DNA of 64,000 nucleotides. Origin: Dissulfurispira thermophila (GTDB lineage: Bacteria > Nitrospirota > Thermodesulfovibrionia > Thermodesulfovibrionales > Dissulfurispiraceae). Shown piece after piece: positions 1 to 64,000 of this stretch (its first letter is position 1; every line of letters starts with the position of its first letter). The stretch covers positions 248,001 to 312,000 of the forward strand of contig NZ_AP022873.1 of the NCBI RefSeq assembly GCF_014701235.1, given 5' to 3'. The position numbers were made by a program, and so were the translations under genes. Under the pieces are notes generated by a model. The model made no database searches. It saw only the letters and a list, made by a program, of their open reading frames with translations, and was not told where the DNA came from.

Positions 1-98
1 GACCCTATCACGGCTTTGATGGATTCCCTATATTTGCGAGGGATATGGACATGACAGTAAACAGCCCGACATGGGATTTGATACGGAGGAGAAGATGA
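1..98 (+). CDS. nifD: Nitrogenase MoFe protein alpha chain, C-terminal end (partial)
   Basis: Only the last 32 codons are present, read in frame 3 and ending at the TGA at 96-98. The tail reads [17 protein letters not shown] followed by a short stretch ending LIRRRR. The GF-GFxxFARDMDM block is the conserved C-terminus of NifD, the alpha subunit that carries FeMo-co. The TGA overlaps the ATG of nifK at 95 (ATGA), the usual arrangement for two subunits of one complex made in equal amounts. The rest of nifD, and presumably nifH, lie upstream of the window. Confidence 0.9.
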
Positions 99-1603
99 AG
101 ATAATAGACCACAATGAGCTCTTTCAGAAACATGAATATCTTGAGCAGTTTGAAAGAAAAAGGGAGTTTGAAAAACCATGTTCTGCAGATGAGATAGAGA
201 AGGTCTCGGAGTGGACAAAGACAGAAGGATATAGAGAAAAGAATTTTGCCCGTCAGGCACTGACAATCAATCCAGCAAAGGCATGTCAGCCACTGGGGGC
301 TGTATTATGTGCATCTGGCTTTCAGAATACATTACCCTTTGTTCAGGGGTCGCAGGGGTGTGTGGCATATTTCAGGAGCCACCTGAGCAGGCATTTCAAG
401 GAGCCAGTTGCTGCTGTCTCTTCATCAATGACAGAGGATGCTGCAGTATTCGGCGGACTGAATAATATGATGGAGGGGCTGGAGAATGCCTATGCCCTTT
501 ATAAGCCGAAAATGATAGCTGTTTCCACCACATGCATGGCAGAGGTTATCGGTGATGATTTAAATGCCTTTATAAAAAAGGCAAAGGAGCAAGGTGCGAT
601 TCCTTCTGAACTACCGGTCCCTTTTGCCCATACACCCAGTTTTGTAGGCTCCCACATCACAGGCTACGATAACATGCTCAAAGGGATACTCAGTTATCTG
701 ACAGCAGGTGTGCACAGAAGGCCAAACAGCAGGATAAACATAATTCCAGGTTTTGACACATACACAGGAAATATAAGAGAGATAAAGAGATTGCTGAATT
801 TAATGAATGTTCAACATACAGTCCTTGCTGATATAAGTGATGTCATGGATTCACCGAATACAGGTGAATACAGGATGTATTTAGGAGGTACACCCCTTGA
901 CGAGGCAGTGGATTCCATAAACGCAATTGCAACAGTTGCGATGCAGAAGTATTCAATACTGAAGACAGGCGAATTTATAAAAGAGGCGTGGGGTCAGGAG
1001 TTTGTTGCTATGCCGATGCCTGTGGGTATATCAAATACAGACAGATTTCTTGAGACTATCTCTAAGGTTACAGGCAAGGCAATACCTGAGGAGATAGAAG
1101 ATGAAAGGGGCAGGGCAGTTGACGCAATGGTAGATTCCCACCCCTATGTTCATGGAAAGAGGTTTGCCCTTGTCGGAGACCCTGATCTGCTGCTTGCATT
1201 GATAAGCCTTCTCATGGAGATGGGAGGAATGCCAGTTCACATCATATGCACAAACGGCGATAGGAATTTTGAGGGAGAGGCATACGCACTACTTGGCAAG
1301 AGTCCATTCGGAATAGAAGGGAAGGTTTATATTGGCAAAGATATGTGGCATCTGAGGTCGTTACTCTTCACAGAGCCTGTTGACTTGCTTATTGGCAATT
1401 CCTATGCAAAGTTTCTCTGGAGGGATACAGGCACACCACTTGTAAGAATAGGTTTCCCGATCTTTGATAGGCACCACCTCCACAGGTATCCGATTATCGG
1501 CTATCAAGGAGTGATAAATCTTGTTAACTGGATAGTGAATACTGTGCTTGATGAAATGGACAGAAAGACGATTAATACAACAAGTTTTGATGTGATTAGA
1601 TAG
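95..1603 (+). CDS. nifK: Nitrogenase MoFe protein beta chain
   Basis: Beta subunit of dinitrogenase; with NifD it forms the alpha2-beta2 MoFe protein that reduces N2 in the cytoplasm. With the start at 95 the product is 502 residues. P-cluster cysteines are visible at C64 (KACQPLGA), C89 ([11 protein letters not shown]) and C147 ([11 protein letters not shown]), followed by the HTPSFVGSH block. This is the molybdenum type, not Vnf or Anf, judging by these blocks. An in-frame ATG at 71 would add eight residues, but the ATG at 95 has GGAGGAG at 86-92 and overlaps the nifD stop, so 95 is preferred. Followed after 13 bp by nifEN. Confidence 0.96.
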
Positions 1604-1616
1604 AAGAGAGGTTGAA

Positions 1617-4202
1617 ATGCTGACAGGCATAGACAGATTAATGCAAAGCAGTTGTGAACGGGAGAAGAAAGAAAAAATCTGCCGTTCAAGAGGAGGAGAG
1701 TCCTGTGCCTTTGACGGTGCAATGATAGTCCTCCAGCCCATTGCGGATACGGCGCATATCGTTCACGGTCCTATTTCTTGCTGCGGCAATTCATGGGAAG
1801 GCAGGGGCACACTGTCTTCAAAGGGCCGCCTCCACAGAATGGGTTTTACAACAGATATGACCGAGATGGATATCATCTACGGCTCTGAAAATAAGCTCTA
1901 TGATGCGATCTTGCGGGCTTATGAGTCGGTAAGACCGAAGGCGATATTTGTTCATGCAACCTGCGTAAGCGGTTTGATAGGAGAAGACATCGAGGCGGTC
2001 TGCAAAAAGGCTGAGACATTTCTCGGCATTCGGGTAATACCCGTGAATGCGCCGGGGTTTGTTGGCCCAAAGAATCTTGGCAACAGAATAGCTGGCGAGG
2101 TTTTGCTCGATTATGTGATAGGAACGGGCGAGCCTCCATTTACGACAGATTATGATATCAATCTTATAGGCGAATACAACATTGCTGGTGATTTATGGCT
2201 TGTAGAGCCATTACTGAAAGAGGCAGGTGTAAGGATTTTATCAAAAATTACAGGCGATTCTACATTCGAGGAGATAACTTATGCCCACAGGGCAAAGCTC
2301 AATGTTGTGGTATGCAGCCGCGCATTGATAAATATAGCAAGGGAGATGGAGAGGAGATATGGTATCCCTTACATTGAGGTCTCATTTTTCGGAAAGACAG
2401 AGATGTTGCAAGCCTTGAGGCTAATAGCCTTAAATTTCAAATCTCAAATTTCAAATCTCAAATTGGCGGATAAGATTGAAGAAATCATTATGAGGGAAGA
2501 AAAAAAGCTTGATGAAAAGTTAAAGGCATATAAACATCTAAAAGGCAAAAAGGCAGTGCTTTATACAGGCGGCGTGAAAAGCTGGTCATTCATCTCTGCC
2601 CTTATGGATCTGGGGATTGAGATTGTTGCAATCGGAACCAAAAAGAGCACTTTTGAGGATGAAGAGAAAATGAAAGAAATTTTAGGTGAAGATGCGCCAC
2701 TCGTTGAAGATGTAACTCCTAAAAATTTGTTAAGGCTCATAAAAGAAAGGAATGCAGATATATTAATTGCTGGAGGGAGAAATCAGTATCTTGCAATAAA
2801 GGAAGGCTTCCCATTTGTGGATGTAAATCAGGAGAGGCATATTCCATATGCAGGGTATGATGGACTGATAAATTTCGCTGAGCAGATAAGCAATAGCATG
2901 AGATTTTTTCAGGAGTCAGGAGACAGAAGTCAGAAGACAGAAATTAGAAAAAAAGAAAGTCTTAAGATTATAAATCATAAATCCGAAATCACAATCAATC
3001 CCCTGAAGCATTCTCAATCAATCGGTGCTGCCATTGCATTTCAGGGAATAGACAGGGCATTGCCCATTATTCATGGCGCACAGGGCTGCAGCTTTCTTGC
3101 AAAGGTCCTTCTGACAAAGCATTTCAGGGAGCCGATTGCACTCGCAAGCACAAAGCTTTTTACAGAAGATGTTGTCATGGGAAGCGAGGAGAACATAATT
3201 AAGGTTGTTCAGGAAATTGTTGAGAGGAATAATCCCGATGTAATTGGAATTCTCACATCAGGGTTAACAGAGGTTAAAGGTGATGATGTGACAAGTGCAA
3301 TGAAAGATTTAAGATTCAAAATTAAAGATTCAAAATGTCAAATTGTTCATATCTCTACCCCTGATTACGAAGGTGGGCTTGAAACAGGATATGCAAAGGC
3401 AGTGGAGGCAGTCATTAAGTTTATAGTCCATAGTCCACAGTCAGCAGTAAATAAAAAGACTATCGACTGTTTTATTAATGTCCTTGTCGGCTCTCATTTG
3501 ACACCCGCAGATTTTACAGAATTGAGGGAAATAGTTGAATCTTTCGGTTTAAAACCCATAATTCTCCCTGACCTTTCTGCGCTGGATGGAAGCAGAAAGG
3601 GGTTTTCTGCACTTGCTATTGGCGGCACGACAACTGAAGAAATAAGGGCAATGGGTTCATCTGATTTCACAATTGCCATAGGTGCAAGCATGGAGAGTGC
3701 TGCAATGATCTTAAAAGAAAGATTTGGCATTGAATACAGGGTATTTGAAAGCATATCGGGGCTTAAGGATGCAGATATGTTTATGGAGACGCTTTCGATG
3801 TTGAGTGGTAAGCCTATTGCCAAAAAATACGAAAGGCAGAGGAGAATCTTGATTGATGGCATGAGAGATGCCCATTTTTATTATGGCAATAAAAAAATAT
3901 ATGTTGCACTTGAGCCTGATCTTACCGTGCAGACAATGCATTGGCTTGATGAAATGGGTGCAGTGGTTGAAATTGTAGATGTGAATTCAAATGATCTATT
4001 TTCTATACAAGGCCATTTTGACCTCTTAATCTCTAACTCTCATGCAGAAGATACCGCAAAGAGACTTGGTGTGCCTCTGTATCAGATGGGATTTCCTGTG
4101 TATAAGGTTTTGGGGAACAATCACAAGGTTACCATTGGATACAGTGGAACGCTTTCACTTATCAATGAAGTTGCAAATAAATTATTGGAGGTGCATCAAT
4201 GA
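1617..4202 (+). CDS. nifEN: Fused nitrogenase cofactor scaffold protein NifE-NifN
   Basis: 861 residues that combine NifE (about 1-430) and NifN (about 460-861), normally separate subunits of the scaffold on which the NifB product matures to FeMo-co. NifE cysteines are visible at C30 (GESCAFDGA), C55/C56 (ISCCGNSW) and C116 (ATCVSGLIGED). The NifN half opens with PLKHSQSIGAA and carries the GAQGC cysteine at about 491. The joining segment, about residues 432-460, is polar and unconserved and is encoded by two short-repeat blocks (2911-2946 and 2964-2992). Three more repeat blocks lie inside conserved regions (2433-2464, 3305-3345, 3424-3446). A frame error is unlikely because one open frame spans the whole gene. 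The start has GAGAGG about 6 nt upstream. Confidence 0.95.
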   Translation: MLTGIDRLMQSSCEREKKEKICRSRGGESCAFDGAMIVLQPIADTAHIVHGPISCCGNSWEGRGTLSSKGRLHRMGFTTDMTEMDIIYGSENKLYDAILRAYESVRPKAIFVHATCVSGLIGEDIEAVCKKAETFLGIRVIPVNAPGFVGPKNLGNRIAGEVLLDYVIGTGEPPFTTDYDINLIGEYNIAGDLWLVEPLLKEAGVRILSKITGDSTFEEITYAHRAKLNVVVCSRALINIAREMERRYGIPYIEVSFFGKTEMLQALRLIALNFKSQISNLKLADKIEEIIMREEKKLDEKLKAYKHLKGKKAVLYTGGVKSWSFISALMDLGIEIVAIGTKKSTFEDEEKMKEILGEDAPLVEDVTPKNLLRLIKERNADILIAGGRNQYLAIKEGFPFVDVNQERHIPYAGYDGLINFAEQISNSMRFFQESGDRSQKTEIRKKESLKIINHKSEITINPLKHSQSIGAAIAFQGIDRALPIIHGAQGCSFLAKVLLTKHFREPIALASTKLFTEDVVMGSEENIIKVVQEIVERNNPDVIGILTSGLTEVKGDDVTSAMKDLRFKIKDSKCQIVHISTPDYEGGLETGYAKAVEAVIKFIVHSPQSAVNKKTIDCFINVLVGSHLTPADFTELREIVESFGLKPIILPDLSALDGSRKGFSALAIGGTTTEEIRAMGSSDFTIAIGASMESAAMILKERFGIEYRVFESISGLKDADMFMETLSMLSGKPIAKKYERQRRILIDGMRDAHFYYGNKKIYVALEPDLTVQTMHWLDEMGAVVEIVDVNSNDLFSIQGHFDLLISNSHAEDTAKRLGVPLYQMGFPVYKVLGNNHKVTIGYSGTLSLINEVANKLLEVHQ
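2433..2464 (+). repeat. In-frame 14-bp tandem repeat in the NifE half
   Basis: AATTTCAAATCTCA occurs twice in tandem followed by AATT. Each 14-mer is itself two related heptamers. It is read through as NFKSQISNLK between the conserved part of NifE and its helical C-terminus. The same motif, in the opposite orientation, sits inside dxr at 29631-29668. Confidence 0.85.
2911..2992 (+). repeat. Short-repeat blocks forming the NifE-NifN linker
   Basis: First block 2911-2946: repeats of the GTCAGAAGACAGAA type. Second block 2964-2992: repeats of the ATAAATCATAAATC type. Together they encode nearly the entire linker between the NifE and NifN domains. The first block belongs to the same family as the in-frame arrays in lpxB (37707-37763) and waaA (40848-40879). 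Confidence 0.8.
3305..3446 (+). repeat. Two in-frame short-repeat blocks in the NifN half
   Basis: At 3305-3345 the unit is of the AAGATTCAAAATTA type, read as LRFKIKDSKCQIV. At 3424-3446 ATAGTCC repeats (ATAGTCCATAGTCCACAGTC) are read as IVHSPQS. Both lie in loops between conserved NifN strands, so the frame is kept and the product only gains a few residues. Confidence 0.7.
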
Positions 4203-4591
4203 AAGTAGCGTTTGCAACAACAGATGGTGTCAATGTGGATGAGCATTTCGGCAGGTCAGGCATGTTCGCCATATACGAAGTTACAAGAGATGGCTACAGG
4301 TTTGTTGAAATGAGGAAGTTTGCTGATGGAAGGGATGTGATGATAGAGGATACAAAGGGAATGAGTGAAGTGCATGAAGACAGGGTTCAAAGAAAGGTAG
4401 ATAATCTGTGTGATTGCAAGATTATATATCTAACCGAGATAGGAGGACCTTCTGCAGCAAGGCTTGTGAGAAAGGGCATAATGCCTGTAAAGGTGAAGGA
4501 GATAGTATCTATTGAGGAGTCGTTGCAGAGACTTTTAGAGACAATAAAGAAATCGCCACCACCGTGGCTTAAAAAGGCACTAAACGATTAA
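4199..4591 (+). CDS. nifX: NifX-type FeMo-cofactor carrier protein
   Basis: 130-residue protein of the NifX/NafY/NifB C-terminal family (dinitrogenase iron-molybdenum cofactor biosynthesis domain). Members bind NifB-co or the VK cluster and pass it to or from NifEN. The opening MKVAFATTDGVNVDEHFG contains the family signature DxHFG, and IGGPSAARLVRKGI is the second conserved block. The ATG overlaps the nifEN stop (ATGA, 4199-4202), so it is translationally coupled. Because the nifB of this cluster lacks the NifX-like C-terminal domain, this gene supplies that domain separately. It is followed by a large hairpin. Confidence 0.92.
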   Translation: MKVAFATTDGVNVDEHFGRSGMFAIYEVTRDGYRFVEMRKFADGRDVMIEDTKGMSEVHEDRVQRKVDNLCDCKIIYLTEIGGPSAARLVRKGIMPVKVKEIVSIEESLQRLLETIKKSPPPWLKKALND

Positions 4592-4603
4592 CAATGGTTA
4601 AAC

Positions 4604-4644
4604 AGGTAAGACATAGTATTTTCGCTCAAATACATGTCTTACCT
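4604..4644 (+). other. Strong imperfect hairpin between nifX and nifI1
   Basis: AGGTAAGACAT (4604-4614) pairs exactly with ATGTCTTACCT (4634-4644). After a single bulged A at 4615, GTATTT (4616-4621) pairs with AAATAC (4628-4633), leaving a six-base loop. That gives 17 base pairs. No T-run follows, so a simple intrinsic terminator is not well supported. An mRNA processing or stability element separating the nifDK-EN-X message from nifI1I2B is possible, or an operator palindrome. Confidence 0.8.
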
Positions 4645-4682
4645 ATTATTATGAAAAGCCAAATTAATAGGAGGAAATTATT

Positions 4683-5000
4683 ATGAAGATGATCAGGGCA
4701 TTTATCAGACCAGAAAAGGAACAAGAGGTTGTTCTTGCATTGGAGGGCGCTGGTTTTCCGTCCCTTACCAAGATGCCTGTTTTTGGAAGGGGAAAGCAGA
4801 AGGGGCTTCAGGTTGGACCTGTGCATTATGATGAGCTTCCAAAGACACTTATTATGACTGTTGTGGATAATGAGGATGTGGATAAGGTCGTAAAAATTAT
4901 CCAGGACAAGGCAAGGACGGGCTTTATTGGAGATGGAAAGATATTTATAAGTCTTGTTGAGGCTGCATATACTGTGAGGACAGGGGAGGAAGGATTATGA
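4683..5000 (+). CDS. nifI1: NifI1, PII-like nitrogenase switch-off regulator
   Basis: 105-residue PII-family protein. NifI1 and NifI2 form a complex that inhibits dinitrogenase by binding NifDK in response to 2-oxoglutarate and nucleotide levels; this is known from methanogens and several anaerobic bacteria. The start MKMIRAFIRPEKE and the C-terminal ARTGFIGDGKIF and VRTGEEG blocks are PII signatures. The T-loop region lacks the uridylylated-tyrosine context of GlnB. AGGAGG sits about 7 nt upstream. The start of nifI2 overlaps its stop. In most genomes the pair sits between nifH and nifD; here it follows nifX. Confidence 0.93.
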   Translation: MKMIRAFIRPEKEQEVVLALEGAGFPSLTKMPVFGRGKQKGLQVGPVHYDELPKTLIMTVVDNEDVDKVVKIIQDKARTGFIGDGKIFISLVEAAYTVRTGEEGL

Positions 5001-5413
5001 AAGAGATTACGGCAATTATCAGGAGGGATAAGCTCCCAGAGACAAAGCGGGTGCTTGAGGAACTGGGCTATCCGTCTCTTACTATCCAGAGTGTTGAAGG
5101 CAGGGGAAAGCAGAGGGGCGCTATGTGCGCTGAAATGGACTCAGAGATGCCTGACAGTTTTTGCACCGCAGTTAAGCTGACTCCCACACCATCAGCATAC
5201 GCCCTTGAGCATACTTTGCCTAAGGTTGCGCTCTATGTGCCAAAAAGGATGCTCACAATAGTTGTGCCTGACGATGTAGTCACAAAGATCGTGAAATCGA
5301 TCATTAAAGCAAATCAGACAGGCAAGCACGGTGATGGGAAGATTTTCGTTTCGCCCATTGAAGGTGCTGTGAGGGTGAGGACAGGGGAGAAGAACGGAGA
5401 AGCAATAGCATGA
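4997..5413 (+). CDS. nifI2: NifI2, PII-like nitrogenase switch-off regulator
   Basis: 138-residue PII-like partner of NifI1. Visible features are the N-terminal MKEITAIIRRDKL strand, a lengthened T-loop region (about residues 40-75, including the proline-rich LTPTPSAYALEHTLP), and the [15 protein letters not shown] block near the C-terminus. The longer T-loop is what separates NifI2 from NifI1. The start overlaps the nifI1 stop (ATGA, 4997-5000) and the stop overlaps the nifB start at 5410, so the three are probably translated as one coupled unit. Confidence 0.93.
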   Translation: MKEITAIIRRDKLPETKRVLEELGYPSLTIQSVEGRGKQRGAMCAEMDSEMPDSFCTAVKLTPTPSAYALEHTLPKVALYVPKRMLTIVVPDDVVTKIVKSIIKANQTGKHGDGKIFVSPIEGAVRVRTGEKNGEAIA

Positions 5414-6285
5414 TGATAAAGAATATTATTAAAACTCACCCTTGTTTTTCCGAAGAGGCGCATCACAAGTTCGGCAGGATACATCTTCCTGTTGCGCCTG
5501 CGTGCAATATACAGTGCAGATACTGCATAAGGAAATACGATTGCGCCAATGAATCGAGGCCGGGAATCACGAGCAAGGTTTTGACTCCCGAAGAAGCTCT
5601 GGAGAGGGTAAGGGCGCTTGTGGAGAGAAACGAAAGGCTGAGCGTTGTTGGAATTGCAGGGCCTGGAGACCCTCTGGCAAACGATACAACTTTCGAGACA
5701 CTAAGGGCAATTAACAGGGAATTCCCCGAGCTTATTCTATGCGTTTCCACAAATGGCCTCTATCTCTCAGATAGGCTTGAAGACCTTGTGAGATCAGGTG
5801 TTAGAAGTCTTACTATCACAATTAATGCTGTGATGCCAGAAACAGCAGAGAAGATATATTCGTGGGTCTCATACAGAGGGCGTAAATACACAGGAAGAGA
5901 CGCGGCAGAGTGCCTCTTGTGCAATCAGTGGAGAGGACTCAGAAACGCCATTGATGCAGGGCTTATTGTAAAGGTCAACAGCGTCTTAATCCCAGGCATA
6001 AACGATGAAGAAATTCCTTTGATTGCATGGCTTGCTGGAGTTAGAGGTGCAGATTTGATGAATGTAATTCCTTTGATTCCACAAGCAGAATTCAGGAATT
6101 TACAGAGACCTACGCATGATGAGATTTCAACCATGAGAAATATATGCAGAAACTACATGCCTCAGATGACACACTGCAGGCAGTGCAGGGCTGATGCATG
6201 TGGGATTTTGGGAGAAGATAAGGACATGGAACTTGAAATGTTAAACGCAAGGATTGGAGAGGAATATTGTGAGATGGTTAACTAA
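5410..6285 (+). CDS. nifB: NifB, radical SAM FeMo-cofactor precursor synthase (short form)
   Basis: Radical S-adenosylmethionine enzyme that fuses two 4Fe-4S clusters and inserts a carbide to make NifB-co. The CxxxCxxC triad is C32, C36 and C39 (ACNIQCRYC). The N-terminal HPCF motif and the C-terminal HCRQCRADACG motif, which ligate the two precursor clusters, are both present. At 291 residues it lacks the NifX-like C-terminal domain found in longer proteobacterial NifB, a form common in archaea and anaerobes; nifX at 4199 may compensate. ATG at 5410 overlaps the nifI2 stop; a second ATG follows at 5413. Confidence 0.95.
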   Translation: MMIKNIIKTHPCFSEEAHHKFGRIHLPVAPACNIQCRYCIRKYDCANESRPGITSKVLTPEEALERVRALVERNERLSVVGIAGPGDPLANDTTFETLRAINREFPELILCVSTNGLYLSDRLEDLVRSGVRSLTITINAVMPETAEKIYSWVSYRGRKYTGRDAAECLLCNQWRGLRNAIDAGLIVKVNSVLIPGINDEEIPLIAWLAGVRGADLMNVIPLIPQAEFRNLQRPTHDEISTMRNICRNYMPQMTHCRQCRADACGILGEDKDMELEMLNARIGEEYCEMVN

Positions 6286-6305
6286 CTCCTCAAAGGTGGT
6301 TACAG

Positions 6306-7058
6306 ATGAAAAAGATATTAAATGAAACTGAGTTAGAGCGTTATCGCAGGCAGTTGATGCTTGATGGATTTACCATTGAGCATCAACAAAGACTCAAGAA
6401 TTCCACTGCTCTTATTGCAGGCATTGGTGGTCTCGGTGGAACTGCGGCAATATATCTTGCTGTGGCAGGGATAGGAAAAATGATATTTGTCCATTCTGGC
6501 AAACTTACTCTTTCAAACATGAATAGGCAGATATTGATGAGGCATGACTGGATTGGAAAAAGCAGGGTCATTCAGGCAATGAAGAGCATAGAAGACATAA
6601 ACCCAGATGTGGAGGTTGAGATATATGATGAGAGAATAACAGAAGAAAATTCCGATAAACTGCTTGGCGAAGTTCACATTGCTCTCTCTGCCCGCCCTAA
6701 TTTCTATGAAAGGCGAGTGTTAAACAATGCGTGTATAAGAAAGGATATTCTGATGGTTGAGGCAGCTATGAACGGAATGGAGGGTTATATTTTCAATGTC
6801 ATCCCTAAAAAGACGCCTTGTCTTAATTGTCTATATCCAGAGGATAATCCCGACTGGGAAGAACTGGGATTTCCGGTTTTAGGCGCTGTATCGGGGATTC
6901 TTGGATGCCTGATGGCTATTGAGGCAATCAAACTGCTCACAGGCTATAGCAAGCCCTTGCTTTCAAAGATGCTTGTATTTAATACCATCGATATGGAGTT
7001 CAGTAAGCTCAATATCAGAAGGGATGAAGACTGTCAGATTTGTGGAGGCATTGTTTGA
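6306..7058 (+). CDS. HesA/MoeB/ThiF-family E1-like adenylyltransferase
   Basis: 250 residues of the ThiF superfamily, enzymes that adenylate the C-terminal glycine of ubiquitin-like sulfur carriers. The nucleotide-binding segment GIGGLGGTAAIYLAVAGIG starts near residue 38, followed by the characteristic NMNRQIL. Zinc-binding pairs CLNC and CQIC are present. HesA-like members are repeatedly found in nif clusters and have been linked to metal or sulfur handling for nitrogenase, but their exact reaction is unsettled. It is 20 bp downstream of nifB on the same strand. MoeB of molybdopterin synthesis is the alternative reading. Confidence 0.85.
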   Translation: MKKILNETELERYRRQLMLDGFTIEHQQRLKNSTALIAGIGGLGGTAAIYLAVAGIGKMIFVHSGKLTLSNMNRQILMRHDWIGKSRVIQAMKSIEDINPDVEVEIYDERITEENSDKLLGEVHIALSARPNFYERRVLNNACIRKDILMVEAAMNGMEGYIFNVIPKKTPCLNCLYPEDNPDWEELGFPVLGAVSGILGCLMAIEAIKLLTGYSKPLLSKMLVFNTIDMEFSKLNIRRDEDCQICGGIV

Positions 7059-7097
7059 CCTAAATCCGTAGTCAAAAATAGCACCTCCTTGGTTGAT

Positions 7098-7126
7098 TTA
7101 ACATTGAGACAGTAGTGTGGTAGAAT
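7098..7126 (+). promoter_or_regulatory. Putative sigma-70 promoter of hicBA
   Basis: TTAACA (7098-7103), a 17-bp spacer and TAGAAT (7121-7126), placed 22 bp before the hicB start. This suggests hicBA is transcribed separately from the nif genes. Confidence 0.5.
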
Positions 7127-7147
7127 ATTCAAAAGGAGGAAATAAAG

Positions 7148-7372
7148 ATGAAGGAAAAATTAACGGCAATTTTTCAAAAGTCGCCATACGGATATATTGG
7201 ATTTATTGAAGAACTCCCCGGGGCGAATACTCAAGGCAAAACACTCGAAGAAGCGAGAAGAAATTTAATAGAAGCAGTTCAACTTGTTTTGGATGCTAAT
7301 AGGCAACTCTTTGAAGAAGAAATTGAGGGTCTTGAGATAATTAAAGAAGATTTCGGAGTGGTAACTGTTTGA
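7148..7372 (+). CDS. hicB: HicB-type antitoxin
   Basis: 74-residue protein with the partial RNase H-like HicB fold: FxGYIGFIEELPGANTQGKTLEEARRN is visible in pieces, typical of HicB/UPF0150 proteins. No C-terminal DNA-binding domain is seen, so it is a short HicB. HicB neutralises the HicA mRNA interferase. AGGAGG lies 7-12 nt upstream and the stop overlaps the hicA start at 7369. It interrupts the run from nif to mod genes and has its own promoter-like sequence. Confidence 0.88.
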   Translation: MKEKLTAIFQKSPYGYIGFIEELPGANTQGKTLEEARRNLIEAVQLVLDANRQLFEEEIEGLEIIKEDFGVVTV

Positions 7373-7554
7373 AACGAAAAGATGTAATCCGACATCTTGA
7401 ATCAAGCGGATGTGAATTCCTACGAGAAGGTGCGAATCATACAGTATATATCAATAGAAAGAAAAAGAAGGTAAGCACTATTCCCCGCCACAGAGAAATT
7501 GATGAGTATCTTGTCACAAAAATATGTAGAGACCTTGAAATACCGATGCCATAA
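7369..7554 (+). CDS. hicA: HicA-type mRNA interferase toxin
   Basis: 61 residues with the dsRBD-like HicA fold: KRKDVIRHLESSGCEF, then GANHTVY with the catalytic histidine, then IPRHREID. HicA cleaves mRNA when not bound by HicB. It starts with TTG at 7369 overlapping the hicB TGA, which would keep toxin translation below that of antitoxin. The gene order hicB-hicA (antitoxin first) is one of the two common arrangements. Confidence 0.88.
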   Translation: MKRKDVIRHLESSGCEFLREGANHTVYINRKKKKVSTIPRHREIDEYLVTKICRDLEIPMP

Positions 7555-7615
7555 TAAATCAATCTTCACGGGATGCCAGTTATAAAAAATATCAAAACAG
7601 AGTAGAGGAGGTTAA

Positions 7616-8470
7616 ATGAAGTCTGGACTTGGTTTGTCACTATTGTTGGTTTTTGTATGCGTGATGTCTATAAGTATGGTTTCAGCAGAGCAAAGCCTAA
7701 TGGTTTTTGCAGGCGCTGCATCAAAGCCTCCCACTGAGGAAGCAGTAAAGGCCTTTGAAAAAAAGACAGGCGTGAAGGTGGATGTGGTGTTTGGAGGTTC
7801 TGGATATGTTTTGTCTCAAATGATCCTCTCTAAAAAAGGCGATATTTATTTTCCGGGCTCTTCGGATTATATGGAAGTGGCAAAGAAAAAGGGGGTAGTG
7901 TATCCTGAGACAGAAAAATATGTGGTCTATCTTGTGCCTGCTATAAATGTGCAGAAGGGAAATCCTAAAAATATAAAGACCCTGAAAGACCTGACAAGAC
8001 CGGGGCTTAAGGTAGCGATTGCAAATCCTGAAGGTGTCTGTGTTGGAGCCTATGCAGTTGAGATCATAGAGAAGAATTTTAGTGCTGAGGAAAAGGCCAA
8101 ATTCAAAAAGAATTTGATAAACTACACAGAGAGCTGCGAAAAGACAGCCACTGCAATTTCACTGAAGGCAGCAGATGCAGTCATCGGCTGGAGGGTGTTT
8201 CATTATTGGGATCCAGAGAGGATAGAGACTATACCGCTTAAAAAATCAGAGATTGTGCGCGTTGGCTATATTCCCATTGCCATTTCAAAATTTACAAAAA
8301 ATAGAGGGCTTGCACAAAGGTTTATTGATTTTCTCCTCTCTGAAGAGGGCAAGGCGATTTACAGAAAATATAATTATTTTATGACTCCTGATGAGGCGGT
8401 TGCGTGGATTGGTGAAAAAAAGCCGGTAGGCGGTGAGTATGTCGTGCCAAAGGAATGGATAAAGAAGTAA
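7616..8470 (+). CDS. modA: Molybdate (or tungstate) ABC transporter, periplasmic binding protein
   Basis: 284 residues with a signal peptide (hydrophobic residues 5-22, likely cleavage after VSA near 24). The mature start SLMVFAGAASKPP and the VVFGGSGYVLSQM block resemble ModA, which binds MoO4 or WO4 through serine and alanine backbone groups. It captures oxyanion for modB and modC just downstream. Placement next to the nif genes suggests molybdate for FeMo-co, but tungstate or another small anion cannot be excluded from sequence alone. RBS AGAGGAGG at about 7602-7609. Confidence 0.85.
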   Translation: MKSGLGLSLLLVFVCVMSISMVSAEQSLMVFAGAASKPPTEEAVKAFEKKTGVKVDVVFGGSGYVLSQMILSKKGDIYFPGSSDYMEVAKKKGVVYPETEKYVVYLVPAINVQKGNPKNIKTLKDLTRPGLKVAIANPEGVCVGAYAVEIIEKNFSAEEKAKFKKNLINYTESCEKTATAISLKAADAVIGWRVFHYWDPERIETIPLKKSEIVRVGYIPIAISKFTKNRGLAQRFIDFLLSEEGKAIYRKYNYFMTPDEAVAWIGEKKPVGGEYVVPKEWIKK

Positions 8471-8472
8471 TA

Positions 8473-8520
8473 GGTGAAGAGGTGAAGGGGTGAAGAGGTG
8501 AAGGGGTGAAGAGGTGAAGG
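8473..8520 (+). repeat. Perfect 16-bp tandem repeat that supplies the modB Shine-Dalgarno
   Basis: GGTGAAGAGGTGAAGG occurs exactly three times and fills the whole modA-modB gap; the modB ATG follows directly. The last GGTGAAGG units are purine-rich and provide the only Shine-Dalgarno-like sequence for modB. A shorter copy precedes modC (9288-9308). Confidence 0.9.
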
Positions 8521-9285
8521 ATGACATTTAAGAGGCTCTCGATATTTTTTGCAGCGTCTGTTTTTGCCCTTTATGCAGGACTTGTGTTGTCTCTATTTTA
8601 TTTCTATAAAGGGTCTCTCTTTGTGGAGACCCTTTTGTCAGAAAGGACACTTTTCTCTATCAAGATAAGCCTTATTGCCGCTACAATTGCCACGCTATTA
8701 GCCCTTGTATTGGCAGTTCCTTCTGCCTATGCCCTTTCAAGATTTGATTTTAAAGGCAGAAATATTATAGACACTATTTTAGAGTTGCCTATGATAGTTT
8801 CTCCAGCAGCGCTCGGAGCAATGCTTCTGATATTTTTCAATAATCCCATTGGCATGTGGATTCAAGATAACTATATCCAGTTTGTGTTTACCGCATATGG
8901 GATAATACTTGCACAATTTATAACTACTGTAGGCGTCTCAACAAGGCTTATCAAGGCAGCAATGGATGAAATCCCGCATAGATATGAAGATGTTGCTCGT
9001 TCCCTTGGTGTTACGCCAGTTAAAGCCTTTTTAACAGTAACCCTTCCACTCTGCAAAAATGGCATTATAGCAGCATCAGTGCTTACATGGGCTAAGGCAA
9101 TCGGAGAATTTGGAGCAACCATTACAATTGCAGGTTCAATGGCAATGAAGACAGAGACTCTGCCGGTTGCTATTTTTATGAGGCTTGCAAGCGCTGACAT
9201 AGAGGGAACTGTTGTCTTGATATTAATACTCGTTGCAATTGGTCTTACGACTCTTTACGCTGTGAGGCTTTTAAAGACGGGTTGA
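8521..9285 (+). CDS. modB: Molybdate ABC transporter permease
   Basis: 254-residue inner-membrane permease with about six predicted helices. The EAA loop that docks on the ATPase is visible as RYEDVARSLGVTPVKAF followed by TLPLCKNGI, and IGEFGATITIAG is the ModB-type continuation. It forms the channel for oxyanion delivered by ModA. It starts immediately after a perfect tandem repeat array and ends 28 bp before modC. Confidence 0.88.
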   Translation: MTFKRLSIFFAASVFALYAGLVLSLFYFYKGSLFVETLLSERTLFSIKISLIAATIATLLALVLAVPSAYALSRFDFKGRNIIDTILELPMIVSPAALGAMLLIFFNNPIGMWIQDNYIQFVFTAYGIILAQFITTVGVSTRLIKAAMDEIPHRYEDVARSLGVTPVKAFLTVTLPLCKNGIIAASVLTWAKAIGEFGATITIAGSMAMKTETLPVAIFMRLASADIEGTVVLILILVAIGLTTLYAVRLLKTG

Positions 9286-9287
9286 TA

Positions 9288-9308
9288 GGTGAAGAGGTGA
9301 AGGGAGTG
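9288..9308 (+). repeat. Short GGTGAAGA/G repeat in the modC leader
   Basis: GGTGAAGAGGTGAAGG followed by GAGTG, directly before the GTG start of modC. It is one full unit of the array found before modB and again is the only Shine-Dalgarno-like sequence available. Confidence 0.8.
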
Positions 9309-9313
9309 CTTTT

Positions 9314-10399
9314 GTGATAGAGGTAAAGGATATTTTTATACAGACAAGAGGGTTTTCTATTAAGGATGCGTCATTAAATGTCCATGCAGGCTCATGCCAC
9401 TGCCTTATTGGACCAACAGGCTGTGGAAAGACCACATTGCTTGAGGCTATCCTTGGACTCAGAAAGATTCAAAAAGGAAAGATCTTGCTTGACGGCAAAG
9501 ACATTACAAATCTGCCGGTGCATGAGAGGGGGTTTTCATATGTGCCGCAGGACCTGGCAATATTTCCTCATCTTACTGTTGAGGACAATATCTTTTACGG
9601 CATAAAGCACGGCGCTTTGTCAGACAAACAAAAGAGACATGAGTCAGCTCTGCAAATAGCAGAATCACTGGGCATATCGCATCTGCTTAAGAGAAAGGCT
9701 GTTAATCTAAGCGGAGGAGAGCGTCAGCGGGTTGCCCTTGCCCGTGCGCTTGCACCGGGGCATAGATACATTCTGCTTGATGAGCCGCTGTCGTCACTTC
9801 ATGAGGGGATGAAAAAAGAGTTGTGGTTTTTGCTTAAGGAATTGCAAAAAAAATATCACTTAACGATTCTTATGGTAAGCCATGATATGGAGGAGACATT
9901 CTTTTTAGCTGATTATGTAGATGTTATGATTGATGGTGTTATTCATCAAACAGGTACAAAAGAGGAGGTTTACACAGAGCCTCAGAATATTGAGGTAGCA
10001 AGATTTTTTGGCATAAAGAATATCTTTGATGCAGAGATAAGAGTGGTTGAGGATAAAGACTATATCTTATACTGTAAGGAGCTTAACACGAGCCTACTAT
10101 TGCCTATAGATAAGATGGAAGAAAGACAGAACGATTCGCTTCTGACCATTGGCATAAGGGCAGAGGATGTGATTATATTAAGACATGATCTGCCGATAAA
10201 AAAAGACAATCTCTTGCAGGGTACAGTAACCGAAATATATCCTATGGGTTCTAACTCAATGGTGATATTCAAACCTCAGAATTCTCAAAGATTGATCGAG
10301 ATAGTAATGCCAGACTTTGCCTTTAAGAAATTGGATCTCAAGCCCTCAATGTCTGTAACTGTGTCATTAAGGGGTGAGAGGCTCTTTGTGTTAAAATAG
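9314..10399 (+). CDS. modC: Molybdate ABC transporter ATP-binding protein
   Basis: 361-residue ABC ATPase that powers ModB. Walker A GPTGCGKTT near residue 33, signature LSGGERQRVALARA and Walker B YILLDEPLS are visible. The C-terminal ~130 residues look like a TOBE/MOP oxyanion-sensing domain. Starts with GTG at 9314. The three genes modABC are on one strand with tiny gaps and form an operon. Confidence 0.88.
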   Translation: MIEVKDIFIQTRGFSIKDASLNVHAGSCHCLIGPTGCGKTTLLEAILGLRKIQKGKILLDGKDITNLPVHERGFSYVPQDLAIFPHLTVEDNIFYGIKHGALSDKQKRHESALQIAESLGISHLLKRKAVNLSGGERQRVALARALAPGHRYILLDEPLSSLHEGMKKELWFLLKELQKKYHLTILMVSHDMEETFFLADYVDVMIDGVIHQTGTKEEVYTEPQNIEVARFFGIKNIFDAEIRVVEDKDYILYCKELNTSLLLPIDKMEERQNDSLLTIGIRAEDVIILRHDLPIKKDNLLQGTVTEIYPMGSNSMVIFKPQNSQRLIEIVMPDFAFKKLDLKPSMSVTVSLRGERLFVLK

Positions 10400-10405
10400 T
10401 AAGAT

Positions 10406-10798
10406 ATGAATAGTAAAAAACCCCATACCCTTCCTCCATCTGTAATCTACTGCTTTTTTGCATTGGGTATCATCTCGGCGATTGCCTTCAGAGCGATTAT
10501 AGTATTTCAGCGGCTTGAGCCTTCATGGGTAAGACCTGTATGGTATGTTGGGGTATTGGGATATATGGTCTTTTTCCTTTACAGATATTACATAGCAGAG
10601 AAACGGAAAAAGGCTATCGAAAATTTTCAGTTGATCGAAAAACTAAAGACAAACGCATGCCTAACAGATGAAGACAGAGAGGTGGTCATCTATCTCCTTT
10701 CGTCTATCCAGAAATCCCCTGAGAATGTGAATTATTTCATTATATTTTTGCTTTCTATCCTTGCAATAATTGCGGACATCTATTTTGCACTTTCTTAA
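10406..10798 (+). CDS. Hypothetical membrane protein
   Basis: 130 residues that I do not recognise. Three hydrophobic segments can be seen (about 13-33, 45-63 and 107-127), separated by a charged stretch KRKKAIENF and a helical region containing LTDEDREVV. It starts 7 bp after modC, so is probably the last gene of that operon. No signal peptide or catalytic motif is evident. Confidence 0.6.
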   Translation: MNSKKPHTLPPSVIYCFFALGIISAIAFRAIIVFQRLEPSWVRPVWYVGVLGYMVFFLYRYYIAEKRKKAIENFQLIEKLKTNACLTDEDREVVIYLLSSIQKSPENVNYFIIFLLSILAIIADIYFALS

Positions 10799-10830
10799 AT
10801 CACATTATTCATAAATCCAGCGATAAAAAT

Positions 10831-10934
10831 TGTCATTGCGAGCGAGCAAGACCCTTCACCTGTCATTGCGAGGCTTACGAAGTAAGCCGAAGCAATCTGA
10901 CACGAAGTGTCATTCCGAACGAAGTGAGGGAGTG
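10831..10934 (+). repeat. Dispersed GTCATTGCGAG-type intergenic repeat
   Basis: TGTCATTGCGAG occurs at 10831 and again at 10861, with hairpin arms GGCTTACGAAGTAAGCC and GACACGAAGTGTC and a closing CGAACGAAGTGAGG. This GTCATTGCGAGxxxGAAGCAATC pattern is a known type of dispersed repeat seen in many unrelated bacteria. A related copy follows the chemoreceptor gene at 12716-12787. The 217-bp gap before 11016 contains nothing else I can assign. Confidence 0.7.
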
Positions 10935-11015
10935 GCTTAAACTTTTAAGTTTAGGACAAATTACTTAAAAACTGCTAATATTTTAAAAAATGAAATGATG
11001 GGGGGGTAAAGGGAT

Positions 11016-12704
11016 ATGAAGTGGTTTTACAATATGAGCCTAAAAAAGAAGTTTTACAGTGTTTTTGGAGTGATTATCGCTGGTTCGATAATAGGCATTG
11101 CAGTGGGTCAATTTGTATTTGCAAGGGTTCAGGTGGGAGGAAAGTATTTCAAGGGGATAGAGCTTAAGAGAGATGCATCAGAAGACCTTGCACGGATAAG
11201 GATGAATATCAATCTCCTCAAGGGTATGATCTATTCACAGGTGCATGCCTATGATGAGGAAGCTGAAAAGGGCATGGAAAAAATAATCACAAGCACTGAC
11301 GAACTTTTTGAGAATCTAAAAAGCATCCGTAACAAAGCTAATGGCAGAGGTATTTCATGTACTACATGCCATACTGATGAGCAGGTCTCGGTGTTTTTCT
11401 CTTATGTGGAAGGTGGATATGCTTCATGGAACAAGTATAAGGGGTTTCTCAAAGAGCAGTTGTTCCATATCGCAAAATCACAGAATATGAAGACAGCGGT
11501 TGAGATTATAGAGGGCGAATTTTCGAATGTGTACCTTGAACTTATGGAAAATACAAAGATACCCGTAGATATAATAAGGGGTGTTGCTCCTTTGCAGATT
11601 GAAAAGCTCAAAAAGGAATCCAACATCATCAGGTTGGGCTATGTTATTTTTGGTGTGCTTATAACGGTATTTCTTGTGGTAGTTGCCTACTTTTTAACAA
11701 CTAACATCTTGGGTCCTGTAACTTCTATTACTCATGTGTCAGAGCAAATGGCAGAAGGCGATTTCAGGGGCATAGATGTAAATGCAAAGGGAAAAGACGA
11801 GATAGGGCAGATGGTCGAGCACTTCAAAGCCATGGGCAACAGGATAAGGGAGTTTGTAATCAGCATTAAGAGTGGGGTATCAAATCTCTCGTCAGCATCA
11901 GAAAAACTATCCAATACCTCCGATGATCTTTCAAATACAACCGACAAACAGTTGCAGCAGATTGAGCAGATTGCATCTGCCTCGGCACAGGCATCGCAGA
12001 CTATAGTGGATGTAGCACAAAATACCACAAAGGCTGCAGAATCTGTAAGGCTGTCATCAGAGCTTGCACTAAAAGGAAAGTCAGTTGCTACCAATGCCAT
12101 GAATGAGATAGAGAGGATTGCCGATGTAATAAAAGATGCATCTGAAACTATAGAGGCACTTGGCAGGAGCTCCGAGGAGATCGGAGAAATAGTGTCAGTA
12201 ATCACTGATATAGCAGACCAGACAAACCTATTAGCACTAAATGCAGCAATAGAGGCTGCAAGGGCAGGAGAGCAAGGGAGGGGATTTGCAGTAGTAGCAG
12301 ATGAGGTGAGAAAACTTGCGGAGAGGACATCAAAGGCAACAAGTGAGATAGCAGAAAAGATAAAAGTTATTCAATCAGAGGCCCAGAGGTCTGTTGATAA
12401 AATGCAAAAGAGTAAAGAAGAGGTGGACAAAGGTGTAGGGCTTATGAAGACAGTCAGTCAATCGCTTGATTCTATTGCAAACTCATCAACAGCCGCAACA
12501 GATATGGTTCAGCATATTGCTGCTGCTACAGAGGAGCAATCGGCTGCGTCAGAAGAAATTGCAAATAATGTCAACAGCCTTTCAGAAGGAATAAGGCATA
12601 CAACTGCTGATGCCAACCAATTAAAAGAGGTTTCCCTTGAACTTGCCAACATGGCTGTTGAGCTTAAGAGGCAGGTAGAGTGGTTTAAGGCAGACTATCA
12701 GTGA
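11016..12704 (+). CDS. Methyl-accepting chemotaxis protein with periplasmic c-type haem motif
   Basis: 562-residue transducer. TM1 spans about 15-36, a periplasmic domain about 37-205, TM2 about 207-230, then HAMP and the MCP signalling domain with its conserved hairpin tip ([19 protein letters not shown]). The periplasmic part contains C115-T-T-C118-H119, a covalent haem c attachment site, as in the haem-containing chemoreceptor sensors described in Geobacter. It probably senses redox state or a ligand such as O2 or NO. The start follows GGGGGG at 11000-11005. A strong terminator follows at 12788. Confidence 0.93.
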
Positions 12705-12705
12705 A

Positions 12706-12787
12706 GGGGTGAAGAAGCGTAGCGAGGAATCTGACACAAGATGTCACCCTGAGTCGAAGCAAAGCGAAGCCCCGAACGAAGTGAGGG
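12706..12787 (+). repeat. Mixed short-repeat and GAACGAAGTGAGG-type repeat after the chemoreceptor
   Basis: Begins GAAGGGGTGAAGA, related to the modB leader array, and passes into GCGTAGCGAGGAATCTGACA and CGAACGAAGTGAGGGGG, which matches the end of the repeat at 10831-10934. No coding potential was seen. Confidence 0.6.
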
Positions 12788-12834
12788 GGCTGCGAAGGGT
12801 CTCATACCTTTGAGATCCTTCGCAGCCTATTTTT
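12788..12834 (+). terminator. Rho-independent terminator after the haem chemoreceptor
   Basis: GGCTGCGAAGGGTCTCA (12788-12804) pairs with TGAGATCCTTCGCAGCC (12811-12827) with one G-T pair and a six-base loop, followed by TATTTTT. Confidence 0.85.
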
Positions 12835-12837
12835 AAA

Positions 12838-13278
12838 TGACAGACACTGCTCAAAGTCTTTAAAAAGTGTTGGTTCAAGTGTATATGAGGAGACTATAAA
12901 TGTATTACTCAATAAGTATCCGCTAATAGGTGGTGACGGATTCAAGATAGATGTGGTTGCAAGTGCGGAGTTTAAAGCCTTTTCGCAGCATCTGTCATCT
13001 AATTGATAACTTAATTAAGCTGATTTTAGCTGACAGACACTGCTCAAAGTCTTTAAAAAGTGTTGGTTCAAGTGCATATGAGGAGACTATAAATGTATTA
13101 CTCAACAACTATCCACTAATAGGTGGTGACGGATTCAAGATAGATGTAGTTGCAAGTGCGGAGTTTAAAGCCTTTTCGCAGCATCTGCCATCTAATTGAT
13201 AACTTAATTAAGCTGATTTTAGATGACAGACACTGCTCAAAGTCTTTAAAAAGTGTTTGTTGCAAGTGCATATGAGGT
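12838..13278 (+). repeat. 193-bp tandem repeat containing a protein C-terminal fragment
   Basis: Two full copies (12838-13030 and 13031-13223) and a truncated third (13224-13278). The two full copies differ at about six positions. Each carries a 55-codon open stretch, ending LxSN or LPSN then TGA, which includes YEETINVLLN and GGDGFKIDVVASAEFKAF. It looks like the 3' end of a decayed gene duplicated in tandem. The third copy continues into the IS21 target site. A further inverted copy of the truncated unit is at 33445-33509. Confidence 0.85.
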
Positions 13279-13397
13279 AATTGGGTGTAGATTGTCAACA
13301 CATTTGACCCCTTTTATGCAAATAAAATTGACCCCCTTTTGCCGTTAAAAACGGCACTATTTGATTTCTTAACTTTTCTGCCCTTCTTCCAATCCAT

Positions 13398-14147
13398 TCA
13401 ATTTGCCTTCTTCAATTTGTTCTTCAGTCTGTAGCTTTCTCCACTTATATAGAATATGCTTGCATGATGCACAACTCTGTCTATTATGGCTGAGGCTACA
13501 ACAGGGTCTTCAAATACCTTTCCCCATTCGTCAAAGTTGTAGTTGCTTGTAAGGATTATTGAGCCTTTTTCGTATCTCATTGAGATGAGTTGAAACAGGA
13601 GATTTGCCTGCTCTCTCGTTATCGGCATGTAGCCCAGTTCATCTATTATCAGCAGGTGGAGCCTTGAGTAAAAGAGGAGTCTTTCTACAAGGTTTCCCTG
13701 TCTCTTTGAGAGCATGAGGTCTTCTATGAGTCCCTGGGCTGTCATAAAGAGCACCCTGAGCCTTGCTGTGCATGCCTTTATGGCAAGCCCTACGGAGAGA
13801 TGGGTTTTGCCTACCCCGGGAGGACCGAGGAATATCACATTTGCCTTTTGAGCTATGAATTCAAGGCTGCTGAGCTTTATTACTTCTTTGTCTCTGAGGC
13901 CCGGCTGGAAGCTGAAGTCAAATTCCTCAATGGTCTTTATGTAGGGAAGTCTGCTCTTTGCCATCTTTGCCTTTATTGAGCTTTCTGTCTTCCTCTTTAC
14001 CTCTGCCTCAAGTAACAGGGCAAGGTATTCTTCATATCTGAGGTTGCTCTTTGATGCCCTCTCTGAGAGGTCTCTGTAGGCAGTTATCATGCCTTTGAGC
14101 TTCAATGACCTCATGTGACTCTCTATCTGTCTGTTCAGCTCTGTCAT
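13398..14147 (-). CDS. istB: IstB-like ATP-binding transposition helper
   Basis: 249-residue AAA+ ATPase of IS21 elements that assists IstA in target selection and strand transfer. Walker A GPPGVGKTH lies about residue 106, and LLIIDELGYMPI is the Walker B region, followed by ILTSNYNFDEWGKVF, the sensor region typical of IstB. The start ATGA overlaps the istA stop. Full length for the family and no internal stop, so probably active. Confidence 0.95.
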   Translation of the reverse strand: MTELNRQIESHMRSLKLKGMITAYRDLSERASKSNLRYEEYLALLLEAEVKRKTESSIKAKMAKSRLPYIKTIEEFDFSFQPGLRDKEVIKLSSLEFIAQKANVIFLGPPGVGKTHLSVGLAIKACTARLRVLFMTAQGLIEDLMLSKRQGNLVERLLFYSRLHLLIIDELGYMPITREQANLLFQLISMRYEKGSIILTSNYNFDEWGKVFEDPVVASAIIDRVVHHASIFYISGESYRLKNKLKKAN

Positions 14148-15637
14148 GCCAGAACCTCCTTTTCCATAACCCTGTATGCTGAAAGGGGTCTCGTTATGTT
14201 AATGGAGCGTGCAATACAGGGGTTGTTTATGTTCTCTATTAGAGGTTCTCCAGGGGTCTTGCTTTTAAGAAGCCTCTTTATGCTGTTTTTGTGGTATGAG
14301 CCGCATTCAATGCACTCCTTCATGGCGGCTGTTATGTCCTCGGCAGTGTAAATCTCTGTGAGTTTCAGTATCTCTTCTATATGCCAGTACATGTTGGCAC
14401 TGACTGTCTTCTTTAAGCCTTCTATGAAGACCTCTCCCTGCTGTTTGAATGCCTCTTTGAATCTTTTAAGAGTTTCAGACCTGTATGCCCCTTTCCTCTC
14501 CCTATATTCCCTGTTGAGCTGTTCATGTTCTGGATGTACAGGCCTTTTGTGCCTGTCACTTACCCTTATGTCATGTTCTGCTATGATACTGCCATCCATT
14601 GAATAGACCTTAAGGGTCTTTCCAAAAAGGGTCTCTATCTTTACCTGCCTGAGACAATGCTTCATGGGCACAGGGTATAATGCACCAGCCCAGCTTATGT
14701 AGCCGTCATTCGTTACGCTCCGTATCTCCTTCGGGAAGATTTCAGCAGGCTCTACCTCAGGTATCGGTCTTAGAAGAGGTTTTTCATCACGCATGAACCT
14801 CTCTTCAGGGCTCTCTCCGAGGTCACTGTGTGTCCTTTTATTGTATCTTTCTGTAAAGTCATACAGAAGCCCATCAAACCGTGCAATGCCTTCTACCTCA
14901 AGTCCCTTGAGAAGATGCTCCTGAATGTAATAAAAGGGCCTCTCTACCTTCCCCTTTGTCCTTGCCCGATAGGGTCTGCACGGGACTGTATCAATACCAT
15001 AAAGTCCGCAGAACCTCAAAAACTCATCGTTATACCGAATAACACCGTTGTTGTTGTGAGCAATGACCATCTGTCTGGGATTGTCTATAACAATCTCTTC
15101 AGCAATGCCCCCAAAATACTCTATTGCACTCGCTATCGCCCTGATTATATCCGCTGTGGTGATGCTTAAGGAACTGCAATAATATTTCTTCCTGCTGTAG
15201 CTTAAGATTATCTCATGGATGTAGACCTTTACAGGTCTGCCATTTACAGGAAGCATCCATTCCTTCCAGTCATACTGCATCTGTTTGCCAGTGGAGGTCT
15301 CTACCCTCGTTGTTGCTAGGGTCTTGACCCGTTCTCCTTCCCTTATCCCTGACAGATAACGATGCACAGAGCAAAGAGAGCCTCCGTAGCCCTGTTCCTT
15401 GAGCTCATTGTATATCCTCGTGCCAATGAAGCCCTTTTTGAGCATCTCCTTTATCACTTCCTCATAAGGGTCAAGTAGCCTTTCATACTGCCTTGCTTTG
15501 AATTGCGGAGGTTCATCCTTCCTCAGATACTTCCTCACCGTGTTCCTCGATAGCTTCAACTGCCTCGCTATCCCCTTAATGGTCTCACCCTTCTGCCTTA
15601 ATACCCTTACCTGCTGCCACTTATACATGCTTATCAC
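14144..15637 (-). CDS. istA: IS21-family transposase IstA
   Basis: 497-residue DDE transposase. An N-terminal helix-turn-helix (GETIKGIARQLKLSRNTVRK, about residues 17-36) binds the element ends, and the central rve/RNase H-like domain carries the acidic triad. YDWKEWMLP, EEIVIDNPRQMV and KGKVERPFYYIQEHLLKG fit the D-D-E positions. It is full length. Located just inside the right end of the element, it is read leftward and followed by istB. Confidence 0.95.
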   Translation of the reverse strand: MISMYKWQQVRVLRQKGETIKGIARQLKLSRNTVRKYLRKDEPPQFKARQYERLLDPYEEVIKEMLKKGFIGTRIYNELKEQGYGGSLCSVHRYLSGIREGERVKTLATTRVETSTGKQMQYDWKEWMLPVNGRPVKVYIHEIILSYSRKKYYCSSLSITTADIIRAIASAIEYFGGIAEEIVIDNPRQMVIAHNNNGVIRYNDEFLRFCGLYGIDTVPCRPYRARTKGKVERPFYYIQEHLLKGLEVEGIARFDGLLYDFTERYNKRTHSDLGESPEERFMRDEKPLLRPIPEVEPAEIFPKEIRSVTNDGYISWAGALYPVPMKHCLRQVKIETLFGKTLKVYSMDGSIIAEHDIRVSDRHKRPVHPEHEQLNREYRERKGAYRSETLKRFKEAFKQQGEVFIEGLKKTVSANMYWHIEEILKLTEIYTAEDITAAMKECIECGSYHKNSIKRLLKSKTPGEPLIENINNPCIARSINITRPLSAYRVMEKEVLA

Positions 15638-15738
15638 CCCTTCTTCTCCTTTCCCTGTTTATTTGAAAGGAGATTATAGTATTGCAGGGGGTCATTTTTA
15701 TATGCCGATCAGGGGTCAATTGTATTTTACGATCTACA

Positions 15739-15843
15739 ATTGGGCTTAAGGCCTCAGGCTTTAGGCTGAAGGACATAAAATAGTCTTAAAAAAACATCAG
15801 ACCTAATGCCTTAAGCCTAATCTTCAGCCTGATTTTTGAATCG
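15739..15843 (+). repeat. Right part of the composite repeat split by IS21
   Basis: Starts with the duplicated ATTGGG and continues with CTTAAGGCCTCAGGCTTTAG and, after an AT-rich middle, CATCAGACCTAATGCC and CTTAAGCC units. About 65 bp of the centre match 33385-33444 on the opposite strand almost exactly, while the GGCTGAA/GGCTTAA heptamer arrays at the edges differ in number. No coding potential is seen from 15638 to 16006 except the small gene at 16007. Confidence 0.85.
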
Positions 15844-15896
15844 CCAAAGACATTATCTCATCAACCCCTTTACCCTTTCATTCATTTACTTATTCA

Positions 15897-15926
15897 TACA
15901 AAATTGTAGCAATCTACAAAAATGTA
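15897..15926 (+). repeat. Double palindrome TACAAAATTGTA / TACAAAAATGTA, copy 1
   Basis: TACAAAATTGTA (15897-15908) and TACAAAAATGTA (15915-15926), six bases apart. The same pair in the same order recurs at 18778-18810. Here it lies 47 bp upstream of a sigma-54-like promoter, so a regulator-binding role is possible, but the second copy has no promoter behind it. Confidence 0.7.
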
Positions 15927-15972
15927 TTATCTCCTACCATTAAATTTCCTTGAAAATCAATGATATAGGCTC

Positions 15973-15988
15973 TGGCATGTTTTTAGCA
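15973..15988 (+). promoter_or_regulatory. Putative sigma-54 promoter of the amtB-glnK operon
   Basis: TGGCATGTTTTTAGCA has the -24 GG and -12 GC elements separated by exactly 10 bp and agrees well with the TGGCAC-N5-TTGCA consensus. It precedes the small HTH gene at 16007, the porin, amtB and glnK. Sigma-54 control of amtB-glnK operons is well established. Confidence 0.7.
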
Positions 15989-16006
15989 TAAACCATATTC
16001 AGTGAA

Positions 16007-16189
16007 TTGGATATGGATTCTTTAAAGAACAAAATCAACGGGATTGAAAGACAAGAGATAATCAATGCCCTCAAAGAATGCAACTGGATTATGGCGAGGG
16101 CAGCAAGGAAGCTCGGCATAACTGAGAGGATGATCGGGTACAAGATCAAAAAATATGGAATCAGAAAGGAGGATGTGAATAAACAGTGA
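16007..16189 (+). CDS. Stand-alone Fis/NifA-type helix-turn-helix protein
   Basis: At most 60 residues: TTG start at 16007, or ATG at 16013 giving 58. The bulk is an HTH_8 (Fis-type) domain: RQEIINALKECNWIMARAAR, then KLGITERMIGYKIKKYGI. This matches the C-terminal DNA-binding domain of NifA-type enhancer-binding proteins, yet the GAF and AAA+ domains are absent and nothing upstream encodes them. It sits 7-25 bp after the expected transcription start of the sigma-54 promoter, with no clear Shine-Dalgarno. It may compete with or modulate a full enhancer-binding protein, or be the remnant of one. Confidence 0.7.
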   Translation: MDMDSLKNKINGIERQEIINALKECNWIMARAARKLGITERMIGYKIKKYGIRKEDVNKQ

Positions 16190-16236
16190 GCAGTAAAGAT
16201 GAGATTTTCTGTAATTTAAAATTCGGAGGTGTTGTG

Positions 16237-17055
16237 ATGAAGAAAATAAGGGTTTTAGTTTTGTCAATGGTTTTGGTGATCAGCTTTTCTGTCAGCAGTG
16301 TTTATGCTGAAGATAAAGTGACAGGCAGTGCATCTGTTGGTGTGTTCAATAGGTATATATTCAGGGGCTATGAGATAGGCTCTCACAGCGTTGTTATGCA
16401 GCCTTCTCTAAATGTTTCTTACAAAGGCTTTTCTGCAACCCTGTGGAGTAATATTGACAGCAATGAACATTCAACACAGTCCTTTGTGCCTGACAAGGAA
16501 GGACACAAGAGCTTTAATGAGACAGACTTGACATTGAGCTATACTTATTCTATTGACAAACTCAGTCTCACAGCGGGTTATATCTACTATGCAATGAAAT
16601 ACAATAATCCCCCAGGCGATACAGAGGAATTGTTTGTGAGTGCAAGCTATGACACATTGTTGAAACCCACGCTGTCCATATACAGAGACATAACATCATA
16701 CCCGGGGACTTATTTTAACTTTTCACTGTCGCATTCATTGCCGGTTTATAAGGATATGACACTCGATTTAGGCGCATCAGCCGGGTATTTTGTGGGCAGC
16801 GATGACTACTGGAAGACTTATGAATCATCAACAGGCGATTATACAGGCAAAAAATACAGCGCCTTTCATGATGGTATGGTGAAGGCTGGCTTTACAATTC
16901 CAATAGCGAAAAATCTGCTGATACAGCCTATTGCACAATACTGGTTCCCTCTTTCGAGCAAGGCAAAAAAGACAGTGGATGGAAATTCCTATAACCATAA
17001 TGGAAAACTGGATGATACCTTTGTGACAGGTATAAGTCTGACATTCAACTTTTAA
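16237..17055 (+). CDS. TorF-family putative outer-membrane porin
   Basis: 272 residues from the ATG at 16237. The longer open frame from 16186 is rejected because GGAGGTG at about 16226 fits the later start. The signal peptide is residues 1-22 (MKKIRVLVLSMVLVISFSV, cut after VYA). The mature part opens with GSASVGVFNRYIFRGYEIG, the signature of the TorF/CHP02001 beta-barrel family, and ends in a phenylalanine (LTFNF), as outer-membrane barrels do. It lies between the HTH gene and amtB and is likely a nitrogen-regulated outer-membrane channel. The substrate is unknown. Confidence 0.82.
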   Translation: MKKIRVLVLSMVLVISFSVSSVYAEDKVTGSASVGVFNRYIFRGYEIGSHSVVMQPSLNVSYKGFSATLWSNIDSNEHSTQSFVPDKEGHKSFNETDLTLSYTYSIDKLSLTAGYIYYAMKYNNPPGDTEELFVSASYDTLLKPTLSIYRDITSYPGTYFNFSLSHSLPVYKDMTLDLGASAGYFVGSDDYWKTYESSTGDYTGKKYSAFHDGMVKAGFTIPIAKNLLIQPIAQYWFPLSSKAKKTVDGNSYNHNGKLDDTFVTGISLTFNF

Positions 17056-17067
17056 CAGGAGGCAACT

Positions 17068-18773
<1,706 letters not shown>

Positions 18774-18777
18774 TTTT

Positions 18778-18810
18778 CCTACAAAATTGTAGCTCCTACA
18801 AAAATGTAGG
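18778..18810 (+). repeat. Double palindrome TACAAAATTGTA / TACAAAAATGTA, copy 2
   Basis: CCTACAAAATTGTAG followed by CTCCTACAAAAATGTAGG. Same order and orientation as copy 1 at 15897-15926. It begins 5 bp after the glnK stop and may act as a weak hairpin, but no T-run follows. Confidence 0.7.
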
Positions 18811-18835
18811 AAATTAGAAGTACCTGTTTTGATGA

Positions 18836-19150
18836 TATACCATTGGATACGATGATTCCCTCGATGCCTTCGGTGTTCACGGAATTGGCGGAATCATAGG
18901 CACACTTGCTACAGGGCTTTTTGCACAGAAGGCAATAAATCCGTCAGGTGCTGATGGATTGTTTTTTGGAAATCCAAGACTATTTATTACTCAATTAATA
19001 GCCGTGGCGATAACTATTGTCTATTCATTCATCGTGACTGCGGTTATATTGAAAGTGCTCGACAAGACTGTTGGGCTGAGGGTTGACGATGAGTCAGAGG
19101 TTGTTGGTCTTGATATATCACAGCATGGGGAGAGCGGATATAGCTTGTAG
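18836..19150 (+). pseudogene. C-terminal fragment of a second amtB
   Basis: About 104 codons in frame with the TAG at 19148-19150. It reads GYDDSLDAFGVHGIGGIIG, then helices, then VGLRVDDESEVVGLDISQHG, which aligns with the last quarter of AmtB at 17068. The frame is closed by a TGA at 18833 and there is no start codon in the right place, so the N-terminal three quarters are gone. The longest ATG-initiated remnant starts at 18959. It lies between glnK and the amidotransferase gene, suggesting that a second amtB once preceded the glnB gene at 20069. Confidence 0.88.
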
Positions 19151-19269
19151 TGTGCTTAATTTTTAGGCATGCTATGCTGCTTTTTTAAGCAAGTTGTATT
19201 TTATTTAAACTAAATTTTGTTATTTTTCAATGTATCCCATTCAGGCATGATAGTTGCTGTGTCTAATGT

Positions 19270-19992
19270 ATGTCTATTGTAATCTGTAAAAACATATCAT
19301 CAGAAGGACCCGGTACCATAGAAGATTTTCTTAAAACAAAAGAAATTCCTTATATGATTGTTGATTTGTCAAAGGGAGATGAGATTTTTGATACAGGAGT
19401 CTTTGACACCCTCATAATGATGGGCGGTCCTATGAGTGTTAATGAAGACGACATCTACCCATATATAAAAAAAGAGGAAGAGATGACCCGAGAGTTCATT
19501 ACTCAAAATAAAAGGGTTTTAGGTATCTGTCTTGGTGCACAGATAATAGCAAAGGCTTTGGGCTCAAGGGTTTATAAAGGCAGTCAAAAGGAGATAGGCT
19601 GGTATGATATAGAGCTTACATCTGAAGGAATTGCTGACCCTGTAATGAGGAAACTCGCAGTGCATCCTCATGTTGGGGATTTGTGGAAGAGATTCAAGGT
19701 ATTTCACTGGCACGGAGAGACCTTTGATATTCCTAAAGGGGGTGTAAGGCTTGCCAGCTCAGAGCTTTTCCCCAATCAGGCATTTAGGTATGGCAAGAAT
19801 GCCTATGCCTTTCAATTTCATATTGAAGTAACAAGAGATATGATATATGATTGGTTAAAAGACGAGGATATTGACCACGATAAGTTGAAGGCAGAGACAG
19901 AGAAATTCTATGAGGTCTATTATGGAAGGGCATGGAATTTCTATGAGGCATTTTTAAGTCAGGATAAGGTTGAGGTTAAGGTTAAGAATTAA
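19270..19992 (+). CDS. Class I glutamine amidotransferase-like protein
   Basis: 240 residues of the GMP-synthase-like glutamine amidotransferase family. The triad is visible: C87 in LGICLGAQ, and H184 and E186 in FQFHIEV. IGWYDIEL and FHWHGETFDIP are characteristic of stand-alone members, some of which hydrolyse glutamine or gamma-glutamyl compounds. Its place between a relic amtB, glnB and glnA suggests a role in glutamine or ammonia handling. The last residues (KVEVKVKN) are encoded by a GGTTGAGGTTAAGG repeat array. No good Shine-Dalgarno was seen. Confidence 0.85.
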   Translation: MSIVICKNISSEGPGTIEDFLKTKEIPYMIVDLSKGDEIFDTGVFDTLIMMGGPMSVNEDDIYPYIKKEEEMTREFITQNKRVLGICLGAQIIAKALGSRVYKGSQKEIGWYDIELTSEGIADPVMRKLAVHPHVGDLWKRFKVFHWHGETFDIPKGGVRLASSELFPNQAFRYGKNAYAFQFHIEVTRDMIYDWLKDEDIDHDKLKAETEKFYEVYYGRAWNFYEAFLSQDKVEVKVKN

Positions 19993-20047
19993 AAAACTTT
20001 GAATAATTCGAGGTTTAAAATCTTAACCTCAGCCTTAACCTTAACCT
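19968..20047 (+). repeat. Facing GGTTAAG repeat arrays after the amidotransferase gene
   Basis: GGTTGAGGTTAAGGTTAAG at the 3' end of the coding sequence faces CTTAACCTCAGCCTTAACC before glnB. The arms are complementary over most of their length and could form a hairpin in the transcript. Related array at 40119-40150. Confidence 0.7.
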
Positions 20048-20065
20048 ATAACGAGTAGGAGGTGA

Positions 20066-20407
<342 letters not shown>

Positions 20408-20425
20408 AAACAAAGGAGGAAAAGC

Positions 20426-21838
20426 ATGACACCAAAGGATGTAATTAAAATGGCTCAGGAAAACAAGGCGGTAATGGTAAATTTCAAGTTCCTTGATTTT
20501 CCAGGAATCTGGCAGCATTTTGCAGTGCCGATAGCAGAATTGAAAGAGGAGATATTTGAGGAAGGACTCGGCTTTGACGGCTCATCCATAAGGGGATGGC
20601 AGGCAATTCATACATCTGATATGCTGATAATCCCTGACCCCACAACGGCATTTATGGATCCATTTATGGAGTATCCAACAATAAGCCTGATATGCAATGT
20701 TGTAGACCCGATTACAAAGGAGTTTTATTCAAGGGATCCAAGATATATTGCACAAAAGGCAGAGGCATATCTTAAATCAACAGGCATAGGGGATACAGCA
20801 TATTTTGGTCCTGAGGCAGAGTTTTTTATCTTTGACGGCATCAGGTTTGACCAGAATGCACACAGCGGATATTATTTTATTGATTCTGTAGAGGGCATCT
20901 GGAACTCAGGTCGTGAAGAAAATCCCAATCTTGGCTACAAGCCAAGACACAAAGAAGGTTATTTCCCTGTGCCTCCAACAGATAGTCTGGTAAATCTCAG
21001 AACAGAGATGGTTATGGAGATGCAGAAAGTAGGTATTTATGTTGAGAGAGAGCATCATGAGGTTGCAACTGCGGGTCAGGCAGAGATAGATATGAGGTTC
21101 GATTCCCTCGTCAGGATGTCTGACAAGAACATGCTCTTCAAATATATAATCAAAAATGTTGCAAGGAGGCATGGTAAGACTGTGACATTCATGCCCAAGC
21201 CATTATTCGGAGACAATGGTTCAGGAATGCACTGCCATCAGAGCATCTGGAAGGGTGGGAAGCCTCTCTTTGCAGGTAATGGCTATGCAGGCCTGAGCGA
21301 ACTCGCTCTATATTATATTGGCGGCATATTAAAGCATGCAAAGGCACTTGCAGCAATCACAAACCCTACTACTAATTCATATAAGAGACTTACCCCGGGC
21401 TTTGAGGCACCTGTAAATCTTGCATACTCAGCAAGAAACCGTTCTGCATCCATAAGGATACCGACTTATTCGGCAAGCCCCAAGGCAAAGAGGATAGAGG
21501 TAAGATTCCCTGATCCATCATGCAACACATACCTTGCTTTCTCAGCTATGCTGATGGCGGGATTAGATGGCATAGAAAATAAGATACACCCGGGTGAGCC
21601 TCTTGATAAAGATATTTACGAACTCGGTCCTGAGGAACTTGCATCTGTTCCTACAATGCCTGGAAGTCTTGAGGAGGCACTTGATCACCTCGAAGAGGAC
21701 CATGAATTTTTGATGAAGGGTAATGTATTTACAGAAGATGCTATCGAGACATGGATAAACTATAAGAGGACAAGGGAAGTGGATGCCTTGAGATTGAGGC
21801 CGCATCCATACGAGTTTTTCCTGTATTACGATATTTAA
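20426..21838 (+). CDS. glnA: Glutamine synthetase, type I
   Basis: 470-residue dodecameric GS that makes glutamine from glutamate, ammonia and ATP. Visible signatures: [10 protein letters not shown] near 48, [10 protein letters not shown], the ATP-binding region [16 protein letters not shown], and [17 protein letters not shown]. Tyr398 in DIYELGPEE is the adenylylation site, so this is the GSI-beta subtype controlled by GlnE. Preceded by AAAGGAGGAAAA. It works with the PII protein just upstream and the ammonium transporter upstream of that to assimilate fixed or imported ammonium. Confidence 0.97.
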
Positions 21839-21858
21839 AAGAATAAACTGAAAGATTG

Positions 21859-21995
21859 GTGAAGGGGTGAAGGGGTGAATCGCCGAAGGCGGTAGCCTAA
21901 TCTTCAGTCGCTTCGCTCCTTCAGAATGACACATACACTTCCTCTTCATCTATTCTTCAGCTTAACCTTATGTCTTCTGTTGTCTGTCTTCTATG
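21859..21995 (+). repeat. Cluster of several short-repeat families between glnA and the GGDEF gene
   Basis: In order: GGTGAAGG units (21859-21878), CGCCGAAGGCG hairpin (21880-21890), TCGCTTCGCTCCTTCAGAAT (a REP-like motif, about 21909-21928), and GTCTTCTGTTGTCTGTCTTC (about 21971-21990). The same motifs occur separately elsewhere in the window. The two flanking genes converge here. Confidence 0.7.
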
Positions 21996-23727
21996 TTATA
22001 GGCACATTTGCAGCTATGACCTTATTTCTTCCTGTATTTTTTGCTGCATAAAGGGCATCGTCAGCAGACTGGATAATTTTTTCTGCAGAATCTCCATCTT
22101 CTGGATATGAAGAAACACCTATGCTCAATGTAATTTTGCCATCAGGCTGTGTTTCAGTACGAGGGAATTTATAGTTTTCTATTTCTGTCCTGATTCTTTC
22201 TGCTATTGTAATAGACTCCTCTTTGCATGTCTCTGGGAGCAGTGCAATGAATTCCTCTCCTCCGTATCTGCCTACTATATCTGTATCCCTCAAATTGTCA
22301 ACAATAATATCTGTCACGAGTTTTAAAAGGACATCGCCTTGTGGATGACCATGTGCGTCGTTATATTGCTTAAAATAATCAATATCCATCATCATGACTC
22401 CAAAGTTCTTATTGTATCTGTGTGCCCTGTGTATTTCTGATTCTAATGATTTAAGGAATGCACGACGATTTTTAATCCCTGTAAGACCGTCTATTTCAGA
22501 GAGTTCAAATGTCTTTTCATAAAGCCTTGCATTTGATATGGCAAGACTTGCTGCATCGAGGAGTCGCATGCATGCATCTATATCGCATTTTTCCTCAAGC
22601 CTTGATTTCCTTGTAATATCCACAATAAAGATTCCTATTGGCATAAACATATCGCATTCAACACACTGCCTTAGTTTTTCAATATTATTGCGCATTATCT
22701 TCCCATGGCAGTGAGTGCCTGAAATATACCAACATCTTTTGTCATTTGCATTGTATGCAGTGCAGCCTGTATCAGGCGGGCAGTGAAAATATTCATAGCA
22801 CTTAGACGAAAATGATGCATGCACAGGCAGTACTGCTATCTCTTTTGCATCCCTCATGAGCAATTTGAATACGAGGTTTTCGTATTCTGAGCTTACAACT
22901 GTTGATTCAAGTGTATGTGCCTTACAGCTAAGAAATGTGTCTGTAAATATATTTTTGTCAATAAGTGGTATGCCAAAACTAATATCACCGTCATCGTGGA
23001 CTAAAGATAGTTTGCTTTTGTCCAGAGGTATAAAGATGATGTTTGAATGGCTTGTTAGTGATGCAAGTTCTTCCTTAACTGTCTTTATAACATCATTGAG
23101 TACAATAGATGAGCGTAGTTTTTCAGAGAGTATGTAGAGCCGTTTTATCTCATCTTGTTTTTTGTAGAGCTTATCAGAGAGATAGGTTACGAAATATGCT
23201 GTAAGAATCAAAGTGCTTATAAATACCCCGCCGTATGCTGCTATTACAGAAAGGTTTGTAAAGAGCATTGGTTCGTCCCTGAATATTGCAAAATGGGGTA
23301 ATATCCCGATATGTTTAAGCCCCATAATGGCAGAAGGCAGAACGATTGCAACAGCAGCAAACCTGAATGTCCATTTTTTTGGTAAAATGATGCCGCTGAT
23401 CACAATGTGAAATATGTAGTAATATAAAAATGGGCTGTCGCAGCCTCCAGAAAAATATACAGCAGCAGCAAGTGCTATAAAATCAAGGCTGATTTGTCTG
23501 ATTGCACATTGCTGGAGGTCTTGCGTATAAGATTTTAGTTTATATTGGAAATACGCATTATATGTTGAAACAAATCCCAGTATCAGATAGACAGGTATCA
23601 GAGAGAATGTGAGTCCAGCTATTTCCCTGACAACATGGGTAGCAATGAGTACGCCCACGCATCCAATCCACCTGAGCTTTATAAGCCAGAGGAGTCTTTC
23701 CTTTATTTCTGACTGCTCATATTGCAT
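21991..23727 (-). CDS. Membrane-bound diguanylate cyclase with cysteine-rich sensor
   Basis: 578 residues: about six N-terminal membrane helices (1-200), a linker coiled coil, a GAF-like domain (about 205-400) with an inserted cysteine-rich module, and a C-terminal GGDEF domain. The active site is GGEEF at 489-493, and RDTD five residues before it is the product-inhibition I-site, so it should make c-di-GMP. The Cys-rich part (CYEYFHC, RCWYISGTHC, LRQCVECDMF) resembles the two-CW motif and may bind metal or an iron-sulfur cluster. Linked to two chemotaxis genes on the same strand. Confidence 0.88.
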   Translation of the reverse strand: MQYEQSEIKERLLWLIKLRWIGCVGVLIATHVVREIAGLTFSLIPVYLILGFVSTYNAYFQYKLKSYTQDLQQCAIRQISLDFIALAAAVYFSGGCDSPFLYYYIFHIVISGIILPKKWTFRFAAVAIVLPSAIMGLKHIGILPHFAIFRDEPMLFTNLSVIAAYGGVFISTLILTAYFVTYLSDKLYKKQDEIKRLYILSEKLRSSIVLNDVIKTVKEELASLTSHSNIIFIPLDKSKLSLVHDDGDISFGIPLIDKNIFTDTFLSCKAHTLESTVVSSEYENLVFKLLMRDAKEIAVLPVHASFSSKCYEYFHCPPDTGCTAYNANDKRCWYISGTHCHGKIMRNNIEKLRQCVECDMFMPIGIFIVDITRKSRLEEKCDIDACMRLLDAASLAISNARLYEKTFELSEIDGLTGIKNRRAFLKSLESEIHRAHRYNKNFGVMMMDIDYFKQYNDAHGHPQGDVLLKLVTDIIVDNLRDTDIVGRYGGEEFIALLPETCKEESITIAERIRTEIENYKFPRTETQPDGKITLSIGVSSYPEDGDSAEKIIQSADDALYAAKNTGRNKVIAANVPIT

Positions 23728-23748
23728 AATGTCAAGGCATTGACGCTT

Positions 23749-25647
23749 CTATCTGCACTCCCTTTTAATCCCATCAAGCAGGCTTGCAATTTGGTCTGAG
23801 ATGTCTTCCATTTCTTTGTAAATCCTCTCTGCCTTTAGTTTGTCTCCAGAGTTATATGCTGCTACTGCCTCTTTTGCCAGTGCGTGTATCCTTGCATGTG
23901 GCTCATCTATTGCCCTAAAGCTCGGCAGATTCCCGCACATCTCTTTTCCTTCTCCAAAATACCATTTGCCGAATCTACAGTTGTGATGGTCTGACAATTG
24001 TGATGGGTCAAGTGTTGTATCACCTTTCAAACATGCACCTATTTTGCCAATGAATATCCTGTGGTCTGTCTTTGCTAAATCAAGTATCATGAGTTCACTG
24101 CCTTTTGTCTTAAAACCAGCAGATGAATTCCTCAATTCCTCTGATATTTTTGTGAGTGCATTTACCTGATGCATTACATCCTCTGCCATCCTCTCCATGT
24201 CTTTAGAGATTGCTGATGTCTTCTCTATGTTCTTTGCCACTTCCTCTGATGCTGCTGATTGCTCATCTACTGCTGTGGCTATCTGTGTTATCTGGTCTTT
24301 TACCCTCTGCACTGCATCTACTATGTGGTTGAGTGAATCTCCTACCTTCCTTATGTATTCTGTTGCCTTTGTTACCTCATCTGATGCAGATGTCATTGTG
24401 TTAGATGTCTGCACAGATTCTTGCTGTATTGCTCCTATCTTTTCTGATATCTCGCCAGTGGCCTTTATTGTCCTTTCTGCAAGTTTCCTTACCTCATCTG
24501 CTACTACTGCAAATCCCCTTCCTTGCTCTCCAGCCCTTGCCGCCTCTATTGCTGCATTTAATGCCAATAGGTTTGTCTGGTCTGCTATGTCTTTGATTAC
24601 TGTTACTATGTCTCCTATCTCTGTTGCCCTGTTATTGAGTTTTTCTACCATTCCGGCAAGCTCTACTGTAGATGTATAAACGCTGTTTACTGTGTTTACT
24701 GCCCCGTCTGCTATTTCTTTGCCTTCATAGGCTGTCTTCATTGCATCTTCTGATGTCTCTGCTGCTACTGATGCATTTCTTGCTATGTCTGTTATTGTCT
24801 GAGACATCTCTTCTGCTGCTGTTGCTATTTGCGATGCTTGTCCTGATTGATTTTGTGCACCCTCTGCTGTTTTTTCAGCCCTTGTCTTTAATATATCCAC
24901 TGTTGATACTACATTGTTAGAGGCTATGAGTATGCTGTTTATCATATTGCCGAATGATGTAACCATTGTCTCCATTGCACATGAAAGGGTATTTATCTCA
25001 TCACCTTTTGTTCCGCATGTGACATCTACCTTGAGATTGCCCTTTGAAATCTCTTTTACATCCTCTGTGAGTTTCTCAAGTGGTCTTGCTATCTTTTTCT
25101 GGCTCATTATCCATATGCCTATCAGTATGATGAGGTTTAATATAAAGAGGATTATCTGTATTGTCTTGAGTGTCTTTACTTTACTGTCTGATAGTGCTGC
25201 AAAGATAGTGGTTGCCTCATCAGCTAATTTTAAAAAGTTTTCGCTTTCTTCAACGAGTGTTTTCAATGCTGATGGGTCGTTTTTTGCCTTCTCTATTGCC
25301 TCTTTGTATTTCTGCCATGATGCCTCAAGTTCTCTCATCTTTGAAAGGGCTTTTTCATCTGTTGCCTTTGGGAGTTTCCATTCTGTATCACCATTTATCA
25401 AGCCCTTTACTATCCTGTCGAGTGTTGTTATAAGTTCTGATATTTTGCTTTCTGTATCTACACTATGATGTTTTGCAAATACATATTTTGCAAGTCTCTG
25501 TGATATTGCCCTCTGTCTGCCTGAATAATTGACCACATTACCGTCATCTGCCATTTTGCTTAACTCATAGAATACCGCTCCCATACTGAGCAAAGAAAAA
25601 GCAAGTAACACTGCAACGATGATTTTAAGGCTTGTGCTGATTTTCAT
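23749..25647 (-). CDS. Methyl-accepting chemotaxis protein with C-terminal CZB domain
   Basis: 632 residues: TM1 (about 8-28), a PilJ-like four-helix sensor with [13 protein letters not shown] (nitrate/nitrite-sensor or type IV pili sensor type), TM2 (about 165-188), HAMP, and the MCP signalling domain (tip [19 protein letters not shown]). At the C-terminus is a CZB domain with the zinc-binding motif [10 protein letters not shown] and two further histidines (H at about 520 and in HARIHALAK). CZB domains sense zinc or hypochlorous acid in known chemoreceptors. It lies 22 bp from the diguanylate cyclase and upstream of it in transcription order. Confidence 0.93.
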
Positions 25648-25777
25648 ACGATAAAACCTCCTCAGTTTGTAGTTGATTTATTGGTGATAATATTTTATGT
25701 GGAACTCACTTCACATTATAAGCAAAAAAAAATTTACTTAAAAAATAACGTGTTTTCCTATAAATTTATTGTAAATA

Positions 25778-26299
25778 TCATTCAATTGCCTTTACAGCCT
25801 CGAGCATCATGGTTTCTTCTGCCTTTCCAAGTAGTCTATCCATATCAAGGAGTATTATAAGCCTGTCTTCAAGTTTTGCTATGCCTTTTATGAATTCCGT
25901 GCTTATATCTGATGCCATTGGAGGTGTTGGTTCAACTATGTTTGACGGCACCCTTAATACCTCTGATACTGAATCAACAACAAGACCCATTGTAATACCC
26001 TGAATGTCCATTATCATTATTCGTGATTGTTCGTCATTTTCTTTTTCAGCAAGTCCGAACTTTTTTCTGAGATTAACTACTGGTATGACTTTGCCCCTGA
26101 GGTTTATTACGCCTTCGACATAAGGTGGTGAATTTGGCACCCTTGTAATCTCTTTCATCCTATTTATTTCCTGGACCTTCAGGATGTCAACTGCGTATTC
26201 CTCATTGCCGAGGGTAAAGGTTACAAGTTGCAATATCGCATCGCTTCCTGAAGATTTCATTACCTCTGTTGTGCCTGATACTGCTACTAATTCGCTCAT
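25778..26299 (-). CDS. cheW: CheW-like chemotaxis adaptor
   Basis: 173-residue coupling protein linking receptors to CheA. LVTFTLGNEEYAVDILKVQEI, VEGVINLRGKVIPVVNLRKKF and DRLIILLDMDRLL are the standard CheW blocks. An N-terminal extension of about 23 residues precedes the domain. GGAGGTG is found just upstream of the start. It is the first gene of a small cheW-MCP-GGDEF cluster; no cheA is seen here. Confidence 0.93.
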   Translation of the reverse strand: MSELVAVSGTTEVMKSSGSDAILQLVTFTLGNEEYAVDILKVQEINRMKEITRVPNSPPYVEGVINLRGKVIPVVNLRKKFGLAEKENDEQSRIMIMDIQGITMGLVVDSVSEVLRVPSNIVEPTPPMASDISTEFIKGIAKLEDRLIILLDMDRLLGKAEETMMLEAVKAIE

Positions 26300-26386
26300 A
26301 TTACACCTCCCTTAAAAGATAGGTTCCCATCTTTTTTAGCTCATGGCTCATATTTAAGCAATTAAGTAGCAAAACAGTCAAGTAGA

Positions 26387-26854
26387 TCACAAATTTTTCT
26401 CTGATGATATTATTTTATTTATTATCTCTGTTGTAGATATACCCTCAACATATGGCAGGCTATAAACCTCTGTCACGATGTCAGAGCCAACAATGTCTTC
26501 TATTTTCCAGTCACCACCTTTTACAAGGACATCGGGCATGAGATGCTTGATCAGTTCATATGGGGTATCTTCATTAAATATTGTCACATAATCTACCATC
26601 TCAAGAGATGACAGGATTTCTGCTCGATGTCTTTCTGTATTTATTGGTCTCCCTGGTTTGATTTTACTTACAGATGAATCAGAGTTCAGGCCAACAATTA
26701 ATATATCTCCTAATTTTTTAGCTTCTCTTAGATACCTGATATGCCCGATATGTATTATGTCAAAACAGCCATTGGTGAAGACGATCTTCTTACCATTGGC
26801 CTTGAGCTTGTCAATCACTGTTTTTAGGTCATCCCAGTTCAGTATCTGTCCCAT
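26387..26854 (-). CDS. rfaE2: D-glycero-beta-D-manno-heptose 1-phosphate adenylyltransferase
   Basis: 155 residues of the nucleotidyltransferase family. TNGCFDIIHIGHIRYL contains the HxGH active-site motif and VKGGDWKIEDIVGSDIV is specific to RfaE2/HldE domain 2. It makes ADP-heptose for the LPS inner core. The kinase domain (RfaE1) that is fused in E. coli HldE is not present here and must be encoded elsewhere. Confidence 0.9.
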   Translation of the reverse strand: MGQILNWDDLKTVIDKLKANGKKIVFTNGCFDIIHIGHIRYLREAKKLGDILIVGLNSDSSVSKIKPGRPINTERHRAEILSSLEMVDYVTIFNEDTPYELIKHLMPDVLVKGGDWKIEDIVGSDIVTEVYSLPYVEGISTTEIINKIISSEKNL

Positions 26855-26862
26855 AATTTATG

Positions 26863-26931
26863 CTCATTGTTGATAGTTCATAGTGCATTGTCTTTATCGG
26901 TGAACATTGAACTGTGAACTGTGAACAACTT
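26863..26931 (-). repeat. GTTCATAG / GTTCACAG heptamer repeats around the nudix 3' end
   Basis: On the plus strand TTGATAGTTCATAGTGCATTG (about 26871-26890) and GAACTGTGAACTGTGAACA (about 26909-26927). The second block encodes the tail of the nudix protein (LFTVHSSMFT on the minus strand). Period 7; related blocks at 28671-28705, 33237-33256 and 47515-47538. Confidence 0.75.
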
Positions 26932-27351
26932 CTCCTTTGCCTTTTCCAATATCTCCCTGTCGCTTTTGTATGACACTTGTTTTATTGCATCTTCTATGTC
27001 AAACCACCGTGCCTCGTCAACTTCCCAGCAATAATCTTCTATATTTCCACTGATATATTCAAGCAGAAAGTATGATACTGTTTTTCTGCATTTTATGTTT
27101 TCATCTTTGAGATAAAACCAGTAAGATTTATTGCCAAGTGTGTCTATGATTTTGCCTGTTAGACCAGTTTCTTCTCTAATTTCTCTTACTGCAGATGTCT
27201 CTGTGTCCTCTCCTTTATCGATTAAGCCTTTTGGCAATGTCCATACAGTCTTATTCTTTGTGGCAATGAGAGCAACTTCAAACCCTTCTGCTTTTTTTCT
27301 GAAAATAACGCCGCCAGCAGAATGTAAATGTTTTATTGTTGCAGGTCTCAT
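26878..27351 (-). CDS. Nudix hydrolase
   Basis: 157 residues. The Nudix box is complete: GLIDKGEDTETSAVREIREE then TGL, matching GX5EX7REUXEEXGU. AGGVIFRKKAEGFEVALIAT and the WTLPKG segment resemble diadenosine polyphosphate or (d)NTP hydrolases. The last ~14 residues (FTVHSSMFTDKDNAL region) come from repeat DNA and are unlikely to be conserved. The start overlaps the rseP stop by 4 bp. The natural substrate is not predictable. Confidence 0.9.
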   Translation of the reverse strand: MRPATIKHLHSAGGVIFRKKAEGFEVALIATKNKTVWTLPKGLIDKGEDTETSAVREIREETGLTGKIIDTLGNKSYWFYLKDENIKCRKTVSYFLLEYISGNIEDYCWEVDEARWFDIEDAIKQVSYKSDREILEKAKEKLFTVHSSMFTDKDNAL

Positions 27352-28418
27352 GGAATTGGTTTTCCGCTGATTAATCTGAAGAAATCATTGTACATGGCAA
27401 ATACCATGAGAGCTATTACCAATGCAAGCCCTATGCGATGGGCTATCATGGTGGCTTTTTCACTCAGGGGTTTTTTTCTTATCGCCTCTATGCCTAAAAA
27501 TAAGAGATGTCCTCCATCAAGAATCGGTATCGGCAGGAGATTTAGTATGCCGAGGTTTATACTGATTACTGCTGCAAAAGTAAAGAAATTTAATGCCCCG
27601 GCAGAAGCCTGTTTTTCTGCAAGCTGGAAGATAAGAATTGGTCCTCCGATTGTATCTGCTGGGATTATGCGCTGTATGAGTTTTATTATTCCAACTATTG
27701 TCAAGGCAGAGATTTCCCATGTCCTCAGAAAAGCGCTTTTTATGGAATTAAATGCATTTTCTTTTATCGTAATTGTCTCTCCCGAAGGTTTTACACCGAT
27801 AAGCCCAATTTCTTTTTCCTCTCCAAAAATATCTTTGATTTTTTTGCTTTTAGGGGTAATGGATATGTCAATTGTCTCTGAGTTCCTCTGAATATTCATA
27901 TGCAGTGTCTTATCTGCACTTCTGTAGATTATGTCTGTCATTTCTCCCCAGTGTCTTATGGGTTTTCCATCTATTGATAGAATCCTATCGCCTTTTAAGA
28001 GACCAGCCTTTGATGCTGGGGTATCAGGCATTATCTCCCCCACGATAGGAAGGAGTGTTGGCACCCCTATCATAAATACGAAGAAGAATATGACCACTGC
28101 TGTCAAGAGATTGAATACCGGGCCAGCAAATACTATAGATGCCCTTTTTAGTACTGGCTGGTTTTTGTAAGATATTTCCTTTTCGGAATTTTCCACTTCT
28201 TCTTCGGGGTCTTCTCCAAGCATTTTCACATACCCTCCAAGAGGAACGGCTGATATTAGGTATTCTGTATCTCTAATTTTTTTGCCAATTATCTTTGGAC
28301 CAAAGCCAAGAGAGAATTTTAGGACCTTTACTTTGTTTATTTTTGCAAATATGAAATGTCCTAATTCATGAATAAATATTAAAAATCCAAATAAAAGTAT
28401 GGCAGATAATATGCTCAT
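27348..28418 (-). CDS. rseP: RIP metalloprotease RseP (site-2 protease)
   Basis: 356-residue intramembrane zinc protease. HELGH (about 18-22) gives the zinc histidines, a PDZ domain lies about 120-200 (AGLLKGDRILSIDGKPI), and LLPIPILDGGHLLF near 290 holds the third zinc ligand. It degrades anti-sigma factors or cleared signal peptides. The order dxr-rseP downstream of cdsA and uppS is widely conserved and is seen here on the minus strand. Confidence 0.94.
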   Translation of the reverse strand: MSILSAILLFGFLIFIHELGHFIFAKINKVKVLKFSLGFGPKIIGKKIRDTEYLISAVPLGGYVKMLGEDPEEEVENSEKEISYKNQPVLKRASIVFAGPVFNLLTAVVIFFFVFMIGVPTLLPIVGEIMPDTPASKAGLLKGDRILSIDGKPIRHWGEMTDIIYRSADKTLHMNIQRNSETIDISITPKSKKIKDIFGEEKEIGLIGVKPSGETITIKENAFNSIKSAFLRTWEISALTIVGIIKLIQRIIPADTIGGPILIFQLAEKQASAGALNFFTFAAVISINLGILNLLPIPILDGGHLLFLGIEAIRKKPLSEKATMIAHRIGLALVIALMVFAMYNDFFRLISGKPIP

Positions 28419-28442
28419 TCAACCTCCTACTTTGTTTATTTA

Positions 28443-28652
28443 GTGGGTTTCACGAAATTAGTAAGCCCTTGATATTATTGATTTATTTGACCTATTGTCT
28501 TTAGACTTGCCCTCCTATCAAGATTTTCATTTATTTTCAATTAGTTATATGTCTAAAAATCTCCCTTTCACCCCATTTTTAGCAGTTTACCCCTCACCCT
28601 ATCCCTCTCCCCAAAAGGGAGAGGGAATTTTTTAATTTTGTGAAACCCTATG
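28443..28652. repeat. 210-bp noncoding segment bounded by inverted repeats
   Basis: GGGTTTCACGAAATTA (28443-28458) and TTAATTTTGTGAAACCC (about 28632-28648) are inverted copies with one mismatch and one offset base. Between them is an AT-rich stretch and, at 28602-28626, the hairpin TCCCTCTCCC/GGGAGAGGGA followed by T6. The hairpin would terminate plus-strand transcription although both flanking genes are on the minus strand, so it is more likely part of a dispersed repeat than a gene terminator. Confidence 0.5.
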
Positions 28653-28670
28653 TTTATTGTCGTCAACAGG

Positions 28671-28705
28671 TCATCGTTCACGGCTAATTATGAACTATAA
28701 GCTAT
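28671..28705 (-). repeat. Short repeat forming the dxr 3' end
   Basis: GGTCATCGTTCACGG and TTATGAACTATAAGC on the plus strand, of the GTTCACGG/GTTCATAG heptamer type. It supplies the dxr stop codon and its last residues (AYSS). Confidence 0.55.
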
Positions 28706-29854
28706 GATCTCTTTTGTTTTTTTCCTCGCCCACTTGTCTGCCTCTAAGATGATATTAATATTATCAGCAGAGTGAATTTTGTGGAATTCCATTACTTTTT
28801 CTATTATAACAGGTATGCTGTTAAAACTTATAATACCATCCAGAAATGCGGTCACAGCAATCTCATTAGAGGCATTTAGCACAGCAGGCATTGTGCCTCC
28901 AGCCTTTAGTGCTGAATATGCGAGTGAAAGGCAGGAAAATGTTGTGTAATCAGGTCGTTGAAAGGTTAATCCTGAGAGTCTTTGCCAATCAATTGCTTCT
29001 ACTACATCATGCAGTCTTTCAGGATATGAGAGGGCATAAGCGATTGGTCCTTTCATATCAGGCCTTGAAAGCTGGGCTATATAAGTTCCATCAATAAATT
29101 CAACAATTGAATGCACAATGCTCTGTGGATGGATGAGCACGTCTATCTTTTCTACTGGAAGATCAAAGAGGTAATGCGCCTCTATTACCTCAAGGCCTTT
29201 GTTCATGAGAGTTGCAGAGTCTATGGTTATCTTTCTGCCCATGTTCCAGTTAGGATGTTTGAGTGCATTTTCTGGTGAGATGTCTTTTAACTCTTCAGTC
29301 TTCTTACCGATAAAAGGGCCGCCTGATGCAGTAAGTATTATTTTTTTTATAGAGCTTTTTTCATGCCCTTTTATGCACTGAAATATTGCACTGTGTTCAC
29401 TATCTACAGGTAAAAGGATTGCACCATGCTTTTTAACCAATGCCGTTACAATGTTGCCAGCCATTACAAGGGTCTCTTTGTTAGCAAGACCTATGACCTT
29501 GCCTGTCTTTATTGCTGCAATGGTAGGCAGGAGCCCGACAGAGCCTACAATGGCTGAAATGACTATATCAGCATCTGGCATTGCAGCAACACTGCTAATG
29601 CCTTCTGTTCCAAAGAGTATTTCAGGATTTGCAGATTTGAGATTTGAGATTTGAGATTTGAGATTCTGGTATGCTTCTTCATCTGAAACAGCAACTACTT
29701 TTGGACTGAATTGCTCTATCTGTTTTATCAGTAAGGATATATTTTTTCCGGCTGTCAGTCCAACTATTTTGAACTTGTCGGGGAATTTCGAGACAACATC
29801 CAATGTGCTTTTGCCTATGGAACCGGTAGAGCCTAAAATTACTATATTTTTCAT
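28688..29854 (-). CDS. dxr: 1-deoxy-D-xylulose 5-phosphate reductoisomerase
   Basis: 388 residues. Second step of the MEP isoprenoid pathway. NADPH-binding GSTGSIGKSTLDV opens the protein, and VDSEHSAIFQC, TASGGPF and NWNMGRKITIDSATLMNKGLE (in part) are the catalytic blocks. An in-frame heptamer array at 29631-29668 inserts LKSQISNLKSA-type residues in the N-terminal domain. ispH, the last enzyme of the same pathway, is at the right end of the window. Confidence 0.96.
   Translation of the reverse strand: MKNIVILGSTGSIGKSTLDVVSKFPDKFKIVGLTAGKNISLLIKQIEQFSPKVVAVSDEEAYQNLKSQISNLKSANPEILFGTEGISSVAAMPDADIVISAIVGSVGLLPTIAAIKTGKVIGLANKETLVMAGNIVTALVKKHGAILLPVDSEHSAIFQCIKGHEKSSIKKIILTASGGPFIGKKTEELKDISPENALKHPNWNMGRKITIDSATLMNKGLEVIEAHYLFDLPVEKIDVLIHPQSIVHSIVEFIDGTYIAQLSRPDMKGPIAYALSYPERLHDVVEAIDWQRLSGLTFQRPDYTTFSCLSLAYSALKAGGTMPAVLNASNEIAVTAFLDGIISFNSIPVIIEKVMEFHKIHSADNINIILEADKWARKKTKEIIAYSS
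29631..29668 (-). repeat. In-frame GATTTGA heptamer array in dxr
   Basis: Four tandem GATTTGA units plus a partial one on the plus strand; on the coding strand it reads as QNLKSQISNLKSAN. Same family as 2433-2464 in nifEN. Confidence 0.85.
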
Positions 29855-29892
29855 ACCATATAAAATCTGCCTTGTTCGATGTTAAGCTTTGT

Positions 29893-30750
29893 TTAAAGTA
29901 TTAATGTTATCCAGTAAAGCAATGGGCCTGCAAAAAGGGCACCGTCTATTTTGTCAAGGATACCGCCGTGGCCTGGAATAAAAGAGCCTGAGTCTTTTAC
30001 CCCGGCATCTCTTTTAAACATAGATTCAATGAGATCACCTACAATCGTAATAGAGCCTATTGCAATGCCCATGGCAATTAATACATAAAATGCTATATTA
30101 TCCATCATCAATTTGCCGAGCAGTAAAGCAGAAAGCATCCCGCCAATTACTGAGCCGAATGCACCCGCGATGGTCTTGTTCGGACTTACTTCTTTATAGA
30201 GCCTTCTCTTCCCCATGCCTTTGCCTATATAATAGGCAAGACTGTCAGACGCCCACACACAGCCGTATAGAAATAATATCCATTCATAGCCCCGAAGCCT
30301 CAGATGCCACTGAGCAAGCAGTAGATTTGGAATATAGAGAAAACCTACGACGGCAGGGGATATGTCTTTTAATGATGAAGAAGGGTCTTTTATGAGAAAC
30401 AGACGAGTGCAAGCCATGAGCATGAAAGGGAAAATAAAGGATAGGGTCTGGAGGCTAAAGCCTGAGGGCTGAATTAAGGGCAGACAAAGTAAAATAACAC
30501 CGCTGATTATTCCTGAAAATGAAATCAGTCTGTTTGTTTTATACATTGCATGAAACTCCATCTGTGCTAAAACCGAGACAGTGGTTAAGAGCAAAAGGAA
30601 GAAAATAGGCGGTAATTTTGTTATATAAAGATAAAATGGTGGCAAAGCAATGACAGCAACAATTACCCTTTTCAGTGTTGGAGAGATTTTATCTCCACCT
30701 CGAGCCCCTTTTTTTAGGTCTTTCTGACTAAAAAGCACTCCCAACCCCAA
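29893..30750 (-). CDS. cdsA: Phosphatidate cytidylyltransferase
   Basis: Up to 285 residues with several membrane helices. The C-terminal signature ESMFKRDAGVKDSGSFIPGH with GGILDKIDG following is diagnostic for CdsA, which makes CDP-diacylglycerol for phospholipids. The start is uncertain: TTG at 30750 overlaps uppS by 23 bp, GTG at 30738 has GGGG upstream, and homologues usually begin near LKRVIVAVIAL. It is in the conserved uppS-cdsA-dxr-rseP order. Confidence 0.92.
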   Translation of the reverse strand: MGLGVLFSQKDLKKGARGGDKISPTLKRVIVAVIALPPFYLYITKLPPIFFLLLLTTVSVLAQMEFHAMYKTNRLISFSGIISGVILLCLPLIQPSGFSLQTLSFIFPFMLMACTRLFLIKDPSSSLKDISPAVVGFLYIPNLLLAQWHLRLRGYEWILFLYGCVWASDSLAYYIGKGMGKRRLYKEVSPNKTIAGAFGSVIGGMLSALLLGKLMMDNIAFYVLIAMGIAIGSITIVGDLIESMFKRDAGVKDSGSFIPGHGGILDKIDGALFAGPLLYWITLIL

Positions 30751-31465
30751 TATTTAAACCCTTCTGAATAGCAACCTTTCCGAATCTTCTATCTCTCATC
30801 TGATATTCATGTATTGCCTCTAAAAGCTCTTCCTTTGTGAAGTCAGGCCACAGGGTGTCTGTAAAATAAAATTCAGAATAAGCTGATTGCCAGAGTAAAA
30901 AGTTGCTTAATCTCTGCTCTCCACTTGTGCGTATTATGAGGTCAGGGTCAGGTATGCCCGCTGTGTCAAGAAGTCTGCTTATACTGTCTTCTGTGATGTC
31001 TTCAGGTGACAGGTCTTGATTAATTGCTTTTCTTATTGCCCTTATTATTTCATCCCTTCCTCCATAGCTGATGGCGCATTGTAAAATCAGACCTTTATTA
31101 TTTTCTGTTACATGTTCAGTAGTCTCGATAATAGATTTGATATTTTCTGGCAGTTTATCTCTATTGCCAATGACCTTAAATCGTACTCCCTCTTTCATGA
31201 AATTCAGAAACTCTCCTTTCAGGGATTTCTCAAGCAGTCCTATAATAACAGAGACCTCATCCACGGGCCTCATCCAGTTTTCTATTGAAAAGGCATATAA
31301 GGATAGGACTTCCACGCCTATATTGCTTGATACCTCTACAATTTCTTTTACCCTTTGCACCCCCCTTTTGTGTCCTTCAAAACGAGGCAGTCCTCTCATC
31401 TCTGCCCATCTGCCATTTCCATCCATTATTATGCCGATGTGTCGTGGAATAGCCCTTTTTTTCAT
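30728..31465 (-). CDS. uppS: Isoprenyl transferase (undecaprenyl diphosphate synthase)
   Basis: 245 residues. IIMDGNGRWAEMRGLPRFEG contains the catalytic Asp and the phosphate-binding motif, and RTSGEQRLSNFLLWQSAYSE is the second signature. It builds the C55 lipid carrier for peptidoglycan and LPS. It starts 9 bp after the gene for the FG-GAP protein and overlaps cdsA. Confidence 0.95.
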   Translation of the reverse strand: MKKRAIPRHIGIIMDGNGRWAEMRGLPRFEGHKRGVQRVKEIVEVSSNIGVEVLSLYAFSIENWMRPVDEVSVIIGLLEKSLKGEFLNFMKEGVRFKVIGNRDKLPENIKSIIETTEHVTENNKGLILQCAISYGGRDEIIRAIRKAINQDLSPEDITEDSISRLLDTAGIPDPDLIIRTSGEQRLSNFLLWQSAYSEFYFTDTLWPDFTKEELLEAIHEYQMRDRRFGKVAIQKGLNIGVGSAF

Positions 31466-31473
31466 TCGCTCAT

Positions 31474-33216
31474 CTACCGTCCTTTCAGGGAAAATATATA
31501 TAGCATTGTGCCAAAGGGGCTTTCACCTTTCAGGATATTTTGTGCCCTTATACCAAATAAAGGCTTTGAGAGTGCTATTAATCTATCGCCTACTACAGCA
31601 TAGTCAAGGATCTCTCCGCCTATTTCCTCAAGTAATCCCCTCTCTTCAACTGTGATGCCATTCCACCAGAAACTCCGTATTTCTGATGACTTATATCCAA
31701 GCCCTTTTGCCATGCCAAACAGAGGTTTTCGTTTTGGAGCAAGCACCTCGTTGCTTTTTACAAAGAGTCTATCTTTTACTGACCACTCTCCTCTGTCAAC
31801 CATTATGGTGGGAGACTGTCTTTTGAATTTTGCCGAAAAGCCGCCAAAGTCTTCCTTGCTTATCCATATCCTTAAGCCTTTTTCATTGTAAAGATTAAGA
31901 TAACCCCTATCATCCCACGAAAGTATTGCCTGTTTTCCATCAGAGGAATTGACAGGCTGGAAATCATAGATATTTACTCCTTCAGGTAGTTTAATAGCAC
32001 CACCTTTTTTGTATGTTCCTTCAGAATATATAAGTGAAAATACAGGTCCATCATAACCATTGTTTTTAGTATATTCCTGAGCTGCAATTCCATTGCCAAA
32101 TTTTCTTATGAATGTGTCTTTTGACTTATATAATTGGACAAATCCTGAATCCTTCAACTCATATATATATGAGTTGACATCTTCACCATACATGGATGTA
32201 ATAATTATCTCGTCTTTCTTATTATTATTGGTATCAGCAGTATCGAGCCAGAGGACTTCGCTTGTTGATGGGACCTTGAATTCCCATAGCAATTTAAGAT
32301 CAACACCTGGTCTGTAAACCCTTATTGAGTCCCCTGATGCGATTATTATATCAGGGTCTCCATCACCGTCAAGGTCACCAACTGCAATGTGTCTTGCACC
32401 AAACGGGAGTTGGAATGATAAAAGGACCTCTCCTTCTTTTGGTCCAAAAAAGCCTGATTTAAATCTTAATTCTTTAACATATGCGATGTTTACTGGCACC
32501 TTCTTTTCAGAAAGCTGCTTTGAATCACTCACATAGAAGAGTTTTTGTGTCAGATTTATATGGTCAGTAAAGTCTTCTGAATTTAGCGATAACACTACCT
32601 CAGCGCCCTTTGTTTTTGCCTCTGCCACGAGTCTCTGTATATCGTTGGTTTCAATGCCTGTATCTATTAATTCGAATCTTCCACTATCTTTGAGCATTTG
32701 ATAGTAAGCATCACCTAAAAACCAATCTACATTACCTTGATAGAATAACACCTTTATTTTTGTACCAGCTATTTTTATTTTTGCATTCAGGAAATCTTCA
32801 GGTTTGCCGTGTATTATTATGCCTGAGATTTCATCTCCTTTTATTTCTGTGATTTCTATGCCTCCAACAGGTATTTCGATTTTGCCCAGTGGTTCTTTGG
32901 TAACAGGATGAATAAAATTCACACCTTCTTTGATGGCATGAAACCTCATTCCCGGCTTTATTGATTTTTGCATATCACTGCTTATTTTTATAGATTTTCC
33001 ATTGACCGCGATAACTCTACCTGTAACAGGCTCAAAATAAGAAAGTGCCTCGTTTTTCAAGACATTTAGCGATGCCTCTTGTTTTGCCTTCAATTCTTTT
33101 GTTTGTGCATTGACAGGTTGCATATTGAAGTGCAAAATGCAAATAGAAAAAATCAAAATTATGGAATACATTAATTTTGCATTTTGCATTTTGATTTTTG
33201 GTTTTATGGTTATCAC
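31474..33216 (-). CDS. Secreted FG-GAP/VCBS-repeat protein
   Basis: 580 residues, exported: signal peptide about 14-38 ending VNAQ. A small beta domain (about 60-130; GRVIAVNGKSIKISSDMQKS) resembles the FlgT C-terminal-type fold. Then comes a region with an ABC-type NTP-independent fold, and an FG-GAP/VCBS propeller whose calcium loop GDLDGDGDPDIIIA and the later TNNNKKDEIII are clear. Its job is unknown; similar proteins sit in the periplasm or on the cell surface. The signal peptide is largely encoded by A/T-rich repeats (33127-33209). Confidence 0.75.
   Translation of the reverse strand: MITIKPKIKMQNAKLMYSIILIFSICILHFNMQPVNAQTKELKAKQEASLNVLKNEALSYFEPVTGRVIAVNGKSIKISSDMQKSIKPGMRFHAIKEGVNFIHPVTKEPLGKIEIPVGGIEITEIKGDEISGIIIHGKPEDFLNAKIKIAGTKIKVLFYQGNVDWFLGDAYYQMLKDSGRFELIDTGIETNDIQRLVAEAKTKGAEVVLSLNSEDFTDHINLTQKLFYVSDSKQLSEKKVPVNIAYVKELRFKSGFFGPKEGEVLLSFQLPFGARHIAVGDLDGDGDPDIIIASGDSIRVYRPGVDLKLLWEFKVPSTSEVLWLDTADTNNNKKDEIIITSMYGEDVNSYIYELKDSGFVQLYKSKDTFIRKFGNGIAAQEYTKNNGYDGPVFSLIYSEGTYKKGGAIKLPEGVNIYDFQPVNSSDGKQAILSWDDRGYLNLYNEKGLRIWISKEDFGGFSAKFKRQSPTIMVDRGEWSVKDRLFVKSNEVLAPKRKPLFGMAKGLGYKSSEIRSFWWNGITVEERGLLEEIGGEILDYAVVGDRLIALSKPLFGIRAQNILKGESPFGTMLYIFSLKGR
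33127..33209 (-). repeat. Facing TGCAAAA repeat arrays within the signal peptide coding region
   Basis: GTGCAAAATGCAAATAG and AATCAAAATT on one side (33130-33161) face TTTTGCATTTTGCATTTTG (about 33175-33193) on the other. Both belong to the CAAAATT-type heptamer family. They encode the start and hydrophobic core of the signal peptide. Confidence 0.7.
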
Positions 33217-33236
33217 CTGATTTGTCCTCCCGCAAT

Positions 33237-33256
33237 AATGAACTATGAACTATGTC
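33237..33256. repeat. AACTATG heptamer pair
   Basis: AATGAACTATGAACTATGTC: two and a half 7-bp units, related to the repeats near 26871 and 28690. Confidence 0.6.
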
Positions 33257-33343
33257 AGACAGTTTAAAATATAGATTATTCATAAGTCAAAACCTCTTGA
33301 CCTTAACTTGACCATAATCTGTAATGAAAATTTCTAATTCAGA

Positions 33344-33509
33344 TAGGCTGAAGGCTGAAGGCTTAAGGCTGAAGAATAGGCTTAAGGCATTAGGTCTGAT
33401 GTTTTTTTAAGACTATTTTATGTCCTTCAGCCTAAAGCCTTAAGCCCAATTACCTCATATACACTTGCAAGAAACACTTTTTAAAGACTTTGAGCAGTGT
33501 CTGTCATCT
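33344..33509 (-). repeat. Uninterrupted composite repeat, the empty IS21 target
   Basis: GGCTGAA/GGCTTAA heptamers (33345-33385), an AT-rich core, a matching inverted arm (33423-33444), then CCCAAT (33445-33450) and the inverted truncated 193-bp unit (33451-33509). Reading the minus strand reproduces 13216-13285 joined directly to 15739-15843, with one copy of ATTGGG. The remainder of the 433-bp gap 33217-33649 holds a hairpin at 33557 and no gene. Confidence 0.88.
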
Positions 33510-33556
33510 AATAACCTCCCATTGATAAAGGCTTTGAGGGCATACCTGAATAATAT

Positions 33557-33579
33557 CCCAAAAATCTGCGATTTTTGGG
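33557..33579. other. Perfect small hairpin
   Basis: CCCAAAAATC, loop TGC, GATTTTTGGG. No T-run follows on either strand. It lies 71 bp before the bamD-like gene. Confidence 0.65.
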
Positions 33580-33649
33580 GGCAACAGCTATTCATGATTA
33601 TGGATTAAGGTCTTGACTAAAAAGAACATTAAAGGTTTTAATAGACAAT

Positions 33650-34426
33650 ATGGAAAAACGGCGAATGGCTCATAGTTTTTTGTTACTTGCCCTTTGTTCT
33701 CTGCTTTTTATTCTGGCCTCTTGTAGTGGCAGCAAAGGTGTAAAAAAGGAAGAAGGATTTGATCCTGAAAAATATCTGTCAAGGGCTGAGATACTTATAA
33801 ATGATAAAGAATATGAAGAGGCGAGAAAACTTCTCCTTGAGGTTAAAAACAGGGAGATGGCAAAGAAATATGCCCCACAGGCACAACTTAAGATTGCCGA
33901 GTCATATATAAAAGACGGCGATATAGATATTGGAATAGAAGAATACAGGAAGTTTATAGAACTTTACCCTGATAATCAATATGCCTCATATGCGCAGTAC
34001 CAGATTGGCATGGCATATTTTTCTCAGATTGAATCTCCTGACAGAGGCTCAGGAGCAGCGCAAAATGCCTTGAGGGAATTTATTAGACTAAAGGAATTGT
34101 ATCCGAGAAATCCTTACAAAGAAGTGCTGGAACTCAGGATAGAGAAATGCAGAAATGTAATTGCAGACGGCGAGTTTATGGTTGGAGAGTTTTATTATAA
34201 AAAAGAATCATATAATGCAGCCATAAACAGATTAGAAGGTCTGCTTAAACAATTTCCTGATTACAAAAGAGGTGATGAGGCATTGATTTTATTAGCAAGG
34301 GCATATAAGGCAGCTAATATAAATGATAAGGCACAAGAGACATTCAATAAATTAATCGAGAAATATCCCTCAAGTAGATTTGCTTCAGAGGCAAAAAAAG
34401 AATTAGAGAAGTTTAAGGGTAAATAA
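33650..34426 (+). CDS. bamD: BamD-like outer-membrane assembly lipoprotein with TPRs
   Basis: 258 residues. Lipobox L22-A-S-C25 after a short hydrophobic signal, then TPR repeats: YEEARKLLLEVK, GIEEYRKFIELYPDNQYASY, ALREFIRLKELYPRNPY, AINRLEGLLKQFPDYKRG and AQETFNKLIEKYPSSRFA. Length and repeat pattern fit BamD, which helps BamA insert beta-barrels, although YbgF/CpoB-like TPR lipoproteins are similar. No clear Shine-Dalgarno before the ATG. It starts a long plus-strand run that continues into the lipid A genes. Confidence 0.8.
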   Translation: MEKRRMAHSFLLLALCSLLFILASCSGSKGVKKEEGFDPEKYLSRAEILINDKEYEEARKLLLEVKNREMAKKYAPQAQLKIAESYIKDGDIDIGIEEYRKFIELYPDNQYASYAQYQIGMAYFSQIESPDRGSGAAQNALREFIRLKELYPRNPYKEVLELRIEKCRNVIADGEFMVGEFYYKKESYNAAINRLEGLLKQFPDYKRGDEALILLARAYKAANINDKAQETFNKLIEKYPSSRFASEAKKELEKFKGK

Positions 34427-34436
34427 CTATTAACAG

Positions 34437-35078
34437 ATGACTACTTACTATCCCGCCTTTATAAACCTAATCGGGAAAAAATGTGTTGTTGTTGGCGGTG
34501 GAAAGATAGCTGAAAGAAAGGTTTTAAGCCTTCTTAATGCAGGGGCAAATGTTACAGTAATAAGCCCTGACCTTTCATCTGCGCTTGAAAGATATAAGAA
34601 TAGAGGGAAGATAAAGCACATAAAGAGAGGTTATAAAAAAGGGGATATTAAGAATGCATTTCTGGTTATTGCTGCAACATCTGATGAGGCAATAAATAGC
34701 ATGGTTTCAAAGGATGCCCCATTTCTTGTTAATGTGGTTGATAGACCCGAGCTTGCAAATTTTATTGTTCCATCTGTTGTGAACAGGGGTCCTATGACAA
34801 TAGCAGTTTCGACCTCGGGTGCAAGCCCTGCCATGGCAAAGGCAGTGAGAAAAGAGCTTGAAGTTTTTTATAATAAAGACTTTGGACAATATATGAGTTT
34901 TCTAAAACAATTGAGGGAAAGGGCAATAAAAGAGATTCCGAATAAAAAAGAAAGGGAGAGGTTTTTGAAGGATGTTGCTTCAAGGGAGGTTTTTAATATT
35001 CTCCGTGAAAAAGGGATTATTGCAGCAAAAAAAAGAGTTGTTGAGAAGTTTCGGTTATTGAAGAAAGGCTTATGCTAA
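34437..35078 (+). CDS. Precorrin-2 dehydrogenase / sirohaem ferrochelatase (CysG N-terminal type)
   Basis: 213 residues. YYPAFINLIGKKCVVVGGGK and IAERKVLSLLNAGANVTVIS form the NAD-binding fold of Met8p/CysG-N, and TSGASPAMAKAVRKELE is the active-site helix region. It turns precorrin-2 into sirohydrochlorin and possibly inserts iron, for sirohaem or haem d1/haem b via sirohaem. No uroporphyrinogen methyltransferase domain is attached. The stop overlaps the next ATG. Confidence 0.9.
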   Translation: MTTYYPAFINLIGKKCVVVGGGKIAERKVLSLLNAGANVTVISPDLSSALERYKNRGKIKHIKRGYKKGDIKNAFLVIAATSDEAINSMVSKDAPFLVNVVDRPELANFIVPSVVNRGPMTIAVSTSGASPAMAKAVRKELEVFYNKDFGQYMSFLKQLRERAIKEIPNKKERERFLKDVASREVFNILREKGIIAAKKRVVEKFRLLKKGLC

Positions 35079-36058
35079 ATATCGGTGTAATAGGCACAGG
35101 GTATCTTGGGCAACATCATGCCCGTATTTATTCAGAGCTTGGCTCTGAATTGGGCAATGTCAGGCTTGTGGGTGTTGTTGATGCTGATATAAACAGGGCT
35201 AAAGAGGTATCTAATAAGTATGGATGTGATGCCTTCAGCGACTATAAGGCTATAATTAACAAGGTTGATGCATTGAGTATTGTTACCCCTACGACAATGC
35301 ATTATCAAATGGCATTGGATTGCATAAAGGCTGGCAAGGATATACTTATCGAAAAGCCTATAACAGTAACTGTTGAGGAAGCGAATGAATTGATTGATGC
35401 ATCTGATAAGGCTGGGACAATAATTCAGGTTGGGCACCTTGAGCGATTCAATCCTGTGTTTACTACTATGTGCGCACTTATAAGCAAGCCTGTTTTTATC
35501 GAGACAGAGAGATTATCTCCTTTTCTTGGAAGGGGAATAGATGTGGATATAACCCTTGACCTGATGATACATGACATAGATATAGTCCTTGCCCTCATGC
35601 GTCAATCGTCAGACAGTGATAATGGGGGCAGAAGTAGAGAATCAGGTGAAATTATGCGCATTAAAGACATAAAGGCGGCAGGAACAAAGATGCTCACAAA
35701 TAACATTGATATTGCTATGGCATGGTTTGAATTTGATAATGGTGTTCAGGTATTAATGAAGGCAAGCAGGGTTTCTCCTGAAAAACTTAGAAGAATGAGT
35801 ATATTCCAAGACAATTCATACTTGCTTGTTGATTATCAGGATATGTATATAAAGAAATTCTTTCAGCAGGACAAAGAAAATTTGATTGGTGAGGAGATTA
35901 TAAGCATCGAAAGAAAAGAACCACTTAAGGAAGAATTAAGAGATTTTATAAAATGCGTTATTTCAAGGCGCAGACCTTTGGTTTCTGCAGTTGAGGGCAG
36001 GGATGCACTGAAAATTGCACTACAGATAAATTCAGCTATTGAGCAGGTAAGCAAATAA
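35072..36058 (+). CDS. gnnA: Gfo/Idh/MocA oxidoreductase, probable UDP-GlcNAc 3-dehydrogenase
   Basis: 328 residues: Rossmann opening NIGVIGTGYLGQHHARIYSE, then EKPITVTVEEANELID with the family's catalytic lysine, and a GxxDVxxDLMIHDIDI block. Directly followed by a DegT-type aminotransferase and lpxB, so the best reading is GnnA, which oxidises the 3-OH of UDP-GlcNAc so that GnnB can place an amine there, giving lipid A with amide-linked acyl chains. A short insertion (SDSDNGGRSRESGE region, about 35617-35650) looks repeat-derived. Overlaps the preceding stop by 7 bp. Confidence 0.82.
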   Translation: MLNIGVIGTGYLGQHHARIYSELGSELGNVRLVGVVDADINRAKEVSNKYGCDAFSDYKAIINKVDALSIVTPTTMHYQMALDCIKAGKDILIEKPITVTVEEANELIDASDKAGTIIQVGHLERFNPVFTTMCALISKPVFIETERLSPFLGRGIDVDITLDLMIHDIDIVLALMRQSSDSDNGGRSRESGEIMRIKDIKAAGTKMLTNNIDIAMAWFEFDNGVQVLMKASRVSPEKLRRMSIFQDNSYLLVDYQDMYIKKFFQQDKENLIGEEIISIERKEPLKEELRDFIKCVISRRRPLVSAVEGRDALKIALQINSAIEQVSK

Positions 36059-36078
36059 CTAAATAATGAGGTATATTT

Positions 36079-37188
36079 ATGAAGCCAATGATCGACCTTA
36101 AAAAACAGTATATGGAAATCAAAGACGAAGTTCTTTTAATGGTAAATGAGGTATTAGAAAGTTCACAGTATATACTTGGCAAGAGGGTTGCGGAGTTGGA
36201 AGACCATATTAAGAAATATCACGGAGTTCAAGATGCCATAGCTGTTGCATCAGGAACAGATGCACTGCATCTATCTTTAAGGGCGCTTGGCATTGGCGAA
36301 GGCGATGAGGTTATAACAACGGCTTTTACATTTTTTGCCACAGTTGAGGCAATTATGTATACAGGTGCAAAACCAGTTTTTGTAGATATAGAGCCTGAGA
36401 CATATAATATTGATGTATCCCTTATAGAAAAGAAAGTAACAGAGAGGACAAAGGCAATCATTCCTGTGCATATATTCGGACACCCTGTTGATATGGAGGG
36501 TATTATGGATATAGCACAAAAGTATAGTCTTAAGGTAATAGAGGACTGTGCACAGTCTTTTGGTGCATCTTTTAATGGTAAAAAAGCAGGAAGCTTTGGA
36601 GACGCAGGGTGTTTTAGTTTTTATCCAAGCAAAAATTTAGGTGCATGTGGTGATGGTGGAATGATTATATTGAATGACATCAATGTTGCCCATGAAGTAA
36701 GAAAATTAAGAAATCACGGCTCAAAAGGTGGATACAGACATGAGTGTCTTGGATATAATAGCAGGCTTGATGAGATACAAGCAGGAATACTCCTTGTGAA
36801 ATTAAAAAGGATTGATGCATACAACACCAAAAGGAGAGAAAATGCTATTTTATACAATAGCCTTCTTTCTGATATAGTTACTTGCCCTGTGGAAAAAGAT
36901 AGTGCTTATCATGTATATCATCAATACACTATACGAAGCAATAAGAGGGATATTATTCAGCAATGTCTGAAGGAGCATGGTATTTCATCTGTTATTTATT
37001 ATCCCTTGCCTCTACATTTACAGGATGCCCTTAGATATTTAGGATACAAAGAAGGAGACCTCCCTATAACAGAACAAGTATCAAAGGAGGTTTTATCTCT
37101 ACCCATTTATCCAGAATTAACTGAAGAAGATATTCGTCTTACTTCTGAAGTGATACACAAATGCTTAGAAACGATACATGACGCATGA
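36079..37188 (+). CDS. gnnB: DegT/DnrJ/EryC1 aminotransferase, probable GnnB
   Basis: 369-residue PLP enzyme of the sugar aminotransferase family. VASGTDALHLSLRALG and the PLP-lysine context FSFYPSKNLGACGDGG are clear, as is SRLDEIQAGIL. With gnnA it would make UDP-3-amino-3-deoxy-GlcNAc for LpxA. The C-terminal residues IHDA and the lpxB start are encoded in a CATGACG heptamer array at 37178-37200. AATGAGGTA about 10 nt upstream is a weak Shine-Dalgarno. Confidence 0.86.
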   Translation: MKPMIDLKKQYMEIKDEVLLMVNEVLESSQYILGKRVAELEDHIKKYHGVQDAIAVASGTDALHLSLRALGIGEGDEVITTAFTFFATVEAIMYTGAKPVFVDIEPETYNIDVSLIEKKVTERTKAIIPVHIFGHPVDMEGIMDIAQKYSLKVIEDCAQSFGASFNGKKAGSFGDAGCFSFYPSKNLGACGDGGMIILNDINVAHEVRKLRNHGSKGGYRHECLGYNSRLDEIQAGILLVKLKRIDAYNTKRRENAILYNSLLSDIVTCPVEKDSAYHVYHQYTIRSNKRDIIQQCLKEHGISSVIYYPLPLHLQDALRYLGYKEGDLPITEQVSKEVLSLPIYPELTEEDIRLTSEVIHKCLETIHDA

Positions 37189-37200
37189 CGCTCAACGCAC
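37178..37200 (+). repeat. CATGACG heptamer array at the gnnB-lpxB junction
   Basis: CATGACG twice, then CTCAACG and CAC. It encodes the gnnB tail and supplies the overlapping lpxB start codon. Confidence 0.7.
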
Positions 37201-38423
37201 AAAGGATAATGATAGTGTCAGGAGAGAGTTCAGGAGAACTTTATGGCGCTATGCTTGCAAAGGCACTGAAGAATAGAAACCCCGATATAATTATCACTGG
37301 TGTTGGGGGTGATAGGATGCAAGCTGCCGGGGTCAGTCTTATTTCAAGAATATCCAGTTCTTTTGGCATTACAGAGGCGATAAAGACTTACAGCGAAATC
37401 AGAGAGACATTCAAAAGCATAGTGTCTTATTTCAAGACCTTCAAGCCACAAGTTGTTGTTTTGATAGACTATCCTGATTTCAATATGAAGGTTGCAAAAG
37501 AGGCTAAAAAATTAGGCATAAAGGTGCTTTATTATGTGAGTCCACAGGTGTGGGCATGGAGAAAGGGCAGAGTAAAAACTATAGGCAGGTTTATTGATAA
37601 GATGGCAGTGATATTGCCATTTGAAGAAGAGATATATAGAAACGAAGGTATTCCGTGTGAATTTGTTGGACACCCTGTATTTGATGAAATCAGGGAAGTC
37701 TTAGAAGAAATCAGAAATCAGAAATCAGAAGTCAGGGGACAGAAGACAGAGGACAGAAGTTCGGATATGGTCTCGCAAGAATTAAAATTGAAAGTCAGGA
37801 AGGAACTTGGGCTACACCTTGACGAGCCTGTGATGGTATTAATGCCTGGTAGTAGGACGCATGAGATCAAAAAACTTTTACCTGTAATGTATGATGTTAT
37901 CACTAAAATGAAAGAGATGCATCCTGACTACCAGTTTGTGATACCTGTTGCTCCTAATTTGGGTCATGATACGTTATCTGCAATAGATGAATTTAAAAGA
38001 AATGCACATCACACCTTACACTTTACACATAATGCAGTAAAAGCTCTCATGGCATCTGATATTGCTGTTATTGCATCAGGGACATCAGCGCTACAGGCAG
38101 CACTCATTGGTGTGCCAATGGTTATTGTATATAAGCTTTCGCCTCTGACATATTTTATTGGTAGGCTTGTTGTGAAGATAAGGCATATATCGCTTGTGAA
38201 TATCCTCCTTGATTATTTGGGAGACCATGGATTACGAGTTAGAGAATTGCTGCAAAGAGATGCAAATGTAAAAAATATTTTAGAAGAAGTTTCAAGAATT
38301 ATTACAGATTCAGATTACAGCAATATGATGTTGTCTCAACTGAAAAAAGTCAGAGAATTATTTTTTAATAAACAGGCATCTTTACAGGTTGCATGTATTG
38401 TAGAAGAGTTAGGGAATGTTTAA
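37185..38423 (+). CDS. lpxB: Lipid-A-disaccharide synthase
   Basis: 412 residues, about 30 longer than usual. IMIVSGESSGELYGAMLAK, KVLYYVSPQVWAWRKGR, FVGHPVFDEI and MPGSRTHEIKKLLPVM are the family blocks. It joins UDP-2,3-diacyl-GlcN(3N) and lipid X. The extra length is a polar segment near residues 175-195 encoded by the short-repeat array 37707-37763, placed just before the conserved RKELGL. The ATG overlaps the gnnB stop and the stop overlaps msbA. Confidence 0.95.
   Translation: MTLNAQRIMIVSGESSGELYGAMLAKALKNRNPDIIITGVGGDRMQAAGVSLISRISSSFGITEAIKTYSEIRETFKSIVSYFKTFKPQVVVLIDYPDFNMKVAKEAKKLGIKVLYYVSPQVWAWRKGRVKTIGRFIDKMAVILPFEEEIYRNEGIPCEFVGHPVFDEIREVLEEIRNQKSEVRGQKTEDRSSDMVSQELKLKVRKELGLHLDEPVMVLMPGSRTHEIKKLLPVMYDVITKMKEMHPDYQFVIPVAPNLGHDTLSAIDEFKRNAHHTLHFTHNAVKALMASDIAVIASGTSALQAALIGVPMVIVYKLSPLTYFIGRLVVKIRHISLVNILLDYLGDHGLRVRELLQRDANVKNILEEVSRIITDSDYSNMMLSQLKKVRELFFNKQASLQVACIVEELGNV
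37707..37763 (+). repeat. In-frame AAATCAG / AGAAGACA heptamer array in lpxB
   Basis: Three AAATCAG units followed by AAGTCAGGGGACAGAAGACA and a further GGACAGA unit, in all about 57 bp. It reads as EIRNQKSEVRGQKTEDR. Confidence 0.85.
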
Positions 38424-40116
38424 AAAAATACTCCTTCTTGTAAAACCATACTGGGGCAGGGTAGCGCTTGCTGCTGTTATGAGCATCCTGATATCAGGGC
38501 TTAACGGTGGTCTGGCATGGCTTGTGAAACCAGCACTTGATGGGATTTTTCTTAAAAAGGATGCAACTCTCCTGGCTCTTTTGCCCTTTGGAATCCTTGC
38601 ACTATACTTAATGAGAGGGATATTTTCATTTGGGCAATCCTATCTTATGCGTTCTACGGGTGCCAAGGTTGTCAGAGATGTTCGTAATAAACTGTATGAT
38701 CACATAGTTTTTTTGCCTGTCAATGAATTCAAGCAGGAATCATCATCAGCTATGCTGTCAAGGGCAATTAATGATGTGGCTCAATTTCAGGGACTCATTG
38801 CTTATTCTGTGAAGGACATTTTTGTAGAGAGTGCAACTGTTGCTGCTTTGGTATTCGTTGCATTTTATCGAAGGTGGGATCTTGCATTGATAGCTGTTAC
38901 TGTCTTGCCGGCTGCATTTTATGGGGCACAACGACTTGGCAAGAGATTAAAAAGGGTGAGCAAAGAGAGTCAGAAAAAAATCTCTGCTATTACAGAATTT
39001 CTTTCAGAGACATTTTCAGGGATAAAGATGGTCAAGATTTTCAGGAAAGAGGATGTATTGTCAAAGACATTCAGGGATAAAAACCAGAGTTATTACCGTG
39101 AATTAATGCGCTCTACACGAATTATAGAATTTACATCTCTTATGATGGAGGTAGTTGGAGGCATCGGGATAACATTTGTCTTGTGGTATGGTGGCAGACT
39201 GGTTATTAATAATACGATTACACCAGGAGAATTTTTTTCTTTTCTAACAGCTATATTCATGATTTACACGCCTGCTAAGAGACTCACATCTGCAAATAAT
39301 GGTATTCAACAAGCAAAGGCTGCAATGGAAAGGCTGGATGAGCTTTTTAACAAGAGCAAGGAGTCAGAAGGAAAAGACAACCTGAAGCCAATGAGTGATT
39401 GCATTGAATTTAGGGGTGTATATTTTAAATATCCTCTATCAAAGAATTATATCCTTAATAATATAAATCTTACTGTCAGAAAAGGACAGATAGTTGCCAT
39501 TGTTGGCAAAAGTGGTGCGGGTAAGACAAGCCTTGTTGATTTGATTCCGAGATTTTATGACCCATCTGAAGGTGCTATTTATATAGATGGAGTGAATATC
39601 GCAAATGTCAGCCTTAAATCATTAAGGCAGCAGATAGGACTTGTGAGTCAGGACATCATCCTCTTTAATGATACAGTAAGGGCAAATATAACATTTGGGA
39701 ATGCAGATGCAAATGAGGAAGATTTAATCATGGCAGCAAAGGCAGCATATGCTCATGATTTTATTGTTGAAATGCCAGATGGTTATGACACAGTAATAGG
39801 TGAAAGAGGAATTATGATTTCAGGTGGTCAAAGGCAGAGACTTTCTATTGCGAGGGCGATACTTAAAAATCCTGCCATATTAATTCTTGATGAAGCAACT
39901 TCATCTTTAGACACAGAGTCTGAGATGATGGTACAGAAGGCACTGGATACCCTCATGGAAAACAGGACCACATTTGTTATTGCACATAGGCTTTCCACAG
40001 TGCAAAAGGCGGATATGATTATAGTGCTGGAAAAAGGCAGAATAGTAGAAACAGGAACACACGATGAACTCTTAAGGCAAGCTGGAATTTACAGAAGGCT
40101 CTACAATCTCCAGTAA
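38416..40116 (+). CDS. msbA: Lipid A export ATP-binding/permease protein MsbA
   Basis: 566-residue half transporter: six membrane helices in the first ~310 residues, then the nucleotide-binding domain with Walker A GKSGAGKTS, signature ISGGQRQRLSIARAIL and Walker B LILDEATSSLD. It flips lipid A core across the inner membrane. It overlaps lpxB by 8 bp and lies among the lipid A genes, which supports MsbA over a general multidrug exporter. Confidence 0.93.
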   Translation: MFKKILLLVKPYWGRVALAAVMSILISGLNGGLAWLVKPALDGIFLKKDATLLALLPFGILALYLMRGIFSFGQSYLMRSTGAKVVRDVRNKLYDHIVFLPVNEFKQESSSAMLSRAINDVAQFQGLIAYSVKDIFVESATVAALVFVAFYRRWDLALIAVTVLPAAFYGAQRLGKRLKRVSKESQKKISAITEFLSETFSGIKMVKIFRKEDVLSKTFRDKNQSYYRELMRSTRIIEFTSLMMEVVGGIGITFVLWYGGRLVINNTITPGEFFSFLTAIFMIYTPAKRLTSANNGIQQAKAAMERLDELFNKSKESEGKDNLKPMSDCIEFRGVYFKYPLSKNYILNNINLTVRKGQIVAIVGKSGAGKTSLVDLIPRFYDPSEGAIYIDGVNIANVSLKSLRQQIGLVSQDIILFNDTVRANITFGNADANEEDLIMAAKAAYAHDFIVEMPDGYDTVIGERGIMISGGQRQRLSIARAILKNPAILILDEATSSLDTESEMMVQKALDTLMENRTTFVIAHRLSTVQKADMIIVLEKGRIVETGTHDELLRQAGIYRRLYNLQ

Positions 40117-40118
40117 AG

Positions 40119-40150
40119 GCAGGTTGAGGTTAAGGTTGAGGTCGAGTGAG
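40119..40150 (+). repeat. GGTTGA/GGTTAA array in the waaA leader
   Basis: GGCAGGTTGAGGTTAAGG and a further GTTGAGGTCGAG unit between the msbA stop and waaA. Purine-rich, so it may again provide ribosome binding. Related to 19968-20047. Confidence 0.7.
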
Positions 40151-40166
40151 TGGATTGGGGTTAAAA

Positions 40167-41507
40167 ATGTATCTGGCTTATAACATACTATATCTGATAG
40201 CCCTTTTTATCTTGTTCCCATTTGAATATCTGAAACGGTCAAGGGAATTAAGGAATAGATGGCTCAAAGAGAGATTGGGTCTTTATAAGACAACCCCCCA
40301 TTACTCCAACACCCCATTGCCTTGCATCTGGATACATGCGGTTTCTGTCGGAGAGGTAATAGCATCAACTCCCTTAATCAAGAAGATAAAAGAAAAATAT
40401 ACTGATGCAGATATTATCATTTCTACTGTTACTGATACAGGACAGAAAGTTGCACAGGAAAGAATTGGGAATATAGCAAAGGTTATTTATGTGCCATTTG
40501 ATATACCATTTGCCATAAACATGGCAGTTAAAAAAATCAAACCGTCTATCTTTATTATTGTGGAAACAGAATTATGGCCTAATATTATCAGGATTATGCG
40601 CAGAAACAGTATCCCTGTATTATTAATGAACGGAAGAATATCAGAAAAATCATTTAACAGGTATAAGATATTTAGATTTTTTATGCAAGATGTTTTGAAT
40701 AATATAAATATTCTTTGCATGCAGAATGAATTATATGCAGAAAGGATGAGAGAATTAGGCGCAGATCCCAATAAAATCAAAACAATTGGCAATTTTAAGT
40801 TCGACACAAGACCGTCTTCTGCTGTCCCTGAATGGACAGGGATATTCAGAAGACAGAAGACAGAAGACAGAGAACAGACAAATGAAAGGGGATTTACAAT
40901 AATTTCAGGAAGCACACACAGGACAGAAGAGGATTTAATTCTTAATGCATATATGAAATTAAGAACTGATTTCCCGAGGCTCAATCTCATTATTGCTCCG
41001 AGACATCCTGAGAGATTCAGAGAGGTAGAAGAACTACTGAAAAAGAAAGGTCTTGAGTATGTGAAGAGGTCGGAATTACATAACTCATGGTTTGCGGAGT
41101 CCTCAGAGAGTCACAGGGTTTCTGGGTTACAAACAAGCTATCAGGCATCTGGCATCATTATTCTCCTTGATGTTATCGGAGAACTTTCATCTGTTTATAG
41201 TGTATGTGATATTGCAATAATGGGAGGAAGTTTTATCGAGCATGGCGGACAAAATCCACTTGAACCAGCATATTGGGGTAAAGCTATTGTTTGCGGTCCA
41301 CATATGGAGAACTTTCCTTTTATTGATGAATTCTATAGAACTGGCAGTGCATTAAAAACAGATTCAGATAGTCTCTATGAATCATTGAAAGGTCTTCTTA
41401 TTTCTCCTGAGAGGATTCTATCAATGGGAAATCTTGCAAAGGAGCTTTATGAGAAAAACTCAGGTGCAGCAGATAAGGCTATAGCGGTGATAGAAAAACA
41501 TCTATGA
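40167..41507 (+). CDS. waaA: 3-deoxy-D-manno-octulosonic acid transferase
   Basis: 446 residues from ATG 40167; a GTG at 40146 would add seven residues from repeat DNA. N-terminal membrane anchor (MYLAYNILYLIALFILFP), then the GT-B fold with WIHAVSVGEVIASTPLIKKI and, at the C-terminus, GGSFIEHGGQNPLEPA, the GT30 signature. It attaches Kdo to lipid IVA. Two repeat-derived inserts, at 40292-40321 and 40848-40879, fall in loops. The stop overlaps the lpxK start. Confidence 0.94.
   Translation: MYLAYNILYLIALFILFPFEYLKRSRELRNRWLKERLGLYKTTPHYSNTPLPCIWIHAVSVGEVIASTPLIKKIKEKYTDADIIISTVTDTGQKVAQERIGNIAKVIYVPFDIPFAINMAVKKIKPSIFIIVETELWPNIIRIMRRNSIPVLLMNGRISEKSFNRYKIFRFFMQDVLNNINILCMQNELYAERMRELGADPNKIKTIGNFKFDTRPSSAVPEWTGIFRRQKTEDREQTNERGFTIISGSTHRTEEDLILNAYMKLRTDFPRLNLIIAPRHPERFREVEELLKKKGLEYVKRSELHNSWFAESSESHRVSGLQTSYQASGIIILLDVIGELSSVYSVCDIAIMGGSFIEHGGQNPLEPAYWGKAIVCGPHMENFPFIDEFYRTGSALKTDSDSLYESLKGLLISPERILSMGNLAKELYEKNSGAADKAIAVIEKHL
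40292..40321 (+). repeat. In-frame CCCCATTACTCCAAC-type repeat in waaA
   Basis: AACCCCCCATTACTCCAACA followed by a second CCCCATT. It reads TTPHYSNTPLP just before the conserved WIHAVSVGE block, where other WaaA proteins have a short loop. Confidence 0.65.
40848..40879 (+). repeat. In-frame AGAAGAC heptamer array in waaA
   Basis: AGAAGAC repeated three times and then AGAGAACAGAC. It reads RRQKTEDREQT between the N- and C-terminal domains, just before the TIISGSTH block. Confidence 0.85.
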
Positions 41508-42547
41508 CATTCCTTGAGTTTCCCTATTACATTGGATATTCTCTTGACAAGTGCTGCAAGCTGAAGCAACAAAAGCGCCTTCCTAATAAGGTCATTAGCA
41601 TTGGTAATATAACAGTCGGTGGTACAGGCAAGACACCAGCAACCATTGCTATTGCAGAGGAGGCAAAAAGGAGAGGCTTCAGCCCCATAATATTGACAAG
41701 GGGATACAGGGGAAAAGTAAAGGGACCAGTTTTTGTGCAGCAATCAAGAGACACTTCACCCCTTCACCCATTCACCTCTTCTTCACGCCTTTATGGTGAC
41801 GAACCAGTATTAATGGCAGAGAGATTGAAAGATGTTCTGATTGTAAAGTGTGCTGATAGATATGAGGGTGGCATGTTTGCTCTTTCATCAATTCACCGAT
41901 TCTCACATTTACCTATTATTTTCATTCTCGATGATGGATTCCAGCACTGGAGGCTCTACAGAGATATTGACATTGTCTTAATAGACGGATTGAATCCATT
42001 TGGAAATAGGAGATTGCTTCCAATTGGGCCATTAAGAGAGCCGTTGAATGAATTAAAAAGGGCAGATATTTTTGTGGTGACAAAAACAAAAAATAAGGCA
42101 TTGTCAGATGAGCTTGGAAATATTAATCCTGATACACCTGTTTATTTCTCTGAATATAGAGTGCGCAAGATCATGGATATGGATGGTAATGAATATCCAG
42201 TGGAGATGTTAAAGGATAAGAATATTTATGCCTTCTGCGGAATAGCAAACCCTGATTCATTTATGCAAATAGTTCGCTCTATTTGCGGGGATGTTAGAGG
42301 TTTTAAGGCTTATAGAGATCATTATTTATATTCTCAAAAAGATATTATCCATCTTACACAACAATGCAAGGTATTGAATTGTGACTTTTTGCTTACAACA
42401 GAAAAAGATATGGTAAAAATAAAAGAAATTCAAAATTCAAAGTTCAGAGTTCAAAATATACTGTACCTTGAAGTTGATTTCTGTGCTGAGTCTGAATTTT
42501 TCGATTTGATTTTTAAAAGTATCCTTAAAGGGACGAAGCCCCTTTAA
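41504..42547 (+). CDS. lpxK: Tetraacyldisaccharide 4'-kinase
   Basis: 347 residues. Walker-type ISIGNITVGGTGKTP near residue 30 and ILDDGFQHWRL are the LpxK signatures. It phosphorylates the 4' position of the lipid A disaccharide. In-frame repeats at 41752-41787 (SPLHPFTSSS region, next to GDEPVLMAERL) and 42426-42460 (IQNSKFRVQN). Its 3' end overlaps the convergent uvrA by 23 bp in a shared hairpin. Confidence 0.94.
   Translation: MTFLEFPYYIGYSLDKCCKLKQQKRLPNKVISIGNITVGGTGKTPATIAIAEEAKRRGFSPIILTRGYRGKVKGPVFVQQSRDTSPLHPFTSSSRLYGDEPVLMAERLKDVLIVKCADRYEGGMFALSSIHRFSHLPIIFILDDGFQHWRLYRDIDIVLIDGLNPFGNRRLLPIGPLREPLNELKRADIFVVTKTKNKALSDELGNINPDTPVYFSEYRVRKIMDMDGNEYPVEMLKDKNIYAFCGIANPDSFMQIVRSICGDVRGFKAYRDHYLYSQKDIIHLTQQCKVLNCDFLLTTEKDMVKIKEIQNSKFRVQNILYLEVDFCAESEFFDLIFKSILKGTKPL
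41752..41787 (+). repeat. In-frame CACCCCTTCACC-type array in lpxK
   Basis: CACTTCACCCCTTCACCCAT followed by TCACCTCTTCTTCACG; this is the complement of the GGTGAAGG family seen before modB. Reads TSPLHPFTSSS. Confidence 0.8.
42426..42460 (+). repeat. In-frame AATTCAA heptamer array in lpxK
   Basis: AAATTCAAAATTCAAAGTTC then AGAGTTCAAAATA. Reads IQNSKFRVQNI after the conserved TTEKDMVKI. Confidence 0.8.
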
Positions 42548-42548
42548 G
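42524..42548. terminator. Shared hairpin over the convergent lpxK and uvrA stop codons
   Basis: CTTAAAGGG (42524-42532) and CCCTTTAAG (42540-42548) with a 7-base loop. It contains both stop codons. It may terminate both transcripts, though the T-runs are short; it also resembles the AAAGGGAC hairpins near 56161-56245. Confidence 0.55.
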
Positions 42549-45359
42549 ATATTTCCCTGTATAAGAGTATTCGATGTTTTGCAATTCTTTAGGAGTGCCT
42601 TCAAATATTATATTCCCCCCTTTATCACCACCCTCTGGTCCCATGTCTATAACCCAATCTGCCTGACTTATAACATCGAGATTGTGCTCTATTATAACCA
42701 CCGTGTTTCCTGATTCAATCAGCCTTCTTATAATCCTTATAAATTTCAAGACATCATTGTGATGGAGTCCGACGGTTGGTTCATCAAGGATGTAAAGAAT
42801 GGATTTTCGCGAAGGGGACTGAGTCCCCCTTGTGTCCAATTCCGCACAGATTTTCAATCTCTGTGCCTCTCCTCCTGAAAGGGTTGTGGCTGGCTGTCCG
42901 AGTTTGAGATAGCCAAGACCAATATCTTTCATTAATGCAAATTTTGAACTTATTTCATGTATCTCTGAAAAGAACTCAGATGCCTCATCTACTGTCATTT
43001 CAAGGACATCGCTTATATTTTTGCCTTTATATGTTACCCTTAAGGCCTCCTTACTATACCTCTTTCCTTTGCAATCTTCACACCTGACAAATATATCTTC
43101 AAAGAAGTACATCTCCATTTTTTGATACCCCTCTCCTTTGCATGTCTCACATCGTCCACCGGGAACATTAAATGAGAAAAAGCCCGGGGTATAGCCGTGT
43201 GCCTTTGCTTCTACCTGTTCAGAAAAGAGTTTTCTTATTGGATCAAATATTTTAAGATATGTCAATGGATTTGACCTCGGTGTCTTACCAATAGGTGTCT
43301 GATCGATGAGTCTAATCCCTCTAATCTTTTCGAGTCCACTAATATTTTTGTATGGCAGAGGATGATCAGATTCGATTCTGAAATGCCGTGCAATAGCAAG
43401 GTACAAGGTTTCTACAATAAGGCTGCTCTTCCCAGAACCTGATACACCTGTAACGACTGTGAGGGCGTTAAGTGGAATTTTTAGATTTACATTTTTCAGG
43501 TTGTTTCCTGATGCACCATATAAAGCAATTTGATGAGTGAATGGGCGAGTGGGTGAATGAGTGACCATGCCTGTCCGTTTCTCTGTTTCTTCACCTCTGA
43601 TAAACCGTGCCGTCAATGTATCAGTCTTTAAAAATTCCTCCATCTTGCCTGAAAATATAACCTCTCCACCAAGATGTCCTCCTCCCGGTCCCATTTCTAC
43701 AACCCAGTCGCTGATAGATATAATATCTTTGTCATGTTCTACTACTATTATTGTATTGCCCATAGAACATAGTTCCTTCATTATTTCTGCAATTCTCCTT
43801 GTATCTCTTGGATGTAGTCCTATGGTTGGCTCATCAAGCACATAAAGTGTTCCTGTTAGTGCTGATGATAGTTGGTTGGATAGGTTTACTCTCTGGTATT
43901 CACCACCAGAAAGCGTTTTTGCCTGTCTATTTAGTGTAAGATAATCAAGACCAACCTGTTCAAGAAATTGCAGCTTCAATATAATCTGTCTTACTGCCTC
44001 TTTAGAAATCTCCCTTTGCATGGGTGATAACTGAAGTGCTTTAAACCATTGGAGCATACTGGATACAGACATGCTTGAGAGTTCAGCTATGTCTATACCT
44101 TCTATCTTATATGATAGGGCATACTCGCAAAGCCTTTTCCCTCCACATTTTGGGCATGTTATAGGACTTCTGTATCTACTTAGAAATACCCTTACATGAA
44201 GCTTGTATCTCTTACTTTCGAGTTCCTCAAAAAAGGCATTAATACCGTAAAAATGTTCATTTCCTTTAAAAACAATGTTTCTTTCTTCTCTTGTCAATTC
44301 ATTGTATGGTTTATTTACATCAATACCACTTTTTTTAGCCCCTTTTATCATCTGGTCTTTCCACCACCTAACTGATGGACTTTCCCACATCTCAATTGCT
44401 CCTTCTGATAGGGATAAATCTTTGTCAGGCACTATAATATCTTCGTCATAGATAAGGACATTTCCAAATCCCTTGCATTCAGGGCATGCACAAATAGGGT
44501 GGTTGAATGAAAAGAGGATCGGGGAAGGCTCGGGCAGTTCTATATTGCAGTCATCACATGAATTTTTGGATGAATAGACCAAGGGCAATAGGTGCCCTCG
44601 AAGAGTCTCTGACTTTTCTGGGCGGGATAGGCTATATGGGCTTGAAGCATCTTTTATAGTCTCTTGAGTATTGTCTATTGTCTGTCTAAAAATGATTACT
44701 TTTAATTTTTCTTTACCCTCTTTCCATGCCATTTCTATAGAGTCTGATAGTCTTGGTTCATCGCTTATCACGAGACGGTCTAATACAACTTCATAAGGAG
44801 GCTCAAGGCTGAAATCATTTATTTCTTTTACTTCTCCATTTATCCATAATCTGTGAAATCCTCTCTGTTTCAAGGTTTTTATAGATTCCTCTGTCTCGAA
44901 TACGATGATAGCTTTTTCATTCCTATATTTTTCCAAAAGCTCAGAGACTATCTGGGATGTGTCCCATTTTCTAATCTCTTTGCTACAATTTGGGCAATGT
45001 GCGATAGCGACTCTCGAATATAAAATCCTTAACAGGTCATAAATTTCTGTTAATGTTCCAACAGTTGAGCGGGAGCCCTTAACAGGATTTTTCTGCTCAA
45101 GGGCAATGGCAGGCCTTATATTGTGTATGGCGTCAACGTCAGGCCTATCGAGCTTTTCAAGAAAAAGACGCGCATAGGTTGATAGTGATTCAATAAATCT
45201 CCACTGACCTTCTGCAAAGATGGTATCAAATGCAAGAGAAGATTTTCCAGAGCCAGAGACACCAGTGATTGCAATAACCTTGTTATGTGGTAGTCTTATA
45301 GTAATGTTTTTGAGGTTATTCTGTCTTGCACCTTCGATTATTAATTCACGGCCTGACAT
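42525..45359 (-). CDS. uvrA: Excinuclease ABC subunit A
   Basis: 944-residue nucleotide excision repair protein with two ABC modules. Walker A GVSGSGKSS appears near residues 32 and 636, signatures are LSGGEYQRVNLSNQLS and LSGGEAQRLKICAEL, and zinc sites include CDDC...CPECKGFG and CETCKGEG...CEDCKGKRY. Three nonconserved segments coincide with short repeats: about 44580-44690 (near residues 225-260), 43535-43566 (THSPTRPFTHQ) and 42811-42832 (TQSPSRKS). The C-terminus ends in the shared hairpin with lpxK. Confidence 0.97.
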   Translation of the reverse strand: MSGRELIIEGARQNNLKNITIRLPHNKVIAITGVSGSGKSSLAFDTIFAEGQWRFIESLSTYARLFLEKLDRPDVDAIHNIRPAIALEQKNPVKGSRSTVGTLTEIYDLLRILYSRVAIAHCPNCSKEIRKWDTSQIVSELLEKYRNEKAIIVFETEESIKTLKQRGFHRLWINGEVKEINDFSLEPPYEVVLDRLVISDEPRLSDSIEMAWKEGKEKLKVIIFRQTIDNTQETIKDASSPYSLSRPEKSETLRGHLLPLVYSSKNSCDDCNIELPEPSPILFSFNHPICACPECKGFGNVLIYDEDIIVPDKDLSLSEGAIEMWESPSVRWWKDQMIKGAKKSGIDVNKPYNELTREERNIVFKGNEHFYGINAFFEELESKRYKLHVRVFLSRYRSPITCPKCGGKRLCEYALSYKIEGIDIAELSSMSVSSMLQWFKALQLSPMQREISKEAVRQIILKLQFLEQVGLDYLTLNRQAKTLSGGEYQRVNLSNQLSSALTGTLYVLDEPTIGLHPRDTRRIAEIMKELCSMGNTIIVVEHDKDIISISDWVVEMGPGGGHLGGEVIFSGKMEEFLKTDTLTARFIRGEETEKRTGMVTHSPTRPFTHQIALYGASGNNLKNVNLKIPLNALTVVTGVSGSGKSSLIVETLYLAIARHFRIESDHPLPYKNISGLEKIRGIRLIDQTPIGKTPRSNPLTYLKIFDPIRKLFSEQVEAKAHGYTPGFFSFNVPGGRCETCKGEGYQKMEMYFFEDIFVRCEDCKGKRYSKEALRVTYKGKNISDVLEMTVDEASEFFSEIHEISSKFALMKDIGLGYLKLGQPATTLSGGEAQRLKICAELDTRGTQSPSRKSILYILDEPTVGLHHNDVLKFIRIIRRLIESGNTVVIIEHNLDVISQADWVIDMGPEGGDKGGNIIFEGTPKELQNIEYSYTGKYLKGASSL
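42811..42832 (-). repeat. In-frame GGGGACTGAGTCCCC hairpin in uvrA
   Basis: GAAGGGGACTGAGTCCCCCT: GGGGACT/AGTCCCC arms. It adds about four residues just before LYILDEPTVGLH, the second Walker B. Hairpins with a similar GGGAC-loop-GTCCC form at 56161-56245. Confidence 0.75.
43535..43566 (-). repeat. In-frame GAGTGAATGGGCGAGTGG-type array in uvrA
   Basis: Units of GAGTGAATGG / GAGTGGGTGAAT on the plus strand, 32 bp. Reads VTHSPTRPFTHQI between the two halves of UvrA. Confidence 0.75.
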
Positions 45360-45402
45360 CTAAATATTTTAACATTTTGGCATCTTTGTTTTATAATGAT
45401 AA

Positions 45403-46491
45403 ATGCTCGGTTTGATAAAAGATAAAGTGCTATCAGGGCAAAGGCTGGTGGAGAAAGATGCTATCAGATTATTTCAGAGTGATGACATTTTCACCATTGG
45501 CAGACTCGCATCATATGTAGCAGAAAAGAAAAACAACAAAAACGCTTATTTTATAATTAACAGGCATGTAAATCCTACCAATATCTGCATAAATAGATGT
45601 AAATTCTGTGCCTTTAGCCGCTCAAAGGGAGAAGAAGGCGCATATGAATTGACGATTGAGGAAATTATTGAAAAACTAAAAGACGGTCACGGGTCACAGG
45701 TCACAGGTCACGGTTTTTCAGAAGTTCATATAGTTGGTGGTCTTCATCCTGACTGGCATTTTGAATACTATCTTGATATGCTTTCATCCATAAAAAAGGA
45801 ATTTCCGCATATTGCCATCAAGGCATTCACAGCAGTAGAGGTTGATTATATGTCAAAGATAAGTGGCTTAAGCCTTGAAGAGACATTGATAGCACTCAAA
45901 AAAAACGGTCTTGACTTGATGCCGGGTGGAGGTGCAGAGATATTTTCAGAAGGTGTAAGAAATAAACTATGTCCTGAGAAGATTTCAGGAGACAGGTGGC
46001 TTGAGGTAATGGAGATTGCACACCGGGTTGGAATAAAGACTAATGCAACTATGCTTTATGGCCATCTCGAAGGCATTGAAGACAGAGTTAAACATCTCTT
46101 GAAACTCAGGGACTTGCAAGATAAAACAGGTGGATTCCAGGCATTCATTCCCCTTGCATATCATCCGAAGAATACCGAGATAGGCGGATTCTATTCATCA
46201 GGTATAGATGATTTAAAGACAATTGCTATAAGCAGACTCGTCCTTGATAATTTTGACCATATCAAGGCTTACTGGATAATGTTAGGCGAGAAAATCTCTC
46301 AAGTTGCACTCTTATTTGGCGCAGATGATGTTGATGGCACAATCATAGAAGAAAAGATAACGCACTCTGCAGGTGCAATGTCAGAAGAAGGAATGACAAG
46401 AGAAGAGTTGATATATCTTATAAAAAAGGCAGGCAAAGTGCCTGTGCAGAGAGATGCATTTTATAATCCGATAGACAGAGGTTTGATGTAA
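45403..46491 (+). CDS. mqnE: Aminofutalosine synthase (radical SAM)
   Basis: 362 residues. CxxxCxxC at C62, C66 and C69 (NICINRCKFCAFSR), then VHIVGGLHPDW and DLMPGGGAEIF, the MqnE/MqnC-type blocks. It adds a radical to chorismate-derived 3-enolpyruvyl benzoate with SAM to give aminofutalosine in menaquinone synthesis. A VTGHGF-type insert (45685-45713) sits between the helix after the cluster loop and VHIVGG. Divergently oriented from uvrA; mqnC follows after about 280 bp. Confidence 0.94.
   Translation: MLGLIKDKVLSGQRLVEKDAIRLFQSDDIFTIGRLASYVAEKKNNKNAYFIINRHVNPTNICINRCKFCAFSRSKGEEGAYELTIEEIIEKLKDGHGSQVTGHGFSEVHIVGGLHPDWHFEYYLDMLSSIKKEFPHIAIKAFTAVEVDYMSKISGLSLEETLIALKKNGLDLMPGGGAEIFSEGVRNKLCPEKISGDRWLEVMEIAHRVGIKTNATMLYGHLEGIEDRVKHLLKLRDLQDKTGGFQAFIPLAYHPKNTEIGGFYSSGIDDLKTIAISRLVLDNFDHIKAYWIMLGEKISQVALLFGADDVDGTIIEEKITHSAGAMSEEGMTREELIYLIKKAGKVPVQRDAFYNPIDRGLM
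45685..45713 (+). repeat. In-frame GGTCACA heptamer array in mqnE
   Basis: Four tandem heptamers: GGTCACG, GGTCACA, GGTCACA, GGTCACG, then G. Reads GHGSQVTGHG. Confidence 0.9.
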
Positions 46492-46559
46492 GGTTTCTCT
46501 CTGACACCTGCTATCATTATGCTATCATCATACTCTGAAACACTGCTCAAAAGGTGTCT

Positions 46560-46667
46560 ATGGAGGAGGCAAGGGCAATTGCGGATAGATGTCGCAAGAA
46601 ACTTTCAGCAACAGGTAAAAAGTTCTCGGACAGCGCTAAGTTGCTCCGTGAGGACAGCGAAAGGTGA
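46560..46667 (+). pseudogene. Small unassigned ORF between mqnE and mqnC, possibly a relic
   Basis: 35 codons from the ATG at 46560, reading MEEARAIADRCRKKLSATGK then KFSDSAKLLREDSER, TGA at 46665. The charged, helical content looks protein-like, but there is no good Shine-Dalgarno. A second protein-like stretch with stops around it (VQEIMEFARLTQQKVSKTLF) follows before mqnC. I do not recognise either. They may be pieces of one decayed gene, for example a small antitoxin; nothing else is seen in the 283-bp gap. Confidence 0.35.
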
Positions 46668-46774
46668 TCTGCTGTGTCGTAGATGCGAGTGAGGGATAAA
46701 GGTGCATCGGTGCAAGAGATAATGGAATTTGCCAGGCTAACTCAGCAGAAGGTATCAAAGACATTATTTTAGCT

Positions 46775-47830
46775 ATGAATAGGATAGACAAACAAACAGC
46801 ATTAAAACTCCTAAAAAACTCCGATCTACTCGAACTTGGAGAAAGGGCTGATAACATCAGAAAAAATCTCCATCCTGAAGGAGTTGTCACATTTATTGTT
46901 GATAGGAATATCAATTACACAAATGTCTGCATCAATAAGTGTAAATTCTGCGCATTTTATAGGGATGTAGAAAGCCCTGACGCCTATCTTTTAGATAAAG
47001 ATGAGATATTTAAAAAGATAGACGAGACCATTGCACTCGGGGGAACACAGATACTCTTACAAGGAGGGATACATCCTGAGCTTGGATTGGACTACTATAC
47101 TGACCTTCTGAAATCGATTAAAGAGAGATATTCTATAAACATTCACGGTTTTTCGCCGCCTGAAATAACCTATCTTTCTGAAAGGCACAATCTTACAATA
47201 AGAGAGACGCTTGTAATATTAAGACAGGCTGGATTGGATTCAATACCTGGAGGAGGTGCTGAGATACTTTCAGACAGGGTGCGCGAGATCTTAAGCCCTA
47301 ATAAGATAAAATCATCCCAATGGCTCAGGGTTATGGAAGAGGCTCATAAAATCGGCATGAGGACAACAGCAACCATGATGTTCGGCAGTGTTGAGGAACC
47401 GGAAGATATTATTGAACACCTCGATGCCATAAGAAAGTTGCAAGATAAGACAAGGGGATTTACAGCATTTATACCGTGGTCATTTCAGCCCAAGAATACA
47501 GAGATTGGTTCGCTGTTCACGGCTCATGGTTCACGGTTTTGTGGTGCCACGGCTGTTGATTATCTCAGGGTCTTGGCACTATCGCGCATATATCTTGATA
47601 ATGTAAAGAACATTCAGGCATCATGGGTAACTCAGGGATTAAAGATGGCTCAGGTAGCATTGAGATTTGGTGCAAATGACTTTGGTTCTACAATGATTGA
47701 AGAAAATGTTGTAAGAGCGACAGGGGTCAGTTATACGGTGTCAAAAGAGGATATAATACAAGCAATAAAGAGTGCAGAATTTAAGGCTGCACAGAGGGAT
47801 ACATATTATAATTTGATAAAGGAGTTTTAG
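46775..47830 (+). CDS. mqnC: Cyclic dehypoxanthinyl futalosine synthase (radical SAM)
   Basis: 351 residues. C52, C56 and C59 in NVCINKCKFCAFYR bind the cluster; LLQGGIHPELGLDYY and SIPGGGAEILSDRVR are family blocks, and TTATMMFGSVEEPEDI is typical of MqnC. It cyclises dehypoxanthinyl futalosine. A repeat at 47515-47538 adds FTAHGSRFCGAT before VDYLRVLALSRIYLDN. With mqnE and mqnB it covers three of the steps; mqnA and mqnD are not in the window. Confidence 0.94.
   Translation: MNRIDKQTALKLLKNSDLLELGERADNIRKNLHPEGVVTFIVDRNINYTNVCINKCKFCAFYRDVESPDAYLLDKDEIFKKIDETIALGGTQILLQGGIHPELGLDYYTDLLKSIKERYSINIHGFSPPEITYLSERHNLTIRETLVILRQAGLDSIPGGGAEILSDRVREILSPNKIKSSQWLRVMEEAHKIGMRTTATMMFGSVEEPEDIIEHLDAIRKLQDKTRGFTAFIPWSFQPKNTEIGSLFTAHGSRFCGATAVDYLRVLALSRIYLDNVKNIQASWVTQGLKMAQVALRFGANDFGSTMIEENVVRATGVSYTVSKEDIIQAIKSAEFKAAQRDTYYNLIKEF
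47515..47538 (+). repeat. In-frame GTTCACGGCTCATG-type repeat in mqnC
   Basis: GTTCACG, GCTCATG and GTTCACG heptamers. Reads FTAHGSRF. It lies in the C-terminal part, unlike the array in mqnE, so the two insertions arose independently. Confidence 0.8.
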
Positions 47831-47839
47831 GAGGTTATT

Positions 47840-48784
47840 ATGTCAGGAGATTTGTATGATGTGATTATAATTGGTGGTGGTCCGGCAGGGTTGAGTGCAG
47901 CACAATATGCGTCAAGAGCAAAATTAAAAACAGTTGTCATAGATAAGTCATCAACATCTGGTGCCCTTGCATTTGCAAGCCTTATAGAGAATTATCCCGG
48001 AATATGTGAGCCTATGACAGGTAAAGAATTGCTAAATATATTTCGTAGGCAGGCAATAGATTTTGGAGCTGAATATGTTGAGGCACAAGTTATAGGGGTC
48101 TCGCTTGAAGGGGAAGTAAAGCATGTCTTTACAATGGACAAGACATATGAGGGCAAGACAGTTATTATTGCCACAGGCTCTATGGGAAGGAAGCCAACTA
48201 TTAGGGGAGAGGCTGAATTTTTAGGCAGAGGTGTAAGTTACTGTGCTGTCTGTGACGCAGCATTTTTTAAAGGCAAGATAGTATGTGTTTTAGGTGACTC
48301 TGAGGAGGCCTTGAAAGAGGCAGGGTATTTAACAAAGTTTGCAGAGACTGTTTATCTCATATCACCATCTAAAAAATTGAAGGTTTATAGCGAGCATCCC
48401 TCGTTAAATATCCAGAATCTGAAGATCATTTTAGGTAGCACAGTAACATCAATAGAGGGAGATGAACTTGTAGAAAAGATAAGATTAAAAGATACAGATG
48501 GAAATGAAAGTGTTATTGAACTTTCGGGGGTGTTTGTGTATCTTCATGGGAGTAAGCCTGTTATTGATTTTCTACAAGGTGCAGTAGAGATTTCAGAGGA
48601 TGAGTGTGTGGCAACCAACAAAATGATGGAGACAAATATCCCCGGTGTATTTAGCGCGGGCGATGTAACATGCACAGAGGTAAGGCAGGTTGTGGTTGCC
48701 GCAGCGCATGGCTGTATTGCTGCACTTTCTGCAGAAAAGTATATCTTTCACAGAAAAAGGAGAAGATACGACTGGCATGGATAA
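47840..48784 (+). CDS. Thioredoxin reductase-like flavoprotein with atypical NADPH domain
   Basis: 314 residues. FAD-binding VIIIGGGPAGLSAAQYASRA, redox-active CAVC (about 135-138) and the C-terminal FSAGDVTCTEVRQVVVAA are TrxB-like. However, the second nucleotide site reads VCVLGDSEEALKEAG in place of GGGxSAxEEA, and the HRRxxxR motif is replaced by SPSKKLKV, so binding of NADPH is doubtful. It could be a ferredoxin-type or other non-NADPH thioredoxin reductase, or act on another partner. It overlaps the HEAT-repeat gene. Confidence 0.85.
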   Translation: MSGDLYDVIIIGGGPAGLSAAQYASRAKLKTVVIDKSSTSGALAFASLIENYPGICEPMTGKELLNIFRRQAIDFGAEYVEAQVIGVSLEGEVKHVFTMDKTYEGKTVIIATGSMGRKPTIRGEAEFLGRGVSYCAVCDAAFFKGKIVCVLGDSEEALKEAGYLTKFAETVYLISPSKKLKVYSEHPSLNIQNLKIILGSTVTSIEGDELVEKIRLKDTDGNESVIELSGVFVYLHGSKPVIDFLQGAVEISEDECVATNKMMETNIPGVFSAGDVTCTEVRQVVVAAAHGCIAALSAEKYIFHRKRRRYDWHG

Positions 48785-49190
48785 AAATCAGGAAACAGGA
48801 AATGATGAAGAACTCAAGACGATGATTCTGGATTATATGGAAAGGGGATTTCTTGAAAATATTATTGATATGTTCAAACACGATGAGAACCTTTTCCCTC
48901 TAATAATCGATATGATTAAAGATGAAAGGATGAGGGTAAAATTAGGTGTGACAGCACTTGTTGAGGAGTTAATAAGATATAAACCAGAGCCTCTTATTAG
49001 GATGATACCAGCTATTGCAGAACTCCTTCAGGATGAAAATCCTACTGTCAGAGGTGATGGAGCAAATCTCCTTGATATAATAGGTCATAAAGATGCATTG
49101 CCTTTTCTCTTGAATGCCCAGAGTGATACTGATGCAAATGTAAGAGAAATAGTCAGAGATGCAATTCAGAATATTCAATTACTATCTTAA
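48777..49190 (+). CDS. HEAT-repeat protein
   Basis: 137 residues from the ATG at 48777, which overlaps the end of the flavoprotein gene by 8 bp; a longer frame from 48690 is rejected because it lies within that gene. Two or three HEAT repeats are visible: LFPLIIDMIKDERMRVKLGV, IPAIAELLQDENPTVRGDGA and ALPFLLNAQSDTDANVREIV. Such proteins mediate protein contacts; no enzymatic function is suggested. Co-transcribed with the flavoprotein, which may be its partner. Confidence 0.75.
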   Translation: MDKNQETGNDEELKTMILDYMERGFLENIIDMFKHDENLFPLIIDMIKDERMRVKLGVTALVEELIRYKPEPLIRMIPAIAELLQDENPTVRGDGANLLDIIGHKDALPFLLNAQSDTDANVREIVRDAIQNIQLLS

Positions 49191-49211
49191 TAAGCGTCAA
49201 GCGTAAATAAA

Positions 49212-49293
49212 GACAGGAAGCCTTCGGTCTTCAGCCTATTTTCTGTCATATAATTAAATTTTGAATCTTGAATTTTGAATCGCCGAAGGCGAT
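49212..49293. repeat. Intergenic short-repeat cluster
   Basis: AGGAAGCCTTCGGTCTTCAG (49214-49233), then TTTTGAATCTTGAATTTTGA (49259-49278) heptamers joined to CGCCGAAGGCG (49281-49291). The last hairpin also appears at 21880-21890. Confidence 0.7.
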
Positions 49294-49363
49294 ATATAGA
49301 TTGATTTTTTATAGGCTGTTATGTCATTATGACTACAGAGTTTTAGAAGTTTTTGGAATGATG

Positions 49364-49401
49364 ATGCCGCAAAGACTTTTAGCTTTGCGGCATTTTCTAT
49401 T
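49364..49401 (+). terminator. Strong stem-loop just upstream of the 49411 gene
   Basis: ATGCCGCAAAG (49364-49374) pairs perfectly with CTTTGCGGCAT (49383-49393), 8-base loop, then TTTCTATTT. It ends only about 10 bp before the Shine-Dalgarno of the next gene. It may close the upstream transcript or act as a leader attenuator for the downstream gene. Confidence 0.75.
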
Positions 49402-49410
49402 TAAGGGGAG

Positions 49411-49824
49411 ATGATGAGCAATAGAAATAATTATACTGCAAAAATGACATTAAAAAAGCAAAACAGATCTGCAGCGGGTCTTGTTTCAGAACGATTCCCT
49501 TATGTTTCTGATATTATTATTCATATGACTTACTATCAGAAAGGACCAAATCCAGTGCTTATGTTGCGCACTGTTAATGTATTTCCTTCCTCTTATGCTT
49601 ATTTTAAAATGGACTGCATGATAAAAGACTGTGACGGGGGTGGCTTTGATTTGACTCCTGTAATTGCTGAAATGGTTAAAACTCATAAGAAAGTGAAAAA
49701 AGGCTCTCTTGTGTGTCATGGGAAAACTGATTACCACTCTCATGAGCATGCAAGTATTGATTATGACATAATGATAAAATATAACAAAAAATCAGAAAGG
49801 CACAGAGATAAACTTCATATTTAA
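49411..49824 (+). CDS. Conserved-looking hypothetical protein
   Basis: 137 residues (or 136 from the ATG at 49414; GGGGAG is just upstream). I cannot name the family. VSERFPYVSDIIIHMTYYQK, PVLMLRTVNVFPSSYAYFKM and DGGGFDLTPVI look like structured, conserved cores; the tail is rich in lysine and histidine (GKTDYHSHEHAS). No signal peptide or membrane segment. It follows a strong hairpin and converges on folD, with the stop codons nearly touching. Confidence 0.65.
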   Translation: MMSNRNNYTAKMTLKKQNRSAAGLVSERFPYVSDIIIHMTYYQKGPNPVLMLRTVNVFPSSYAYFKMDCMIKDCDGGGFDLTPVIAEMVKTHKKVKKGSLVCHGKTDYHSHEHASIDYDIMIKYNKKSERHRDKLHI

Positions 49825-50717
49825 ATCCTTGCCTTTGCTGATTTTACTGTGTTTTCAAGGAGCATTGCTATAGTTACTGGTCCTACGCCACCCGGCACCG
49901 GAGTAATCAGGGATGCCTTTTTTGATACGCTATCAAAATCTACATCACCAACTACGCGTCCGTTTTCAAGTACATTTATCCCTATATCAACGACAATGAC
50001 CCCGTCTTTTACCATGTCATCAGTAATGAGATTTGGCTTGCCTACAGCAACGCACAGGATGTCAGCCTGGCGCGTTATTTCGGCAAGATTTTTCGTTTCT
50101 CTGTGGCAGACAGTAACAGTTGCCTCTTTTGTCAGAAGCATGAGAGATAAAGGCTTCCCTACAGCAAGGCTTTTCCCTATTACAACAGCATGTTTTCCTT
50201 TTATTTCCACATCATAGTAGTCAAGTAATCTTATTACTCCAAAGGGGGTGCATGGAAGAAATCCAAGATGTTGTGTTATTGATGGATCATATTGCTTTGA
50301 ATAGAGTTGTAAGGTTGATTCCTCTGCTGCAAATTTTCCTATTGGTATAGAGCCGAGACCATCGACATCTTTTTCAGGAAGTATTGAATTTACTATTTTT
50401 CTGCTATTAATTCTCTTTGGAAGTGGGAAAAATACGAGCAGTCCGTGAATTCGTTCATCATTATTTATGGCATGCACACAGTTTAATAATTCATTCATAC
50501 TCACTGATTCAGGGAATCTGTATTCATAAGGCTTTATGCCTGTGGCTTTACATGCCTTTAAGGTAGCAGAAAGGTATTGTTTTGATGATAGATTATCTCC
50601 TACAAGCATTAATGCGAGACCAACATCTATACCAATATTACCGAGCATTTCAACTTTTTGCTTTACATTGCTTTTTATATTTTCTGCAAGCCTTTTCCCT
50701 TCCATTATATTTGACAT
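49821..50717 (-). CDS. folD: Methylenetetrahydrofolate dehydrogenase / cyclohydrolase
   Basis: 298 residues. KQYLSATLKACKATGIKPYE carries the substrate-binding and lysine region, PEKDVDGLGSIPIG is the FolD signature, and VVIGKSLAVGKPLSLMLL is the NAD(P)-binding loop; GVGPVTIAMLLENT ends the protein. It interconverts methylene- and formyl-tetrahydrofolate for one-carbon metabolism. Converges on the 49411 gene and is divergent from pyrE. Confidence 0.95.
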   Translation of the reverse strand: MSNIMEGKRLAENIKSNVKQKVEMLGNIGIDVGLALMLVGDNLSSKQYLSATLKACKATGIKPYEYRFPESVSMNELLNCVHAINNDERIHGLLVFFPLPKRINSRKIVNSILPEKDVDGLGSIPIGKFAAEESTLQLYSKQYDPSITQHLGFLPCTPFGVIRLLDYYDVEIKGKHAVVIGKSLAVGKPLSLMLLTKEATVTVCHRETKNLAEITRQADILCVAVGKPNLITDDMVKDGVIVVDIGINVLENGRVVGDVDFDSVSKKASLITPVPGGVGPVTIAMLLENTVKSAKARI

Positions 50718-50840
50718 ATTTATACCTCCAACTGTCTTTGTTCTCTGTTTGTCTTTTGTTTACAATAATCAGTTTTCCTTCTGCAAGTCAATGAATATGC
50801 GAAGATGTTATAATACTGTCTGAATTCGACAGGAGGTTTT

Positions 50841-51416
50841 ATGAGAGACAGGCTTATAGAACTTATTTACAAAAGGGCATTTAAATATAGTGAAGATCCA
50901 GTATTTAAGCTGACTTCTGGAAAAATGAGTAATTACTATTTTAATTGTAAGATGGTAACACTTAATCCAGAGGGTATGTATCTGATAGGCAATATTATTT
51001 TTGATATGATAAAAGACCTTTATGTTAAAGCTATTGGTGGTCTTACCCTCGGCGCAGATCCGATAGCAGATGCAGTTGCCTATACATCTTACTTAAGAGA
51101 AAGACCTATTGAGGCATTTGTTGTAAGGAAAAATGCGAAGTCTCATGGAACCATGCAATGGATTGAAGGTTATGTGAAGGCAGGGGATAGGGTTGTTATT
51201 GTTGATGATGTCATCACTACAGGCAAGTCAACTATCGAGGCTATAACGAGGACAAGGGAGGCGGGTCTTGATATTGTTAAGGTGATAGCCCTTGTTGACA
51301 GACAGGAAGGTGGATATGAAAATATAATGGAAGAATTGAAGGATATAAGAGTTGACTATAAACTTGTGGAAGCTATTGTAACAAGGGATGACGTGATGGG
51401 GTTATATAAGCTGTAA
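50841..51416 (+). CDS. pyrE: Orotate phosphoribosyltransferase
   Basis: 191 residues. The PRPP-binding motif VVIVDDVITTGKSTIEAI and GGLTLGADPIADAVAY are clear. SGKMSNYYFNCKMVTLNPEG is the orotate-binding N-terminal region. It makes OMP in pyrimidine synthesis. CAGGAGG precedes the ATG. It converges on mqnB with a 15-bp overlap. Confidence 0.95.
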   Translation: MRDRLIELIYKRAFKYSEDPVFKLTSGKMSNYYFNCKMVTLNPEGMYLIGNIIFDMIKDLYVKAIGGLTLGADPIADAVAYTSYLRERPIEAFVVRKNAKSHGTMQWIEGYVKAGDRVVIVDDVITTGKSTIEAITRTREAGLDIVKVIALVDRQEGGYENIMEELKDIRVDYKLVEAIVTRDDVMGLYKL

Positions 51417-52133
51417 AAGAAATCTCTGTGCATTCTCTGCCGCTTTGATGATGTCTATTTTGCTGAGTGGCTCTGCTGCTCTATCGTCAATTATATTACT
51501 TATTCCTCGTATTTCTATCACAGGGATCTTTGATAGTGCGCATATGTGGGCTACTGCAGCACCCTCCATATTCTCGCAAATTGCGTCAAATCTTTTTTCT
51601 AATTCCATGCCTCTCTCTAAAATACCTGTGCATGTAGAGACCGTGATAAAGTTGCCAGTTTTTACCTTGAAGTCTGAACTTTGAATCTTGACTTTTTTAG
51701 GGAGAGACATTGGGAATTCATTATAGTATTCAATCCCATCTGCTATGCAGAGCGGGATATTGATTTTATCCATCGTGTAAAAGTTTATTTTGTTTTTTTC
51801 CTTAACTCCTGACCTTGTTGCTAATCCTTCATCGCCGTATATCTCCTTTTCTGCAATAACTATATCCCCAATCTTTAATCCTGAGGATGGATATGCACCT
51901 CCAACACCTATAACATATAAAGTGTCTATCTTGAATCTTTCTATCAAGAGCGTTGTCCCATGTGCAGCATTGGCTTTTCCAACACCACATATGCAGACTA
52001 CAACATCTGTATTCTGCCCAAGAATGCCTTTGTAAAAATATTTACCCTGAATGAAAAAATCGTTTCTCTCAATTAGGAGTCTTGTGACTAAATCAGCCTC
52101 TATTTGAGTTGATGTAATGATTCCTAATGGCAT
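51402..52133 (-). CDS. mqnB: Futalosine hydrolase
   Basis: 243 residues of the MTA/SAH nucleosidase-like phosphorylase superfamily. GVGKANAAHGTTLLIERF, GVGGAYPSSGLKIGDIVIA and CENMEGAAVAHICAL, with the catalytic EIRGISNIIDDR, match MqnB. Given mqnE and mqnC in the window, futalosine or aminodeoxyfutalosine is the likely substrate rather than MTA. The segment KVKIQSSDFKVKTGNF is encoded by short repeats (51664-51698). Overlaps osmC-like by 1 bp. Confidence 0.88.
   Translation of the reverse strand: MPLGIITSTQIEADLVTRLLIERNDFFIQGKYFYKGILGQNTDVVVCICGVGKANAAHGTTLLIERFKIDTLYVIGVGGAYPSSGLKIGDIVIAEKEIYGDEGLATRSGVKEKNKINFYTMDKINIPLCIADGIEYYNEFPMSLPKKVKIQSSDFKVKTGNFITVSTCTGILERGMELEKRFDAICENMEGAAVAHICALSKIPVIEIRGISNIIDDRAAEPLSKIDIIKAAENAQRFLLQLI
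51664..51698 (-). repeat. In-frame TTGAAGTCTGAACTTTGAA-type repeat in mqnB
   Basis: CTTGAAGTCTGAACTTTGAA then TCTTGACTT on the plus strand, 7-8 bp units. Reads KVKIQSSDFKV on the coding strand. Confidence 0.75.
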
Positions 52134-52618
52134 TAGTCACTTATTTTTTTTGCTGGTTCTTTCTCTTCAAGAATATATTTAACTCTTACATCCATATCTT
52201 TTCTCAATGAGTTATAAACAGAGCAATATTTTTCATGAGAGAGCGATATTGCCCGTTCAACCCTTTTGGGATCTAAGTTTTTGCCTGCTATGTTTAATAT
52301 CATCTCTACTGCCTTAAAATATTGTGGGGGTGTAGCATTCCTTTCTCCGATAATATCTATCTTAAAGTTAGCTATCTCTGCCTTCATTTTTTGAAGAAAC
52401 ATCACCACATCAATTGCCATGCAGCCTGCTAGGCTTAGAAGTAATGCATCTGTTGGTTTGCACCCCCACTGCACATGGGCATCAAATTCTATCTCGTATC
52501 CTTCATTGGTTCTGCCGACAAATATAAGATCTCTGTCCCATGATAATGTTGCCTTTACTATAGGATTAATCTTTTCTTTATAACCTTTCAGTGATTCTTC
52601 GAGCCTTTCCTCAGACAT
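52133..52618 (-). CDS. OsmC-family peroxiredoxin-like protein
   Basis: 161 residues. Reactive cysteines C66 (LAGC) and C132 (YCSVYNS) are both present, as in OsmC and YhfA-type proteins; the N-terminal GYEIEFDAH carries the conserved charge. OsmC/Ohr enzymes reduce organic hydroperoxides using thiols. The YhfA subgroup has less certain function. Same strand as mqnB and immediately upstream of it. Confidence 0.88.
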   Translation of the reverse strand: MSEERLEESLKGYKEKINPIVKATLSWDRDLIFVGRTNEGYEIEFDAHVQWGCKPTDALLLSLAGCMAIDVVMFLQKMKAEIANFKIDIIGERNATPPQYFKAVEMILNIAGKNLDPKRVERAISLSHEKYCSVYNSLRKDMDVRVKYILEEKEPAKKISD

Positions 52619-52771
52619 AAAAAAAGTCCTCCTTTGATGTAATTTTATGGATTTTATTTAAATCATAGAGACATAGTCAAGAAGCACTTTAATTCCATGA
52701 TATTGTATGATAAATTATCTCATCGGGTTTTATTTAAAGATAATATTACTTTTAATATTGTGGAGGGAGAG

Positions 52772-53095
52772 ATGAAGATTATATTAGGTCGGATTTTTGT
52801 TATATTACTGATTATGTTTTTTATTGTTGGTATCGCTACTGCGGTTCCGATTGGGAGGGTTCTGGAGTGGAAGACTGGGATAAGCACGGTTGTTTTTGAT
52901 GGCGGTATCCATGCTCAAAATGGTTTTAAATGCAGTGACTGTCATCCTGACCCGTTTATGATGAAAAAAGGATATGCAAAAATGAAGATGGTCGAGATAA
53001 TAAAAGGGAAGTATTGCGGTAAATGCCATGACGGAGTGAAGGCATTTGCTTCAAATAAAGCAGAATTTTGTGCACGATGCCATAAGAAGATGTAA
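52772..53095 (+). CDS. Small periplasmic triheme c-type cytochrome (c7-like)
   Basis: 107 residues from the ATG at 52772 (GGAGGGAG upstream); the longer frame from 52697 has no Shine-Dalgarno and would spoil the signal peptide. Signal/anchor residues 1-25. Three haem sites: C54-S-D-C-H58, C82-G-K-C-H86 and C100-A-R-C-H104. VVFDGGIHAQNGFKC contains the distal histidine region. This is the pattern of the c7-type triheme domain, used in electron transfer. It is upstream of nadB but on the same strand. Confidence 0.92.
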   Translation: MKIILGRIFVILLIMFFIVGIATAVPIGRVLEWKTGISTVVFDGGIHAQNGFKCSDCHPDPFMMKKGYAKMKMVEIIKGKYCGKCHDGVKAFASNKAEFCARCHKKM

Positions 53096-53115
53096 TTAAA
53101 TAGTAGATTATAAAA

Positions 53116-54702
53116 ATGCAAACCATTCATACAGATTTTCTTGTTATTGGTAGCGGTGTTGCGGGCCTCAGAGCGGCTATAGAGCTTGCGCGGCACGGCA
53201 GTGTTATTGTCATCACTAAAGATATACCTACAGAAAGCAGCACAGAGTACGCACAAGGAGGAGTAGCAGTTGCATTAAGCGATGAAGACGAAGTCGGCAT
53301 CCATTTTGAAGACACAATAAGGGCAGGTGATGGTTTGTGCAGAGAAAGTGCAGTAAAGGTGCTTGTAGAAGAAGGTCCATCAAGAATCCTTGAACTTATA
53401 GAATGGGGTGCAGAATTTGACAGAGAGGGAACAAAATTATCTTTTACTATAGAGGCAGCACATTCAAGGAGAAGGATACTACATGCCCATGGAGACTCCA
53501 CAGGTAAAGAACTGGAAAGGGTGCTTATAAATAAGGTCAAGACATTGGAAAATATACAAAGGCTTCAATTTTGCACAGCAATTGATCTTATTGTTGTGGA
53601 TGGAAAATGTCATGGAGTATATGCATTAAAGAGTCAGGGCATTGGATTTGTTGGTAGTGAATTGATTGCTGTTTATGCTAAGGCAACAATACTTGCAACA
53701 GGCGGTGCGGGACAGGTTTTTTCAAGGACAACAAATCCTTCTGTTGCAACAGGCGATGGTATGGCTATTGCTTATAGGGCTGGAGCTATTTTAGAAGACA
53801 TGGAATTTGTTCAATTTCATCCTACTGTGCTTTTTGCACCCTCTGCCCCACAGTTTCTTTTGAGTGAGGCTATGAGGGGTGAGGGAGCAATCCTGAGAAA
53901 TGTATATAAAGAGCCTTTTATGAAAAATTACCATCCTGATGCAGAACTTGCGCCAAGGGATATTGTATCGAGGGCTATTATATCAGAGATGGTAAGGACA
54001 GGCAGTAGCTATGTATATCTTGATCTTACTCATAGGGATTCAGAATTTATTAAAAAAAGGTTTCCGAGGATTTATGCCACATGTTTGAGGTATGACCTTG
54101 ATATAACGAAGGATCTGATACCTGTTTCACCAGCAGCGCATTATATGATGGGAGGGGTTAAAACAGACCTTGATGGTGCAACAAATATAGAGAGATTGTA
54201 TGCAGCGGGGGAGGTTGCATGCACAGGGGTTCATGGTGCAAATAGGCTTGCAAGCAATAGCCTTCTTGAAGGACTTGTATATGGATATAGGGCGGGAAGG
54301 GCAGCAGCCCAGAGCATAAGAGGATTAGGAGATGAGAAGATAAGAAGATCAGAGACCAGAAATATCCAAACCTCTCAACCTCTCAACTCCTCAACTTCTT
54401 TTGAAATGCAAGAGATAAGGACATCGCTCAGAAGACTTATGTGGGAAAAGGTGGGGATAATAAGATGTGGCACTTCCCTCAATGAAGCAATGGAGAAATT
54501 ATCTACTTGGAAATATATATTCGAAATGGATTTTAATACGAGACGAGGGCTTGAGTTAAAGAATATGCTCACTGTGGGACTTCTGATAACATGGGCAGCA
54601 TTGGAAAGGAAAGGCAGTGTTGGTGCCCATTATAGGACAGACTTTAAGGAAAGGGGAGAAAACTGGCAGAGGCATATAAGTGTGAAGAAGGCAGATTTAT
54701 GA
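53116..54702 (+). CDS. nadB: L-aspartate oxidase
   Basis: 528-residue flavoenzyme converting aspartate to iminoaspartate for NAD synthesis. FAD motif GSGVAGLRAAIELARHG, active-site HSRRRILHAHGDSTG, and HGANRLASNSLLEGLVYG are all present, as is GAHYRTDF near the end. A repeat-derived stretch (54318-54398) encodes GDEKIRRSETRNIQTSQPLN just before the C-terminal helical domain. It starts 20 bp after the cytochrome gene. Confidence 0.96.
   Translation: MQTIHTDFLVIGSGVAGLRAAIELARHGSVIVITKDIPTESSTEYAQGGVAVALSDEDEVGIHFEDTIRAGDGLCRESAVKVLVEEGPSRILELIEWGAEFDREGTKLSFTIEAAHSRRRILHAHGDSTGKELERVLINKVKTLENIQRLQFCTAIDLIVVDGKCHGVYALKSQGIGFVGSELIAVYAKATILATGGAGQVFSRTTNPSVATGDGMAIAYRAGAILEDMEFVQFHPTVLFAPSAPQFLLSEAMRGEGAILRNVYKEPFMKNYHPDAELAPRDIVSRAIISEMVRTGSSYVYLDLTHRDSEFIKKRFPRIYATCLRYDLDITKDLIPVSPAAHYMMGGVKTDLDGATNIERLYAAGEVACTGVHGANRLASNSLLEGLVYGYRAGRAAAQSIRGLGDEKIRRSETRNIQTSQPLNSSTSFEMQEIRTSLRRLMWEKVGIIRCGTSLNEAMEKLSTWKYIFEMDFNTRRGLELKNMLTVGLLITWAALERKGSVGAHYRTDFKERGENWQRHISVKKADL
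54318..54398 (+). repeat. In-frame repeats in nadB
   Basis: GAGATGAGAAGATAAGAAGA units (about 54329-54348) followed by CCTCTCAACCTCTCAACTCC (about 54371-54390) in complementary character. The two arms face each other, as in aroA. Confidence 0.7.
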
Positions 54703-54747
54703 AGATGTATTTGTTTTTTTGTGATATACTGTATTTAATTAATAACC

Positions 54748-56157
54748 ATGAGAAGAGCCAAGATAGTTTGCACAATAGGACCTGTATCCAGCAATAGAAA
54801 GGTAATCAGAGAATTAATCAAAGGTGGCATGGATGTTGCCCGATTGAACTTTTCTCATGGAGATCAAGAGACCCACCAAAGAGTTGCAGCCATTGTTCGA
54901 GAAGAAGCAATAAAGCAGAATAAGATTGTGTCTATTCTTCAAGACCTACAAGGTATAAAAATAAGGTTGAGTGATGTAGAAGGTGGCAGCGCGGTCCTGA
55001 AAACGGGAGAAGAAGTCTTTCTTCGTTATGGCAATGAGGCAAGTAATAAAAATAATTTGTTTATTAGTTACCCAGCTTTATTAAAGGATGTAAAAGATGG
55101 CGACAGCATTCTTATAGATGATGGACTTATAAAGCTCGTTGTTAGGGGAAGAACAAGAAATGCACTGATTGCAAGAGTTGTAGAGGGTGGAATTGTGAAG
55201 TCCAAAAAAGGTGTTAATCTGCCCGCTTCAAGGACGACATTGCCCGCTTTTACAGAAAAGGATAGGCGAGACCTCGAATTCGGACTTAAAATTAGTGTTG
55301 ATTATGTTGCAATCTCTTTTGTAAGGACAGCGGAGGATATAAAGCTCGTAATGGATTGGGCAAAGAGAAAAAAGGTGAGGCTCCCGTCCATAATAGCAAA
55401 GATAGAGAAACCAGAGTCACTGGATAATATTGAAGAAATCATGGGCATGGTTGATGGAATTATGGTTGCAAGGGGAGATCTTGGTGTGGAGATGCCTACA
55501 GAAAAGGTGCCTGTAATACAGAAGATGCTTATAGACCTCGCAAACAGAAAAGGGAAGTTTGTAATAACAGCTACACAGATGCTCGAATCCATGACACAGC
55601 ATACAAGGCCTACGAGGGCAGAGGCAACAGATGTTGCAAATGCAGTTTTAGACGGCACAGACGCATTGATGCTTTCTGCTGAAACAACGGTCGGCAAATA
55701 TCCGGTTGAATCTGTGAAAATGATGGATACGATAATAAGATACACTGAATCAAATGCCATCAGCCGTATGACATCTACATATCAGATTGGTAATACCTTT
55801 TCAGAGGCAATTGCAGATGGGGCATGTAAGGCAGCGCATGATACCAATGCAAAGGCAATAATAGTATTTACTCACTCAGGCTATACAGCAATGCTCATCT
55901 CAAAACTGCGGCCACGTGTGCCAATAATAGCCTTTACGCCTAATGAAAGGGTATTAAGAAGGATTCCGCTTTACTGGGGAACCTCTGCAAAATTAATAAG
56001 GCACCGTAATATTGAAGTTCTCGATGCGAGATTTATGCTTGAGATAGAAAGCTCTCTTATAAAAGAACGATTGATCAAAAAAGGCGACAGCATTGTATTT
56101 GTTGCGAGTTCTCCGTTTTTGGGAAAACCAAATATCATCAGGCTGCACAAGCTTTAA
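54748..56157 (+). CDS. pyk: Pyruvate kinase
   Basis: 469 residues. KIVCTIGPVSSNRKV starts the barrel, IIAKIEKPESLDNI contains the catalytic lysine, VARGDLGVEMP, and ATQMLESMTQHTRPTRAEAT the metal- and substrate-binding region. It converts PEP to pyruvate. The C-terminal domain ends FLGKPNIIRLHKL. Two hairpins of the GGGAC family follow, then pheA. Confidence 0.96.
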   Translation: MRRAKIVCTIGPVSSNRKVIRELIKGGMDVARLNFSHGDQETHQRVAAIVREEAIKQNKIVSILQDLQGIKIRLSDVEGGSAVLKTGEEVFLRYGNEASNKNNLFISYPALLKDVKDGDSILIDDGLIKLVVRGRTRNALIARVVEGGIVKSKKGVNLPASRTTLPAFTEKDRRDLEFGLKISVDYVAISFVRTAEDIKLVMDWAKRKKVRLPSIIAKIEKPESLDNIEEIMGMVDGIMVARGDLGVEMPTEKVPVIQKMLIDLANRKGKFVITATQMLESMTQHTRPTRAEATDVANAVLDGTDALMLSAETTVGKYPVESVKMMDTIIRYTESNAISRMTSTYQIGNTFSEAIADGACKAAHDTNAKAIIVFTHSGYTAMLISKLRPRVPIIAFTPNERVLRRIPLYWGTSAKLIRHRNIEVLDARFMLEIESSLIKERLIKKGDSIVFVASSPFLGKPNIIRLHKL

Positions 56158-56160
56158 GCA

Positions 56161-56245
56161 TTGAGGGACCTTGTCCCTCAAACTCCCTAAATAAAAATTG
56201 AACTCCTTTTTTGTTAGGGTTTTAAAGGGACTTTGTCCCTTTAAA
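56161..56245. repeat. Two GGGAC-GTCCC hairpins after pyk
   Basis: TTGAGGGAC-CTT-GTCCCTCAA (56161-56181) and TTTAAAGGGAC-TTT-GTCCCTTTAAA (56221-56245), both perfect. The latter could work as terminator but lacks a T-run. Same family as the in-frame hairpin in uvrA (42811-42832). Confidence 0.7.
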
Positions 56246-56285
56246 CATTGAAAAATCAGCATATATTGCTGTATCATTAAAAACT

Positions 56286-57389
56286 ATGTCTGAAAATAGA
56301 GAAATAAATGTCAGTCTCGAAAAACTCAGGGGAGAAATAGACAAAATAGACGAAGAGATACTTGAGCTTTTAAATAAAAGGGCTAATATAGCTATAGACA
56401 TAGCCAATATAAAGAAAAAGACAAATCTGAAGTTTTATTCACCTGAACGCGAAAGGATAATACTTGAACGAATTACGAAATTAAACAAAGGACCTTTCCC
56501 CAATGATGCATTAAGAGTTATTTTTAGAGAAATAATGTCAGCATCTCTTTCTCTCGAAGAACCCCTCAAGGTAGCGTACCTTGGTCCTGAGGGCACATTC
56601 ACAAACCTTGCTGCCATGAGACATTTTGGATCTTCAGCTAAGTATATTCCTGTTGATAGCATAAAGGCAGTATTTGATGAGACCGAGAGCGGAAGGGTGA
56701 ACTATGGAGTAGTCCCTATAGAAAACTCAAATGAAGGGGTTGTCAGTTATACCCTCGATATGTTCATGGACTATGACTTGAAAATATCAGCAGAAATACT
56801 TCTTGAAGTCTCGCATAATCTCTTATCAAAGAGCGGGGAAAGAGAGAAAGTAAAGAGGATCTATTCTCATCCGCAAGCTACTGCGCAGTGTAGAATCTGG
56901 CTTGAGGCAAATATGCCTAATATCCCGATACTTGAATCTACAAGCACTGCGAGGGCAGCAGAGATTGCATCACAGGACGAAGAGGCTGCTGCTATCGCGA
57001 GTGAGCTTGCTGCAAGGATTTATGATCTTCAGTTTGTTGAAAGGCATATAGAAGACAACAGAAATAACTATACGAGGTTTTTGATAATTTCAAGGGATTA
57101 TCCTTCAAAATCAAGTAAAGACAAGACATCAATACTGTTTTCTGTGAAAGACAGACCGGGTGCCCTTTATGATGTGCTGCTGCCATTCAGGAAGTCAAAG
57201 ATAAATCTTACTAAAATAGAATCAAGACCTTCAAAGAGAAGGGCGTGGGAGTACATTTTTTTTGTTGACATGGAAGGACATATTGAAGATAAAAAGGTCA
57301 GAAAGGCAGTGGAAGATGTAAAGGAGATATGCCTTTACTTAAAACATCTTGGTTCTTATCCTGTTGATGAAGGAATAGAGAAAAAATAG
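56286..57389 (+). CDS. pheA: Bifunctional chorismate mutase / prephenate dehydratase
   Basis: 367 residues: chorismate mutase (about 8-95; LRGEIDKIDEEILELLNKRA), prephenate dehydratase (about 95-275; VAYLGPEGTFTNLAA and NNYTRFLII) and an ACT regulatory domain (about 285-360; ESRPSKRRAWEYIFFVDMEG). Converts chorismate to phenylpyruvate with phenylalanine feedback. First gene of an aromatic amino-acid operon; only 4 bp separate it from hisC. Confidence 0.96.
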   Translation: MSENREINVSLEKLRGEIDKIDEEILELLNKRANIAIDIANIKKKTNLKFYSPERERIILERITKLNKGPFPNDALRVIFREIMSASLSLEEPLKVAYLGPEGTFTNLAAMRHFGSSAKYIPVDSIKAVFDETESGRVNYGVVPIENSNEGVVSYTLDMFMDYDLKISAEILLEVSHNLLSKSGEREKVKRIYSHPQATAQCRIWLEANMPNIPILESTSTARAAEIASQDEEAAAIASELAARIYDLQFVERHIEDNRNNYTRFLIISRDYPSKSSKDKTSILFSVKDRPGALYDVLLPFRKSKINLTKIESRPSKRRAWEYIFFVDMEGHIEDKKVRKAVEDVKEICLYLKHLGSYPVDEGIEKK

Positions 57390-57393
57390 TATT

Positions 57394-58512
57394 ATGCAAA
57401 AAAATAAGCGAGATAATAAGATAAATCCACTCAAATATATATCAGAGATCGAGCCTTATGTGCCCGGAAAACCTATTAAAGAACTTGAACGAGAACTTGG
57501 AATAAAAGGCAGTATAAAACTTGCATCAAACGAGAATCCACTTGGTCCATCTCAGAAGGCATTGAAGGCATTGCATGATTTTCTTTATAACGGGAGTGAA
57601 TTGAGTCGCTATCCTGATGGAAGCGGGTTTTATCTGAAAAGTGCCATTTCTGAAAAAATAGGCATTTCAGCAGAAGATATAATCCTTGGCAATGGTTCCA
57701 ATGAATTGATAGATATTGCTGTTAGAACATTTATGGGGATAGGTGATGAGGCTGTCATGGCAAAGCCGTCGTTTATTGTTTATTCAATGGCAACTAAATC
57801 TGTTGGTGCAATACCAATAGAAGTGCCATTGATAGATTACAGACATAATCTAATGGCAATGGCTGATGCGATTACAGAAAAAACAAAAATTGTCTTTATT
57901 GCAAATCCAAATAATCCAACAGGTACGATAAACAAAAGAGATGAATTCGAAAGATTTCTGGAGAAGATACCAAATGGCATCCTGATTGTTATAGATGAGG
58001 CATACTATGAGTATGTAATGGACCCTGAATATCCTGATACAATCAAGTATCTTATGGATGGGCGGGATGTCCTTATTCTCAGGACATTCTCTAAGGCATA
58101 TGGACTTGCGGGATTGAGGATAGGCTATGGTATAGCCTCAAGAGACATAATTAGAGAGATGAATAAAGTCAGGAATCCTTTTAATACAAATACGCTTGCG
58201 CAGCTATCTGCGATGAACGCATTAACAGACAATGAACATCTTAAAAAAACAATCGAGATAAATGAGCAAGGCAAGGAGTTTCTTTACAGAGAACTTGAGT
58301 CCATAAAAATCAAATATATTCCTACAGAGGCAAACTTTATATATATGCTATTAGACATTGAATCAAAGATTATTTATCAAGCCCTCTTGAAAAAGGGTGT
58401 GATTGTAAGACCTGTGGGACCAAAGGAGATAAGAGTAACTATTGGATTGCCAGAGGAAAATAATCGCTTCATAGAAGCGTTGAAGGTAGTAATAAATTCA
58501 TTGAGTAATTAA
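57394..58512 (+). CDS. hisC: Histidinol-phosphate / aromatic aminotransferase
   Basis: 372-residue class I/II aminotransferase. [43 protein letters not shown] and the PLP-lysine block [16 protein letters not shown] mark HisC. Placement between pheA and aroF suggests it also or mainly transaminates phenylpyruvate or prephenate, as some HisC paralogues do; sequence alone cannot decide. Confidence 0.9.
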
Positions 58513-58529
58513 ACAATATAGGAGGATTT

Positions 58530-59555
58530 ATGGATATTATAGTGTTGAGACCTGATACACCAGAAGAAGGTATAAGGCATGTCCTAAAAAAACTTGAAAG
58601 CAAAGGATTAAAGGCAACAATATCTCAGGGGACAGAAAGGACAATAATAGGTGTGATTGGAGATACATCAAAGATTACAGAAGAAGAAGAAGATGCTATC
58701 CGTGCAATGGAGGGTGTTGAGAATGTAGTGAGGATACTCAAACCCTACAAGTTAGCAAGCCGTGAGTTTAAGAAAGAGGATTCAGAGATAAATGTAAAGG
58801 GTAATATCATTGGAGGCAAGAAGATTCCTGTAATGGCAGGTCCCTGTGCTGTAGAGAATAAAACCATACTTATGAACATAGCAGAGAAGGTAAAAGAAGG
58901 CGGGGCAACCTTTTTGAGAGGTGGTGCTTATAAACCAAGAACTTCCCCCTACTCATTTCAGGGACTTGGGGAGGAGGGTCTCAGGTATCTTGCAGACGCA
59001 AGGGAAAAAACAGGACTTCCTATTATCACAGAGATAATGGACCCGAGGGATATGGATGTAATTATTGAATATGCAGACATCATTCAGATAGGTGCAAGAA
59101 ATATGCAGAACTTTAGGCTGCTTTTAGAAGTTGGTTCTGTTGACAAGCCAGTACTTCTGAAACGTGGACTTTCTGCAACCATAAAAGAATGGCTTATGTC
59201 TGCAGAATATATAATGTCAAGAGGCAATCAAAATGTCATGCTTTGTGAAAGGGGCATAAGAACTTTTGAGACAGCAACAAGGAATACCCTTGATTTGAGC
59301 GCGGTGCCAGTGCTCAAAAAGTTAACTCATCTCCCTGTAGTTGTTGACCCAAGCCATGGTGTTGGGAAGTGGGACTTAGTTGCACCGATGGCAAAGGCTG
59401 CAGTTGCGGCGGGTGCAGATGCGCTTATTATAGAGGTTCACTCTAATCCTGAAGAGGCACTTTCAGATGGCGAGCAGTCGTTAAAGCCTGATATGTTCGC
59501 ACAGCTTATGAAAGAACTTAAGCCAATAGCACAGGCAGTTGGAAGGGAAATATAA
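58530..59555 (+). CDS. aroF: DAHP synthase (type I-beta) with ferredoxin-like domain
   Basis: 341 residues. N-terminal ferredoxin-like regulatory domain (about 1-70) as in Thermotoga, then the barrel: [39 protein letters not shown] and [14 protein letters not shown]. It condenses PEP with erythrose 4-phosphate, the entry to the shikimate pathway. The N-terminal domain is associated with tyrosine/phenylalanine inhibition. AGGAGG lies 5-10 nt before the ATG. Confidence 0.95.
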
Positions 59556-59574
59556 TAGCAGCGAAAAATTGAAA

Positions 59575-60432
59575 ATGACCAATTTATTTTTTAATAAAGT
59601 ATCCATTATTGGTGTTGGGTTGCTTGGCGCATCTTTTGCTCTTGCATTGAGAGAAAATGGTCTGTGTAAGACCATAGTTGGAACTGGCAGGAAAGAGGAT
59701 AATCTAAGAAGGGCAAAAGAAAGGGGGATAATAGATGCTTACGCCCTCGATGTTAGAGATATATGTGAGGATTCTGATCTCATACTTCTTTCAACACCTG
59801 TTGGTGCATTCAGGGATATAGCAGTAAGAATAAAAGATATATTAAAGCAAAATGCAATCATAACCGATGTTGGAAGCGTAAAAGGTAAGCTTGTCCACGA
59901 AATAGAATCTTTAATGCCTGAAAGAGTTTATTATATTGGCTCACATCCAATAGCCGGCAGTGATAAATCAGGCATTGATGATGCACGGGCTGATTTGTTT
60001 GACAATGCAAGATGTATAGTTACACCCACAGAAAAGTCAAATGAAATGGCGAGAGAAAAAATTATATATATGTGGAGGAGATTTGGTGCAAGAGTAGAAG
60101 TTATAGACCCATTTATTCACGACGAGATATATGCAGCAGTGAGCCATCTGCCACATATTATTGCTTATACTATTGTAAATACAATTGGTGATATTGATTC
60201 GAAATATATAGAATATGCTGGCCAGGGTTTTAAAGATACAACAAGGATTGCACTTAGCTCACCCGAGATGTGGAGGGATATAGTGATTCACAACAGAGAA
60301 AACCTTCTCAGACTGCTTGATGTTTTCAAGGAGAATGTAGATAGGATAAAAAGGCTTCTCGAAAAAAAAGACAGCGAGGCAATAAAAGAGGAATTTAAGA
60401 GTGCAAGGGGGTTGAGGGAGAGGTTGCAGTAG
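59575..60432 (+). CDS. tyrA: Prephenate dehydrogenase
   Basis: 285 residues starting at ATG 59575, which places the start outside aroF; the frame is open to 59539 but that would overlap aroF. NAD motif VSIIGVGLLGASFALALREN, active-site SHPIAGSDKSGIDDARADLF and AVSHLPHIIAYTIV match TyrA. It makes 4-hydroxyphenylpyruvate from prephenate. A weak Shine-Dalgarno only. Confidence 0.93.
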   Translation: MTNLFFNKVSIIGVGLLGASFALALRENGLCKTIVGTGRKEDNLRRAKERGIIDAYALDVRDICEDSDLILLSTPVGAFRDIAVRIKDILKQNAIITDVGSVKGKLVHEIESLMPERVYYIGSHPIAGSDKSGIDDARADLFDNARCIVTPTEKSNEMAREKIIYMWRRFGARVEVIDPFIHDEIYAAVSHLPHIIAYTIVNTIGDIDSKYIEYAGQGFKDTTRIALSSPEMWRDIVIHNRENLLRLLDVFKENVDRIKRLLEKKDSEAIKEEFKSARGLRERLQ

Positions 60433-60519
60433 AGACACCATTGACCATGGCATCTCAAAGGCAGACAAAGGTAAAATAGGGATAGAGGAGATATTGATCT
60501 TTAAAAAATAGGAAAATGC

Positions 60520-61959
60520 ATGAATCAGATAAAACTTTATAAGGCAAAATCTCTTAGGGGTGAGATTACACCTCCACCTGACAAGTCCATCACTCATAGG
60601 GCTATCATGTTTACCTCCCTTGCAGATGGCAAGAGTATTATAAGAAATCCCCTCTTAGCAGAAGACCCTGTAAGCACCATGAACGCCATGAGGGCACTGG
60701 GAGTGACCATAGAGGCTGAAGGCTTAAGGCTTAAGGCTGAAGGAAGCGGGCAGAAGATAAAAAATCAAAATAACTTCGGCCTTCAGCCTGCAGCCTTGAT
60801 TGTTCACGGAAAAGGTCTTCATGGACTCAGGGAGCCCTTTGATGTCATAAATTGTGGAAATTCTGGCACAACCGCAAGACTTATCTCAGGTATTCTTGCT
60901 GGAAATCCATTTTTCTCTGTTCTCACAGGAGATGATTCCTTAAAGCAGAGACCCATGGCAAGGGTGATTAATCCCCTAAGAAAGATGGGTGCAAGGATAA
61001 TGGCAAGGCATGATGATAAATATCTGCCGATGGCAATAAAAGGCGGTGGCCTCAAGGCAATAAGATATGAGATGCCCGTTGCCTCTGCACAGGTTAAGTC
61101 CTGTCTGATCCTTGCAGGTCTTTATGCAGAGGGAACCACAGAGATAATAGAGCCCCAGAAGTCCCGTGACCATACAGAGAGGATGCTTAGGGCAATGGGA
61201 GCGGAGATAAAGGCTGGTGAAGAGGTGAAGAGGTTAAGAGGTGAAGAGGAAAAACTTTATCCAATTCATCCCTTCAACCATTCACCACTTCACCCATTCA
61301 CCACTTCAGTCTCTTTAACCAGTAACCTTAAGCCTTTTGATATAACAGTCCCTGGTGATTTCTCATCAGCAGCCTTTTTTATTGTTGGGGCATTAATAGT
61401 CCCTCACTCAGAGGTATTGATAAGGAATGTCGTCCTAAATCCCACGAGGACAGGCCTCCTTGATGTTATAAAAGAGATGGGAGCAGACTTAGAGATAGAC
61501 AATATAAGGGATGTCTCTGGTGAGCCTGTGGGGGATATTTATGTAAAGACTGCAGATAGCCTTAAGGCTGTAAAGATTGCAAGAGAAAGGATCCCCTCTC
61601 TTATTGATGAATTCCCTGTATTATGTATATTAGCAACTCAAGCAGATGGAATCACAGAGATAAGGGGTGCCGAGGAACTGAGGATAAAGGAATCAGACAG
61701 GATTAAGGCGATGGCAACACAACTGAAAAAATTAGGGATTGAGCTTGAGGAATACCCTGACGGTATTGCAATTAAAGGTAAGACATCTTTAAAGGGGGCT
61801 ATAGTAGAAAGCTATCATGACCATAGGATAGCTATGTCCCTTGCCATTGCTGCACTCGTGGCAGAAGGTGTAACAACAATTGATAATGCATCTTGCGTTG
61901 ATATATCATTCCCGGGCTTTTTTGAAGAATTAAAGAGACTATATATCGCACATGGGTAA
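60520..61959 (+). CDS. aroA: 3-phosphoshikimate 1-carboxyvinyltransferase (EPSP synthase)
   Basis: 479 residues, about 45 more than the usual ~430. PPDKSITHRAIMFTSLADGK, NCGNSGTTARLISGIL, LKQRPMARVINPLRKMGA, FSSAAFFIVGAL and the C-terminal IVESYHDHRIAMSLAIAAL blocks are intact. The extra length is made of two repeat inserts, 60712-60796 and 61216-61309, both in surface-loop positions between conserved strands. Overlaps cmk by 8 bp. Confidence 0.96.
   Translation: MNQIKLYKAKSLRGEITPPPDKSITHRAIMFTSLADGKSIIRNPLLAEDPVSTMNAMRALGVTIEAEGLRLKAEGSGQKIKNQNNFGLQPAALIVHGKGLHGLREPFDVINCGNSGTTARLISGILAGNPFFSVLTGDDSLKQRPMARVINPLRKMGARIMARHDDKYLPMAIKGGGLKAIRYEMPVASAQVKSCLILAGLYAEGTTEIIEPQKSRDHTERMLRAMGAEIKAGEEVKRLRGEEEKLYPIHPFNHSPLHPFTTSVSLTSNLKPFDITVPGDFSSAAFFIVGALIVPHSEVLIRNVVLNPTRTGLLDVIKEMGADLEIDNIRDVSGEPVGDIYVKTADSLKAVKIARERIPSLIDEFPVLCILATQADGITEIRGAEELRIKESDRIKAMATQLKKLGIELEEYPDGIAIKGKTSLKGAIVESYHDHRIAMSLAIAALVAEGVTTIDNASCVDISFPGFFEELKRLYIAHG
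60712..60796 (+). repeat. In-frame facing GGCTTAA/GGCTGAA arrays in aroA, insert 1
   Basis: GAGGCTGAAGGCTTAAGGCT and further units (60712-60743) face GGCCTTCAGCCTGCAGCC (60779-60796). Same family as the composite repeat at 33344 and 15739. Reads EAEGLRLKAEGSGQ ... FGLQPAAL. Confidence 0.85.
61216..61309 (+). repeat. In-frame facing GGTGAAGA arrays in aroA, insert 2
   Basis: GGTGAAGAGGTGAAGAGG plus TTAAGAGGTGAAGAGG (61216-61249) face the complementary type ATTCACCACTTCACCCATTC (about 61280-61299). The arms could pair in the mRNA. Reads EEVKRLRGEEEK ... PFNHSPLHPFTTS. Confidence 0.85.
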
Positions 61960-62620
61960 GGTAATCGCTATAGATGGACCATCAGGTGCTGGTAAGAGCA
62001 CCTTGTCTAAGCTTATTGCAGAAAGGCTTGGTTTTCAGTTCCTCGATACTGGAGCACTATATCGTGCCACAGCACTGCATTTGATGAGAAATGGTTTAAA
62101 AGAAGACAGCACTGATGAAGAGATTGCAAGTGCACTAAAAGGCGTGGAGATAGTGTTTATAGACGAAAAGGTCTTTTTAAAAGACACATCACGGTCATAT
62201 GAAGAAGATGTATCAGAGCAGATAAGGACGACTGACATAGGACATTATGCATCTGTCTTTTCAGCAAAAAAAGTGGTCAGGGACTTCTTACTTCAGAAAC
62301 AAAGAGATGCTGCTATTGAAAACAATATTGTGGCAGAGGGCAGAGATATGACAACCGTTGTATTTCCACATGCATGGAGAAAGTTTTTTCTCGATGCCTC
62401 TGAACAAGGAAGGGCAAAAAGACGGTATCTTCAGCTAAAAGAGAAAGGCATTGATATTACAATGGAAGATGCATTAAGAGATATACAAGAAAGGGATAGA
62501 CGGGACAGCAACAGAGATATAGCCCCACTTAAAAGGGCTGATGATGCAATATATATAGATACTACTGATATGAGCATGGATGAAGTCTTAGAAAGGATGC
62601 TGGAGGCAATAGGTAATTAA
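61952..62620 (+). CDS. cmk: Cytidylate kinase
   Basis: 222 residues. P-loop IDGPSGAGKSTLSK and FLDTGALYRATALHLM are CMK signatures; VAEGRDMTTVVFPHA and IQERDRRDSNRDIAPLKRAD follow. It phosphorylates CMP and dCMP. In many bacteria the order is aroA-cmk-plsC-ispH-rpsA, as far as seen here. Confidence 0.95.
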   Translation: MGKVIAIDGPSGAGKSTLSKLIAERLGFQFLDTGALYRATALHLMRNGLKEDSTDEEIASALKGVEIVFIDEKVFLKDTSRSYEEDVSEQIRTTDIGHYASVFSAKKVVRDFLLQKQRDAAIENNIVAEGRDMTTVVFPHAWRKFFLDASEQGRAKRRYLQLKEKGIDITMEDALRDIQERDRRDSNRDIAPLKRADDAIYIDTTDMSMDEVLERMLEAIGN

Positions 62621-62654
62621 AATTTTACATTTTCTTATACGACCTTTAGTATAT

Positions 62655-63221
62655 TTGCTATTTAAGATAATCTTTAGGCTTAAAGTGTATGACCTGAAAT
62701 CTATTCCTGAAAAAGGTGGAGTGATAATTGCTGCTAACCATATAAGTTTTCTTGACCCCCCACTCTTATGGGCAGTTTTAAAAAGGAAGCCAACCTTTAT
62801 TGCAAAAAAGTATCTCTTTTCTGTGCCGATTATAGGGCATATAGTCAGGCTTTACTCTATACCAGTTGATGTAGTTAGGACGCGACCGTCAACTATAAAG
62901 GAAGCTGTGAGGAGGCTTAAAAATGGGGAACTGCTTGTTATATTTCCTGAAGGGGGAATAAATCATGATGGAAGTTTTATTAATGCAAAAAGAGGCATTG
63001 GCATGATTGCATCTATGAGCGGTGCTTGTGTGGTCCCAGCCTTTATTGACGGTACACAAAGGGTGCTGCCAGTTGGAGCAAGATTTTTTAAGATGTCTAA
63101 TATAACATTGCGTTTTGGTTGTCCTTTGAAATTAGAGAAAGGCGAGGATGAAGATGAATTTGGAGAAAGGATATGCAGAGATATAATGGATAGGATAAAG
63201 AGCTTAGGCTCTTGCCTATAG
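62655..63221 (+). CDS. plsC: 1-acyl-sn-glycerol-3-phosphate acyltransferase
   Basis: 188 residues from a TTG at 62655. No ATG or GTG is available upstream in frame before the TAG at 62610, though the open frame includes hydrophobic residues resembling a longer N-terminus (LIRPLVYLL), so an ATT start is conceivable. Catalytic NHISFLD (HX4D) and FPEGGIN motifs are present. It makes phosphatidic acid, the substrate of CdsA at 29893. Probably co-transcribed with cmk. Confidence 0.9.
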   Translation: MLFKIIFRLKVYDLKSIPEKGGVIIAANHISFLDPPLLWAVLKRKPTFIAKKYLFSVPIIGHIVRLYSIPVDVVRTRPSTIKEAVRRLKNGELLVIFPEGGINHDGSFINAKRGIGMIASMSGACVVPAFIDGTQRVLPVGARFFKMSNITLRFGCPLKLEKGEDEDEFGERICRDIMDRIKSLGSCL

Positions 63222-63258
63222 TCTATTTAATCCTGTATTCTAATATTTAAGTTGTGTT

Positions 63259-64000
63259 ATGGGAAATAGTCTTGAAATAATAGTAGCTAAACGAGCGGGC
63301 TTCTGCTTTGGTGTAAAAAGGGCTGTTGATCTGGCATTTGATGCTGCCAATAAAAATAGCCAAAAAGGTGATGTGAGGTGTTGCAGTGTTTATACCCTTG
63401 GACCTATTATCCACAATCCACAAGTGATAGAGAAACTAAAGTCAGAAGGTGTAGAACCTACAGATGATATAGACAATCCAAATATAAAAACCATTATAAT
63501 AAGAACTCATGGTGTTCAGCAAGAAATATCTGAAAGGCTATCTCAAAAGGGATATGAAGTAATAGATGCTACATGTCCTTTTGTTAAAAAGGCACAACAA
63601 TATGCTAAACTTCTAAAGGAAGAAGGGTATCAGATTGTTATCATCGGAGATAAAGGACACCCAGAGGTTAAAGGCTTGATGAGTTATGCTGGAAAGGATG
63701 TTATTGTGGTTAATAAAGAAGATAGTTTACCTTCTCTTAAAAGCAGAGTTGGGTTTATTGTTCAGACAACCCAGCCATTAGATGTTTTGAAAAAATTCAT
63801 ATCAGAGGCTGTGGAACAAGTAAAGGAACTGAAGGTATTCAATACTATTTGTAATTCCACTGCATTAAGACTCAAAGAGACAAAAGACATGACAAAAGAT
63901 GTAGATCTTATGATAGTTGTGGGCGGTAAAAATAGTGCCAACACAACACAGCTTACTCAGCTATGCAATTCTGTATCTATTCCGGCATATCATATAGAGA
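63259..64000 (+). CDS. ispH: 4-hydroxy-3-methylbut-2-enyl diphosphate reductase, 5' part
   Basis: 247 codons open from the ATG at 63259 to the window edge, no stop. Cluster-binding cysteines appear in KRAGFCFGVKRAV (C15), ATCPFV and ICNSTALR; IRTHGV and DKGHPEVKG hold the substrate-binding histidines. It makes IPP and DMAPP, the last step of the MEP pathway that starts with dxr here. About 50 residues of the catalytic domain remain beyond the edge; in some anaerobes ispH is fused to ribosomal protein S1, which cannot be judged here. Confidence 0.94.
   Translation, partial: MGNSLEIIVAKRAGFCFGVKRAVDLAFDAANKNSQKGDVRCCSVYTLGPIIHNPQVIEKLKSEGVEPTDDIDNPNIKTIIIRTHGVQQEISERLSQKGYEVIDATCPFVKKAQQYAKLLKEEGYQIVIIGDKGHPEVKGLMSYAGKDVIVVNKEDSLPSLKSRVGFIVQTTQPLDVLKKFISEAVEQVKELKVFNTICNSTALRLKETKDMTKDVDLMIVVGGKNSANTTQLTQLCNSVSIPAYHIE

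Follow-up and report, generated by a model that had tools for sequence, protein, structure and literature searches.

The restraint of NifA is commonly attributed to protein–protein signals (NifL, PII), and its canonical upstream activator sequence is TGT-N10-ACA. HgtR (GSU3364) of Geobacter sulfurreducens is reported to resemble the DNA-binding portion of RpoN activators. It is described as a repressor of central metabolism (PMC7726332), and its reported targets are gltA, atpG and nuoA. VnfA1 and VnfA3 of Azotobacter vinelandii are paralogous NifA-type bEBPs with similar DNA-binding domains and the same targets (PMC9542535). HTH_8 domains, NifA, Fis and full-length NifA-type paralogues with common targets are already known, the last from the same work (PMC9542535); a conserved DNA-binding-only NifA paralogue heading a NifA/sigma-54-type operon was not found described in the open-access literature searched.

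The window analysed here is a 64 000-nucleotide stretch of the genome of Dissulfurispira thermophila, which consists of one contig of 2.37 Mb. In this window the sequence-only reading had marked 15973–16189, an interval that comprises a sigma-54 box and a small gene, as encoding a Fis/HTH_8 protein of about 58 residues that resembles the C-terminal domain of NifA, comes first in a sigma-54 operon that also contains porin, amtB and glnK genes, and lacks an AAA+ domain. As regards gene content and order these claims were all borne out, and the features of the locus are as follows.

15897–15908 and 15915–15926, no strand assigned: paired enhancer dyads TACAAAATTGTA-N6-TACAAAAATGTA (dyad search)
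15955–15967, no strand assigned: IHF-like site AATCAANNNNATA, which differs from WATCAANNNNTTR at one position and lies about 18 bp before the box
15973–15988, plus strand: sigma-54 promoter TGGCATGTTTTTAGCA, a −24/−12 GG-N10-GC box (box search)
16013–16189, plus strand: stand-alone NifA-type HTH_8 protein, 58 amino acids (open reading frame, domain search, homologues)
16222–17055, plus strand: outer-membrane protein of porin-like type (its one match, to Gcw_chp, is weak and below the cut-off)
17068–18414, plus strand: ammonium transporter amtB (family match)
18417 (or 18435)–18773, plus strand: PII signal protein glnK (family match)
18780–18808, no strand assigned: second dyad pair, N5 spacing, before the amtB2 remnant (dyad search)
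18843–19150, plus strand: C-terminal remnant of a second amtB, which is intact here in relatives
19270–21838, plus strand: GATase-like gene, glnK2 and glnA, often downstream in relatives (family matches)

The small gene begins 40 bp after the first base of the sigma-54 box (15973) and is followed on the same strand by the porin-like gene, amtB and glnK. Beyond what had been noted before, the analysis added the paired palindromes at 15897–15926, the IHF-like site, a nif cluster on the left of the window and a full nifA at another place in the genome. The nif cluster (71–6285) contains nifK, a fused nifEN, a nifX-like gene, nifI1, nifI2 and a nifB that is without the C-terminal part of the family model; nifH lies just to the left of the window. 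Between this cluster and the operon is an IS21-type element (13297–15726) with IstB (13398–14147) and transposase (14144–15637) genes on the minus strand; its inverted ends are imperfect and 41 nt long, and its insertion point lies ∼170 bp before the enhancer dyads. Beside it, at 12831–13261, is a 193-nt tandem direct repeat that comprises two complete copies with 96% identity and the first 45 nt of a third. Downstream of the operon, the second amtB (18780–19150) has decayed to its C-terminal remnant, yet its enhancer dyads remain intact. The two glnK copies (18435–18773 and 20069–20407) are identical over the first ∼120 nt and then diverge (78% overall), which looks like recent gene conversion.

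The protein encoded at 16013–16189 (MDSLKNKINGIERQEIINALKECNWIMARAARKLGITERMIGYKIKKYGIRKEDVNKQ; ATG start, or 60 amino acids from an alternative TTG at 16007) is essentially one HTH_8 (Fis-type) domain and nothing else. Residues 11–48 matched Pfam HTH_8 (PF02954) with 47.4 bits against a gathering score of 22, and the best NCBIfam match was to the model end of NifA (positions 490–530 of 534, 38.6 bits, 5.5e-10), far below the whole-model cut-off of the NifA equivalog TIGR01817 (528.85 bits). With only 58 residues, it has neither a GAFTGA-bearing AAA+ domain nor an N-terminal sensor domain. Both are present in the full NifA of the same genome (L137:3146–4690, minus strand; TIGR01817, 595 bits against the same cut-off), to the C-terminus of which the small protein is 49% identical.

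A sigma-54 box (at least 12.5 bits, at most 110 nt before the start codon) was found just upstream of 51 of 64 homologues of the small gene, compared with 0.16% of shuffled upstream regions, the shuffling here and below preserving base composition only. The enhancer unit is an ACA-N4-TGT dyad, the best form of which is TACAAnnTTGTA, and the two dyads are centred at fixed positions, 52 and 70 bp before the box. Of the 51 boxed upstream regions, 44 had one dyad or more and 31 had a pair (shuffle means 2.3 and 0.005, respectively), and when up to three mismatches are allowed, no TACAAnnTTGTA pair with N6 spacing other than 15897–15926 exists in the genome. The canonical TGT-N10-ACA sites were ruled out as the enriched unit, which is ACA-N4-TGT and is also kept in the diverged Nitrospirota families (L345–L351); in these families the two dyads are ∼29–31 bp apart instead of 18 bp. 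In 19 of the 51 regions an IHF-like motif is again found 18 bp before the box (shuffle mean 0.6), and its agreement with the consensus makes 15955–15967 a putative IHF site.

Sites for the small protein only were considered and rejected for the dyads, which are present where the small gene is absent. In Thermodesulfovibrio-like genomes (family f10) the dyads precede a porin–amtB–glnK operon, in several cases followed by nifA, without the small gene, and a sigma-54 box was recognized in most of these promoters, in some of them weakly. The same layout was found in 12 promoters without the small gene, and a comparison of operons with and without it revealed no promoter site peculiar to the former; therefore, the window promoter bears no DNA mark of a special role. 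In the window's genome, nifH is preceded by two degenerate dyads, lying ∼21 bp further upstream, and a strong sigma-54 box. A single dyad is located 23 nt before the start of nifA, over a sigma-70-like −35 element, and is kept in 15 of 21 upstream regions read, including those of relatives without the small gene (G006, G072, G081 and G090), suggesting autorepression by NifA. Because the same promoter is found in relatives in which the small gene is missing, and because nifH and nifA have similar palindromes in front of them, the TACAAnnTTGTA dyads are, judging from this distribution, most likely NifA's own sites.

Starting from the gene, its conservation, its promoter and dyads, the fold shared with NifA and most of the recognition helix, we propose, with a probability of about one half, that the small protein is a NifA-induced DNA-binding-only paralogue that acts on NifA sites and damps the nitrogen response. 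When nitrogen is limiting, NifA would bind the paired TACAAnnTTGTA dyads and drive sigma-54 transcription of the operon, of which the small protein would be the first translated product. It should be unable to activate because the GAF and AAA+ parts are missing; by occupying the same dyads it would displace NifA and lower the output of the operon. In trans it might also lower the activity of other dyad promoters, namely that of nifH and, in relatives, those of amtB2 and others, and it would perhaps also bind the lone dyad that covers the promoter of nifA. The sequence-only reading had already raised competition for enhancer sites and a feedback loop, and this idea fits the shared enhancer dyads, the near-identical recognition helix and the apparently common regulon.

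The recognition helix, which the sequence-only reading had suggested comparing with that of the genome's full NifA, reads TERMIGYK in the small protein and TPRQIGYK in NifA and thus agrees except at two positions. These differences (E for P/S/A and M for Q) are nearly fixed in each group and probably face the DNA. Since the two positions are consistently unlike those of NifA, the specificity or affinity of the small protein may differ. It might be induced by NifA and sigma-54 and yet mainly repress (or activate) sigma-70 promoters with dyad-like or altered sites, for example that of nifA itself, and so bring genes beyond the reach of NifA into the nitrogen response. The near-fixation of the two changes suggests such a specificity of its own, the nifA dyad overlies a −35 region, and its paralogues stand first in other operons (porin with amino-acid permease, GATase–glnA and a PII-like gene). 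We nevertheless regard this alternative as unlikely, if a serious one: the nifA dyad of relatives without the small gene fits plain NifA autoregulation, and no site specific to the small protein was found among the promoters compared. The E also occurs in the full NifA of the f10 genomes, which have the same dyads, and the M in the full NifA of one other genome (G056).

An AlphaFold model of the small protein (pLDDT 89.5) contains helices only, from residue 2 onwards, and superposes on the DNA-binding domains of the sigma-54 activators 2m8g, 4l5e and 4fth and also on Fis (TMq about 0.78), the E-values of these matches being modest, as expected for 58 residues. The Fis-like fold, the nearly invariant spacing between dyads, IHF-like motif and box, and the fact that the protein is encoded by the activated operon itself would also suit a positive accessory factor, which, by sitting on one dyad or half-site or by Fis-like bending, would aid the assembly or looping of NifA in a positive feedback. 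We consider this doubtful, as the same layout exists in promoters without the small gene and the protein has neither the N-terminal part of Fis nor an AAA+ contact surface. The first helix of the model is long (residues 2–22) and could serve as an interface through which the small protein pairs with the DNA-binding domain of NifA, its close paralogue, and poisons or retunes the hexamer; bEBP hexamers, however, assemble mainly through the AAA+ domain, and such mixed oligomers appear improbable.

In the order, 100 genomes were compared, among them that of the window, and 56 have free-standing homologues of the small gene; these are mostly 55–85% identical, with open frames mostly of 58–136 amino acids, and usually stand first in a porin–amtB–glnK operon. 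The gene order around them is conserved across the families of the order, and relatives carry the same small gene at the place before amtB, where no full enhancer-binding protein was found. The start codon and the sigma-54 box are retained in most homologues, and dN/dS values against orthologues were 0.03–0.14 over 51 codons, where computable, which indicates purifying selection. A truncated pseudogene or an untranslated leader, to which the shortness of the gene and the weak or unclear Shine–Dalgarno sequence of the window copy (clear in most orthologues) might point, is thus highly improbable in view of the orthologues, these dN/dS values, the retained start codon and box, and a tree that agrees with one origin. 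The small gene is not a product of chance because purifying selection, the box in 51 of 64 homologues and the conserved gene order coincide.

In the tree, built from 46 columns and with few supported forks, the small proteins and the NifA domains fall on opposite sides of one change, which, like the alignment, is consistent with one old origin of the small gene beside the NifA DNA-binding domain. Within the phylum, members also occur in other orders of the class and, in diverged form, in two further families; named records with close homologues are nearly all metagenome genomes of Thermodesulfovibrionia or other Nitrospirota, and no homologue was found on the plasmids searched. In one relative (L061) a homologue directly precedes a KdpA-like potassium-transport gene; this label, like that of the permease above, was read from the sequence and not from a family search. 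The small gene tends to occur together with nifA: among the 100 genomes, 51 have both the small gene and nifA, five the small gene only (all draft genomes), 28 nifA only and 16 neither (p = 0.001, with kinship ignored). The small gene is dispensable, since 28 relatives have NifA without it, several of them also with the dyads. As a tentative reading, judged slightly less likely than not, the DNA-binding domain of NifA may have been duplicated once in this Nitrospirota class to give a self-induced competitor that heads nitrogen and other operons and has diverged in the two further families.

Little experimental work has so far been carried out on nitrogen regulation in Thermodesulfovibrionia, for which the TACAAnnTTGTA dyad pair provides a candidate NifA site across the class. 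If the proposed brake is real, sigma-54 promoters would have a simple feedback device that needs one gene only and could perhaps be transferred to tune nif expression. Here NifA seems to face a decoy that is encoded in its own operon and corresponds to its DNA-binding end.

Among known systems, HgtR differs in its reported targets, gltA, atpG and nuoA. Fis is likewise a small HTH_8 protein (a nucleoid protein) with the same core fold; the small protein is only 24% identical to it, has 58 residues without the Fis N-terminal region before the helix core, and is encoded in a NifA/sigma-54-type nitrogen operon. The DNA-binding domains of NtrC1 and NtrC4 (4l5e, 3e7l and 4fth) and the related 2m8g superpose on the model at 0.6–1.7 Å, but these were excised from full activators, whereas the small protein is the product of a free-standing gene. 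VnfA1 and VnfA3 are both full-length activators, in contrast to the DNA-binding-only small protein. The C-terminal domain of NifA (TIGR01817) itself has the same HTH_8 fold and nearly the same recognition helix, and a NifA-type promoter precedes the small gene; the small protein differs from NifA in having no GAF or AAA+ domain, in carrying E and M where NifA has P/S/A and Q, and in forming a gene lineage of its own.
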